Origin: Chloroflexota bacterium | Lineage (GTDB): Bacteria > Chloroflexota > Anaerolineae > JAAEKA01 | Assembly: GCA_034717495.1 (NCBI GenBank) | Contig: JAYELL010000101.1 | Location: 90,659 to 139,183, forward strand | Reading direction: 5' to 3' | Length of the DNA stretch: 48,525 nucleotides | Shown: positions 1-48,525 of the stretch, piece by piece | How positions within the stretch are numbered: the stretch's first letter is position 1 | Layout of the letters: every line of letters begins with the position of its first letter | The notes under the pieces: model-generated | What the model was told of the DNA's origin: nothing | What the model saw: only the letters and a program-made list of their open reading frames with translations | Databases searched by the model: none | Translations under genes and position numbers: made by a program

Positions 1-22
1 TGGCAATTTGTTTCAGGCCGCA

Positions 23-148
23 CCCTTCGACAGGCTCAGGATGCAGGGTTCTCTTTCGGGCGTTCAGCCCAGGGAAGCGTGCCATGGTCTGCATCCTGAG
101 CAGGTCACGAGCTGCCCGAAAGGGCCGCCTGTCGGCGTGTCGAGGGAC
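23..148. repeat. Imperfect long inverted repeat in intergenic DNA
   Basis: The arm at 31-46 (CAGGCTCAGGATGCAG) pairs with 89-104 (CTGCATCCTGAGCAGG). TTTCGGGC at 54-61 pairs with GCCCGAAA at 114-121. CCCTTCGACA at 23-32 pairs loosely with TGTCGAGGGA near 138-147. The whole stretch can fold into one long imperfect hairpin. No coding sequence is evident. Elements of this look are often dispersed in environmental genomes, but copy number cannot be judged from one window. Confidence 0.55.
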
Positions 149-196
149 CGTGTCGAATTCTCTGCGTAACTCCAGTTACCAATTGACAATCGTATA

Positions 197-859
197 TTAA
201 AATGCCTCTCCCAATCTCAGTGCAGCGCGCATTGCCTCAATCCGCACTACGGGGTCAGGATCGGTTTTGGCGAGGGCCTGCAGTGCAAGCCTGATGCGCT
301 CCTCACCGATCTCGCCCAATGCCCAGACAGCTTCCTCTCTCACGATTGGTTCAGCATCCTGCTTTGCGACCCTGAGCAGCGCGTTGACCGCGCTGGGTGA
401 GCCGATAAAGCCCAGAAGTTCAGCCGCATTGCGACGGACCGGGGTTTCCCGGGAACGCAGCCCGATGACCAGGGAAGGCACAGCTTTTTCGCCCAGGTTC
501 AGCAGGGCCACCTGAGCAGCGTTGCGATGGGCTGTCAATTCCTCGTCATCGAGTCCATTTACCAGAACAGCCATGGCTCTTGGGGTACCTATGCCGGCCA
601 ATGCTATAGCAACAGGCCGGGGATTATCGGTCGTTTCGAAGATCTTGGCCAACCGGCCGATTGCCCAGCGCGGCGCCAACTCGGCCAGGGCCTGCCCAGC
701 CTCCTCCTGTGCCAACGGATCGCCCTGCTCAAGTGATTCGAGTAAGGCGTCGACGACTTCGTCAGGGGATGTACCCTGCGCGAAGAGAGCGACAGGTTGC
801 AGGCACAGCAGCACAATGGCCAGCGCAAGAACGAGTGTAGCGGTAAAGAGATATCGCAT
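197..859 (-). CDS. Secreted HEAT-repeat protein
   Basis: Protein of about 220 residues. It opens with a signal peptide (MRYLFTATLVLALAIVLL, ending near FAQG), followed by helical repeats of the HEAT / PBS-lyase type. These contain recurring blocks such as RRNAAELLGFIGSPSAVNAL and REEAVWALGEIG, covering roughly residues 35-220. Such repeats form protein-binding solenoids; no catalytic residues are expected. The reading frame stays open upstream to a TTG at 1012, but the ATG at 857-859 sits directly before the hydrophobic signal, so I chose it. The gene is divergent from the histidine kinase at 1387. The partner it binds outside the membrane cannot be told. Confidence 0.75.
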   Translation of the reverse strand: MRYLFTATLVLALAIVLLCLQPVALFAQGTSPDEVVDALLESLEQGDPLAQEEAGQALAELAPRWAIGRLAKIFETTDNPRPVAIALAGIGTPRAMAVLVNGLDDEELTAHRNAAQVALLNLGEKAVPSLVIGLRSRETPVRRNAAELLGFIGSPSAVNALLRVAKQDAEPIVREEAVWALGEIGEERIRLALQALAKTDPDPVVRIEAMRAALRLGEAF

Positions 860-952
860 CGGAAGGTGCTTTCCAGAGCCCGAACGGCACGTCCAGGCGT
901 TTTTTTTGCCCGCAGCAGGACCGAAAAATGTCCAGCATCCAGGCCGGTGGTT

Positions 953-981
953 ATTATAACCCACCTGGTCCTGTCCGGGAA
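953..981 (-). promoter_or_regulatory. Candidate promoter for the HEAT-repeat gene
   Basis: Read on the minus strand, 958-953 is a perfect TATAAT. Seventeen bases upstream is a weak -35 (TTCCCG, 981-976). Transcription would start near 946, giving a leader of about 87 bases before the ATG at 859. Confidence 0.4.
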
Positions 982-1047
982 AAACCCATAACAAGGCCTG
1001 ATTAATGGTCAATTGCCAACACCCGCCCGTACGCGCGAAAAAGGTTG

Positions 1048-1218
1048 GTAGGGGCGACCCATTCCCAGAAAGAAAGAACTCGGCGGGGAACGGTTTGCAG
1101 GCAGGGGCATTGTTGGTAGGCGGGAATCTAATTCAGGAATGGGTCGTCCCTACGAATGGCATGGAATATGAAGATCGTCTGGCCGGGAGCGAAGTTGTCA
1201 GGAATGGGTCGCCCGTAC
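1048..1218. repeat. Three copies of an 18-bp GGAATGGGTCG repeat
   Basis: The gap between the HEAT gene and the kinase (860-1386, 527 bases) holds no convincing gene. Three near-identical 18-mers lie in it: GTAGGGGCGACCCATTCC at 1048-1065 (inverted), GGAATGGGTCGTCCCTAC at 1136-1153 and GGAATGGGTCGCCCGTAC at 1201-1218. The first differs from the complement of the second by one base. The first and second could pair across about 70 bases. The repeat is probably a dispersed intergenic element; its function is unknown. Confidence 0.65.
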
Positions 1219-1351
1219 AGGTACGGGTTCAGGTGGCAAAAAGAAGAGTGCGCCCCGGTCAGCCCGGCCAGGGCGCACTGCAAGGAGGGGAAGAAAATCC
1301 AACGCAAGACGCCTCTAAGACGCACGACACTGCCATTGGGTTCCGCCTGCA

Positions 1352-1380
1352 TTGACATTTCTGGGGCGATTTGTTAAGAT
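1352..1380 (+). promoter_or_regulatory. Sigma70-type promoter, possibly leaderless, for the kinase gene
   Basis: A perfect -35 TTGACA (1352-1357) is followed by a 17-base spacer and a -10 TAAGAT (1375-1380). Only six bases (ACTGCC) separate the -10 from the ATG at 1387, so the predicted transcription start falls on or next to the start codon. There is no Shine-Dalgarno sequence. This suggests a leaderless mRNA. Confidence 0.7.
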
Positions 1381-1386
1381 ACTGCC

Positions 1387-2958
1387 ATGCAAACCCTCCA
1401 ATTACGCCAGCGGGAGTACCTTTTGCGTATCAGCCGGGCCATGACCTCCCGTCTGGACTTACCCTCCCTGTTAAGACTCATCCTCAATAGCGCTGTGGAA
1501 ATGGTGGGAGGTGAGGTAGGTATGATCGCCTTGCGGCGCGATGATGGCAATCTGGTGCCGCAAGCACTGTATGGTGTTCCCAAGGAAAAAGCCAAACAAC
1601 TGGCGTCCCTTCTGGTTGGGGTGTCACAAATAGCGCCTGGCAGCGATGGCGATTGGACATTGCCGGAACTCTCCTTGCCCCTTGTTTCGGCCGCCGCCGG
1701 CATGCCCTTGCGCCAGGTAGTTCAGTTGCCACTGCGCATTGGAGATGAGTTGCTTGGGGCGATTACCATTTTTCGAACCGGAGGAGCCGCGTTTCGGACA
1801 AATGAGAGGCAGGTATTGCAAAGCTTCGCCGATCAGGCCGCTATTGCTGTGCGCAATGCACGGCTCTATGAGGAGGTGTCGGCCGAAAAACGCCGTCTGG
1901 ACGCGATCATCGATCATAGCGCCGAAGGAGTCATGATCCTGGACCACGATCGACGCATCCGGGTCATGAATCGAGCTTTCGCAACCATGACTGGCTGGCC
2001 AGCGCAGGATGCCATCGGCGAGCCATGTTGGAAAGTACTTGCCCTGGAGAATCGCAAGGGATCTGATCCATGCGCTGTCGATGGTTCGGTCGAAAGCCTT
2101 CCTGAGAACGAGTCTCTCTATGTCGAGGGAGACTTGATCAGACCAGGGGGTTCGAAACTGACTCTGGGTGTTACCTACACGCCACTTTGGGATGCTGAAG
2201 GACAGCTGCTCAACATTCTGGTCAATGCGGTCGATATAACGCGCTTCAGGGAGGCTGAGCAGATGAAGTCGACTTTCATCAGTGCCATCTCCCACGAATT
2301 GAAGACGCCGGTTGCGCTCATCAAGGGCTATGCCAGCACGCTGGGGCGACCTGACGCAGCCTGGGGCGAAGATACGGTACACGACGGTTTGACGGTGATC
2401 GAGGAGGAGGCGGACCGGCTCAACGATCTTATCGACGACCTGCTTGATGCCAGCCGCATCCAGGCCGGTGTGCTGAAACTGGATCCCAGCGATGTGGATA
2501 TGGGACGTCTTGCCCGAAAGGTCGTGGAAGGTTTCAGTCTTCAAACCGAAATCCACGATTTTGAACTCGACTTTCCGCCTGATCTTCCGTTGGTTGTGGT
2601 TGATGAGGTTCGGGTGCGCCAGGTGTTCGATAACCTGGTCAGCAACGCAATAAAATACTCCCCCGACGGCGGCATCATTCGGGTCGGTGCCTGGTCTGAT
2701 GATGCCGGTGTCACCGCTTTTGTGGCGGACCAGGGTATCGGCATACCTGTCCGTGAGCAGGGGCGGCTCTTTGAAAGCTTCTACCGGGTGGATTCAGGGT
2801 TGAGACGGCAGACCAGTGGAACCGGGCTCGGCCTGTATTTGAGCAAGGCAATCGTGGAAGCCCATGGCGGGCAGATATGGTTTAGAAGTGAGCCGGGAAA
2901 AGGCTCGACCTTTTTCTTCTCCCTGCCCTATTCCGCAGAGGAGCGCAATGAAAGATAA
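1387..2958 (+). CDS. Cytosolic GAF-PAS sensor histidine kinase
   Basis: A 523-residue sensor kinase that should autophosphorylate and pass phosphate to the regulator at 2948. Order: GAF domain (about 15-160), PAS domain (about 170-285, [20 protein letters not shown]), HisKA with the phospho-acceptor H303 in SHELKTP, then the HATPase domain with N-box N420 ([10 protein letters not shown]), G1 box DQGIGIP (D448), F box LFESFYR and G2 box [10 protein letters not shown]. No membrane segment or signal peptide is visible, so it probably senses an internal signal through GAF and PAS; the ligand is unknown. The regulator starts inside the 3' end (11-base overlap), so the two are translationally coupled. 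The start codon is fixed by the promoter immediately upstream. Confidence 0.93.
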
Positions 2959-3655
2959 CGGACACATTCTAATTGTCGACGATGAACCCAGGATGCGCCA
3001 TTTTGTGCGCATGAACCTGGAATTGGAGGGCTTTCGCGTAAGTGAGGCCAGCAACGGTCTGGAGGCTATCCGCAAGGTGCGGGAGGGAATGCCCGACCTG
3101 GTGGTGATGGACGTGGAGATGCCTCAACTTGACGGCTTCGAAACCCTGGAGGAGATACGGCGAACATCGCCGGTGCCTGTCATCATGCTCACCGTGCGCG
3201 CGGATGAGGAGGATTTGATCCAGGGACTGGCGCTGGGGGCTGATGATTATGTAACCAAACCTTTTAGCGTCCGGGAACTTCTCGGTCGCGTCAATGCCGT
3301 GCTTCGGCGGGTTGAACTGAGTTCGCCGCCCGATCGGACGAAAAACCGCTTCGAGATCGATGACCGTTTGACTGTTGATTTCGACCGGCGCGAGGTGCTG
3401 GTCGATGGCGAACCGGTGAAAATGCGTCCTACAGAGTATCGTCTTCTTTATCATTTCGTTCAGAACGCAGGCTGGACGTTGACCCACGAGCAACTGCTTT
3501 CCAAGGTATGGGGGCCAGAATATGTAGATGACAATCAACTTTTGCGCCTCTACGTTACCTACCTGCGCAAGAAAATCGAACTGGACCCCTCCGATCCCCA
3601 GTACATCTTCAATGAGCGCGGAGTAGGCTATCGCTTCGCCGATTTCCACAGGTAG
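2948..3655 (+). CDS. OmpR/PhoB-family response regulator
   Basis: A 235-residue regulator. The receiver domain (about 6-118) has the acidic pair D11/D12, phospho-acceptor D55 (VVMDVEMP), T82 and K104 (TKPF). A C-terminal winged-helix DNA-binding domain (about 135-230) carries [28 protein letters not shown] and GVGYRF. I chose the ATG at 2948 because GAGGAG lies just upstream and the receiver fold begins right after it; the frame is open further upstream inside the kinase gene. It is the cognate partner of the kinase. Its target promoters are not known. Confidence 0.93.
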
Positions 3656-3702
3656 AAGGACTCGAGCAGCGATTCTCAATATGCAGAAGTCAATGGATTC
3701 AA

Positions 3703-3731
3703 TTGACCGGGGCAGCAAGATGTGTTAAAAT
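3703..3731 (+). promoter_or_regulatory. Sigma70-type promoter upstream of the kinase-like P-loop gene
   Basis: TTGACC (3703-3708), a 17-base spacer and TAAAAT (3726-3731). Predicted start is near 3738, leaving a leader of about 88 bases before the ATG at 3826. No obvious leader structure was recognised. Confidence 0.6.
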
Positions 3732-3825
3732 TCGGCCTGATAATGTCTTTGGCGCTACTCCCCTCGCGATCATGGGCTGAAGTAGCGTCACTTTTTGTGT
3801 AGAGTGCTCATGGAATAGAAAAACG

Positions 3826-5556
3826 ATGACAGAAAAGCCTTCGATTTACCCCGTTGAAGCTCGCAAGACCGCGCGTGTGCGCTTCGCAGACGGTCGTTTC
3901 TTTGAATCCGCGCCGGGCAGAACGCTCGAGGAATACGCCAGGGAGGCCTTTCCCGATCCAGAGGTGCCATTTGTAGCCGCCATTGCTGATGGCGAACTGG
4001 TGGAATTGACCTACCCGGTGGTTCGGGACACGGACGTATCATTGATCTTCATGGACAATGTCGACGGGATGCGAATCTACCGCCGGTCCCTGTCGATGCT
4101 CCTGGTGGCGGCTGTGAGTGAGTTGTTTCCGGGTACCCGCCTGTACATCGATCATTCCATGACTTTCGGGGGACTTTACTGCCACGTGGAAGGCAGACCA
4201 CCACTTACTTCTCTGGAGCTCCAGGTGCTTGAGGATCGTATGCGTGACATGGTTGCCCGGGATCTTCCGATCCGGCGGGAAGAGGTCCCGGTTGAGGATG
4301 CCATCGAGGAATTCCGTGCCCGCAATGACGAGGAAAAGGCCAGGCTGCTGGAACAAAGTGACAAGAAGACGGTGGCTATCTATCAGGTCGGTGATTATCG
4401 TAATCACCTTCATGGCTATATGGTTCCGAGCATGGGTTATTTGCGCTGGTTTGATTTAGTACCCTATCCGCCAGGTTTCGTCCTGCATTATCCGCGCCGG
4501 CAAGCCCCGACCGAACTTCAGACCTTCAGGGCTGTGCCGAGATTGGTACAGGTGTTTCAGGAGTATCGGGAGTGGGTCAATGTAATCGGTGTACGCAACG
4601 TGGCTGCACTCAACGCGTCGATCGAAGATGGCCGGATTCGTGAGGTGGCCCTGGTGGCTGAAGCCTTGCACGAGCAGCGCATTGCGGCAATCGCCCACCA
4701 GATTGCGCGACGGCGCAGCGAAGTAGGGTTGGTCTTGATCGCCGGGCCTTCATCTTCGGGAAAAACTACCTTTGCCCGGCGCCTGTCGGTGCAACTGTTG
4801 GCCAACGGAATGTTGCCAGTGGCTTTGGGCCTCGATAATTGGTTCATCGATCGCGACAGAACCCCGGTGGACGAATATGGTGAGCATGACTTTGAGGCGT
4901 TGGAAGCCATCAACCTGGCATTGTTCAACCAGCATTTGCGCCAGCTGGTAGCGGGCGAGACTGTAACTCTGCCGCGCTATAACTTTCATACAGGCAAGAG
5001 CGAGTCGGGTGAGACTTTGAGCGTCAAACCTGACCACGTTATCCTGGTTGAAGGAATCCATGGCCTGAATCCGCAATTGCTATCCGATGTGCCCCAGGAA
5101 CGAATGTTTCGTATCTACGTCTCGCCCCTTACCCAGCTCAATGTCGACCGGCACAACCGGGTGTCGACGACTGACACGAGAATCGTCCGGCGCATAGTGC
5201 GGGATGCTGCCAGGCGCGGCTATTCGGCAGCTGAAACCATTGCTCGTTGGCCAAGTGTTTGGCGGGGTGAACGGCAGCACATCTTTCCCTACCAGCAACA
5301 TGCAGATGCCATGTTCAATTCCGCTCTGGTGTACGAATTGGCTGTCTTGCGTCCCCTTGCCGAACCGTTGTTACTCTCTGTGGAGCCACGGACGCCGGAA
5401 CGGATTGAAGCTCAGCGTTTATTGAGTTTTCTGCGTTGGTTCAGGCCATGTCGACGGGACGTGGTGCCGGAGAACTCCATACTGCGAGAGTTCGTCGGCG
5501 GCTCGAACATGGAACAGTTCACCCCCTGGCGGCGTCAATCCCGTGAAGGGGAATGA
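3826..5556 (+). CDS. TGS / ThrRS-SAD-like / uridine kinase-like fusion protein
   Basis: A 576-residue cytosolic protein. Residues about 15-75 look like a TGS domain (RVRFADGRFFESAPGRTLEE). About 80-190 resembles the second additional (editing) domain of threonyl-tRNA synthetase, with the histidine-bearing stretch YIDHSMTFGGLYCHV. About 295-530 is a phosphoribulokinase/uridine kinase P-loop domain with Walker A GPSSSGKTT (K313), LDNWFIDRD and VEGIHGLNPQ. This fusion is a known family, usually called nucleoside or uridine kinase, but its physiological substrate is poorly defined. The length is normal for the family. It is probably monocistronic, as it has its own promoter and a repeat-rich gap follows. 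No strong ribosome-binding site was seen. Confidence 0.85.
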   Translation: MTEKPSIYPVEARKTARVRFADGRFFESAPGRTLEEYAREAFPDPEVPFVAAIADGELVELTYPVVRDTDVSLIFMDNVDGMRIYRRSLSMLLVAAVSELFPGTRLYIDHSMTFGGLYCHVEGRPPLTSLELQVLEDRMRDMVARDLPIRREEVPVEDAIEEFRARNDEEKARLLEQSDKKTVAIYQVGDYRNHLHGYMVPSMGYLRWFDLVPYPPGFVLHYPRRQAPTELQTFRAVPRLVQVFQEYREWVNVIGVRNVAALNASIEDGRIREVALVAEALHEQRIAAIAHQIARRRSEVGLVLIAGPSSSGKTTFARRLSVQLLANGMLPVALGLDNWFIDRDRTPVDEYGEHDFEALEAINLALFNQHLRQLVAGETVTLPRYNFHTGKSESGETLSVKPDHVILVEGIHGLNPQLLSDVPQERMFRIYVSPLTQLNVDRHNRVSTTDTRIVRRIVRDAARRGYSAAETIARWPSVWRGERQHIFPYQQHADAMFNSALVYELAVLRPLAEPLLLSVEPRTPERIEAQRLLSFLRWFRPCRRDVVPENSILREFVGGSNMEQFTPWRRQSREGE

Positions 5557-5575
5557 GGCAGATCAATCCAGGAAA

Positions 5576-5675
5576 GATCAGCGCGAATCTGCGCCGAAGG
5601 TCTGCGTAAACCGGCGGTGAAATCAGAAAAAAGACACAACCGCAGACCTGAATGAACCGCAGATGACGCTGATGA
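5576..5675. repeat. Nested inverted repeats in the 5557-5930 gap
   Basis: Outer arms GATCAGCGCGAATCTGCG (5576-5593) and CGCAGATGACGCTGATGA (5658-5675) pair imperfectly. Inner arms AGGTCTGCG (5598-5606) and CGCAGACCT (5641-5649) pair perfectly. It lies just after the kinase-like gene and could end its transcript, but there is no T-run. The rest of the gap holds the sortase promoter at 5710 and no convincing gene; a 72-codon open frame at 5688-5906 has no recognisable features. Confidence 0.55.
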
Positions 5676-5709
5676 ACGCCTGTTAGGGTGAGTCCAAATC
5701 GGGGCTTTC

Positions 5710-5738
5710 TTGCCAATTCCATGGCGTTCGGCTACAAT
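5710..5738 (+). promoter_or_regulatory. Candidate promoter for the sortase / exopolysaccharide block
   Basis: TTGCCA (5710-5715), an exact 17-base spacer and TACAAT (5733-5738). Predicted start is near 5745, so the sortase message would have a leader of about 185 bases. No other promoter this good was seen before the next genes. Confidence 0.5.
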
Positions 5739-5930
5739 GATTTCCCTGTCGCAAGCAATCTGCTTCCTTCACGGGTCCCCGGCTTGTTTCTTGATATATT
5801 GTCAGGTGATCCGGGTGATCTGATTGAAGAGAGCCCAGACATTCGGGGTGAGGCAGAGGTTGTCCAGCTGAATTGCAACCGATTTGTAGTGGCAAAAAGC
5901 CGCTGAAGTGCGCTGGAGGGCATAGAATCT

Positions 5931-6686
5931 GTGAGTGAAAAGAGTGCAATTGCAGGGCGCAGGATAAGGGATTCGTTCGCTGCGATCAGGGTGCCGGTGA
6001 TGGCCGCGTTCCTGCTGTTTTTTGCTGCGGGCTGTTTTTCGCGGCCTGCCGTGGTCCCAGATGCCACGCCAACCGTGGCGAGACCACCGGCGCAACTTCC
6101 GGCACCTGGCACGACACTGACAGCGACTCCTGAAACTGCGGCGACAGTACCTGCGCCGACCAGCACACCGAGCGGTTCTATCACGCTGCCAGATGATGCC
6201 CCTCCGCTCAGCGGCGCGCCCGATCGTGTAGTCATTCCTGCAATCGATCTCGATACGGCCATTGTCGACGTGGGTTGGACTGTCGTGGAGCGGGGCGATG
6301 AGCGTTTCACCGAGTGGGAGACCGCTGAAGACGCTGCAGCACGTCATATCAACAGCGCGAGGCCCGGGCAACAGGGCAATGTAGTATTGTCGGGCCATCA
6401 TAATACCAGGGGCGAGGTGTTCCGACGCATCAGCGATCTGGAAATCGAGCCCGGAGATTATATCTATCTCTATGATGACGAGGGCCAACGACACACCTAT
6501 CTGGTGGATGAAGTGACAGATCCGCCGCTTCTTGAGGTCGGTGCCGATTCCGATCAGCGGCTCGAAAATGCCCGCTATATTCTGCCAACCAACGATGCCC
6601 GGGTGACCCTGGTCACTTGCTGGCCTTATTGGACCAACACGCATCGGGTTGTCGTTGTCGGCAAGCTCGTTGCGCAAGAGAATTGA
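5931..6686 (+). CDS. Lipoprotein-type sortase (class D/E-like transpeptidase)
   Basis: A 251-residue sortase-family cysteine transpeptidase. After a short cytosolic segment, a hydrophobic stretch ends in a lipobox-like LLFFAAGC, so it may be a lipid-anchored lipoprotein rather than a plain type II membrane protein. A Thr/Pro-rich spacer (about 40-90) follows, then the sortase barrel. The catalytic triad reads as H156 (VVLSGHHNTRG), C230 (VTLVTC) and R239 (THRVVV). Sortases cut a C-terminal sorting signal and link the protein to a surface amine. No classical substrate with signal, membrane segment and basic tail is encoded here. The start is a GTG; GGAGGG lies about 13 bases upstream. It is first in the exopolysaccharide block. 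Confidence 0.88.
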   Translation: MSEKSAIAGRRIRDSFAAIRVPVMAAFLLFFAAGCFSRPAVVPDATPTVARPPAQLPAPGTTLTATPETAATVPAPTSTPSGSITLPDDAPPLSGAPDRVVIPAIDLDTAIVDVGWTVVERGDERFTEWETAEDAAARHINSARPGQQGNVVLSGHHNTRGEVFRRISDLEIEPGDYIYLYDDEGQRHTYLVDEVTDPPLLEVGADSDQRLENARYILPTNDARVTLVTCWPYWTNTHRVVVVGKLVAQEN

Positions 6687-6745
6687 TTAGAAGGCTCGGC
6701 GCATAGGATTAGTGGTGTAAGGTTACGCGGTCCGGAAGGATAAGT

Positions 6746-8455
6746 ATGGAACTTCGTCGCATTGGACAGATTCTCTGGAAATGGCTTTGGCTGATCATCC
6801 TGGGGGCGGTTTTGGCTGGTGGCACAGCCTATGTCATTAGCATGCGATCGACCCCGATCTACCGGGCATCGACACAGATACTGATCCAGCAGAATAGCAA
6901 TCCAGCAGCGCCTCAATGGACCGACGTTTTGACCTCTGAGCGTCTTGCTGCCAACTATGCGCAACTCCTGACCACAAGGCCGATCTTGGAGAAGGTTGCC
7001 GAAAGTGTTGGTTTGCCGGCGATAGATTCGCGGATCATTGTCGATCCTGTGCGTGAGACACAGCTCATTGCTCTCCATGTGGAGGACCCCAATCCAGCGC
7101 TGGCAACAGCGATTGCCAATGAGGTACCACAAGTCTTTATCGATGTGAACGATGCCCAGAAGGCCAGTCGATTCGATAGCTCACTTGAGGCTTTCGATGA
7201 GCAGATAAGCCGGGTCGAAAGGGATATCCAGACCCTTCAGGAGGAGTTGATTGCTTTCGACGTTCGGGAAAGCAATGGGGAAGAGCTCTCCTTCAACGAG
7301 ATGGCTCGTCGTATTTCTCTGGAAACTTCGCTTGCCCAGTACCAGGCGTCTCTCTCCGATATCTGGCGCCGCCGCGACGAGGTTAGTCGCCAGAGTGCTC
7401 TCAGCGGCGATACAGTGACTGTGGTAGAAAGTGCCATCCAACCGACCGTGCCGGTCAGGCCTCGTGTGCTGTTGAACACCGCTTTGGCCGCGGCTTTGGG
7501 TGCCTTGTTAATGACTGCCATGGCTTTTCTGATCGAATACCTGGACGACACCATCAAACTGCCGGTGGATGCCAGTCGCGTCACCGGATTGCCAGCACTG
7601 GGGTCTTTGGTTCGACTTCCCAACGGTGGCGAACGGCAATTGATAGCACACACCAATCCGAAATCTCCGTTCAGCGAAGCCTATCGCACATTGCGTACCA
7701 ATATCCAGTTTTCCAGTTTGGATAAACCGGTCGAAACCCTGATGGTAACCAGCGCCAGCCCGGGCGAGGGGAAAAGCACAACGATTGCAAACCTGGCGGT
7801 CGTGATTGCCCAGACGGGCAAACGTACCATTCTGGTAGATTCCGATCTGCGCCGTCCGGTATTGCATCAGGTATTTCGAGTGCCCAATGCTGTGGGTGTG
7901 ACAAGCGCCCTGCTACAGCCCGAGGGCAGCGACCTCTCGCCGTTCCTGCAGTCGACGGAGGTAGAAAACCTGCGGTTGATGACCAGCGGGCCTCAACCAC
8001 CGAATCCATCTGAGTTACTTGGCTCGCGTCGTATGACCGCGTTGGTTCAGGACCTGGCCGACCATGCCGATGTCCTGGTGTTTGACAGCCCGCCAACGTT
8101 GGCTGTAACCGACGCCGCGGTCCTGGCTCGATGCATGGATGGCGTTCTCCTGGTGGTGGAATCTGCCAAGACACGGGAAGGGGCTGTCAGGCTTGCAGCT
8201 CAGGAACTGGCCAAGGTTAACGCCAGCGTGTTGGGTGTTGTTGTCAACCGGATCTCTTCGCGGTTGGCAGGTTCACATTATTACTACTACGACTACTATG
8301 AGGAAAAGTCCGAGGGTGACGACTCCTCTTCTGGCGACGGTGACAGGCAGGGTGATCTTGACCAGGGTTGGTCATCTGAGTCGGGCAAGGCGCCAGCGGG
8401 CGGTTTCGTAACGAGCCGTCTTCGCCGCCCTGGCTCCTCAGTTCAAGATGTTTGA
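6746..8455 (+). CDS. Wzz-type chain-length regulator fused to BY-kinase
   Basis: A 569-residue polysaccharide co-polymerase with tyrosine autokinase. The Wzz domain is flanked by membrane helices at about 10-32 (LWLIILGAVLAGGTAYVIS) and 232-258 (LLNTALAAALGALLMTAMAF), with a coiled-coil-rich extracellular part between. The cytosolic kinase has Walker A SASPGEGKSTT (K343), Walker A' ILVDSDLRRP and Walker B VLVFDSPP. A tyrosine cluster SHYYYYDYYEEK (Y512-518) is the expected autophosphorylation site. A single-chain form is typical of many bacteria, whereas Firmicutes usually split it in two. The ribosome-binding site GGAAGGA is close to the ATG. It sets polymer length for the exopolysaccharide made by the neighbouring genes. 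Confidence 0.94.
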   Translation: MELRRIGQILWKWLWLIILGAVLAGGTAYVISMRSTPIYRASTQILIQQNSNPAAPQWTDVLTSERLAANYAQLLTTRPILEKVAESVGLPAIDSRIIVDPVRETQLIALHVEDPNPALATAIANEVPQVFIDVNDAQKASRFDSSLEAFDEQISRVERDIQTLQEELIAFDVRESNGEELSFNEMARRISLETSLAQYQASLSDIWRRRDEVSRQSALSGDTVTVVESAIQPTVPVRPRVLLNTALAAALGALLMTAMAFLIEYLDDTIKLPVDASRVTGLPALGSLVRLPNGGERQLIAHTNPKSPFSEAYRTLRTNIQFSSLDKPVETLMVTSASPGEGKSTTIANLAVVIAQTGKRTILVDSDLRRPVLHQVFRVPNAVGVTSALLQPEGSDLSPFLQSTEVENLRLMTSGPQPPNPSELLGSRRMTALVQDLADHADVLVFDSPPTLAVTDAAVLARCMDGVLLVVESAKTREGAVRLAAQELAKVNASVLGVVVNRISSRLAGSHYYYYDYYEEKSEGDDSSSGDGDRQGDLDQGWSSESGKAPAGGFVTSRLRRPGSSVQDV

Positions 8456-8482
8456 GGAAACGCCTCGTGAGGTGATGAGTCC

Positions 8483-9589
8483 ATGAGCGGGGAGCGGCGC
8501 CCACCGAAGGAGTATGGTAGTGGTGGGTTGGGTCGCCGTTCCCTCTGGCGGGATGGCCGGCTGTGGATCGGCCTGCTGTTTAGCCTGGCTTGTCTGGCGC
8601 TGGCTTTTTATGGTGTAGACCTGGCCGAGGTTGGAGCGGCTCTTCGTGGGGTTGATCCCGTTTGGCTCGCTGTCGCTCTTTTTGTAACCTTGATCACCAC
8701 GGTAGCCAAAGCAGGGCGTTGGCGGCTTCTGATCAAGCTGGACTCCTCCCCACTCGATCGATCGGGTGATTCCTCGGGTTTCTCACTGGGCATTGGACGC
8801 CTGACCAGTATCTGGCAAGCAGGCGCGGCGCTAAACCTGGCTTTGCCTGCGCCGCGCAGTGGCGATGTTGCTCGGGCGTATTTGGCCGGAGAGGCCGGAG
8901 GCGTGAGTAAGTCCCTGGTCCTGGGCACAATTGCCGCGGAGAAGTCGCTTGATATTGTGATGTTGGCGGTGAGTTTTTTGATCCTGCTGCCTTTCATGAC
9001 TCTGCCATCCGAACTGGAAACCCGGCGGGGTTCGATCGTTGGCCTGGCTGTGATTGTGCCCTTGGTGATCATTGTGGTTCTGTGGCAGCGGCAGCGATTT
9101 CTTGGATGGACGCACGATATCCTGATGCGTTCCCCCGGCAGCTGGGGTAATACTCTTTTTGGAAGTGCCGAACGAGCGGTGCAAGGCCTGGATGCGCTCA
9201 GCAGGCCTCGAACTGTTCTGATCCTGGCCCTGATATCGGTCGGTATCTGGTTCCTGGCAACGTTAACCAACTACTGTGTTTTTCTGGCCATGCACCTGCC
9301 TCCCTCGTGGATCCAAAGTCTCTTCGTGCTCGTGGTTCTCCAGGCTGGGATCATTCTCCCTTCCACGCCTGGCAAGATCGGAGTCTTTCAGGTTTTATGC
9401 CGGTGGTCCCTGGTTTTTTTTGGTTATTCAGCCACGATTGGGCTGGCCTACGGGATATTGCTCTACATGGTGGCTCCCCTCGCTATCATGTTGACGGGTG
9501 CTATCACGTTGGTATGGGAAAGCTGGCAGTTACGTCAGTCGCCGAAGACCATCGGTACCCTGGCGATCGGCAGCGATGACGTGACATAG
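8483..9589 (+). CDS. Lysylphosphatidylglycerol synthase TM region / flippase-like protein
   Basis: A 368-residue integral membrane protein with about 8 hydrophobic helices. It fits the UPF0104 / LPG_synthase_TM family: an early VDLAEVGAALRGVDPVWL followed by KAGRWRLLI, a middle PAPRSGDVARAYL and AEKSLDIVMLAVSF, and a late PSTPGKIGVFQ. The soluble catalytic domain of MprF is absent, so it is the flippase-like half only. In polysaccharide clusters such proteins are thought to help move lipid-linked intermediates, but the substrate here is inferred from context. GAGGTG lies 8 bases before the ATG. It follows the BY-kinase gene by 27 bases. Confidence 0.85.
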   Translation: MSGERRPPKEYGSGGLGRRSLWRDGRLWIGLLFSLACLALAFYGVDLAEVGAALRGVDPVWLAVALFVTLITTVAKAGRWRLLIKLDSSPLDRSGDSSGFSLGIGRLTSIWQAGAALNLALPAPRSGDVARAYLAGEAGGVSKSLVLGTIAAEKSLDIVMLAVSFLILLPFMTLPSELETRRGSIVGLAVIVPLVIIVVLWQRQRFLGWTHDILMRSPGSWGNTLFGSAERAVQGLDALSRPRTVLILALISVGIWFLATLTNYCVFLAMHLPPSWIQSLFVLVVLQAGIILPSTPGKIGVFQVLCRWSLVFFGYSATIGLAYGILLYMVAPLAIMLTGAITLVWESWQLRQSPKTIGTLAIGSDDVT

Positions 9590-9616
9590 AACTAGTGTGG
9601 AGTCCTTGCTAAGAAA

Positions 9617-9748
9617 CTGTTTGAAAGGTCGTCTTGTCCATGGGCTTGTTGGGTCTTCAAAGTGTGCTTGGCGGCATCAGGCGGGTTTCCAGGCCAGAAT
9701 TGCAGCTTTCGAGCGGCTTGGGGAGACCTTCGACCTCTTTTCAAACAG
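9617..9748. repeat. Inverted repeat spanning the annotated start of the GT2-PGT gene
   Basis: CTGTTTGAAAGGTCG at 9617-9631 pairs with CGACCTCTTTTCAAACAG at 9731-9748. There are ten perfect bases, a 3-base bulge, then five more. The 99-base interior has no obvious function. It resembles the ends of a small non-autonomous mobile element or a decayed insertion. It bears on which start codon of the next gene is real. Confidence 0.5.
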
Positions 9749-11391
9749 CTAGTAAGACGGGCCTGAGGTCAACAGTGATATCCGTTGTGGTTCCGGCACA
9801 TAATGCAACCAGTACTCTGGACGAATGTCTGCGGGCACTCGTGGATCAAACGGTGCCGCGCGCTGACTACGAGGTCATCGTGGTCGATGATGGCTCCCTG
9901 GACAATACGTCTGAAGTGGCAGCTCGCTATCAGGCTGACGGAGTCCAGTTAGTCAGGCAACAGAATCAAGGGCCTTCGGGCGCCCGCAACGCAGGCGTTG
10001 CCCATAGCAGCGGAACAATGCTTCTGTTTACCGACTCGGACTGCGCGCCAAAGCGCGACTGGATTGAACGAATGCTTACCGCCTTTGATGATGTGGAATT
10101 GATGGGTGCCAAGGGAACCTACCTGACCCGCCAGCGATCGAAGGTGGCTCGATTCGTTCAGGCGGAGTACGAGGATCGTTATGATCGCATGAGGGGACAG
10201 GATCAAATCGACTTCATTGACACCTATTCGGCGGCCTATCGGCGGGACGTTTTTCTGCAGAACGGCGGCTTTGATACCTCCATCAAGTATTTGGAGGATC
10301 AGGAGTTCAGTTTTCGCCTCGCTGAAAAGGGGTATAAGCTGGGATTTGTCCCGGAGGCTCAGGTATATCATCACCACGATCAGGATATCCTTGAGTACTT
10401 CGAGCGAAAATTCAATATTGGCGTTTGGAAGGCCCGCATTATTCAGCGCTATCCGGAGCGACTGGCCAGCGACTCGCACACGCCACCGGTGCTCAAGCTG
10501 CAGCTCGTTCTGCTTCTCGTGGCTTTTCCTTTGTTGGTCACCGGATTCATTGTCAGGCAATTGGGATTTGATTGGTGGGACTGGGTGGCGATCGCCGGTG
10601 TGTTGGCGCTGGTGGCCTTTTTTCTCAGTGGCGTGCCGTTCATGGTGAAGACCTGGCGCAAAGACCCTGTTATTGGCCTTATTTCTCCTGGTATGATATT
10701 CCTGCGGGCTATCGCGTTGGGTTCAGGCTATGCAATCGGGTCACTGCGATTCGTGCGGGTAGCGCCTGAGACTCATGCGGTGCTGAGTGCCAGGGATCGG
10801 CTACTAAAGAGAACCGTCGACCTGGTTGGGGCCGTGACAGGCTTGACCCTCTCGGCACCTCTGTTAGTGGCAATCGCAGTTGCGGTCAAGATCGACTCTG
10901 CTGGACCGGTCGTATTTGTTCAGGATAGAGTGGGCGAAAACGGGCGCCCGTTTCAGCTGGTCAAGTTTCGAACGATGGTTGTGGGCGCGGACGAGCGCCT
11001 CGCGGAGTTGGTCGACCTCGATAACCTGGAGGAGCCTGTATTTAAGGTCAGAGATGACCCCAGAGTTACCAGGGTCGGCCGATTCTTGCGTCGTTTCAGT
11101 CTGGATGAGCTGCCCCAGTTTCTCAATGTGTTGCGAGGCGAAATGAGTTTGGTGGGCCCGCGCCCGGAGGAGGAATGGCTGGTTCGACTGTATAACGACC
11201 GTCAGCGCCGGCGTCTGGCCGTCAAACCTGGAATCACGGGCCCAATGCAAATCAATGGTCGGGCCAATCTGACTCTGAATCAGCGCCTCGACCTGGAATT
11301 GAACTATATCGAAAACTATTCGTTGCGGCGCGACTTACTGATACTTCTCAAAACTTTGCCGGCTGTCGTCCAGGGTTACGGCGCGTATTAA
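9640..11391 (+). CDS. Glycosyltransferase family 2 fused to a phosphoglycosyltransferase
   Basis: One polypeptide with two enzymes. The N-terminal part (about 45-270) is a GT-A fold family 2 glycosyltransferase: ISVVVPAHNATSTLDECL, VIVVDDGSLDNT, the DSDCAP metal site and YLEDQEFSFRL. Two or more membrane helices follow (about 288-370). The C-terminal part (about 388-583) is a monotopic sugar-1-phosphate transferase of the WbaP/ExoY type: KRTVDLVGAV, KFRTMVVGADE, FSLDELPQFLNVL, VGPRPEEEW and KPGITGPMQING. The PGT half starts a glycan on undecaprenyl phosphate and the GT2 half could add the next sugar. Start is uncertain: ATG 9640 or TTG 9634 lie inside the inverted repeat, while GTG 9775 follows GAGG and begins exactly at the GT2 fold. 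Confidence 0.9.
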   Translation: MGLLGLQSVLGGIRRVSRPELQLSSGLGRPSTSFQTASKTGLRSTVISVVVPAHNATSTLDECLRALVDQTVPRADYEVIVVDDGSLDNTSEVAARYQADGVQLVRQQNQGPSGARNAGVAHSSGTMLLFTDSDCAPKRDWIERMLTAFDDVELMGAKGTYLTRQRSKVARFVQAEYEDRYDRMRGQDQIDFIDTYSAAYRRDVFLQNGGFDTSIKYLEDQEFSFRLAEKGYKLGFVPEAQVYHHHDQDILEYFERKFNIGVWKARIIQRYPERLASDSHTPPVLKLQLVLLLVAFPLLVTGFIVRQLGFDWWDWVAIAGVLALVAFFLSGVPFMVKTWRKDPVIGLISPGMIFLRAIALGSGYAIGSLRFVRVAPETHAVLSARDRLLKRTVDLVGAVTGLTLSAPLLVAIAVAVKIDSAGPVVFVQDRVGENGRPFQLVKFRTMVVGADERLAELVDLDNLEEPVFKVRDDPRVTRVGRFLRRFSLDELPQFLNVLRGEMSLVGPRPEEEWLVRLYNDRQRRRLAVKPGITGPMQINGRANLTLNQRLDLELNYIENYSLRRDLLILLKTLPAVVQGYGAY

Positions 11392-11465
11392 TGAGAAAAT
11401 TGTCAATGGTCAATTGCAGAGGCTACACGTAGAGGCTGTTCTTGAGTGCTCTTATCGAAATTCCC

Positions 11466-12839
11466 ATGAACCGCATTCTTCTGGCCGGTATAATCATCGT
11501 GATGGTTTTGTTTGCCCAATCCTGTGTGCCGCCGCAACAGGACATGTTGGAGTCTGGTGCGACCCAACCAGCCGTGGCAGATGAGGCTGATATGACAGCG
11601 ACCGCCATCGCGTCAATGCCGACTCCCACCCCGGCGCCAACCGATACGCCGACATCGGAGCCGCTGGTGCCAACCCTGGCGCTAAACACTGTCGAGCCAA
11701 CGGATCTTCTGCAGCGGCAAAAAACTCTGACCGCTGAACCAACCATCGGGCCAACGGCAACCTTGCCTGCCGAGATAACTGAAGTTCCCATGGACCAGCC
11801 ACCGTTGCCAACGAACACGCCTGCGGTTGACTCTTCGCAGGAAGCGGATACACTTGTTCCGGTCGTGGAACAATTTGCTGAAGGGCCACTTTTTTCAGCG
11901 CCGGAACCGGGAAGTCTCCGCAGCCGTCTCGGAGTAGGTGTACCACGTCATGTGTCGGATCAGTACCTGGACCAGGGATTGGCGCAGCGGTTGGGCTTTG
12001 GTTGGTACCTGGATTGGGGTCCCAATGAGGCCCCACCTGAGATTGAAGGGGTCGAATTTGCGCAGATGATCCGTGTGTATGGCCCTGATTTCGTGCCCAA
12101 TCGTCAGTCGATTGCCAATGTCCTTGCCACGAACCGCGGCGCTCTCTGGATCATCGGCAACGAGCCCGATGTGCCCTGGCAGGATAACCAGACCGCCGGG
12201 GGCTATGCCCAGGCCTATCATGAGCTTCATACTTTCATCAAATCGTTGGACCCCAATGCACAGGTTGCGATCGGTGGTGTTTCACAGATTACGCCCCTGC
12301 GCCTCCAGTACCTGGATGATGTTTTGACGGCCTATGAACGGATGTTTGGACAGCCCATGCCGGTAGATGTTTGGAATATCCATACCTTTATCCTGAGAGA
12401 GGAAAGGGATTCCTGGGGCGTCTCCATTCCGCCAGGTATGGATGTCTCCCAGGGCATACTTTGGGAGATTGAAGACCACGATAATCTGGAGTTGTTCAAA
12501 AAACAGATTATTGAGTTTCGGCGCTGGATGGCTGAAAAGGGTGAGAGGGAAAAGCCTCTTATTGTGACGGAATATGGTATATTGATGCCAGAGGGCTATG
12601 GCTTTGAGGATGAAGATGTAATTCAGTTCATGGAAGGTAGCTTTGATTTCATGCTCGAAAGCCGTGATTCAGAAACCGGTCTGCCCGGCGACGACAACCG
12701 GCTGGTGCAGCGATTGACCTGGTTTAGCCTGGGCGATGACCAGTACCCCACGGGCAATCTTCTGGATCCGGCTACCGGCGAGCTTACGCCGGTGGGTGAA
12801 GCATTTGCCGGCTATGCTGCGCGCCTGGATGCGAATTAG
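11466..12839 (+). CDS. Secreted glycoside-hydrolase-like lipoprotein (clan A type)
   Basis: A 457-residue protein. MNRILLAGIIIVMVLFAQSC is a signal peptide ending in a lipobox-like cysteine. A Thr/Pro-rich tether follows (about 20-150), then a TIM-barrel hydrolase-like domain. Two conserved glutamates sit where clan GH-A enzymes place acid/base and nucleophile: E233 in WIIGNEPD and E369 in IVTEYGIL. WNIHTF lies between them. The substrate is unknown; the context suggests trimming of the cell's own polysaccharide. The frame is open upstream to TTG 11442, but the ATG at 11466 starts the signal peptide. It is a paralogue of the next gene. Confidence 0.75.
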   Translation: MNRILLAGIIIVMVLFAQSCVPPQQDMLESGATQPAVADEADMTATAIASMPTPTPAPTDTPTSEPLVPTLALNTVEPTDLLQRQKTLTAEPTIGPTATLPAEITEVPMDQPPLPTNTPAVDSSQEADTLVPVVEQFAEGPLFSAPEPGSLRSRLGVGVPRHVSDQYLDQGLAQRLGFGWYLDWGPNEAPPEIEGVEFAQMIRVYGPDFVPNRQSIANVLATNRGALWIIGNEPDVPWQDNQTAGGYAQAYHELHTFIKSLDPNAQVAIGGVSQITPLRLQYLDDVLTAYERMFGQPMPVDVWNIHTFILREERDSWGVSIPPGMDVSQGILWEIEDHDNLELFKKQIIEFRRWMAEKGEREKPLIVTEYGILMPEGYGFEDEDVIQFMEGSFDFMLESRDSETGLPGDDNRLVQRLTWFSLGDDQYPTGNLLDPATGELTPVGEAFAGYAARLDAN

Positions 12840-12898
12840 CAGGGGCGACAGGCTCGTTCTATCGGCTTATCGCGCCAGATGGCGCTTTGGAGAATTCC

Positions 12899-15229
12899 AT
12901 GCGAAATGTTAGAAACTGGGTATTATTGATATTGGTGATGGGCTCCATGCTTTTGATGCCATTGGCTTCCTACGCCGACCCGGGGGAGTCGAACTGCTAC
13001 TATCCCTCGTTGTCCGAACGATTTGGCGTGACAGTGCGCTCCGATACCAACATCGATCTCTATGATGTTGAGTTGCTCTCGGCCGGACGCTACCTCAATT
13101 GGCTGGCACACCCCTACGCTTCTCACCCCAATCAGATGCACTACTACAGGATGATCCGCATCACTGAGAATGCCTTTTACCCCTCGGGTGAGCAGCTTAC
13201 TGATACAGCCCGCCTCAATCCGGGAACCACTTGGATTATCGGCAACGAGGCGGATGTTATCTGGCAGGACAATGTCACACCGGAGGTGTATGCCCGCCGT
13301 TATCACGATGCCTACGAGACCATCATTGCTGCAGATCCCACGGCGAAATTTGTCATCAACGGTGTGGTACAGGTGTCGGAGCTGCGTCTGGAATGGTTGA
13401 ATCAAGTATTGGCGGCCTATCAGAACATGTACGGTACCAATATTCCGGTCGATATGTGGAACGTGCATACCTATGTGGGCAACGAAATGCATCGCATGTG
13501 GGGCTTTGACCTGCCTCCAGGCATTGACAATGCGCCCGGCTATACCGGCAATGAGTCAGGAGAGTGGTTTGAGGCGGGCTATGGTCCGGCGGGCGATGAC
13601 ATCATCCATCTCAGCAACCACCTTGGCAGCCAGGCCTGGTTTGCCTTCCACGGCAGCGAAGTCACTGTTCACCTTGGTACAGCGCCCGACGCGGGCATCG
13701 TGGAAATCTTCGCTGATCTGAATCCTGTACCGGTTGCGACGGTGGATCTTTATGCGCCCGACTGGGGAATGACCGAGGTGACTATCAGCGGGCTGACCAG
13801 CGACCCTCCCCCCATTGGCGATCGGCATCACATCCGGCTGCGTGTCACAGGGGAAAACACACCGCCATCCTTCAATACCTGGGTGCGGGTTGATGCGATC
13901 GAGGCGCCCTCTACTGCCGGCCTTCCCAATGGACGGCTGGAAAGTCATGCCAGGCCTCGAGCCCATATCGAGAGGGATTTGGAAAATCATGACAATATCG
14001 CCATGATCGAGCAACAGATCCGCGATTTTAGGCAGTGGATGGCGGACCACGGCCAGCGGGACAAGCCATTGATCCATACGGAGTATGGGATTCTCATGCC
14101 GGAGGAATTCGGTTTCGATTACCCCAGGGTCAGTCAGTTCATGCTGAATAGCTTCGATCTGTTGGCCGGCGATTTCACCGATCCGGACACCGGCTACCCC
14201 GCCGACGGCAATCGACTGTTGCAGGAGTGGTTCTGGTTTTCGCTGGCAATCGAGGAGTTCGATGGCTTCATCAACAAGAGTGGCCTGTTTGACCCCTATA
14301 CAACCCAGATAAAGGCATTGGGAGAGGACTTCGCCGGCTATGTTGTGCCCAGATCCAATGACTATGTTGATCTGGCAGCAGCGTCGCTTACTTTCACGTC
14401 CACATGGTCTTTATTTGCCAGTGCACCCAGTTGGGTACAGGTTGAGGCTGGCGCTGTCAACAAGGGAACCATCGACTCTGGCTCGTTTTATATGAACCTG
14501 GTTGATGGATGGACCACGGTCAGCAGCCAGTGGTTCAGTGGCCTTTCAGCGCGCTACTCTGGCAACGCCAGTGGTTCGACCAATCACAATTGGTACCCCG
14601 TGTCCGATGGTAGCAACGTGCTTGTTCTCCATGTCGATGGACTCGGCCAGGTTGACGAACCCTGCGAATCGAACAACTACCTGAGTGTTCCCCTGGACGC
14701 ACCACCGTTCACCGATCTGGCGTTGAGTAACCCCAGGACGATTCCCGAGACTATCCCGCATCCTGGCTCTGGCCAGCAAGCGGATGTCACTATTCTGGCG
14801 GACCTGCAAAACCTGGGAGGCCTGGGCACGGCTGACAACCAGGTCGTCATCAGGCTTTGGCGCGGCGACCCGGACGCAGGTGGCGTTGCAATCGATGATG
14901 TGGTGATTACGCCCAGCACCATGACACTGCCGACCACTGTGCAGTTCGATTGGACAGATGTTCCGCCAGCCTTTCATGATATGACCATTGAAGTGATTCC
15001 TGTGCCGGAGGAAACGAACCTGGATAACAACCGTGTTCAGATCAGTTTCCTGTTATCGGACCACGCAGTCTTTATTCCGACGATGCTGTCAGGGCTGGGA
15101 GACGGGATTGAATCCTTGGATCAACAGGTGGAGCTGCCTCAGCCTGCGGCATTGCATCAACCAGAATTCCCGTCCGTGCTGGACAAGATCAGTCACATGA
15201 TCCCGCCAGATTATTTGGGAGGCGAATAA
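12899..15229 (+). CDS. Secreted glycoside-hydrolase-like protein with inserted beta-sandwich and CARDB-like tail
   Basis: A 776-residue secreted protein with signal peptide NWVLLILVMGSMLLMPLASYA. The hydrolase-like barrel matches the upstream gene closely: E117 in WIIGNEADV, WNVHTYV, and E395 in HTEYGILMPEEFGF. Between WGFDLPPGID and the ERDLENHDN segment, about 130 extra residues are inserted (about 214-350) that look like a beta-sandwich or carbohydrate-binding module (DDIIHLSNHLGSQAWFAF, VATVDLYAPDW, WVRVDAIEA). The C-terminal 300 residues hold two Ig-like/CARDB-type domains (YVDLAAASLTF; FTDLALSNP; DNNRVQISFLL). I chose ATG 12899 over TTG 12887 because GGAG is well placed and the signal peptide begins there. 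Substrate unknown. Confidence 0.8.
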   Translation: MRNVRNWVLLILVMGSMLLMPLASYADPGESNCYYPSLSERFGVTVRSDTNIDLYDVELLSAGRYLNWLAHPYASHPNQMHYYRMIRITENAFYPSGEQLTDTARLNPGTTWIIGNEADVIWQDNVTPEVYARRYHDAYETIIAADPTAKFVINGVVQVSELRLEWLNQVLAAYQNMYGTNIPVDMWNVHTYVGNEMHRMWGFDLPPGIDNAPGYTGNESGEWFEAGYGPAGDDIIHLSNHLGSQAWFAFHGSEVTVHLGTAPDAGIVEIFADLNPVPVATVDLYAPDWGMTEVTISGLTSDPPPIGDRHHIRLRVTGENTPPSFNTWVRVDAIEAPSTAGLPNGRLESHARPRAHIERDLENHDNIAMIEQQIRDFRQWMADHGQRDKPLIHTEYGILMPEEFGFDYPRVSQFMLNSFDLLAGDFTDPDTGYPADGNRLLQEWFWFSLAIEEFDGFINKSGLFDPYTTQIKALGEDFAGYVVPRSNDYVDLAAASLTFTSTWSLFASAPSWVQVEAGAVNKGTIDSGSFYMNLVDGWTTVSSQWFSGLSARYSGNASGSTNHNWYPVSDGSNVLVLHVDGLGQVDEPCESNNYLSVPLDAPPFTDLALSNPRTIPETIPHPGSGQQADVTILADLQNLGGLGTADNQVVIRLWRGDPDAGGVAIDDVVITPSTMTLPTTVQFDWTDVPPAFHDMTIEVIPVPEETNLDNNRVQISFLLSDHAVFIPTMLSGLGDGIESLDQQVELPQPAALHQPEFPSVLDKISHMIPPDYLGGE

Positions 15230-15234
15230 GCACC

Positions 15235-16137
15235 ATGGCTGACAAAAACGAGAAAACAGAACGAACCATCTTTCATTCACGGGCACTCTTGTTCTGGGTG
15301 GTTGCCGCAACATTGATCGTTGGCTCGCTGGCTGCATTGCCTGTGGCCTGGGCGCTTCCTGATCAAGCTCCCGATTTTCAGACCGTGCCAACGCGCACCC
15401 CAACCCCCACATCTCCCGGCAGTGGCCCAACACCAACCGACCCGCCCAGTGGACCTACGGATACGCCCGTTGTACCAACCAGCACGCCGGTTCAACCAAC
15501 GCGTACCCCAACCCCGGTTCGACCCACCGATACGCCTGTTCCTGGACAGCCCACCAGCACGTTGACCCCGGTTCGTCCGACCGATACGCCCGTTCCCGGA
15601 CAACCCACCAGCACGCCGGGCCCAGTGGAACCAACGGCGACCCTTCCTGCGGCTGTGACGCCGGTGGTTCCTCCGGTTCCGGTGCCTCTGTTTGTGCCGG
15701 AGGATTGTTTGACCTGGCCGACGCCAGGATTTATACCGGAGCAACTGCCAACACTGATGTTCGAGGGGAGCAGCGATTTCTTCATGGCGGTGCCAGGACA
15801 GAATGTTCAACTGAGCTTGAATCTCAAGAATCTTGGAAGTTCCCCTGTCCATGACGTCGTAGTCTGTAATCCACTGGATTCGGCCCTTGAGTTGGTTGAT
15901 GCCAGTGTGACCCAGGGGACAACCCGCGTCATGCCAGGTGGCGTGATCGCCGAGCTCGGCACGGTGCCACCTCGAGGCACAGCGGAAATACAGCTGATGC
16001 TGACCATACGGGGTGAACAGCCGCTGGGCACTGTCATCGAAAACCAGGCATGGGTTGCGGCGGATGACCAGCGAGCCAGTACGTGGCTCTGGACCTGGGC
16101 CCTGCCGCCGGCCTGGCTGCCACCGACCGGCAACTGA
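15235..16137 (+). CDS. Surface protein: signal anchor, Pro/Thr linker, DUF11 domain
   Basis: A 300-residue protein. It has an N-terminal membrane segment (LLFWVVAATLIVGSLAALPV), a long Pro/Thr/Val linker (about 40-145), and a DUF11-type beta-sandwich (about 175-280; VQLSLNLKNLGSSPVHDVVV, GTVIENQAWV) as found in bacterial surface proteins. It starts 5 bases after the previous stop and has GGGAGG about 10 bases upstream. Oddly, the last six residues are LPPTGN: a sortase-like LPxTG pentapeptide at the very end with no membrane segment or basic tail after it. Function unknown; structural or adhesive surface role inferred. Confidence 0.75.
   Translation: MADKNEKTERTIFHSRALLFWVVAATLIVGSLAALPVAWALPDQAPDFQTVPTRTPTPTSPGSGPTPTDPPSGPTDTPVVPTSTPVQPTRTPTPVRPTDTPVPGQPTSTLTPVRPTDTPVPGQPTSTPGPVEPTATLPAAVTPVVPPVPVPLFVPEDCLTWPTPGFIPEQLPTLMFEGSSDFFMAVPGQNVQLSLNLKNLGSSPVHDVVVCNPLDSALELVDASVTQGTTRVMPGGVIAELGTVPPRGTAEIQLMLTIRGEQPLGTVIENQAWVAADDQRASTWLWTWALPPAWLPPTGN
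15511..15618 (+). repeat. Two tandem 54-bp units in the Pro/Thr linker
   Basis: 15511-15564 and 15565-15618 are near-identical in-frame units encoding TPVRPTDTPVPGQPTST plus one residue. They differ at a few positions, mostly third codon positions, so the duplication is not very recent. The unit would lengthen the tether by 18 residues per copy. Confidence 0.85.
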
Positions 16138-16158
16138 TTGTAACGGCGAAATCTGGCC

Positions 16159-18015
16159 GTGTCCCGTCTGCAGAAATGGCTGCCACCGATCTTTGTTTTT
16201 GGAGTCGCTCTGGCGGTCTATTCCCTTTCGTCGCCCAGCGGCCTTACCTGGGCCAACGATAGCGCCGATGGCGGCGATTTGATTGCCGCGGCCCTGGTTA
16301 GCGGTGTCCCCCACCCGCCCGGTTATCCAACCTACACCCTTCTTGCCCGGCTATTCACCTATCTGCCCTTCAATACGCCGGCCTGGCGCGTGAGCCTGCT
16401 TTCCTCGATCTGCGGCGCCCTGGCGGCAAGCCTGGTAGCCGCCATCGTGCAGCTTCTGATCTCGCCCCACTTGCGCAGGGACGGTCATTTGCCAGGAGAA
16501 TCTAAGCCAGATATCGATACATTTCTGACGCGCCCAGCCTTGCAAATGTTAGTGGCAGCGACTGCTGGGCTGATGTTGGCATTTGCCCCCACCGTATGGG
16601 GGCAATCGACTGTGGTCGAGGTCTACGCCCTGCACATGGCGTTGGCTACCGCCATGGTATTCTGCCTGTTACGCTGGCGTTTCGGCGGCAACGTGGTCTG
16701 GATGGTGGCAGCCGGCCTGGTCTTTGGGCTGACCCTCGGCAATCACCTGACAAGTATCTGGCTTGTGTCCCTGGTTATCCTCTTCCTGTGGGATGGTCTG
16801 CGGCACCGACGGTCCGGAGGGCAGGCTTGGATTGTGCCTGCAGTGTTTGTTTTTGCCAGCCTGGCTGGACTCACTGTGTATGCTTATTTACCACTCGCGT
16901 CGGCTGGGCGTCCTCCCATCAATTGGGGCAATATTCAGGGCACCGGGGATTTCTGGTGGCTGGCCACCGGTCTGCTGTATCGTCCATTTGTATTTGCCGT
17001 GGATGTATGGGATGCGCTTGGCCGGTTGATTGCCTGGGTTGCCATGCTCTGGCGAGATTTTCTGCCATGGGGAATTGCGCTTGCGTTACTGGGCATCGCG
17101 CTGGCCTTTCGCCGCAACCGGATGCTGGTCTCCGGTGCCCTGCTTTCCCTGTTTCTCGGCCTGATGTGGGCCATTAGTTTCGACACGAGCGATTCGGTTC
17201 TCACCCTGCTTCCCGGGTGGGCTTTTGTCGCCGTGACCGCCGGCTTGGGATTGGCTGCGATTGCCGGGTGGCTGGTACGCTTTGATGACAGGGGTGGTTT
17301 CATTACCTGGGTACTCTGTCTGGCGCTGGTGATTATTCCCCTCGTCATTCATTGGCCTGCACAGAACCTGCGCCGGGAGTCGGCAGCGGAGGACTTCGTG
17401 GAGACCGTGCTCTCAAATGTCGCGCCCAACGCGCTGCTGCTTACGGTCGGCGACCGGGCAACTTTCGCGCTCTGGTATGCTCGCTATGGGTTGGGCGTAC
17501 GACCCGACGTGATGGTGATTAGCCGCGACCTGTGGTATCTGGACAGCTATCGGGAAACGGTCGGTTACACCCATCCTGCATTGGCTGGAGACATGCCCAG
17601 CGTAATGCTGCCGGAAGTTCTACGCGACGCGAGTCGCCAACGGCCCGTGTATGTGACTGCGGCTTCCGAAGGCAGCCTGGATCTGGCGTCCATGGGGTTT
17701 TCCGAGAGCGACCCCTTTCAGTTGATCCCGGTCGACCTGACTGGGCCTGGTGGGGAGGGACTCCCTGGTGGATTATGGCAGCTCCTTCCCGCTCCGCGAG
17801 GTGCAGAAATTCTCCTAATCTGGCCTGTGCGAAGTCCCCTTTCGGGTCAGTCGGGTCAACTGGCGCAAGCATGGCCGGATGGCCGACTAACCATGATGGG
17901 GGCTACGCCCAGGCTAGACTCCAGCGCAGGGATTTGGCAATTCTGGAATTGCTGCCTGACGCCGATTTTTTTTGGCGAAAATCCTGGCCTGTGGTACCGT
18001 ATACACTCTCTATGA
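16159..18015 (+). CDS. DUF2723 (TMEM260-like) membrane glycosyltransferase
   Basis: A 618-residue polytopic membrane protein. The first extracytoplasmic loop carries DGGDLIAAALVSGVPHPPGY, the hallmark of DUF2723, a GT-C fold family related to protein O-mannosyltransferases; the acidic residue in DGGD is the likely catalytic base. About 10-12 hydrophobic helices fill residues 8-415, and a soluble periplasmic-type domain follows (FVETVLSNVAPNALLLTVGD). It probably glycosylates a surface protein or lipid-linked glycan using a polyprenyl-phosphate sugar. GTG start. Its stop overlaps the next ATG (ATGA at 18012-18015), so the DUF4012 gene is coupled to it. Confidence 0.88.
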   Translation: MSRLQKWLPPIFVFGVALAVYSLSSPSGLTWANDSADGGDLIAAALVSGVPHPPGYPTYTLLARLFTYLPFNTPAWRVSLLSSICGALAASLVAAIVQLLISPHLRRDGHLPGESKPDIDTFLTRPALQMLVAATAGLMLAFAPTVWGQSTVVEVYALHMALATAMVFCLLRWRFGGNVVWMVAAGLVFGLTLGNHLTSIWLVSLVILFLWDGLRHRRSGGQAWIVPAVFVFASLAGLTVYAYLPLASAGRPPINWGNIQGTGDFWWLATGLLYRPFVFAVDVWDALGRLIAWVAMLWRDFLPWGIALALLGIALAFRRNRMLVSGALLSLFLGLMWAISFDTSDSVLTLLPGWAFVAVTAGLGLAAIAGWLVRFDDRGGFITWVLCLALVIIPLVIHWPAQNLRRESAAEDFVETVLSNVAPNALLLTVGDRATFALWYARYGLGVRPDVMVISRDLWYLDSYRETVGYTHPALAGDMPSVMLPEVLRDASRQRPVYVTAASEGSLDLASMGFSESDPFQLIPVDLTGPGGEGLPGGLWQLLPAPRGAEILLIWPVRSPLSGQSGQLAQAWPDGRLTMMGATPRLDSSAGIWQFWNCCLTPIFFGENPGLWYRIHSL

Positions 18016-19967
18016 TAGAACAACACTCCTACGGGCAGACAACTGAAAAGGGCTCATCGCCGGGCAGGATCGGATGTGGCCTCCTTGTAGGTCTTCTGCT
18101 GCTTTTCATCCTGTTTGCGGCCGCCAAGGGGATTCGTACTCTGCCTGCGGCCCAGGGCGCGCTGGATGATCTGCGGGTGCTCCAGGGAATCGATCTCGGG
18201 TCGATGTCAGAACTGGATGGAGAGACCGTGCGGGAGTTCCACTATCGTTTGGCCAAATTGGAAGCCAATCTGGCCACGATTGATGCAGAGATTTCAGCCT
18301 TTTTGCCCCTGACCCGCCATATGGGCTGGTTGCCTCAGGTTGGCGACGAGGCACGGGCGTCGTCCGATATGCTCGAATTGGGATTGGCGGCAGCCACCGC
18401 CGGGCGAGCGGCCATGGAAGGAGCCTTGCCGGTACTCGAGGCTTTTCAAGAACCGGGCGAAGGTTCTTCCATGGCTCGCGTTGTTTCTGCGCTCGACCAG
18501 GCCGAATCCAGTTGGGCTGAGGCCGACGCAGCCTTGAGTCAGGTCGCCGCCGCTCGAACCCAACTCGATCTGAATGCCCTCGACCCTCGTCTTTCCGATC
18601 AGATCCAGCGTTTGGATGACTACTTGCCCCTTCTTGACGCGGGTATCGATCTGGCGCGGGCAGCACCTGGTCTGTTTGGGGGTGAGGAGGCCAGGACCTA
18701 TTTGCTGCTCGCTCAGAACAGTGAAGAATTACGGCCAACGGGGGGGTTTATCTCAGGCGTGGGCTTTCTGAAGATCGATGGCGGTGAGTTGTCAGATCTG
18801 GATTTTGAGGACAGCCATCTGGTCTACAGCGCCGATGTCGACCATCCGCCAGCGCCGTCTGACCTGGAAACCTATATGCAAGCCGAGATTTTGCTCTTTC
18901 GCGACGCCAATTGGTCGCCCGATTTTCCAACATCGGCGGTTGTCGCACAAGCGTTGTACCAGTTGAACAGGGATGAGCTAAGTGATGGGGTCATTGCCTT
19001 CGATATGGAGGCGGCCCGTCTTATCGTGGATGCTCTGGCGCCTCTGGAACTGCCCGGTTATGAGGAACCTGTGACCGGTGAAAACCTGATTACAGCCATG
19101 CGAACCATCTGGGCCTCACCCTTCGAAACGGAAAGCACGATTGCCGATCCCCAGAAGGCCGGGTGGTGGTACCATCGCAAGGACTTCATGAGCGATCTTG
19201 CTGGAGCTGCCCGCAGCAAGGTAGAGTCGGGCCAGGCTGATCTGGGGCAGCTGGCTCGGGCCCTGTATACGGCCCTCGAGGAAAAGCACATCCTGATCAG
19301 TTTGAACGATCGCGCCGGCGCGGACCTGTTGGCGCGGACAGGCTGGGATGGCAGTCTGCAACCTGGAGATGGCGATTATCTGTTGGTGGTTGACAGCAAC
19401 GTGGGCTGGAACAAGGTCAACACGCTGGTCGATCGAGAGGTGGTCACCCGGGTAACGCCCGGCGAAGCCGGCATTGCCCAGGTTGTCCTGGACATCACCT
19501 ATACCCACAGGGGTGAGCCGGGATCGGCGCCTTGTGTTCATGAGTCGCGCTATGGTGACAGTTATGAGGACATGATTCGTCGCTGTTATTTCAACTATAT
19601 CCGGGTATATGTGCCGGGCGGCGCTACGTTGCAGGATTCCTCGGGTTTTGAACCAGGTACCGTGACCAGTTTCCCCGGCGAGCACGGCACAACAGTTTTG
19701 GCCGGTTTCGTCGTACTTCCGCCCGGCCAAGAGCACCAGGTGCGCTTGCAATACGAGCTGCCTGCCGGTACCATCGGTGGTGACCGATACGACCTTCGTG
19801 TTCAGAAGCAACCGGGCACACCTTCCTGGCCGGTGACAGTGATGCTCACAGACTCGCAAGGTGATTGGCAACTCGTCGAGCCCGAAAGTGGCCTGGATCA
19901 AGACGAAAATACAGTCCTGTTCTGGCTGGCAAGCGATACGGACTTGTCCTTTGAACGGGTGAGATAG
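18012..19967 (+). CDS. DUF4012 membrane-anchored surface protein
   Basis: A 651-residue protein. A membrane anchor lies near the N-terminus (IGCGLLVGLLLLFILFAAAKG). A helical, coiled-coil-like region (about 50-215) and the DUF4012 domain (about 220-345) follow, with ARTYLLLAQNSEELRPTGGF, SPDFPTSAVVAQAL and ALAPLELPGYEEPV. The last 200 residues are beta-rich. The family is common in Chloroflexota, Actinomycetota and candidate phyla, often beside polysaccharide genes; its function is not established. The frame is open far upstream inside DUF2723, but the ATG at 18012 in the ATGA overlap is the sensible start. Confidence 0.88.
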   Translation: MIEQHSYGQTTEKGSSPGRIGCGLLVGLLLLFILFAAAKGIRTLPAAQGALDDLRVLQGIDLGSMSELDGETVREFHYRLAKLEANLATIDAEISAFLPLTRHMGWLPQVGDEARASSDMLELGLAAATAGRAAMEGALPVLEAFQEPGEGSSMARVVSALDQAESSWAEADAALSQVAAARTQLDLNALDPRLSDQIQRLDDYLPLLDAGIDLARAAPGLFGGEEARTYLLLAQNSEELRPTGGFISGVGFLKIDGGELSDLDFEDSHLVYSADVDHPPAPSDLETYMQAEILLFRDANWSPDFPTSAVVAQALYQLNRDELSDGVIAFDMEAARLIVDALAPLELPGYEEPVTGENLITAMRTIWASPFETESTIADPQKAGWWYHRKDFMSDLAGAARSKVESGQADLGQLARALYTALEEKHILISLNDRAGADLLARTGWDGSLQPGDGDYLLVVDSNVGWNKVNTLVDREVVTRVTPGEAGIAQVVLDITYTHRGEPGSAPCVHESRYGDSYEDMIRRCYFNYIRVYVPGGATLQDSSGFEPGTVTSFPGEHGTTVLAGFVVLPPGQEHQVRLQYELPAGTIGGDRYDLRVQKQPGTPSWPVTVMLTDSQGDWQLVEPESGLDQDENTVLFWLASDTDLSFERVR

Positions 19968-19997
19968 ACCGAATCTGCGAGACAGAAAGAGTTTATT

Positions 19998-20507
19998 GTG
20001 ATCAGATCTACTGTGGTTGCGGGGGCATTCGCTGGCTTGCTGCTGCTGAGCCTGACCGGCATGGTAATGGCGTCCGGCAGCAATCTTTCCAGCATCGCAA
20101 GGGATGTCACTTATCAGCAAGAGACGCCTGGCCGGCCAATTGTCATTCGTTGGTCGACTGAGACCGAGGTCGACACGGCCGGATTCAACATCTACCGTTC
20201 GCAGAGTGAGCAGGGCCCCTGGGTTCAGATCAACGGGCGGTTGATTCCGGGTGCGCCCGATCCATTGCGTGGCGGTAGCTATGTCTTTACCGACACCGAG
20301 GTCATCGCTGGCAACACCTATTGGTATGAACTGGAAGAGATCGAACTGTCGGGACGGGCGACTCGTCTGGAGCGTACCCGCGCGCTGGCTGAATCGCAGA
20401 AAGGTGACCTGTTGGCGGGTCTACCCTGTGGAAGCAGTTTATTTGCAATGGTATCGCTAGGGATTATGGTAATAGGGGGGCGCAGGAAGATTCATGCCCG
20501 TGCCTGA
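19998..20507 (+). CDS. Secreted FN3-like protein with C-terminal membrane anchor
   Basis: A 169-residue protein. It starts with GTG and a signal peptide (AGAFAGLLLLSLTGMVMASG). A fibronectin type III-like domain spans about 38-130 (IVIRWSTETEVDTAGFNIYR, NTYWYELEEIELSG). The C-terminus is a short hydrophobic helix followed by a basic tail (LFAMVSLGIMVIGGRRK), preceded by LPCGSS. This signal-domain-helix-basic arrangement suggests a surface protein held or processed at its C-terminus. A sister protein with the same FN3 signature lies at 27467. The gene overlaps the start of the radical SAM gene by 14 bases. Function unknown. Confidence 0.75.
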   Translation: MIRSTVVAGAFAGLLLLSLTGMVMASGSNLSSIARDVTYQQETPGRPIVIRWSTETEVDTAGFNIYRSQSEQGPWVQINGRLIPGAPDPLRGGSYVFTDTEVIAGNTYWYELEEIELSGRATRLERTRALAESQKGDLLAGLPCGSSLFAMVSLGIMVIGGRRKIHARA

Positions 20508-22173
20508 TGTAATGCTGATCAGTCCGCCGGACTACAACACTCGGGAGTTTCGTGGCGCTCAACCCCTGGGTATCGCTTACCTGGCCTCGACACTACGAAC
20601 GCAGGGAAACGTGTCTTGCCGGCTGTTGGACGCGAATGTTGATGGTCCAACACCAATCGACCAGGTAACGGCAGAGGTTATAGCTTTCGTGGAGGAGGTG
20701 CGTTCGACCGGGGGACATCCGGTGGTCGGTATTTCCACCGTTTCCCAGGTGATCAAGACGGTCGTGGTGTTGGCCGACCGGATCAAGGCGGCTTTTCCTG
20801 ACACGTTGATCATACTGGGCGGCTATCACCCCACCTTTGCCCACCGCGAGATACTTAGAGATTTCCCATCGGTGGATATCTGTGTGCGCGGGGAGGGAGA
20901 GCAGACACTCCTTGAGATCATGTGCCATTGGCAGGAGGTCTGGCAGCAAAACCGGGCAGAAAATGATCTGAGCCATATCAGGTGGGACCATATTGCGGGC
21001 GTTTCATGGCGAGACGGGGAGAAAATCGTTGCCAATAGCAGCCGTCCCAATGCCAGGGACCTGGACCTGGTCCCCTTTCCAGCACGCGATCTTCTTCCCG
21101 GGTTGGCATCCTATCCTGTGTACAATGACACAGTATCGGGAACGGTGCGCCTGCGAGTCTCCCTGATGTCCAGCCGGGGTTGCCCATTTAGCTGCAGCTT
21201 CTGCTCGATCATCACCTTTTATGGAGATGGGGGTGGAAAGCCCTGGCGCGGCCGCAGCGTGGAGAACGTCGTGGCGGAGATGATCGAGGTGGCAGATACC
21301 CTTGGCGCCGGGCATTTCGAGTTTCAAGACGATAATTTTTTTGTGCGGCCTGAGCGGGCACAGGCGATCGTGGAAGGCTACGCTGCCACAGGGCGGGACT
21401 TCTCTTTTGCCTTTCTAACCAGGGCCGACCAGATTGTCAGAGGAGAGAGTTACTTTCCGGCCCTCCGGGATGCTGGTTTGCGCTATGTTAGCGTGGGTAT
21501 CGAAAGTGGCAGCGAGGCATCGTTGAAACGGATGGTCAAAGAAACTTCAGTGGAACTCAATCGCAAGGCGCTAAAAATACTTCACGACAACGATGTAGCT
21601 GCTCAGGTCGAGTTCATCATGTTTGAACCTGGCAGCGCGCTGGGTGACCTGCAGGATAATCTACAGTTCCTGGAGGAGCAAGGGCTTTTTGGGTACTTTC
21701 CGCCATTGATTTTTGGTGGTCTACTCCTGTTTCCCGGTACTCCGATTCGCCAAAAAATTGCCAGAGAACGGGGGACCACTGGCAGCATTCACAGCAACCT
21801 TCCATACAGCTTTCAAGATGGACGAGTGACCCAGGTCTTCGATCTGCTGAGGGCGTTTGAAATGTCTATGGGTCCGCAATGGTTTGATGTTTCTTTTGCG
21901 TTGCTGGACGGGATCCCCACCATGGAGATCGAGTTGAGCGCAAACGGCGAATCTCAAAGCGACGCCGAGAGGCTACGCGCTCTGGCCGAGATGAAACTGG
22001 AGTTTTTTGCGTTGACTCGGATTCCCTACAATCTGCTGAGGCGGGGATTGGCTCAGGTAGCGAATGAGGGATCGATTTCGCAGCGTGAGTTGCTGGACGG
22101 GTCTTGGAGAGACCAGCAGGAAATCATGGAGCGGGTTCAGCAACTCCAGGCGTTTTTGCCAGAAGTGAACTGA
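20494..22173 (+). CDS. B12-binding radical SAM enzyme
   Basis: A 559-residue cytosolic enzyme. The N-terminal part (about 1-150) is a cobalamin-binding-type Rossmann domain (DVMLISPPDYNTREF, HPVVGISTVSQVIKTVVVLA, ILGGYHPTFAHREIL, VRGEGEQTLLEIM). The radical SAM core has the [4Fe-4S] cysteines C230, C234 and C237 in RGCPFSCSFC, and FEFQDDNFFV further on. The family includes B12-dependent methylases and cyclases of lipids, pigments and peptides; the substrate cannot be read from sequence. AGGAAG lies 5 bases before the ATG. It ends inside the opposite-strand kinase-like gene (50-base tail-to-tail overlap). It may belong to the envelope block or to the RiPP locus next door. Confidence 0.87.
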   Translation: MPVPDVMLISPPDYNTREFRGAQPLGIAYLASTLRTQGNVSCRLLDANVDGPTPIDQVTAEVIAFVEEVRSTGGHPVVGISTVSQVIKTVVVLADRIKAAFPDTLIILGGYHPTFAHREILRDFPSVDICVRGEGEQTLLEIMCHWQEVWQQNRAENDLSHIRWDHIAGVSWRDGEKIVANSSRPNARDLDLVPFPARDLLPGLASYPVYNDTVSGTVRLRVSLMSSRGCPFSCSFCSIITFYGDGGGKPWRGRSVENVVAEMIEVADTLGAGHFEFQDDNFFVRPERAQAIVEGYAATGRDFSFAFLTRADQIVRGESYFPALRDAGLRYVSVGIESGSEASLKRMVKETSVELNRKALKILHDNDVAAQVEFIMFEPGSALGDLQDNLQFLEEQGLFGYFPPLIFGGLLLFPGTPIRQKIARERGTTGSIHSNLPYSFQDGRVTQVFDLLRAFEMSMGPQWFDVSFALLDGIPTMEIELSANGESQSDAERLRALAEMKLEFFALTRIPYNLLRRGLAQVANEGSISQRELLDGSWRDQQEIMERVQQLQAFLPEVN

Positions 22174-23257
22174 GAATCCCGGGCAACCGGTGGCGGTCTC
22201 TGCCCAGGCGCAATCGAAAACTGGGCAGGGTCTCCAGCATGTCGACCAGGAAGGCCAGTTGTTCGGAAACCTGGGCAGGATCGTGGAGATCAAGGCTGTA
22301 GGGGAGTAATTCGCTCAGAAGAGTCATCTTGTTCGCCGGCTCCAGCGTTGTTTCCGATCCATCGATGACCTCGGGAACGAGGATGATGGCAACTTCCCCT
22401 TGTAAAGCGATTCTTTGCGGGTATGCTTCGTTCAAAAAAACCAGATGTTTCCCTACAGCGTTGGGAGGATCGGAAACGTGGGGTCGGAGCCGGGGAAACC
22501 AGGCCAGGGTTTGATCGGTGACGTTCAGGGTATTCAACAGAGAAACGACCGTCAATGCACGATCCTGCGATCGAAGCAAGATTGTCGTGTCGTCGCCCAG
22601 GAAATCGAAGCCTTGCTGAACGCAGGAGAGCATCGCAGTTGTTTTGCCTGCCCCCGATTTGCCGGCAATCAGGATGGCCTTGTTGTTCAATGCGATGGCT
22701 GAGGCGTGCACCAACTGGAGTCCGTACCGGCGCAGGTGCTGATAAAGTGTGATGAAAATCGCCTGTTTGTAATGGTCGGGGAGCCAGTTCCGGGGATCCC
22801 GTACAAATCCGAGGGTACGGGACTTTGAGAAGTTGCTGGCCGTGAACACCTGGTTGCCATGGAGGGTGAATAGAAAGGGCCCTTCGCCGTACTCAGCGGT
22901 TTGTTGTTCAACCGACCGTTGCTGTGGGGGCCAGGGGAGCCTGGGGAAAGCCATCGAGGTCGCGGCCACGTCGAGAAAATCAAGGGTGAAATCGGGTGCC
23001 ACCCCTGGCGCTGGTTCTTCGAGATGGACGAGTGGGCGGTTGAAGCGCTCGTCCATCCGCTTGCTGCTCGATCTTATGCGCGTCGCGCAGGGGCCGACCT
23101 GGATCAAGCGCTGTTGTGAAAGGGGAATCGACTCGAAAGTGGCTTCCAGGTGTTGAAAGAACTGGGCCGGGGTTACGCCTGACATGTTGTCGGTGAAAAC
23201 GCTTAATCGTTGGTAACGCAAAAAAGGGAAGCCAAAAACAACTTCCCTTTTAGCCAT
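22124..23257 (-). CDS. HPr-kinase-like P-loop protein of the RiPP locus
   Basis: A 377-residue protein. The C-terminal half has an HprK/PEP-carboxykinase-type P-loop, AGKSGAGKTT (K205), preceded by QLVHASAIALNNKAILI and followed by FDFLGDDTTILLR, whose acidic pair fits the nucleotide/metal site. The N-terminal 170 residues are family-specific and of unknown function. Such kinases occur with PqqD and a precursor peptide in lasso clusters of the paeninodin type, where one phosphorylates the precursor. A similar role here is inference. It is last in the minus-strand set, 83 bases after the precursor gene. Its 3' end overlaps the radical SAM gene on the other strand. Confidence 0.82.
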   Translation of the reverse strand: MAKREVVFGFPFLRYQRLSVFTDNMSGVTPAQFFQHLEATFESIPLSQQRLIQVGPCATRIRSSSKRMDERFNRPLVHLEEPAPGVAPDFTLDFLDVAATSMAFPRLPWPPQQRSVEQQTAEYGEGPFLFTLHGNQVFTASNFSKSRTLGFVRDPRNWLPDHYKQAIFITLYQHLRRYGLQLVHASAIALNNKAILIAGKSGAGKTTAMLSCVQQGFDFLGDDTTILLRSQDRALTVVSLLNTLNVTDQTLAWFPRLRPHVSDPPNAVGKHLVFLNEAYPQRIALQGEVAIILVPEVIDGSETTLEPANKMTLLSELLPYSLDLHDPAQVSEQLAFLVDMLETLPSFRLRLGRDRHRLPGILSSLLAKTPGVAEPAP

Positions 23258-23340
23258 ACAACTCTGCTGAAGGCAGGGCCAGCAGCCAGCGCTAATACCT
23301 GTCTTGCAAGCGACGGATGGTACTTTGTAACGAGGTGAAT

Positions 23341-23466
23341 CTACTGACCAGGCTCAAGCCAATTGCCGGTAGGCGTGACTGTACCCAACGTCACCTTCTG
23401 AAGCCGCTGATGCTTGGTCAGTTTCGGGGTTTTGTACGTCTTCTTGACTGGAACATTTTTATTCAC
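23341..23466 (-). CDS. Putative RiPP precursor with a lasso-type leader (41 aa)
   Basis: A short gene with a GTG start at 23466 and a near-perfect ribosome-binding site GGAGGT (23478-23473) six bases upstream. It encodes 41 residues. The segment YKTPKLTKHQRLQKVTLG fits the lasso leader consensus Y-x2-P-x-L ... T-x. If the core begins at the glycine (G28), then Y, P, L and T fall at -17, -14, -12 and -2, the classical spacing recognised by PqqD-type proteins. The remaining core would be GTVTPTGNWLEPGQ. A classical lasso ring needs Asp or Glu at core position 7, 8 or 9; here the only acid is E11, so the product is not obviously a lasso. It lies between the PqqD-like and kinase-like genes on the same strand. 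Confidence 0.75.
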   Translation of the reverse strand: MNKNVPVKKTYKTPKLTKHQRLQKVTLGTVTPTGNWLEPGQ

Positions 23467-23510
23467 GATAAGACCTCCGTGGGTTGTCTTGCGCCTCAGG
23501 CGCTGCAAGA

Positions 23511-23542
23511 GTAGGCGTGCAATGCGCAGGCGAGCGGCCTAC
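23511..23542. repeat. Hairpin between the PqqD-like and precursor genes
   Basis: GTAGGC (23511-23516) pairs with GCCTAC (23537-23542) around a GC-rich loop that can pair further. A second small palindrome, GCGCCTCAGGCGC, lies at 23491-23503. There is no T-run, so these are more likely RNA processing or stability structures that could raise precursor expression relative to its neighbours. Confidence 0.35.
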
Positions 23543-23568
23543 CCAAAATCATCTACACAGTTGAAATT

Positions 23569-23640
23569 CTAACTCCACCAACGCGAGTCGTATTGCTTGC
23601 TAGGGCCGTGCTGAAGGTGAGCGTGGGCATCAGAACTCAT
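23569..23640 (-). CDS. Possible 23-residue peptide coupled to the PqqD-like gene
   Basis: An ATG at 23640 overlaps the TGA of the PqqD-like gene (ATGA) and opens a frame of 23 codons ending at TAG 23569. The peptide begins MSSDAHAHLQHG and ends SRWWS. The ATGA overlap is the normal arrangement for a coupled downstream gene, so this may be the surviving start of a truncated gene, a second small peptide, or chance. No family resemblance was recognised. Confidence 0.2.
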   Translation of the reverse strand: MSSDAHAHLQHGPSKQYDSRWWS

Positions 23641-23924
23641 TCCACAATGGTCACCAGACCCTCATCTACCAGATCGCCTACCAGTTCCAATACGTCCTTT
23701 TGTGCGATCATGGGCTCTACCTCATAGTTGTCGGCAATCATAGCAGCCAAATCGCCAACGCTTTTTGAACCATCAAGGCTTGCCCATATCTCGGTTGCAA
23801 CGGCGTTGAGGCTGAAGAATTCTCCACTCTTTTGGTCGATGAGCAATGTTTCGCCGTCAACGATTCGATCGATGACATACGTTGCATCTTTGGCAACTTG
23901 TGATTCAAGGGATAACTGAGGCAT
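23637..23924 (-). CDS. PqqD-family RiPP recognition protein
   Basis: A 95-residue protein of the PqqD family, a small winged-helix domain that binds RiPP leader peptides (the RRE fold). Typical features are TYVIDRIVDGETLLIDQKSG, FFSLNAVATEIWASLDGS, SVGDLAAMIADNY and a final DLVDEGLVTI. It likely binds the leader of the precursor encoded just downstream and presents it to a modifying enzyme. The frame is open to a GTG at 23942, but ATG 23924 fits the fold. The start has no strong ribosome-binding site. It is first in the minus-strand set driven by the promoter at 23972-24001. Confidence 0.85.
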   Translation of the reverse strand: MPQLSLESQVAKDATYVIDRIVDGETLLIDQKSGEFFSLNAVATEIWASLDGSKSVGDLAAMIADNYEVEPMIAQKDVLELVGDLVDEGLVTIVE

Positions 23925-23971
23925 AACAATGCAGGACGCCACTGGAACTAGTGTTCAGCGAACACGGTTGA

Positions 23972-24001
23972 ATTATAGCATAGGCTTTTGGCATTTGTCA
24001 A
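23972..24001 (-). promoter_or_regulatory. Near-consensus promoter of the RiPP locus
   Basis: On the minus strand, TTGACA (24001-23996), an 18-base spacer and TATAAT (23977-23972): both hexamers are perfect. Predicted start is near 23965, about 40 bases before the PqqD-like ATG. It is the best promoter in the window and suggests strong constitutive transcription unless a regulator blocks it. The rest of the gap up to 24288 has no convincing gene on either strand. Confidence 0.8.
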
Positions 24002-24288
24002 GGGAAAACAGAGGCCACTTAATTTTCGATGAAATGCTTTGCCCTGGTGTCGGCTGGATTACTTCGAAAATCGGTGTTTGCTGTTATGGTTGTAGTGGCA
24101 TGGGAACTTCAGTCCTGGCATCTACGTCTGAAGTCTGAGCCGCGCACGTGCGACGACTCGCCTTTCAGGCTGCCGCAAATAGAGTCGTCTGATCCTGAAG
24201 TGTTTTCAGCCAAAAGCCTGTACGGGTCTGTTTTCGTCGCCGGTCTCCGTTTGGACACAGGAAAACAACGATTGGGAGATAAATCTGG

Positions 24289-27200
24289 ATGTCAAAGGTA
24301 TTCAGTCGCTTCTGTTTGATTGCCGTTTTACTGGTCACCTTCGCCGGGGGCTTCAACAGGTATTCCCTACCTCTCGCCCTGGCCGAGTCTGACGGTCCGC
24401 AATTGCTGCGTACGGAGTCGTCTGGTCTTGTTTTTGATCTCTCCGTGCCATTACCCGTCGTTGAAGAGGTGTCGATTGAAGGCAATCAGTTTCATCGTCT
24501 CGAACTACCAGAATACGGTGCCTATGGCGAAATCGGACAAGCTGAATTACTGCAGCGGGGACTCCTGGTTGGAATTCCGGTCGGTGCAGAGGTCACGGTT
24601 CGTATCCTGGAGACCGAAGTAGAAGAGTTTCCAGAGCCGCTCCACATTGCTCCCGTGTTGAAAAGAGAGATCAACTATGACCCTGAGACCGGCAAGCCTG
24701 ATCTGGTTCCGGGAGTTCTCGAACGGTACTCCCTGGACGAGGGATTCTACACTACCGATGAATTTGCCCCTGCAGATATTGTTGTTGTGGATGAAATCGG
24801 CTTCATTCGCCAGCAGCGGTTTGTCAGGATCGTTCTTCGGCCCTTGCAATATAACCCGGCCACGGGCCAGTTGAGGGTCCACCGCTATCTGCGTGTGGAA
24901 GTAACATTTTCTGGCCAGGAAGCTGGCTGGCTGGCTGGCGGGGAGATCCAGGGGAATGATCCCTTTGATCCTATCCTTCGCAGCCAGCTTCTCAATTTCG
25001 AACAGGCCAGACAATGGCGTGCGCCCCATCGACCAGACCTGCGCGAAGTGGCGCGCAGCAACATTGGCTATCCCGGCGACATGGCCGGCCCCTGGTTCAA
25101 GACCTCGCTAAGACACACCGGCTTGTACAAGGTCACGCTGCAGGAGCTCCAGGATGCCTCTCTGGCCCCGTTGGCAACGGCTGATCCAGCGCTTCTTCAG
25201 GTGTGGCACAATGGAGAGGAACTGGCGGCTACCTTTCACGGCGACGCCGACGCCAGTTTCGACGAGGGCGAAGCGTTGATCTTCTATACCGATGTGCCAC
25301 GCTCCCTGTACAGCGAAACAGACGTCTTCTGGCTGACCGTCGGGAATCAGGCAAGGCGAATGTCGAGTATCGACGCGACGCCGTCTGGCCTGCCGCCGGA
25401 AAGCAGCGTTCCCGAACGTATTCAACTGGAAGAGGACTTTATTTTCCGCCATGACCTGCCAGATTATTCTGCACCGGAGCCAGACTATCCTCGCTGGTAT
25501 TGGGCCGAAATCCATAACTTGTTTAACCCGAACCTGGAAATTTCAGCAGTGCTGAATGACGCAGTAACCAATGGTTACAATGCCACGTTGAGGGTGCGTC
25601 TGATGGGGTGGACCAAAATCCCCGACGTAAATCCAGACCATCACGTGACCGTTTCGGTCAACGGCCACCAGGTCGGAGATCTGTTGTGGGACGGACAGAA
25701 GGAGATTATCGAGCAGGTCCAGTTCCCAGCCTCCCATCTGATTGCCGGGCTGAACACGATCCAGTTTAACGCGCCGGGCGATCTCCCGGGGGTATTCCTG
25801 GATCACTCCTATCTCGATCGGGTGGAACTGGGATATCGCCAATACACCAGGGCTCGAAACGATCGATTATTGTTCGGGTCCGAAAGCTATGGGGCGCTAG
25901 AGTTCGAGATTCAGGGGTTCACCCAACCGGGCGCATTTGTGTTTGACGTGACAGATTCACTGTCGCCGCTTCGATTGACCGGTGTCCAGACCGGAGGAAC
26001 GCATTCGGCAACAGAGGCCGGTCCAACGATCGAAGGACAAACCGACCTGTCCGAAAAGCTGTTTTTGCCGGCCTTCGGCGCGGGCGGCGAAGCAACGTCG
26101 GGCAATATCAGCGTACGGTTTCAACGTTCGTTGAGTGGTGAACACCGCTTTGCAGTGGCTTCGCTCGATGGCATAAACCGCGTTCCGGCCATCGTGCGCG
26201 ACAGGGGTTCTGACCTGCGCAATGTAGCCAATCAGGCCGATTATCTGTTGATCACCCACGATGATTTCGCCGGCGCAGCCGGTTTGCTGCGGGATCACCG
26301 GGCAGGCCAGGGACTTACAACGCTGTTGATCGACGTCCAGGACATTTACGACGAATATTCCGGTGGCCGCCTCGACCCAGGCGCCATCCGCGACTTCGTC
26401 GACTACGCCTATCACAACTGGCAAATGCCGCAACCGACCTACATATTGCTGCTGGGTGGGGGTCATTTTGACTATCGCATGACCACCGGGTCGGCGGGAT
26501 ATCCCAATTTCATTCCCCCCTATTTCGCCTGCGTCGACCCTTGGGTCTGTGAGGTTGCCGTCGACAACGAGTTTGCCGCCGTCAATGGTGCCGATCGTAT
26601 GCCCGACATGGCGATCGGCCGTCTTCCCGCACATGATCTGACCGAGGCCATGGTGATGGTCAACAAGATCATCAGCTATGAAACGGCCCCGCCGCCCGGC
26701 GCGTGGCAACAGACGATCACCTTTGTGGCGGACGACAAGGATAATGCCGGTGATTTCGAAGCCATGTCTGAAGCGGTCATTGCCCAGGTGCCCCAGTCCT
26801 ATGCCATCGATCGAATCTACTTCGATCCAATCCCCGATGACGACGATGGCGAACCTTTCCGCTATCGCACCCAGCCCGAGGCAACCCAGGCCATTCTAGA
26901 CGCAATCAATGAAGGGCGCATGATGGTGAACTGGGCAGGCCACTCGGGCACAACCGGTTGGGCCCATGAACGGCTGTTGAGGGCCAACCCGGCCACTCGC
27001 AACGACATTCTGGAGATGCATAACGGCGCCAGGCTTCCAGTGTTTTTGGATATGGCCTGTCTGAGCGGCAACTTCGCCGATATCTACTATCCAAGTGTTG
27101 AAGCCAGTCTTCTGGGGTGGGACCAGGGAGGGTCGGTAGGAGGATGGGCCGCCACCGGGTTTGGCGTGGCAACGGGACATGATTTGCTGCATCACGGGTT

Positions 27201-27354
27201 TTTCGATGCCCTGTTTCAGCAGGATGTTTCCCAGTTTGGACTGGCAGCGATTGCCGGCAAGGTTCATCTTCAAGCGCAGGGAAGAAGCCTGGACCTGCTT
27301 GATACCTTCGGCTTGCTCGGCGATCCGGCTTTGCAGATTATCACGAATCATTGA
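24289..27354 (+). CDS. Secreted gingipain-type (C25) cysteine peptidase
   Basis: A 1021-residue secreted protein. It has a signal peptide (FCLIAVLLVTFAGGF), a long beta-rich N-terminal region (about 30-640) that may act as prodomain or binding part, and a peptidase C25 domain (about 650-1015). Conserved elements are YLLITHDDFAGAAGLL, RDFVDYAYHNWQ, YILLLGGGHFDYR and MAIGRLPA. Catalytic candidates are H885 in NWAGHSGTTGW and C924 in LDMACLSGNF, the usual His/Cys pair. The C-terminal LLGDPALQI ends the domain; no Ig-like or type IX sorting domain follows. GGGAG lies upstream of the ATG. It is paired with a second C25 gene at 28668. Substrates unknown. Confidence 0.88.
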   Translation: MSKVFSRFCLIAVLLVTFAGGFNRYSLPLALAESDGPQLLRTESSGLVFDLSVPLPVVEEVSIEGNQFHRLELPEYGAYGEIGQAELLQRGLLVGIPVGAEVTVRILETEVEEFPEPLHIAPVLKREINYDPETGKPDLVPGVLERYSLDEGFYTTDEFAPADIVVVDEIGFIRQQRFVRIVLRPLQYNPATGQLRVHRYLRVEVTFSGQEAGWLAGGEIQGNDPFDPILRSQLLNFEQARQWRAPHRPDLREVARSNIGYPGDMAGPWFKTSLRHTGLYKVTLQELQDASLAPLATADPALLQVWHNGEELAATFHGDADASFDEGEALIFYTDVPRSLYSETDVFWLTVGNQARRMSSIDATPSGLPPESSVPERIQLEEDFIFRHDLPDYSAPEPDYPRWYWAEIHNLFNPNLEISAVLNDAVTNGYNATLRVRLMGWTKIPDVNPDHHVTVSVNGHQVGDLLWDGQKEIIEQVQFPASHLIAGLNTIQFNAPGDLPGVFLDHSYLDRVELGYRQYTRARNDRLLFGSESYGALEFEIQGFTQPGAFVFDVTDSLSPLRLTGVQTGGTHSATEAGPTIEGQTDLSEKLFLPAFGAGGEATSGNISVRFQRSLSGEHRFAVASLDGINRVPAIVRDRGSDLRNVANQADYLLITHDDFAGAAGLLRDHRAGQGLTTLLIDVQDIYDEYSGGRLDPGAIRDFVDYAYHNWQMPQPTYILLLGGGHFDYRMTTGSAGYPNFIPPYFACVDPWVCEVAVDNEFAAVNGADRMPDMAIGRLPAHDLTEAMVMVNKIISYETAPPPGAWQQTITFVADDKDNAGDFEAMSEAVIAQVPQSYAIDRIYFDPIPDDDDGEPFRYRTQPEATQAILDAINEGRMMVNWAGHSGTTGWAHERLLRANPATRNDILEMHNGARLPVFLDMACLSGNFADIYYPSVEASLLGWDQGGSVGGWAATGFGVATGHDLLHHGFFDALFQQDVSQFGLAAIAGKVHLQAQGRSLDLLDTFGLLGDPALQIITNH

Positions 27355-27355
27355 T

Positions 27356-27384
27356 TTGACAGGCCCAAACCCCTATGCTACCAT
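27356..27384 (+). promoter_or_regulatory. Candidate promoter for the FN3 / Pro-Thr protein
   Basis: A perfect TTGACA (27356-27361) starts two bases after the upstream stop codon, then a 17-base spacer and TACCAT (27379-27384). Predicted start is near 27391, giving a leader of about 75 bases that ends in a strong AGGAGG. Confidence 0.5.
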
Positions 27385-27466
27385 CGCCAACTGGTTCGGG
27401 GCTCTCTCAACGACTGATCAGACACCAGTTAAATTTTTTGCCCATTTGCCGACAGGAGGAGAAAAG

Positions 27467-28588
27467 TTGCGCTCAAAACGTCATTCATGGCAGTACATCA
27501 TTGGGCTGTTCGCTCTTGTACTTCTTGTTCTGGGGTTGACAGGTCCAGATGCCTTTTCGGAGGTCGATTTTACTTATTTCAACTTGGAGCAAGGCAATGC
27601 CGGGAACGAAGTTCGAGTCTTGTGGGGCACTGAGACCGAGAGAGATGTAGCAGCTATGCAGGTGCTTCGGCATACCTCCACCGATATTGACGTGGATCTG
27701 GACTGGCAAATCTACGCCGTGCATTTGGAACAGCCTCGGGGCAGTGTCACCAGCGGTGCTGACTATGAATGGATTGACACCGACGTAACACCGGGGGAAA
27801 CATATTTCTACTGGATCCTTGAGATTCGCACTATTGGAGTGCCGGGTGATTACATAGGCCCGGCCCGTTTCCCTGAAACCGCGGGACCAACCGAAACACC
27901 CACGCCCACTCCGACCGATGCACTGCCTGGCAATACGCCAGAGTCAACAGCAACCCACACGCCGACAGCAACTCATACTCCTACGGAAACGTCAGTACCG
28001 CCGACCAATACGCCAACGTCAGTGCAAGTAACCGATACGCCGGTACCGTCGGGCGGAAACCAGCAGCAACAGCCGACCGATACGCCCTTTGTGCCGACAA
28101 ACACGCCGGTCGCAGCCACCGATACGCCGGTGGCCCAGCCTACAAACGCGCCAGTAGGAGAGCCCACCGACACGGCCGTGCCGCCAACCGCCGACGCGGG
28201 CGGCAATGAGCCGGCAGAACTGCCAAGCCCGACCCCTGTACCCCTTGTGGAAAAACCCACGGAGACACCTTTGGTGATCGCGCCCAGGGCGGCCCCCGAT
28301 CAACCTGCGTCCTCTTCCGACTCGAATGAAAGTGGGCAACCGGAAGCGTTAGTTGCAGAAGGCGCTGAGGCGGCAGTTGCCGATACGCCGACGCCCCAGG
28401 TGCTTGCCGCGGCGTCACAGCAAGAGCAGACAGCCCGGGAAGCCCGCCCCACCGCAACGCCGCGTCCTGATAGCAGCGAGCAAGAATCGGGCGATGTGTC
28501 GAGCTTACTGTTGGTGGTCGGTGGTGGAAGTCTCTGCGGCGCCCTGTTGCTGGGACTGCTGGCCCTGTTTGTCTGGTTCAAACGCTAA
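27467..28588 (+). CDS. Surface protein: FN3-like domain, Pro/Thr stalk, C-terminal anchor
   Basis: A 373-residue protein. The start is a TTG at 27467, chosen because AGGAGG (27454-27459) lies seven bases upstream and a signal peptide follows at once (YIIGLFALVLLVLGLTG). An FN3-like domain (about 25-135; VRVLWGTETERDVAAMQVLR, GETYFYWILEI) precedes a stalk of about 180 residues rich in Thr, Pro and later Ala/Glu, with many TDTPV-type units. The C-terminus is a hydrophobic helix ending in a short basic tail (GALLLGLLALFVWFKR). It is related to the smaller protein at 19998. It lies between two C25 peptidase genes and could be their substrate or scaffold; that is inference. Confidence 0.8.
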   Translation: MRSKRHSWQYIIGLFALVLLVLGLTGPDAFSEVDFTYFNLEQGNAGNEVRVLWGTETERDVAAMQVLRHTSTDIDVDLDWQIYAVHLEQPRGSVTSGADYEWIDTDVTPGETYFYWILEIRTIGVPGDYIGPARFPETAGPTETPTPTPTDALPGNTPESTATHTPTATHTPTETSVPPTNTPTSVQVTDTPVPSGGNQQQQPTDTPFVPTNTPVAATDTPVAQPTNAPVGEPTDTAVPPTADAGGNEPAELPSPTPVPLVEKPTETPLVIAPRAAPDQPASSSDSNESGQPEALVAEGAEAAVADTPTPQVLAAASQQEQTAREARPTATPRPDSSEQESGDVSSLLLVVGGGSLCGALLLGLLALFVWFKR

Positions 28589-28606
28589 TAGTGGAACGAA
28601 GATACC

Positions 28607-28638
28607 GAAGCTGCATTCCGATCAAGGTGTGCAGCTTC
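28607..28638 (+). terminator. Hairpin between the stalk protein and second peptidase
   Basis: GAAGCTGCA (28607-28615) pairs perfectly with TGCAGCTTC (28630-28638) around a 14-base loop. A run of six T follows only after 14 bases, so it is not a textbook terminator. It may cut back or stabilise transcript ends ahead of the peptidase gene. Confidence 0.35.
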
Positions 28639-28667
28639 ATGATTGCAAGACTCTTTTTTAGAGGACT

Positions 28668-30902
28668 ATGAACAAGAATTTCAAGAGCCGTTCAGGCCAC
28701 CGGCCATCAACCAGTACCGCCATCGTTGTCATGATCTTGCTCTTTCTGGTCGCTCTGAGCCTGGCAGGTTGTGGCAAGGATGATGGCGAGAAGCGGTCTG
28801 TCGGGAAAACGTCAACCAGCCCGGCCATGGCCTTGCACGATGGCCAGAAAGTGGATGCGGTCAGGATTTTGCTTGATCAGGCTGGCCTGTATCAGGTTTC
28901 TGGCGAGCAACTGGGCTCTGCCGGTTTCGACCTGGCGGCGGGAGAACCGGACCAACTGGTGTTGTCGCTTGGCGGCCAACCGGTGCCCATGACGATCCGG
29001 AACAGCGGCGCCGACCGGGATATCACCTTCTATGGTCGACCGCGTGAGAGCCGCTATGGTGATCAGAATGCCTATCGCCTGGAATGGGCGGAAGATGGGG
29101 AGAATCCCGCCACGGGAATTGAAACTATTGCTGTCACCGCAGCAAAGGGTGAGCCTGTTTCCTCGTTCCGCCAGACATCCAGTCTGGAGGAGTCGCACCA
29201 CTACCTTTCGCAGACACCGGTTGACACCGATCACTGGCTCTGGCAGTCGGTTTTCGCTCCAGGTGAATTTGCCGTACCATTCGACCTGCCGGGCTGGGTA
29301 GGTGGTGATGTCGACCTGGAGGTGTCACTTTGGGCCAACACCGAATCCCCTGAGACCCCCGATCACCATACGATTCTCAAAGTGAACGAGCAGATCGTCG
29401 ACGACTCTTCCTGGGATGGCCGTGGCTGGGAAACACTTTCTGCAACAGTGCCTGCATCTGCTCTGAAGCCTGTGGGCAATGAGCTGGTGATCGAAGCGCC
29501 CGGGGACACTGATGCAATCGTGGATGTCGTCTACCTGGACCGGGTGGATATGATCTACGATCGTGAGATGGTTGCTGATCAAGGCCGACTGCGATTCCAG
29601 ATTGACGGCGGTGATCCTGCAGCGATTCAGGGCCTTGATGACACTGAGGTGTTATTGTGGGATGTGAGCGAAGCGGACCAACCCCGTGCGTTGGAAGGAT
29701 TCGAACTCGCAGGGAATAGCTTGAGTTTTCAGAATCGACAGGCAGATGGTCCGCGGACCTATGCAGTAGCCGACTCCGACGCAAGGCTGACCCCTCTGGC
29801 GATTGAGCCTGTTTTGGGTGCAGACCTGCGAGAAAATCCAGAGGGCGCCGACTACATTGCCGTGGTCCACCCTGATTTCGAAGAGGCTCTGCAACCCTTG
29901 ATGGAGTTCCGGCGATCTCAGGGGTACCGGGTGACCGTGGCTTCAATTGCCGACGTCTACGATTCCTTCAGCGACGGCAATCCCGATCCGGCAGCCATCC
30001 GCGACTATATGATCTATGCCAGCGAAAACTGGCCCGACCCCGCCCCTCGCTTTCTGCTTCTGGTGGGAGATGCCAGTTACGATTTTAAGGGTTTCACACC
30101 GGATGCTACTTCTGTCTATGTGCCAACCTATTTGATGGATACTCACTTCGTCGGTGAGACAGCCAGCGATAACTGGTTCGTCACACTGGATGGCAAAGAT
30201 GGAAAACCTGACATGGCGGTAGGAAGAATTCCTGCCCAAACTGCCGGGCAGGTCGAAACCGTGGTAGCAAAGACCCTGGCTTACGAACGTGATCCCGATG
30301 CAGCCCAGTGGTCGGGGCGAGCCTTGTTCGTAGCGGACGACAAGCAAGATAATTTCCAGGCCATATCCGATGATCTGGCGAACGACTACCTGCCCGACTC
30401 TTACAGCGTAAGCAAGGTTTATCTGGGTGAAACAGACGATCCAGGGGATGAGATCATGGAGTCTCTCAACCAGGGTGTGGGACTGGTCACCTATGTGGGC
30501 CACGGCAGCATGAATGTGTGGGCCCAGGAGAAGATCTTTCAAACCGATGATGTACAATCTCTGGAAAACGATTCCGCTTTGCCCTTCATGATGACCATGA
30601 CCTGTTTGGTGGGCTACTTCCATCATCCCCAGGCGACCAGCATGGGCGAGGAGTTGTTATTCAAGACCGATGGCGGGGTGGTTGCGGCCCTGGTGCCTAC
30701 CAGCGAGAGCCTGGCCGACGATCAGCGCGATCTGGCGGTCAATATCTACACCCACCTTTTCGAAGGAGCGGATACGGTCGGCGAGGCAATCATGCTCGGT
30801 AAAAAAGACCTGATTCTTGATCGTGACATCATGCAGGATTTGATTGAGACATTCACTTTATTGGGTGACCCTGCTCTGGTGTTCCAACGACCGGGCGGGT
30901 AG
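28668..30902 (+). CDS. Gingipain-type (C25) cysteine peptidase, lipoprotein
   Basis: A 744-residue lipoprotein. The signal peptide ends in a clear lipobox (FLVALSLAGC), which would tether the enzyme to the membrane surface. A beta-rich N-terminal region similar to the first C25 protein is followed by the peptidase domain (about 390-740): YIAVVHPDFEEAL, RDYMIYASENWP, FLLLVGDASYDFKG and MAVGRIPAQT. The catalytic pair reads as H612 (VTYVGHGSMNVWA) and C646 (MTMTCLVGYFHHP). The ribosome-binding site GAGGA is very close to the ATG. It is the second C25 enzyme of the pair and differs mainly in being shorter and lipid-anchored. Confidence 0.88.
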   Translation: MNKNFKSRSGHRPSTSTAIVVMILLFLVALSLAGCGKDDGEKRSVGKTSTSPAMALHDGQKVDAVRILLDQAGLYQVSGEQLGSAGFDLAAGEPDQLVLSLGGQPVPMTIRNSGADRDITFYGRPRESRYGDQNAYRLEWAEDGENPATGIETIAVTAAKGEPVSSFRQTSSLEESHHYLSQTPVDTDHWLWQSVFAPGEFAVPFDLPGWVGGDVDLEVSLWANTESPETPDHHTILKVNEQIVDDSSWDGRGWETLSATVPASALKPVGNELVIEAPGDTDAIVDVVYLDRVDMIYDREMVADQGRLRFQIDGGDPAAIQGLDDTEVLLWDVSEADQPRALEGFELAGNSLSFQNRQADGPRTYAVADSDARLTPLAIEPVLGADLRENPEGADYIAVVHPDFEEALQPLMEFRRSQGYRVTVASIADVYDSFSDGNPDPAAIRDYMIYASENWPDPAPRFLLLVGDASYDFKGFTPDATSVYVPTYLMDTHFVGETASDNWFVTLDGKDGKPDMAVGRIPAQTAGQVETVVAKTLAYERDPDAAQWSGRALFVADDKQDNFQAISDDLANDYLPDSYSVSKVYLGETDDPGDEIMESLNQGVGLVTYVGHGSMNVWAQEKIFQTDDVQSLENDSALPFMMTMTCLVGYFHHPQATSMGEELLFKTDGGVVAALVPTSESLADDQRDLAVNIYTHLFEGADTVGEAIMLGKKDLILDRDIMQDLIETFTLLGDPALVFQRPGG

Positions 30903-31011
30903 CGAAGGTCAACCCCCAGGTCCCGATTGGCGCTGATTTGCCAAATGGGACCGTAGAGCGATAATCGGAGCTGGCAGCTATCGACCGCAGTTGACCGTGA
31001 AAATGTATAAC

Positions 31012-31069
31012 GTACAACCGCCGCCGGCGGGGGCTCGAGGAGCTAAGCGGGCGGCGGTTTCTGTTGTAC
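31012..31069. terminator. Long hairpin between convergent genes
   Basis: GTACAACCGCCGCC (31012-31025) pairs with GGCGGCGGTTTCTGTTGTAC (31050-31069), with a 6-base bulge. A small inner hairpin GCTCGAGGAGC sits in the loop. It stands between a plus-strand gene ending at 30902 and a minus-strand gene ending at 31104, the right place for a shared terminator. A clear T-run is missing. The rest of 30903-31103 shows nothing else. Confidence 0.5.
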
Positions 31070-31103
31070 CGGGTTTGTCAAGGGACCAGGGCTTCGAAAG
31101 CCA

Positions 31104-31907
31104 CTAATAATGGGCGAGACTCCCGTCAACTTTGGCCCTGTGAACCGCTTGGCGGAAGATCAGAAGGCTCGCTGGCACCAGGATGATCCCGAAAATGCTC
31201 AGCGCAAAAATAAACGGCATCAGCTCGGAAAAGGATGCATCGTTCAGCAGCGCCAGCCGCATGGCGGCGAGCGAGTAGGTGATTGGCAGAAGGCGCGATA
31301 GGGTCTGGAGCCATTCCGGCATCAACGCGATGGGATAATAGACGCCCCCCAGCAGAAGTGAGATGCCATTGAACAGCACCGTTACCGGATCGCCTCGCTT
31401 CAGGACCATGATAAAACTGGCGGCGATAATGCCGATGGCCGTCATGGTGATGATCGTCAACAGCAGGATGACCAGGGCCCCTGGAATGTTGCCTGTGCTG
31501 AGATTCACGTCAAACAGCAGCGCTCCCAGGGCCAGATAGACGAAAACCTGGAAGGTCACGAAACCATAATCGTAGATGCTGCTCGACAGGATGATCGTAC
31601 TCAGGCGGGTTGGTGTCAACAACATGGCTTCCAGTGTTCCAGTTGTCTGGGCCTCGCGGATAGTTCTGGCGAAACTATTTAGACCCACGCCGAAATAGCC
31701 TGAAAAGGCGAGCCCGATCAACACAAAGGAGAAGTAATCACCGTTGTAGTTTTCGAGGTAAGGCGCGGCCGAATCGCCAACTAACAGGCTCAGGAAGTAA
31801 AAGATAAGAAGATTGAACAAGGTGCCAAAGAACTGGAGTACAAAGGCAAAGCGATAGCTTAGCTGAATTTGCCAGTCACGGCGCAGGAAGGCGATTGCTC
31901 TGGTCAT
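31104..31907 (-). CDS. ABC-2 type transporter permease
   Basis: A 267-residue membrane protein with six hydrophobic helices and the ABC-2 permease pattern. A short cytosolic N-terminus (RAIAFLRRDWQIQLSYRF) leads into the first helix. The stretch GTLEAMLLTPTRLSTIILSS is the conserved coupling-loop region, and GGVYYPIALMPEWLQTLSRL is the typical segment before the last helices. It pairs with the ATPase gene 11 bases upstream to form an exporter. The cargo (drug, lipid or polysaccharide) cannot be read from the sequence. Confidence 0.9.
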   Translation of the reverse strand: MTRAIAFLRRDWQIQLSYRFAFVLQFFGTLFNLLIFYFLSLLVGDSAAPYLENYNGDYFSFVLIGLAFSGYFGVGLNSFARTIREAQTTGTLEAMLLTPTRLSTIILSSSIYDYGFVTFQVFVYLALGALLFDVNLSTGNIPGALVILLLTIITMTAIGIIAASFIMVLKRGDPVTVLFNGISLLLGGVYYPIALMPEWLQTLSRLLPITYSLAAMRLALLNDASFSELMPFIFALSIFGIILVPASLLIFRQAVHRAKVDGSLAHY

Positions 31908-31918
31908 GGCAGCTTGAT

Positions 31919-32935
31919 TTACTGCGACTCGGTGAATCTCTGGAAAACCTGTTCAAGAGATGCCCGGTCCCGGCTGATGTCGAACACCTGGCCACCCGCT
32001 TTGGAAATCTGGTCGATCAGAGCTGCCAGAGCTTGCTCATTGTCGATGGCCTGCAGTTCAATGGTCCAGGCGCCGTCGCCATCCAACGGCGTGGCAGTCA
32101 ACTGGCCGTCGATGTTGTCTGTCAGGTCTCGGGGCCCGGAGCCGAGATGGCCTACTTTCAGACGATAGGTAACGGTAGGACCGAAAGCGGCTCGCAACTC
32201 GTCCGGTGCGCCACTTGCCTTCAGTTGGCCATGGTCCATGATGCCGATTCTATCGCACAGTCGCTCCGCCTCATCCAGGCGATGGGTCGTCAAGAGGATG
32301 GTCATGCCCTCTTTTTGCAGGAGTTCGTTTTCAATGAACTGATGCAGGGCAAAGGTAGCCGTTGGATCGAGACTGCGGGTTGGTTCATCCAGAAAGAGAA
32401 GTCGCGGGTTAGGGAGAAGGGCTCTGGCAATGCTCAGACGCTGCTTTTGTCCACTGGAGTAGGTCCTGAAGGGCCTATCCGCCTGGTCCAGCAACCCGAC
32501 CTGCTGAAGCAACGTGTTGGACCTTTTCTGACTGTCATCTCGGTTTAGCCCATAGAGAGAGGCAAAGAAGGCAAGGTTCCGACGCCCACTCAAGCGCCAG
32601 TAGAAACTTCGCTCATCGCCGCTGGCCATGCCGATCATCTCACGGATTTTCTGGGCCTGTGTGAGGTCAGCGCCGAAGATGGCAGCGGTGCCGCTGCTTG
32701 GAACGACGACGGTGCAGAGTAGCTTGATCAGCGTGGTTTTGCCAGCGCCGTTTGGGCCTAAGAGACCGAAGAGTTCGCCGGCGCGTACCTGCAGAGAGAC
32801 CTGGTCGACGGCAGTAATGGTATCGCGTCCGTCCTCCTTGTCGGTGGAGCGGGAGCGAATCCCCAGTCGCCACCGGTTGCCAGGTGTGGTAAAATGCTTG
32901 CTCAAACGTTCGGTCTCGATTGCAAGAGCGGCCAT
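31919..32935 (-). CDS. ABC transporter ATP-binding protein (DrrA/NatA-like)
   Basis: A 338-residue ATPase. Motifs: Walker A GLLGPNGAGKTT, Q-loop region RRNLAFFASLYGL, signature YSSGQKQRLSIARA, Walker B LLFLDEPTRSLD, and switch histidine LLTTHRLDEAE. About 100 residues after the core form a C-terminal extension common in exporters of this class. It energises the permease encoded next. A TATAAT lies seven bases before its ATG, so the message may be leaderless. The gene is divergent from the large secreted hydrolase at 33046, sharing an intergenic region of about 110 bases. Confidence 0.92.
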   Translation of the reverse strand: MAALAIETERLSKHFTTPGNRWRLGIRSRSTDKEDGRDTITAVDQVSLQVRAGELFGLLGPNGAGKTTLIKLLCTVVVPSSGTAAIFGADLTQAQKIREMIGMASGDERSFYWRLSGRRNLAFFASLYGLNRDDSQKRSNTLLQQVGLLDQADRPFRTYSSGQKQRLSIARALLPNPRLLFLDEPTRSLDPTATFALHQFIENELLQKEGMTILLTTHRLDEAERLCDRIGIMDHGQLKASGAPDELRAAFGPTVTYRLKVGHLGSGPRDLTDNIDGQLTATPLDGDGAWTIELQAIDNEQALAALIDQISKAGGQVFDISRDRASLEQVFQRFTESQ

Positions 32936-32942
32936 GGCTGCG

Positions 32943-32948
32943 ATTATA
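32943..32948 (-). promoter_or_regulatory. -10 element of a possibly leaderless promoter
   Basis: Read on the minus strand 32948-32943 is TATAAT, followed by seven bases (CGCAGCC) and the ATG of the ATPase gene. Transcription should start at the start codon. No convincing -35 was found 16-18 bases upstream. Confidence 0.5.
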
Positions 32949-33045
32949 CCACGCTGCTTTTGAAGTGAGCGAATTGGCCTTCTGGAGGGGGATGTTGGCC
33001 ATCACCAATGCAGTGGGCTCTGAGACAAGCGCCGAGAGGATACCC

Positions 33046-36000
33046 TTGAACGAGAAACTGAAACACTTCATAATTGTCGCTTTCCTATGGTTCGTGCTCC
33101 TGTTGGGCGCGGTCGTTACCCTGGGGCGGCCGGTTGCCTGGGCGGGCTCTGCTGTAGGCGAACCGGAGCCGGTGCCAGCCTATTTGCCGATGGCATCAGG
33201 CATGGCTGCAACGGTCGAAAGCAACCCCCCTTCGCCCGGTGTGTATACCTTTCTCGATTACCGAAACGTGGACCCAAACCAGTATCCTTTTGTGATCGGG
33301 GGGCACCAGGTATTCCAATGGAATCTGATCGAAAATTATACCCAGGGCAGCTTTGATTGGTCCGAGGTGGATGAGTGGATCACCGAAGAGGCACAACTTG
33401 GCAAACCGGTGATCATCGGCTTCAATGCTTTCGACGGTAGATGTTGTGGCGGTGACTGGCTACCCTACTGGTTCAGACAGCAACATCCGGTTGGGGATGG
33501 GTTTGTGAGCTGCTGGGATTCCGACTACAACCAGTACATTGATATCCCCAGGTATTGGGGCCAGAGCTACCAGAACGCCTGGCGGGACTTTGTTCAGGCG
33601 GCCGCTGCCCGGTACGACAATGATCAGCGGGTCGTCGCTGTGGAGATCAGCCACGGCATGTACGGCGAGACGATCCCCAGTGATAGTCCCCACGATATTT
33701 GCCTCTACGACAACGGTTTGACCAGCGAGCTTTGGATCGAAACTGTCAATGACATCACCGATGTCTATGCCGATGCATGGCAGAGCAAACCATTGTTTAT
33801 CCAGTACGCGCCCTTTTATCTGGATCGCATTGAGCGACGGGAATTCGCGCAATATGCTGGTAACCTGGGAATCGGGATGAAACACAATAAGCTGCTGGTC
33901 GATCACGACGATCAGGTGATCCACGCACCAGGCAACACCTACATCCATCAGACAGGTCAATACGATCCCATGTTCCTGTATGGGAACGACGTGCCAACGG
34001 CATGGGAGGCATATCGCAATTGGTTCCCAGGCGAGACAGACACCTACTGGGCGTTTCTGAACGGTCTTAACAAAAACCCCAACTATATTCTTGCCAATTT
34101 TTCTCTGATATCGACCGTCACAGCTCTCGAAGAGGAGATGATGCACTTTGCCAATCTGCATATGGGGCGCACGATTCTTGATACGCCCTCTGTCTGGATT
34201 GCCATGCGAGAGTCGGAGGAGGATTGGTATCCCCAGCGGGGCAATTTCGACCACTGGCTTTACCAGGACGACAACGTTCCGGGGGGGCGTACTGTGCCTG
34301 AATGGAATGCCGGCAGCGCGCCCCAGGGGCGGTACACCCGGCGTACCGATCAAGCGACGGGCAATCCCTACATGTCCTTCAACATCGACGACGGGTATAT
34401 ATTGGGTGGCACCAACGTAGTCAGTGTCACCGTGACCTACCGGGATAGCGGCCACGACCGCTGGTGGCTGGAATACGATGCCGTGGATAATCCCTACAAG
34501 CGGGCCTTCGAGGTGCAAAAAAACAACACCAATCAGTGGCTCACCGTTGAAGTAGCACTGTCCGATGCCCACTTCGGAAATCGCCAGGAGGGGGGCTCCA
34601 GCGCACCGGGCCAGGATTTCCGCATCTCAAGCAACAATGACGGCGACGAATTCATTCATTTCGTCCATGTCACCAGGCTCGGTTCCGGGCAAGAAATCGG
34701 TGTTACCCTGCAGCATGATGGGACGAGCTATGCCGGAACCACAGATACCTATCTGAGCGCATGGCAGCCGACTGCCAACTATGGCTCCCAGTCCCTGATG
34801 CAAGTCCGATCTGTAGATCAAATGGCATCCCTGCTCAAGTTCGATTTGAGTGGCCTCGACCTGCCTGATAACGCGGTGGTCACCGAAGCGTATCTGGATC
34901 TGTTCGTAAACAGTCGTTCCAATTCCAACTGGATGGATACCGATGTTTATGCCTTGCGGCGTTCCTGGCAAGAATACCAGGCTACCTGGAACCAGGCCAG
35001 AAACAACGTGCCATGGTCCCAACCGGGAGCAAATGGCGAGGGCAGCGATCATTCTACCGTTTTGCTGCACAGCGAGAGGTTGGACGAGATTGACGTTTGG
35101 GAGAGATTCGACGTCACGGATGCTGTGTTCGAATGGGTGAGCGGTGAGCAGCCGAACCATGGGTTGGTTTTCAAGGATAGCAACAGCAGCGGCAATGTTG
35201 CCTACAAGATCAGTACCAGGGAGGAGCCGGATATCTCAATCAGGCCGCGCCTGGTGTTTACCTACTTCACTGCTGTCATCCCGCCAACACCAACACCGAC
35301 CCCCGTGCTGCCGCCTACTGACACGCCGACACCGACGCCAACGCATACGCCTGGCCCTGAACCAACACCGACCCCGACGCCAACACCGGTAGGACCACCC
35401 CGCGAGGTGATGGCTGGGCGAATGGGCCAGGTGCTAGTCATCGATGGCAATCTCGATGAGTGGGCCTTGAACAGTGGGGTCCTGCTGGATAGGAATACGG
35501 CCGATTTTGTGCATGAACGCTTAAATCCCCTCCCTGCGGACTCCAGTGCCCGGGTCTGGGTAGCCTGGCACCCGGATTGGCTTTATCTGGCGGCCCGGGT
35601 CTGGGATGATGTTCTTGTAGCCGATAGCACCTCGATTTGGCGGGATGATGGTATCGAGTTTGGCATCGACGGCGCCAACGACGAGAATTTCACCGGGCCC
35701 GACGACCATCAGATTACCGCAGCTCTGTATGACAGGGTAACCGATTGGGGTGTTATTCCCCTGGATGAGGCGCAGAGGGCACACCGGATTTTGAGCGACG
35801 GTTTCGTGATTGAGATGGCAGTGCCCCTCAGCGTGCTTCAGCCTCCGGTATGGACTGCAGGACACCAGGCCGGATTCACTATTGGCCTGCATGACGATGA
35901 CGACGGCGGGGATTGGGACAGTTACATGGTATGGGAAGGCCAATATACGGTTCAGTCCCCCGAGGATTTCGGCACGTTGGTCTTGCTGGAGGAGGGTGCT

Positions 36001-36219
36001 CCCCCATGTTATTTCGCGGATGTCCATCCCAATGCAGATCATTCTGCCCCCGCGAGTTGTGATGGCGATGTCGACATCGCCGATGTTCAACGGGTGTCAG
36101 GATGTTGGAATTCGCCGGTCAATGCCGCCTGTCCGGCCACCCTGGATTTCGATGGTTCGACTGTGATCGATCTGGCCGATATTGCCAGCGTGGGTGTTCA
36201 CTGGGGGTGGCAACAATAA
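33046..36219 (+). CDS. Modular secreted hydrolase-like protein with DNRLRE, CBM9-like and dockerin-like domains
   Basis: A 1057-residue protein. I chose TTG 33046 because AGAGGA is well placed and a compact signal peptide follows (HFIIVAFLWFVLLLGAVVTL); ATG 32992 is an alternative. The N-terminal core (about 60-545) is a TIM-barrel-like hydrolase domain with E208 in ISHGMYGE as acid candidate. Next come a DNRLRE-type beta domain (about 560-740; DTYLSAWQPTANYGSQ, SLLKFDLSGL), a Pro/Thr linker (PTPTPTPV type), a CBM9-like domain (about 795-985; VIDGNLDEWAL, WLYLAARVWDD), and a C-terminal dockerin-like pair (DVDIADVQRVSGCW and STVIDLADIASVGVHWGW). The substrate is presumably a polysaccharide. 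It shares its core with the minus-strand protein at 36329-39532. Confidence 0.8.
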   Translation: MNEKLKHFIIVAFLWFVLLLGAVVTLGRPVAWAGSAVGEPEPVPAYLPMASGMAATVESNPPSPGVYTFLDYRNVDPNQYPFVIGGHQVFQWNLIENYTQGSFDWSEVDEWITEEAQLGKPVIIGFNAFDGRCCGGDWLPYWFRQQHPVGDGFVSCWDSDYNQYIDIPRYWGQSYQNAWRDFVQAAAARYDNDQRVVAVEISHGMYGETIPSDSPHDICLYDNGLTSELWIETVNDITDVYADAWQSKPLFIQYAPFYLDRIERREFAQYAGNLGIGMKHNKLLVDHDDQVIHAPGNTYIHQTGQYDPMFLYGNDVPTAWEAYRNWFPGETDTYWAFLNGLNKNPNYILANFSLISTVTALEEEMMHFANLHMGRTILDTPSVWIAMRESEEDWYPQRGNFDHWLYQDDNVPGGRTVPEWNAGSAPQGRYTRRTDQATGNPYMSFNIDDGYILGGTNVVSVTVTYRDSGHDRWWLEYDAVDNPYKRAFEVQKNNTNQWLTVEVALSDAHFGNRQEGGSSAPGQDFRISSNNDGDEFIHFVHVTRLGSGQEIGVTLQHDGTSYAGTTDTYLSAWQPTANYGSQSLMQVRSVDQMASLLKFDLSGLDLPDNAVVTEAYLDLFVNSRSNSNWMDTDVYALRRSWQEYQATWNQARNNVPWSQPGANGEGSDHSTVLLHSERLDEIDVWERFDVTDAVFEWVSGEQPNHGLVFKDSNSSGNVAYKISTREEPDISIRPRLVFTYFTAVIPPTPTPTPVLPPTDTPTPTPTHTPGPEPTPTPTPTPVGPPREVMAGRMGQVLVIDGNLDEWALNSGVLLDRNTADFVHERLNPLPADSSARVWVAWHPDWLYLAARVWDDVLVADSTSIWRDDGIEFGIDGANDENFTGPDDHQITAALYDRVTDWGVIPLDEAQRAHRILSDGFVIEMAVPLSVLQPPVWTAGHQAGFTIGLHDDDDGGDWDSYMVWEGQYTVQSPEDFGTLVLLEEGAPPCYFADVHPNADHSAPASCDGDVDIADVQRVSGCWNSPVNAACPATLDFDGSTVIDLADIASVGVHWGWQQ

Positions 36220-36263
36220 TCGGCGGACAGCTGGCAAGCACCGAACCTTTTTTTCCAAATGGA

Positions 36264-36293
36264 GCGCACCCGGGAAATCAACGCCGGGTGCGC
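36264..36293. terminator. Terminator hairpin between convergent genes
   Basis: GCGCACCCGG (36264-36273) and CCGGGTGCGC (36284-36293) form a perfect 10-bp stem with a 10-base loop. It lies between two genes ending tail to tail (36219 plus, 36329 minus). On the plus strand it is followed by TTCTGTCATTTG, a modest T-rich tract. It probably serves the plus-strand gene and may help the other. Confidence 0.7.
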
Positions 36294-36328
36294 TTCTGTC
36301 ATTTGATCTGAAATCAGTGTGAGCGGGG

Positions 36329-39300
36329 CTATTGAGCGGAGGCAATCAGGATGGCAGGTAACCAGATACCTCCAGGGACCGGCGTGGCAGTCGGTGAAGG
36401 TGCAGGTTGGTCACCTTCCAGGCAGATGCCGTCGTCCAGTACGGTCACGCTTCTGGCCTGCCAGTTCGAAACGTAGACCAGGTTATGCATCACGGCGATT
36501 CCCTGCCCTCCCTCGTCTGGGTTTTGCTCGCCAACTTCCGCTTCTCCCATGTAGGCGTTTTGGTTCCAGGTGTCGAAGCCAAGAAGAAGATCGTTCTGGG
36601 CGTCGACGGCGTAGAGATGGCCCGTATATGGATTGTAGGACAGTACGTATGGCACACCGGGTACAGCGATTTCCCCAATAACCTGGTGATTGGCAGTCGA
36701 AAGAACGATGATTCGTTGTTCGCCACGACTACTGACATACAGGCGCTCATTGACCGGGTCGATTGCGATTCCCCAGAAATCGTTCGGCCCCGGCTGAATA
36801 TCTTCCAGGAGTTCTCCTTCGCTGCTGATTACACTGATGTGCCCATGTATGTGCGACACATAAGCGCGATCGGGGAGAGCCGCGACAAATGCCGGGGTGT
36901 CAGCCACTGAGGTGGTCTCTAACACCGTGTTGGTGATAGCGTCGAGCACGGTGACGGTACTGTCGGCAAAGTTTACGACGTAGACACGGTCGCCGTTCCC
37001 GGCCACACCCCAGGGTAATCCACCGACAGGAATTGCATCGACCAGGGTACCGGCGCCGGTCTGGTTGATCGAAAGACTGGCTGAATTGCGGTTGGCTGTA
37101 TAGACGTGGTTGCCGGCTACGGCAACGCCGTTGACAGCGCCGCCGGCCAGGTCCTCAAAGCCCAACAGGCCGCCATCTGCAGCCCGAAGCAGAGCGAGTC
37201 TCGAATAGGTGAACAGAGCGACATAGGCCGTTTCCGGGTCGACACCGATTCCCTTTGGTTGGTCGCCAAGCATGACCGTGCGAAGGGGAACCGCCATACA
37301 AGCCGTACTTGACGGTTGAGTTGGTGTTGCCGGCACCGTTGGTACCGGGGTGTTGGTAGGAACGGGGGTATCGGTTGCGGTCGCGGTTGGAGTCGGCGAG
37401 TGTGTAGCTGTTGCAGTTGGCGTCTCGCTGGCGGCTGTCGTGGGGCTGTTTGTCGGCGAAGGTGTCGCAGTAGGTGTGTCCGTAGCTGTCGCAGTTGGCG
37501 TGTGGATAGTCGTTGCTGTTGGACTTGCAGTGGACGTATGAGTCGGCGTCGGCGTGTCGGTTGGAGGTGGAGTCGGGGATGGACCACCACAGCTTCCGGC
37601 CGGGATTATGCGGACCTGGTGGAAAACATCGGGCTGATCATCCAGATTTACCAGTTCCAGGTCTGTGCCATCGAGGCCATTGTCAAAGAACGCGTCATCG
37701 ATTTGCAGAGTCGTCGTTCGCCACGTGCCAGTCTCGCCTTTATCCACGATCTGTTCCACAGTGCCGCCACTCAATGTGGGGTATCGCAACCCGAACTGAC
37801 CCCCATTGCTGACAAACTCAATATCAATCGAATACGCGGCACAGCCACCATTGGCTTGGGGGGCCTGGGCTGCCCCTTCCCAGAGATCCTCGATGTCCAG
37901 GGCCAGAGGACTGTTGGCATTGCTGCGAGCTGTCAAACTCTTGTAGGAATCGGGGAGATCGTCACGAACCACCTGGTCAGCGTCGGGATTGACCTGATAA
38001 AGGAACCACTCGAAGTTGGGTAACCAGCGGCAACATGGTATGGCTCCGGGAGGCGATCCCTGGGGCTGACCATTATCACCATCAGGATAGTAGGTGCCGG
38101 CCGTGTCCCTGAAGACGATCCAAACGTCCGGGGTGTCTGCAATGCCCTTTCCAGCGTAGCGCGAGAAGATGCGACGGGCTTCGTCGGCGCCCTCCCCTGG
38201 CTGACCGATATCTGAGCTGGGGAAGTGTAACTGACTCAAGTGTTTGTCGAGCGAATTCACTACCGCCCAATAGAGTTGCCCTGGCGTACCACAGCAACTG
38301 CCAGTTTCAGAGATGCCATGTTCGCCAGTGCCCAGCCGGCTGGGCCAGGTAAGCTTAAAGATGTTGGGCCAGTTTCGATATTCCAGGCCGAGGGGATCTC
38401 TTTGGTGTCCATTTCCCAGATCTGACGTGATTCCGGTACTCTTCGCTCCCATTCCGTAGGTTTCGTAGGCATAGTCGACAACATTGCGGCCATCACAGCC
38501 GCCGCATGGTTCAGCTCGTTCATTGGCGCCCATGATTTGCCCCACAACCATCAGAGTCATCGCCTTGCCCAGGGTGTTCCCCTGAGTCACCGTCGACAGC
38601 TCTTCGCCATAGATGTCGATGAATGGCTTAACCACCTGGTCGCGCCAGACGTGCATGGCACCCCACGCAGTGCTGGGGTCAACAGGGTTGCCTTCAGCAT
38701 CGGTGCAATGCTGGTCATCCAGGTCGCCGTGCCAGACCAGGCCCGCGTAATTGCAGCGGTACATATCCTTGTCCATCCAGAGCAGGGGCGCCCCGGCAGG
38801 ATAACCGTCGTAGTTGCGGGTAGGATCCATTTCGCCATCGTGGCCGATGTCCACCTCAATGCTGTCGATGGAAGCCAGAATACCCGGTTCCATGGATTCG
38901 AATTCACTGCGTAGTGCCTGTAGCAATCCCCGGAACTCATTCTGGACGTAGGGGTTTCGGTAATTCAAGTGATAGGAAATCTGCGCGCCGCTGCCATTCT
39001 GTAACGGCTCATAAATGGAGCCAGGTTCCAGCACCCAGGCGGGCGATCCGTCGCTGTCCTCCGTACACGAGCCGATGCCACTGAGTTCTACGTTGCGATC
39101 AGTTTTCGGCGAGAATCCTATGACCGACCGCAAACCGGCGGTAGCATTGGCTTCCACCCAACGTTTGATCCGACCCATGTCATAGGCGTTGGGCACCACC
39201 ATGATTTCGCACCAGTGAAACCGATTGTGCATACCAACGGCAATGGCAGTGTCAGCACACGCCTGGCGGCAATCGGGACTGCCGCAGCTGTTGCAGTAAA

Positions 39301-39532
39301 ATCCCGCTTCGGTCGCGACACCCGCTTCTCGTGTCCTCGACAGCATAATATTGCCCACCGTCCATTTTTGGATGATGGGTATCGAGTCCCCGTTGAGTTG
39401 GAGAGTATAATTGTTTAGAAGAACACGGCCCAGGAAGACCCCGCCCGCCAGCAGGAAGAGTCCAAGGATAATGGGAAGAAGCTGCCGTGTTTTGCCCTTT
39501 GCATCGTTGTCAGGGTTGTTGGAAGCGCCCAC
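36329..39532 (-). CDS. Membrane-anchored hydrolase-like protein with Pro/Thr linker and YncE-like beta-propeller
   Basis: A 1067-residue protein. Start is GTG 39532, with GAGGAG eight bases upstream; the frame is open further to a TTG at 39610. A membrane anchor (LLPIILGLFLLAGGVFLGRV) is followed by a Cys-rich stretch (YCNSCGSPDCRQAC) and a hydrolase-like core (about 60-630) related to the protein at 33046, with E234 in IGHDGEMDP in the matching place. A Thr/Pro linker of about 90 residues (SPTPTATATDTPVP) leads to a C-terminal YncE/YVTN-type beta-propeller (about 740-1045; VYVVNFADSTVTVLDA, ERLYVSSRGEQRIIVL). The end reads GGIWLPAILIASAQ. Substrate unknown; a role at the cell surface is inferred. 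Confidence 0.8.
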   Translation of the reverse strand: MGASNNPDNDAKGKTRQLLPIILGLFLLAGGVFLGRVLLNNYTLQLNGDSIPIIQKWTVGNIMLSRTREAGVATEAGFYCNSCGSPDCRQACADTAIAVGMHNRFHWCEIMVVPNAYDMGRIKRWVEANATAGLRSVIGFSPKTDRNVELSGIGSCTEDSDGSPAWVLEPGSIYEPLQNGSGAQISYHLNYRNPYVQNEFRGLLQALRSEFESMEPGILASIDSIEVDIGHDGEMDPTRNYDGYPAGAPLLWMDKDMYRCNYAGLVWHGDLDDQHCTDAEGNPVDPSTAWGAMHVWRDQVVKPFIDIYGEELSTVTQGNTLGKAMTLMVVGQIMGANERAEPCGGCDGRNVVDYAYETYGMGAKSTGITSDLGNGHQRDPLGLEYRNWPNIFKLTWPSRLGTGEHGISETGSCCGTPGQLYWAVVNSLDKHLSQLHFPSSDIGQPGEGADEARRIFSRYAGKGIADTPDVWIVFRDTAGTYYPDGDNGQPQGSPPGAIPCCRWLPNFEWFLYQVNPDADQVVRDDLPDSYKSLTARSNANSPLALDIEDLWEGAAQAPQANGGCAAYSIDIEFVSNGGQFGLRYPTLSGGTVEQIVDKGETGTWRTTTLQIDDAFFDNGLDGTDLELVNLDDQPDVFHQVRIIPAGSCGGPSPTPPPTDTPTPTHTSTASPTATTIHTPTATATDTPTATPSPTNSPTTAASETPTATATHSPTPTATATDTPVPTNTPVPTVPATPTQPSSTACMAVPLRTVMLGDQPKGIGVDPETAYVALFTYSRLALLRAADGGLLGFEDLAGGAVNGVAVAGNHVYTANRNSASLSINQTGAGTLVDAIPVGGLPWGVAGNGDRVYVVNFADSTVTVLDAITNTVLETTSVADTPAFVAALPDRAYVSHIHGHISVISSEGELLEDIQPGPNDFWGIAIDPVNERLYVSSRGEQRIIVLSTANHQVIGEIAVPGVPYVLSYNPYTGHLYAVDAQNDLLLGFDTWNQNAYMGEAEVGEQNPDEGGQGIAVMHNLVYVSNWQARSVTVLDDGICLEGDQPAPSPTATPVPGGIWLPAILIASAQ

Positions 39533-39619
39533 GGTGTGGTCTCCTCGTTGGTTGGGTGAATGGCATCGATGAAGGCTCCATCGGAGCCCTGAGGAGAAAC
39601 GAGTTATCAATATCGCACT

Positions 39620-39648
39620 ATGATATCATAATCTGCCATTTCACGCAA
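39620..39648 (-). promoter_or_regulatory. Candidate promoter of the propeller-hydrolase gene
   Basis: Minus strand TTGCGT (39648-39643), a 17-base spacer and TATCAT (39625-39620). Predicted start is near 39613, about 80 bases before the GTG. The -10 lies in a palindrome (TATGATATCATA, 39619-39630) that could be an operator. Confidence 0.5.
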
Positions 39649-39723
39649 CACTACAAAAAACGCTCCCGGTAAATCCAAATAGGAGGGTCTCCAGGATTGG
39701 AGGGTGGCAATGCCAAACAGAAA

Positions 39724-39755
39724 ACGAGCCACCGGGTTTTGCCCCGATGGCTCGT
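39724..39755 (-). terminator. Rho-independent terminator of groES-groEL
   Basis: On the minus strand ACGAGCCATCGGG (39755-39743) pairs with CCCGGTGGCTCGT (39736-39724) apart from one T-G wobble, then TTTTCTGTTT. It lies 28 bases after the groEL stop. Confidence 0.85.
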
Positions 39756-39782
39756 TGTGGTTATCTGCATTCGAGGTGAACT

Positions 39783-41471
<1,689 letters not shown>

Positions 41472-41518
41472 TTAGTGATTGATTATTCAGCTGGTCGTGC
41501 GAGGACCTTCCTCGTTGA

Positions 41519-41806
41519 CTATTCGACGATTGCCAGTACATCGCTTTCCCGAAGGATGAGGTGCTTGGTGCCTTCGATCTTGATCTCGGTACCAGCGTAC
41601 TTGGCGTATAACACGCGGTCGCCAACCTTGACGTCCATGTCGATTCGTGTGCCGTCGTCCTGGCGAGCGCCGGGACCGGCAGCCAACACCTCGCCCTCCT
41701 GGGGCTTTTCCTTGGCAGTCTCGGGCAAAATGATGCCAGAGGCGGTCTTCTCTTCCTGTTCGATCGGTTTGACCAGCAATCGATCACCTAGTGGTTTAAG
41801 GCTCAT
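41519..41806 (-). CDS. groES: Co-chaperonin GroES (Hsp10)
   Basis: A 95-residue co-chaperonin, full length. It opens with [20 protein letters not shown] and [17 protein letters not shown], the mobile loop that contacts GroEL, then [17 protein letters not shown] and [18 protein letters not shown] stands ten bases before the ATG. First gene of the operon, below the CIRCE operator and the promoter at 41917-41945. Confidence 0.98.
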
Positions 41807-41884
41807 GGGACTTACTACCCTCCTGAATGGTGGTTTGATTTATTGCGACGTTCCAGCCGCACGTTTATCCAGACAAAAAAACGG

Positions 41885-41911
41885 TTAGCACTCTTGTAAA
41901 GAGAGTGCTAA
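41885..41911. promoter_or_regulatory. CIRCE operator (HrcA binding site)
   Basis: TTAGCACTC (41885-41893), nine bases, GAGTGCTAA (41903-41911): the canonical perfect CIRCE inverted repeat. It lies just downstream of the -10 of the groES promoter, over the expected transcription start, so HrcA bound here would block transcription until heat stress. No hrcA gene is in the window. Confidence 0.97.
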
Positions 41912-41916
41912 CTGCA

Positions 41917-41945
41917 ATAATACACGATATTATGGGATTGGTCAA
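41917..41945 (-). promoter_or_regulatory. groES-groEL promoter
   Basis: Minus strand TTGACC (41945-41940), a 17-base spacer and TATTAT (41922-41917). Predicted start is near 41910, inside CIRCE, which supports repression by HrcA. The remaining bases up to 42005 show nothing else. Confidence 0.85.
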
Positions 41946-42005
41946 ATTTTACTTCAAAGGATTCATGCCGTCAAATTTTCGAAGGTGCGGGATGGCGAAT
42001 ACCGT

Positions 42006-43178
42006 TTAAGGAAACGATACACCACAACGGTTTAGCCCTTCCCGAGCGGGCGCAGAATCTGGATCGATCTCCAGCGCCTTCTCCAACCACGGAACACCCT
42101 TTTCGCAGTCCGTTTCTTCCAGGTTAAGGTAGGAAAGGCCAACCACGTAGTAGTTGATGGCCGATTCGTTGCCCAGATCGATCGCTTTCTGCATCTGCTC
42201 TATGGCTTCCTCATAGGCGCGCCGCAGGTACAGATTGACGGCAAGCTGTTGGTAGGCTTCCGGCATGTCGGGCTTGAGCTCCACTGCCTTGCGCAGCTCC
42301 CGGATTCCCAACTCCTGATCTCCGGCCTGGAAAAGAGTCTTGCCAAGGTTGAAACGCAAGGTTGCGTCATCAGGGTTGATTTCGAGGCCTTTGCGGAACA
42401 TCTCGACCGAAGAGGCAAAGTTTTCATCGGCTTGTTTGGTTCCCCATTGCTTGGTGGCCAGGGCGCGGTAGTTGCTTCCCAGGGTTAAATAGAGAAAGGT
42501 CAGGTTGGGTTCCAGTTCCAGGGCCTTCTGATAGTGAGGAATAGCCTCGCTATACTTGCCCTGGACCTCATGGGTGTAGCCCAATACCCGGTGCGCATCC
42601 ATGCTGCGCCCATCCAATTCAACGGCGGTCTCCGCTTCATCTACCGCCTGGTACCAGCTGCCCAAATCGGCCATCACTTCGGCCAAAGCACCGTGGGCCT
42701 GGGAAAGTTGAGGATCGAGCGCCACTGCCAGCTGGGCATAACTGTAGGCATCATCGTAATTACTGGTCCAATCGAGGGCCAGAGCCAGGGTTGCCAGGTT
42801 GCGCGCATCATCCTCGTTGATTGCTTCTGCCTCCCGAGCAAATATCAGGGATTCATCGAATTCGCTGTCGAAGATCAACAGGCGAGCCAGCTCCCGCCGC
42901 ACCTCGTCGTTGTCGGGCTCCCGGTCTGCCACCACCCGAAAGGCTTGAATTGCCTCCCGGATATTCCCCTGCTCGTATTGCGATTGGGCCTCAGAAAGAA
43001 ACGAAAGGGTCGTCCGGGTTGGCGTTGCCGTGGGTGTTGGGGTCTCAAAGGGGTTGCGGACAAGCTCAAATCGTTCGTTCGCGAAATAGCCCACCGCGCC
43101 GAGAGTGAGGATTATGAGTATGATCACTGGAAGAGGCGAACCCCGACGCCTTCTTCGCGGGCTGGGGTCGATATACAC
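42006..43178 (-). CDS. Membrane-anchored TPR protein
   Basis: A 390-residue protein. A basic stretch (PSPRRRRRGS) and one membrane helix (LPVIILIILTLGAVGYFA) put the repeats outside the membrane. Residues about 55-390 are tandem tetratricopeptide repeats, roughly eight (for example DARNLATLALALDWTSNYDD, HRVLGYTHEVQGKYSEAIPH, AYQQLAVNLYLRRAYEEAIE). TPR solenoids hold protein complexes; the partner is unknown. The start is a GTG; a TAAGGT lies six bases upstream, matching the possible leaderless layout of the kinase at 1387. Confidence 0.85.
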   Translation of the reverse strand: MYIDPSPRRRRRGSPLPVIILIILTLGAVGYFANERFELVRNPFETPTPTATPTRTTLSFLSEAQSQYEQGNIREAIQAFRVVADREPDNDEVRRELARLLIFDSEFDESLIFAREAEAINEDDARNLATLALALDWTSNYDDAYSYAQLAVALDPQLSQAHGALAEVMADLGSWYQAVDEAETAVELDGRSMDAHRVLGYTHEVQGKYSEAIPHYQKALELEPNLTFLYLTLGSNYRALATKQWGTKQADENFASSVEMFRKGLEINPDDATLRFNLGKTLFQAGDQELGIRELRKAVELKPDMPEAYQQLAVNLYLRRAYEEAIEQMQKAIDLGNESAINYYVVGLSYLNLEETDCEKGVPWLEKALEIDPDSAPAREGLNRCGVSFP

Positions 43179-43336
43179 GCTAGTACCTTAACACTTGATT
43201 CCTTGCCCGGAGAGCAAAAAGGTCTGCAACAAATGGCCCTATTTCTGACTGCGGATTTCGTGGCAAAGCTTGGTAAAGGCTTGTTCAGGTTGGGAAATCA
43301 CGATGTACGATCAGGCGAAATCCTGACGGGCTTCTG

Positions 43337-44194
43337 TCAGGCGTCCAGGCGTCTGTGAGCTTCCTTCAAGCTGGTGAGGCATTTGGCTGGCACGTAGATA
43401 CTGCCCAAAGGCGCGCCGGCCACTCCTGCACCGTGGAAGTCTGAACCCCCTGTGGCGATCAGGTCATACTGCCTTGCCAACCTGAGCAGCTTGCCTATCA
43501 AATTGGTCGAATAGCGAGGATAGTAGACCTCAAGACCTGCCAGGCCTGCCCCTACCAGTTCGGGTAGCGATTGTTCGACCGGGGCAGGTTCTATTACCTG
43601 GCCACCTCTGGTGACGATGTAAGGATGGGCAAAGACCGGAACGCCGCCGGCCTGGCGAATCAGGCGACATGCGTTGACCGGGGTCAACCTGGCCCGCTCC
43701 ACATAGGCTGGCCCCTGGCGGCCGATCAGCTTCTCAAAGGCCTCGGCCTTGCTATCGACATGACCGGCTTCGACGAGGGCTTGAGCCACATGGGGCCGGC
43801 CGATGGCGCCGTCGCCAGCCAGTTCTTGAATCCGTTCAAAGGAAACCGGATGGCCCAATTCGGTCAAGCGTTGGGCCATGCCCTCCGCGCGTCCGACACG
43901 TCCTTCCCGCAGGCGCGAGAGCTCTGCCTGAAAGGCGGGATCGCGGTAGTTCACAAAGTAACCGAGCATATGTTGTTCGCCATCCGGCACATCACAGCTC
44001 AGTTCAACCCCAGGCAGAATCTCAACCCCGTAGGTTTCGCCGGCCTCGAGCGCCCGCGCCAGTCCCTCGGTGGAGTCGTGATCGGTGACGGCGATAGTGC
44101 GCAGACCAATCTCCTGGGCCAAACGCACCAATGTTTCCGGACTGTGGATGCCATCCGATGCGGTGGTGTGACAGTGTAGATCAATGAAATTCAC
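43337..44194 (-). CDS. PHP-domain phosphoesterase (RNase AM / TrpH-like)
   Basis: A 285-residue PHP-superfamily metal-dependent phosphoesterase. Metal-binding and family motifs: IDLHCHTTASDG, AVTDHDSTEG, GVELSCD, HMLGYF, RPHVAQALVEAG, FAHPYI and GGSDFHG. Best-known relatives remove terminal phosphates from nucleoside bisphosphates and degrade short RNA (YciV/RnaAM); the exact activity here is not proven. Start is a GTG overlapping the stop of the upstream peptidase gene (GTGA), so the two are translationally coupled. The 158 bases upstream of the TPR gene (43179-43336) hold no gene. Confidence 0.88.
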   Translation of the reverse strand: MNFIDLHCHTTASDGIHSPETLVRLAQEIGLRTIAVTDHDSTEGLARALEAGETYGVEILPGVELSCDVPDGEQHMLGYFVNYRDPAFQAELSRLREGRVGRAEGMAQRLTELGHPVSFERIQELAGDGAIGRPHVAQALVEAGHVDSKAEAFEKLIGRQGPAYVERARLTPVNACRLIRQAGGVPVFAHPYIVTRGGQVIEPAPVEQSLPELVGAGLAGLEVYYPRYSTNLIGKLLRLARQYDLIATGGSDFHGAGVAGAPLGSIYVPAKCLTSLKEAHRRLDA

Positions 44195-46173
44195 AGTTTA
44201 ACCACACCTCTTTCAGCCAATGCCTGAAAATAGGCCAGCACCCGTTCCCCGCTTGCCACGCCGGTCTCCAGTTGGACGCGATCGGCGATTTCTGCAACGG
44301 TCAACTGCCCATCGGCCCAATACTCTGCCAGGGTTCGCGCAGTCCACGAGGCGCGCCCTGCACCCATAGTCTCTTGCCAGAAGGCATCCCGTTCCTCTTC
44401 GGATAGTTTTGCCATCAGATCAAAAAAGGAGATCGGGCCGCGGTAGAGGCGTTCCGGTACGAGCTGGCAGGCCTCCGCGCGCCATGGCTGCTCCTCGACC
44501 ACATCTGGCAGTTCCGACCCGCCCAATACGCGCAGTTGTCGCTCGATCACCTCCGTGGCGCGCGCTAACCCGTCGCCGGCAGATTCCTGCAGGAAGTCCA
44601 CCTGCTCCTGGATCAGCTCGGCCCCTGCGGGCCACAGACGCAGGATCGTATGGAGGGCCGCGGAACCTCGATCGGTTAAGTAGGGAATCGCCCGTTGAAG
44701 CTCCTGGTGGATCTGCGCCAGCGCCTCCTGCGACTCGGCCGACAGAGCCTTGCTTATGGCTGCCTGGGCATGATTCTGGATATTTTCCTGGTAATCGGCG
44801 ACGGTAGCGTAGATCAACCAGATGGCCTCGCTAGATCCCATGGTGGCGATGCCGTAGGCATAGGCAGCCGCCAGGGAGCCTGCGCGGGCCAACCACTGGG
44901 GATCGACCCTGTCCAGCGTATCGGCGGATGTGTGATAAAAGCGGTCGGGCCACTGGATCAGCATGGGGGTCGGGATGCCCACGGTGGGATCGCTGAGGAT
45001 GTAGTGGTCGCTGCCGCCGGAGAAGGGTACAACGGCGTGACGGAGAAGGCTGATGGGCTTTTCCTCGTTTCCTTCCTGGTCCAGGAGCAATTGCCAGAGC
45101 TGTTTCAGCAGCACCGGCGCAAAGGAGGCCATGGCATCAGGGGGTTCCTCGATGTTAAACGTGCTCCGGCATTGTTCCTGGTCCTGGCCCACCATATCCA
45201 GGTTGATGGCCGCCAGGGTACGCGGGATTCGCTCCTCATGGCTTGCCAGGTAGATGTAGGTGCCGCTCATTTCCGGGACCCAGATGAAGCGGATGCCATG
45301 GGAGGGCGGGGCCAATTCTCCCTGGTCGATGAGCCGTTGCAGGGTGGCCGCGATCTCCAGATTGGCCGCCGCTCCCGAGGCGTTGTCGTTGGCCGATGGC
45401 TGGGGATGACAGAGATGGGAGACGATCAGGACTTCCTGGTCGTTCTTGCCGGGGATGAAGGCAGACACTATCTCAATCTCGCCGTCAAAGATATGGCTTT
45501 CTACGCGGGCTTTCACCTGAAAGGGCGCGGAATCGCGCAGGCGCTGACCCTGGCGCGGCGTTAAAACAAAACCAAAACAACAAGGCGGCCACTCGGCTCC
45601 CCACCAGAAGGAAGTGTATTGGCGGGCGTCGGGCAGATCCAACGGGCCGCGCCCCGGTGCCGTCGCTGCCATGCCGTCGAACAGGATGCCTGCTGCGCCG
45701 CGCCGCCGGACTGCCATATCGACGACCCGTTGAAGGTTTCCGTTGGTCAAAACGATCTTGCCTTCAACCTCAAGGTCCTGGTAGTGCGCGTCCTGGGTGC
45801 CATCCTCCAGCACCACTACCTCGAAAGTTCCGTCGATGGCAGTGCTGCGCTGGATCAGGGAGATCGGAACGGCGTTGTAGTCACAGAGCCGCTCGATAAA
45901 CTGGTCATCCTTGATCAGATCCAGCGTCCCGTGGCTGCAGGACCACTCCTGAAAGGTGGTCAAGGTCCAGAACCTGGCCTTGTTGTCGGCCGGAACGACC
46001 TGAAGCTCAGTGTCAAGCCCCGCGGCCTGCAGTTGAGCGTAGACATATTGGGCCGCCTCGCGGTAACCGGGGCTGGCCTGGATTCGATGAAAACGGCTAA
46101 TGGCAGCCACATGGTGTTTGGCTGCATCACCAGAGTACGCCTGTCGAATGGAACTGAGTTGTGATTCAAACAT
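44191..46173 (-). CDS. M28-type zinc aminopeptidase-like protein with winged-helix-like C-terminus
   Basis: A 660-residue protein with no signal peptide. The peptidase core (about 20-440) follows the M28 pattern: SHLCHPQPSANDNASGAA, WVPEMSGTYI, AINLDMVGQD and FYHTSADTLDRVDP supply His, Asp, Glu, Asp and His zinc ligands. A PA-like region lies between (EGKIVLTNGNLQRVVDMAVR). The final 60 residues (EYWADGQLTVAEIADRVQLE and AYFQALAERGVVKL) look like a small winged-helix domain similar to PqqD. It resembles families annotated as M28 or DUF4910. It is coupled to the PHP gene and follows the Nudix gene by 27 bases. The substrate is unknown. Confidence 0.82.
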   Translation of the reverse strand: MFESQLSSIRQAYSGDAAKHHVAAISRFHRIQASPGYREAAQYVYAQLQAAGLDTELQVVPADNKARFWTLTTFQEWSCSHGTLDLIKDDQFIERLCDYNAVPISLIQRSTAIDGTFEVVVLEDGTQDAHYQDLEVEGKIVLTNGNLQRVVDMAVRRRGAAGILFDGMAATAPGRGPLDLPDARQYTSFWWGAEWPPCCFGFVLTPRQGQRLRDSAPFQVKARVESHIFDGEIEIVSAFIPGKNDQEVLIVSHLCHPQPSANDNASGAAANLEIAATLQRLIDQGELAPPSHGIRFIWVPEMSGTYIYLASHEERIPRTLAAINLDMVGQDQEQCRSTFNIEEPPDAMASFAPVLLKQLWQLLLDQEGNEEKPISLLRHAVVPFSGGSDHYILSDPTVGIPTPMLIQWPDRFYHTSADTLDRVDPQWLARAGSLAAAYAYGIATMGSSEAIWLIYATVADYQENIQNHAQAAISKALSAESQEALAQIHQELQRAIPYLTDRGSAALHTILRLWPAGAELIQEQVDFLQESAGDGLARATEVIERQLRVLGGSELPDVVEEQPWRAEACQLVPERLYRGPISFFDLMAKLSEEERDAFWQETMGAGRASWTARTLAEYWADGQLTVAEIADRVQLETGVASGERVLAYFQALAERGVVKL

Positions 46174-46200
46174 GGCAAGGTTCTTTCGGGTAGATTACTA

Positions 46201-46707
46201 TCAGTTGGCCAGTGATTCCTGCCATCTGAGGAGGATTTGACGGGTTGATTGGAAAGCCACGTCTTCCCAGGGGATCTCTGGGGCCGCAAACCAGCGGGCC
46301 TCGCTCACGTCATCCTGGGCCTGCAGAGTGCCTGAGAGCACGTGGCCCCCAAAGATCATGATAAAACCAGCCTTGTTGGGATGGGCGATGGGTTGCATGT
46401 CGATGATGCCATCCAGGGCAACGGTCAGGCCTGTTTCCTCTTGAGTTTCGCGGACCGCCGCCTCAGCTGGTAGTTCGCCGATCTCGACAAAACCCGCCGG
46501 CAATGCCCAATAACCGATACGAGGAATGACGGCCCGCCGTACCAGAAGGACCCGGCCTTCATCGCTCACCAGTACTGAAACGGCAACCTTTGGGTCCTGG
46601 AAATGGATAAACCCACAGGCGTCGCAGACCCGGCGATCGCGGCCCGAGGCCTCTTTAGTGACCAGAGCCTGGCCACAGCGCGGGCAGAAGTTGTACTCGA
46701 CTTTCAC
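46201..46707 (-). CDS. Zinc-ribbon Nudix hydrolase
   Basis: A 168-residue hydrolase. An N-terminal zinc ribbon has C8, C11, C28 and C31 (CPRC and CDAC). The Nudix box GFVEIGELPAEAAVRETQEE (then TGL) fits G-x5-E-x7-R-E-U-x-E-E-x-G-U. The layout resembles NADH pyrophosphatase-like proteins without the SQPWPFPxS motif, so the substrate is a nucleoside diphosphate derivative of unknown kind. GTG start. Nine bases after the UroD-family gene; probably the same transcript. Confidence 0.9.
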   Translation of the reverse strand: MKVEYNFCPRCGQALVTKEASGRDRRVCDACGFIHFQDPKVAVSVLVSDEGRVLLVRRAVIPRIGYWALPAGFVEIGELPAEAAVRETQEETGLTVALDGIIDMQPIAHPNKAGFIMIFGGHVLSGTLQAQDDVSEARWFAAPEIPWEDVAFQSTRQILLRWQESLAN

Positions 46708-46716
46708 TGTTGAGAA

Positions 46717-47706
46717 TTAATCCTGGCTGATCTCGACGCTCTCGCGGGCCGCCCGCAAGTTGCTCAAGGGAGAATTGGTCATGGCGACACAGCCGGTGGA
46801 CAGGATCAGGCGGCGTCCCCTGGTCTGAGATATGGCGTCGGCGGCCTCGGAACGGACATCCTCCGGCGAACCGGTCTGCACCGTCCAGCGATTGAGCCCC
46901 CCGGAGACGGCCCCCGAGAACTGTTTGGCACCCTCTGCCAGACTCGGCCCGGACTCGCGGTCATGCCAATTGACAGCCTGCACCGGGTAGTCGGTAAAGA
47001 GGTCGAAGTAGACATCGTGACCATGGATGTGCAGCATGTTGAACCAGAAATCGCCGGTCGCCTCCAGTATCTGAAGATCGAAGGGCTTGCCGAAGTGTTG
47101 ATATTCTTCACGGCTCAAGCGACTGGCGTCGGCGAGTTGAGCGGCGTAGAAGACCCCGTCGATGCCAGTGGCCTTCAGGGCACCGAGGTAGCGCAGGATG
47201 CTGGCGGATATCGTCTCGAACCCTGCCAATACGGCCTCGGGATGATGCCGAAGATGGGGCAACAGATTGGCCCCCGCCAGGTTTTTGGCCTGGGCGAGGG
47301 GGCTAAAGATGGTCATGATAATGGGCACGTCATCGCCGATGGCCTGGCAGACAAGCTTGGCACCTTGTCTGACTGTAGCAAGGTAGTCGCTGGCCGGATC
47401 AAGCTCGGGCAAGCGGTACCAGTCCTCGGGAGAGTCGATCACGGTGCTCCGGTAGGCGCGGGTGCCCTCGTCCCCACCGGACCAGCAGGTGTTTATGCCC
47501 CAGTCTTGAAGGCAGTAGGCGCTGGACGGGGTCAATTTGATCAGATCAAAATCAAAGGTCTGTTGCCAATGAAGGTGGGCGGCAGCGAAGTCCTCGGCCC
47601 GTTGATCATCGCCTGGCCAGTGCCGCCACAGCGCAACCGCCGGGCGATCCACTGGTTCGCCGGCTATCGTTGCTCGAACACGTTCATATTTGCTCATCGA
47701 AGTCAT
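46717..47706 (-). CDS. Uroporphyrinogen decarboxylase-family protein
   Basis: A 329-residue protein of the UroD superfamily, a TIM-barrel class that includes HemE and the corrinoid-dependent methyltransferases MtaA/MtbA. Typical parts: YERVRATIAGEPVDRPAVAL, WGINTCW, MTIFSPLAQAKNLAG, DGVFYAAQLADA, LHIHGHDVYFDLF and AVSGGLNRWTVQTGSPEDV, then LILSTGCVAM. True HemE motifs at the N-terminus are not present, so a methyltransferase or uncharacterised relative is more likely. The second in-frame ATG at 47697 is an alternative start. Confidence 0.85.
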   Translation of the reverse strand: MTSMSKYERVRATIAGEPVDRPAVALWRHWPGDDQRAEDFAAAHLHWQQTFDFDLIKLTPSSAYCLQDWGINTCWSGGDEGTRAYRSTVIDSPEDWYRLPELDPASDYLATVRQGAKLVCQAIGDDVPIIMTIFSPLAQAKNLAGANLLPHLRHHPEAVLAGFETISASILRYLGALKATGIDGVFYAAQLADASRLSREEYQHFGKPFDLQILEATGDFWFNMLHIHGHDVYFDLFTDYPVQAVNWHDRESGPSLAEGAKQFSGAVSGGLNRWTVQTGSPEDVRSEAADAISQTRGRRLILSTGCVAMTNSPLSNLRAARESVEISQD

Positions 47707-47740
47707 CTTGTTGCCCTCGTGGAATTATGTGTACCCAGGT

Positions 47741-48466
47741 CTATTCTTCGACGTAGCCCTCGATGGTCAACACCGTAACCGGCGCTTGCCCTCCCGTAGG
47801 GTCGGTGAAGAAATACACCACCGGAAAGCGATATACCAGCTCCCGCTCCTGGGGAAATTCCGGTCCCTCGATACGCCAGATGATGCGGTCGTTGTTGATA
47901 TCATAGCCAAACAGGTGAATCGGCTGGTCGCTGAATTGGGCAGCGTCCGCGTCGAGTGAGGCGCTGGATTGTTGGAAATCGGACCTGGCGACCCGGGACC
48001 AGTCGTAGCCGGCAAGTGCTTCTGACTGGCGGTCGAGTTCTTGCTGAACAGCGGCGCGATTGGCATCCTCATCCCAATCCAGGGGATGCCATTGCTCGAC
48101 GGTGAGTTGTCCATCACTGGCTATGCCGGAGACCTCGATCAACAGGGGCCCGGAAGCATCCAGCGAAAGTGGATAGGTCCTGCACTTCAGCTGGCCTGCA
48201 TCGGTGTGGCAAACCTTGAATGTATTAGCGCCATACTCGCCATAGAGGCCACGTACCACGACAGGGCCGTCGGGCAATGGCTTTGCCAGGGTTGCGAAGC
48301 TCATTTCAGGCGCTTCGATAAACAATTCAGGCTGCATTGTCTCGGCGGGGACAGGATACATTTCTTTCGTGACAAACACGGGATTGGACGCGCAAGCAGT
48401 CAAAAAGAGGACCAGAATCAGCAAGACAAAGGTCGCTCGACCGGTAACGGCTGGGCTTCTGAACAT
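47741..48466 (-). CDS. Lipoprotein of unknown function
   Basis: A 241-residue lipoprotein: signal peptide FVLLILVLFLTAC with a clear lipobox. The rest (about 30-241) is beta-rich with no recognised family (PDGPVVVRGLYGEYGANTFK, LLIEVSGIASDGQLTVEQWH, VVYFFTDPTGGQ). GGAGGT stands six bases before the ATG. It seems monocistronic, with its own promoter at the window edge. Function unknown. Confidence 0.78.
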   Translation of the reverse strand: MFRSPAVTGRATFVLLILVLFLTACASNPVFVTKEMYPVPAETMQPELFIEAPEMSFATLAKPLPDGPVVVRGLYGEYGANTFKVCHTDAGQLKCRTYPLSLDASGPLLIEVSGIASDGQLTVEQWHPLDWDEDANRAAVQQELDRQSEALAGYDWSRVARSDFQQSSASLDADAAQFSDQPIHLFGYDINNDRIIWRIEGPEFPQERELVYRFPVVYFFTDPTGGQAPVTVLTIEGYVEE

Positions 48467-48512
48467 ATGGGACCTCCGAGAATCGAGGCAGGTTTATGTA
48501 CCGCAAAAAACG

Positions 48513-48521
48513 ATGATAGCA
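48513..48521 (-). promoter_or_regulatory. Extended -10 promoter of the lipoprotein gene
   Basis: Minus strand TGCTATCAT, an extended -10 (TGn plus TATCAT, 48518-48513). The -35 lies beyond the window edge. Predicted start is near 48506, about 40 bases before the ATG. Confidence 0.5.
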
Positions 48522-48525
48522 CAAA

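What the first reader, a model, noticed from the sequence alone, without database searches (positions are those of the whole stretch)
22124..24001. Unannotated RiPP locus: near-consensus promoter, PqqD-like protein, lasso-type precursor, HprK-like kinase
Seen: on one strand, TTGACA-18-TATAAT, a PqqD-family gene, a 41-codon gene with GGAGGT at ideal spacing, and an HprK-type P-loop gene. The precursor segment YKTPKLTKHQRLQKVTLG puts Y, P, L and T at -17, -14, -12 and -2 relative to a glycine, the lasso leader spacing. Known: PqqD-type RREs bind such leaders, and HprK-like kinases modify lasso peptides in paeninodin-type clusters. Inferred: this is a genuine peptide natural-product locus. It lacks any cyclase (asparagine-synthetase-like) or transglutaminase-like leader peptidase in the window, so it is either split, decayed or a new minimal class.
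Basis: partly seen in the sequence, partly recalled or inferred. Interest (0 to 1): 0.9.

Follow-up and report, generated by a model that had tools for sequence, protein, structure and literature searches.

The report
Cyclase-free lasso-type peptide cassette
A small operon, conserved in a few Chloroflexota bacteria, makes a tiny peptide whose front half looks like a lasso-peptide leader, yet it sits with a kinase and a B12-dependent radical enzyme instead of the ring-closing enzyme, so it probably makes a new kind of modified peptide.

Summary
Promoter, PqqD-like gene, 41-codon precursor and HprK-like gene recur, in order, in five other Chloroflexota genomes from two families. A perfect TTGACA-18-TATAAT precedes PqqD in all six. 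The leader carries the exact lasso spacing (Y-17, P-14, L-12, T-2), and the PqqD's nearest solved relatives are lasso RREs.

Two things change the interpretation. First, the core is not a lasso core: no member has Asp/Glu at positions 7-9 (all have Asn8), residue 1 is Ala in the most distant member, and the genome has no lasso cyclase. Second, the cassette is larger: a B12-binding radical-SAM gene converges on the kinase, with orthologues only in the cassette-bearing genomes among 11 tested. A lasso-B2-type leader peptidase is encoded elsewhere in the genome.

Best reading: a RiPP cassette on a lasso leader/RRE/B2 chassis in which the kinase (probably at invariant Thr2) and the radical-SAM enzyme modify the core, with no macrolactam ring. 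No product has been shown.

The parts
23972..24001 (-). Promoter TTGACA-18-TATAAT with extended -10 (TGCTATAAT)
   Evidence: 12/12 consensus; the same perfect promoter with an 18-bp spacer and TGC before the -10 in all six genomes, 74-92 bases before PqqD
23637..23924 (-). PqqD-like RRE (B1-type leader-binding protein)
   Evidence: PF05402 E 2.7e-17; best NCBIfam matches are lasso PqqD models, below cut-off; nearest solved structures TfuB1 and TbiB1; orthologues in 5 other genomes
23491..23503 (-). Small GCGC(C/T/A)NNN(G/A/T)GCGC hairpin before the precursor
   Evidence: Present in 5 of 6, with the fifth pair C-G, T-A or A-T
23473..23478 (-). Shine-Dalgarno GGAGGT of the precursor
   Evidence: Conserved in 5 of 6; AAGGAGGA in the sixth
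23341..23466 (-). Precursor peptide, 41 codons, GTG start: VNKNVPVKKTYKTPKLTKHQRLQKVTL-GTVTPTGNWLEPGQ
   Evidence: Conserved in 5 other genomes; pN 0.11-0.14 against pS 0.45-0.76 versus relatives
23344..23385 (-). Core region GTVTPTGNWLEPGQ (Thr2 and Asn8 invariant in all six members)
23222..23251 (-). Strong RNA hairpin between precursor and kinase (probable attenuator, processing or stability element)
   Evidence: z -3.4 here and -3.6 to -6.1 in the five relatives, with unrelated stem sequence in the most distant one
22124..23257 (-). HprK-like kinase (start may be 23185)
   Evidence: Model pLDDT 91 with PEPCK (Z 15.8) and HprK/P (Z 14.2) folds; catalytic His, P-loop GKSGAGKT and DD conserved; 46-48% identical orthologues in 4 genomes, a broken reading frame in the fifth
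20494..22173 (+). B12-binding radical-SAM enzyme, convergent with the kinase (tails overlap by 50 bases)
   Evidence: PF02310 and PF04055; 54-66% orthologues in all six cassette genomes and absent from five others tested; next to the kinase in five, on a separate contig in G108
24289..27354 (+). Secreted C25 (gingipain-type) peptidase, divergent neighbour; possible but unproven part
   Evidence: PF01364 E 3e-84; adjacent in 5 of 6 cassettes, elsewhere in the genome in G128

Best explanation
This is a RiPP cassette that keeps the lasso recognition chassis but not the lasso cyclase. One strong promoter drives PqqD, precursor and kinase; a hairpin after the precursor probably keeps precursor mRNA in excess of kinase mRNA. 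The PqqD-like RRE binds the YxxPxL leader and presents the precursor to the HprK-like kinase, which phosphorylates a core hydroxyl close to the leader, most likely invariant Thr2. The B12/radical-SAM enzyme makes a second change on the core, most likely a C-methylation or related radical chemistry. The leader is then cut after T(-2)-L(-1) by the B2-type peptidase encoded elsewhere in the genome, or outside the cell by the neighbouring C25 peptidase. No lasso macrolactam is formed. Shown here by sequence: the genes, their conservation, the leader motif, the predicted fold of the kinase, the linkage of the radical-SAM gene, absence of a cyclase. Inferred: leader binding, both modifications and their sites, the identity of the leader peptidase.
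For: Same gene order in six genomes of two families. Precursor more conserved than its neighbours, with purifying selection. Perfect promoter and SD conserved. Hairpin conserved by structure, not sequence. PqqD nearest to lasso RREs. Kinase with HprK/PEPCK fold and intact catalytic residues. Radical-SAM orthologues present only in the cassette genomes among 11 tested. In the distant genome G030 (CP059258.1) the cassette has kept its radical-SAM and C25 neighbours although the DUF4012 and FN-like neighbours lie about 510 kb away. B2 homologue over the lasso_biosyn_B2 cut-off, in all five cassette genomes of this family and not in the sixth genome of the family, which lacks the cassette; across the class 23 of 26 genomes with this B2 also have a kinase of this type (4.4 expected), some adjacent. 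Published precedent: BsfK with its RRE BsfB1 phosphorylates core Ser3 of a lasso precursor only when the leader is present (PMC10368454).
Against: No product or enzymatic activity is known. Characterised HprK-type peptide kinases act within lasso clusters, often on a C-terminal Ser, which is absent here. The B2 gene is not linked to this cassette and the genome has a second PqqD/HprK locus that it might serve instead; it was not found in G030. No dedicated exporter lies directly beside the genes. In G030 the kinase frame is broken as sequenced (a MAG with many Ns). The relatives' records are mostly metagenome assemblies, and four of the six genomes are one genus.
Confidence: 0.62

Rival explanations
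1. A true lasso-peptide locus split across the genome: a cyclase and peptidase act in trans and close a ring as usual.
For: Canonical lasso leader, B1-like RRE, HprK-like kinase, and a B2 homologue elsewhere.
Against: No Asp/Glu at 7-9 in any of six cores and Ala1 in one; the only Asn_synthase match in this 95.6%-complete genome is a 34-residue stretch of a 611-aa ORF that reads as GMP synthase; G128 and G030 also have only weak fragments.
Confidence: 0.07
2. A ring is formed at invariant Asn8, the position that is Asp8 or Glu8 in lasso peptides, by an enzyme other than a lasso cyclase (for example transamidation by the transglutaminase-like B2 homologue, or a radical-SAM bond).
For: Asn at exactly position 8 in all six cores although the stretch after it varies from 6 to 8 residues; a transglutaminase-fold protein co-occurs within the family.
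Against: Only about three independent lineages; Asn is not a usual transglutaminase donor; no precedent known to me; B2 not found in G030.
Confidence: 0.1
3. The unit is regulatory or a self-contained sensor: the kinase phosphorylates the short peptide (or the peptide inhibits the adjacent secreted C25 peptidase) and no natural product is made.
For: No exporter directly beside the genes; C25 adjacent in 5 of 6; core short and slowly evolving, unlike many antibiotic cores; very strong conserved promoter.
Against: Lasso-type leader and RRE, B12/radical-SAM enzyme and B2 homologue all point to peptide maturation.
Confidence: 0.16
4. Chance ORF beside an ordinary PqqD/HprK pair.
For: Such pairs without an evident precursor are common in the class.
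Against: Conserved protein with low pN/pS, conserved SD and motif in six genomes.
Confidence: 0.01

Closest known systems
HprK-containing lasso clusters (paeninodin Pade; BsfA/B1/B2/K; pseudomycoidin)
   Same: YxxPxL leader at -17 to -12, T(-2) (Ile in Bsf), PqqD-type B1, HprK-like kinase; a B2 homologue exists in the genome
   Different: No cyclase C, no acid at core 7-9, no C-terminal Ser; B12/radical-SAM enzyme beside the kinase; B2 unlinked
SynChlorMet cassette (NCBIfam TIGR04248 ScmD, TIGR04249 ScmC)
   Same: PqqD-like plus HprK-like proteins (detected at 38-42 and 20 bits); from memory also a small peptide and radical-SAM enzymes
   Different: Scores far below the family cut-offs (100 and 125 bits); its radical-SAM enzymes, as recalled, are not of the B12-binding type
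B12/radical-SAM + HprK + PqqD + B2 + AsnB clusters of other Anaerolineae (L108, L109, L110, L111)
   Same: A B12/radical-SAM gene beside an HprK-like gene (convergent where checked), PqqD, and the same B2 subfamily
   Different: In L111 the radical-SAM is only 25% and the kinase 33% identical; AsnB-type gene present; no precursor found

Membership tests
Lasso peptides | Leader with YxxPxL at -17 to -12 and T(-2) | tested here: met
   Exact in the window and conserved in all six; lasso_cyano model 19 bits, below its cut-off of 33
Lasso peptides | Core with residue 1 amine and Asp/Glu at 7-9 for the macrolactam | tested here: not met
   No D/E at 7-9 in any of six; Asn8 in all
Lasso peptides | Asparagine-synthetase-like cyclase | tested here: not met
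   None in the window; only a 34-residue match in the genome
Lasso peptides | B1 (RRE) protein | tested here: met
   PF05402; TfuB1 and TbiB1 nearest solved relatives; lasso-specific NCBIfam models hit below cut-off
Lasso peptides | B2 transglutaminase-like leader peptidase | tested here: inconclusive
   A homologue over the NF033537 cut-off exists on contig C84, unlinked; whether it acts on this precursor is unknown
HPr kinase/phosphorylase-like peptide kinases | HprK/PEPCK fold with P-loop, catalytic His and Asp pair | tested here: met
HPr kinase/phosphorylase-like peptide kinases | Leader-dependent phosphorylation of a precursor | not testable with these tools
   Needs biochemistry; precedent BsfK (PMC10368454)
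RiPPs in general | Conserved precursor gene beside an RRE and modifying enzymes | tested here: met
RiPPs in general | A modified peptide product | not testable with these tools
   No mass spectrometry available
SynChlorMet cassette | ScmC and ScmD family membership | tested here: not met
   19.8 against 125 bits and 39.6 against 100 bits

The most novel reading that the evidence does not exclude
A RiPP class of its own: a lasso-type leader, RRE and B2 chassis coupled to an HprK-like kinase and a B12/radical-SAM enzyme in place of the lasso cyclase, giving a phosphorylated, radical-modified peptide whose invariant Asn8 occupies the lasso ring-closing position.
Probability: 0.45. Interest if true: 0.78.

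Novelty: new variant of a known kind. Interest (0 to 1): 0.63.

Why it matters
It would show that lasso leaders and their RRE/B2 machinery are a general presentation chassis that can be rewired to kinases and B12/radical-SAM enzymes without a lasso ring, so leader-based lasso mining should not assume a lasso product. It also gives a compact, testable set of genes for an uncharacterised B12/radical-SAM peptide modification in Chloroflexota, a phylum with few studied RiPPs. I found no description of this gene combination in the searched literature, but that library lacks most subscription journals.

Tried and rejected
Lasso cyclase in trans: searched the own genome and ten others for Asn_synthase; the own-genome hit lies in a 611-aa ORF that reads as GMP synthase, rejected. 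Relatives of the precursor beyond this group: a profile search of 396 class genomes and a scan of 84,980 species gave only the same members; six weak hits at E 0.003-0.007 share a few residues only and were not counted. Deriving function from more distant PqqD/HprK pairs: most sit in glycosyltransferase clusters without an evident precursor, so they were not used. Anti-phage defence: only a weak generic radical-SAM match in PADLOC. The radical-SAM model is poor (pLDDT 66); its matches to OxsB, TokK, CysS and MgmA say only 'cobalamin-dependent radical SAM'. C25 as a fixed part: weakened by G128, where the orthologue is on another contig, and by 7-9 C25 matches in each genome of the family. My first pN/pS run was misframed by one codon in the window sequence and was redone.
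Full report
What is in the window. The window is part of a 5.0-Mb, 120-contig genome (95.6% complete; G000:C101:90659-139183). On the minus strand, in order: a perfect sigma-70 promoter (24001..23972), a PqqD-like gene (start best placed at 23924), a 41-codon ORF with a GTG start (23466..23341) and a near-perfect Shine-Dalgarno sequence, and an HprK-like gene ending at 22124. The plus-strand gene 20494-22173, a B12-binding radical-SAM enzyme, converges on the kinase and overlaps its tail by 50 bases. A secreted C25 peptidase diverges from PqqD at 24289.

Is it more than chance? Yes. An HMM of the precursor finds real relatives in exactly five other genomes: four of the same family and one (G030, CP059258.1) from another family of the class. 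All have PqqD and kinase sequence beside the precursor in the same order. Precursor identity to the window copy is 68-71% within the family, whereas kinase identity is 46-48% and PqqD 43-49%. pN is 0.11-0.14 against pS 0.45-0.76 over the aligned part of the precursor. The promoter is 12/12 with an 18-bp spacer in all six, though most of the flanking sequence is not conserved. The SD is conserved. A strong hairpin lies between precursor and kinase in all six, with an unrelated stem sequence in G030.

Leader and RRE. The positions Y-17, P-14, L-12 and T-2 are exact and invariant in all six. NCBIfam's lasso precursor models hit the leader, below cut-off. The PqqD's closest solved relatives are TfuB1 and TbiB1, lasso RREs. 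So the recognition half of a lasso system is present by sequence; binding itself is inferred.

The core is not a lasso core. The cores are GTVTPTGNWLEPGQ, GTVSNGPNWLLPGN, GTVSSGPNWLLPGN, GTVSNGANWLMPGN, GTVSRPGNGDWLLPGN and ATTPPPLNFPNALPGQ. None has Asp or Glu at 7-9; residue 1 is Ala in one; Thr2 and Asn8 are invariant. The own genome has no asparagine-synthetase cyclase, only a 34-residue match in a 611-aa ORF that reads as GMP synthase. G128 and G030 show only weak fragments too, though both are incomplete (72% and 77%). A missing cyclase is therefore unlikely to be an assembly gap in every case (inference).

The extra parts. Orthologues of the radical-SAM gene (54-66%) occur in all six cassette genomes and in none of the five others tested, one of which (G020) is of the same family. 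The gene lies next to the kinase in five; in G108 the kinase contig ends first and the radical-SAM gene is on another contig. In G030 the DUF4012 and FN-like neighbours of the window lie about 510 kb away, yet radical-SAM, precursor, PqqD and a C25 peptidase have stayed together, so linkage is not mere background synteny. The kinase frame in G030 is broken as sequenced, in a MAG with many Ns. In G128 the C25 orthologue is on another contig, so C25 is a weaker candidate. A lasso-B2-type peptidase (NF033537, 40.4 bits against a cut-off of 33) lies at G000:C84:59300-59815; its orthologues are in all five cassette genomes of the family (a fragment in G056) and absent from G020, but none was found in G030. 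In 298 class genomes 23 of 26 with this B2 also carry a kinase of this type, 4.4 expected; that count is not corrected for relatedness. In G243, G206, G246 and G166 the two are close neighbours, and there too a different B12/radical-SAM gene lies near the kinase.

Kinase. The AlphaFold model (pLDDT 91) matches PEPCK (Z 15.8, 298 residues, rmsd 5.1) over its whole length and HprK/P (Z 14.2, 137 residues, rmsd 2.9) over the C-terminal domain. His, P-loop and the Asp pair are conserved across 11 relatives, with one Asp replaced in one of them. Published work shows that an HprK-like kinase, BsfK, phosphorylates core Ser3 of a lasso precursor, helped by its RRE, and does not act on the core alone (PMC10368454); paeninodin-type kinases act on a C-terminal Ser (PMC8498205). 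Here the C-terminus is Asn or Gln, and Thr2 is the only core hydroxyl conserved in all six, so Thr2 is the predicted site (inference).

Verdict. The locus is real, preceded by what should be a strong promoter, and under selection. It fails two defining tests of lasso peptides (acid at 7-9; cyclase), so it should not be filed as one, though it probably works like one up to leader recognition. The best filing is a new variant of RiPP cassette on a lasso-type chassis. The chemistry is inferred, and six genomes from about three independent lineages is a small base.

Noticed in passing
L049 (G000:C25:87000-94314), 5134-7315: A second HprK-like + PqqD pair in the same genome, followed by a different small ORF (MSKQPINQSDSSNRKPWEEPRIILERSLEAEAQGPAPGAPDASGPFGPFGPLTS) with a good SD, then a secreted protein whose N-terminus resembles a C25 propeptide by eye (no Pfam match).
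   Followed up: partly
L108, L109, L110, L111 (G243, G206, G246, G166): Clusters of B12/radical-SAM, HprK-like, PqqD (seen in L111), lasso-B2-like and full-length asparagine synthetase genes, without any recognisable precursor nearby.
   Followed up: partly
L039, L041, L042, L044, L046, L053: PqqD (about 150 aa) + HprK-like pairs embedded in runs of small glycosyltransferase-like genes; no precursor seen.
   Followed up: partly
L088 (G084:C827): What looks like an ordinary phosphorylated-lasso cluster (B2, HprK-like, Asn_synthase) in one of the cassette-bearing genomes, separate from the cassette.
   Followed up: no
window 19998-20507 and 27161-28588: Secreted-looking proteins sharing a 'WSTETE.D.A' / 'WGTETERDVA' type motif, ending in a hydrophobic stretch followed by Arg/Lys; no Pfam match; neighbours of the C25 peptidases.
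   Followed up: no
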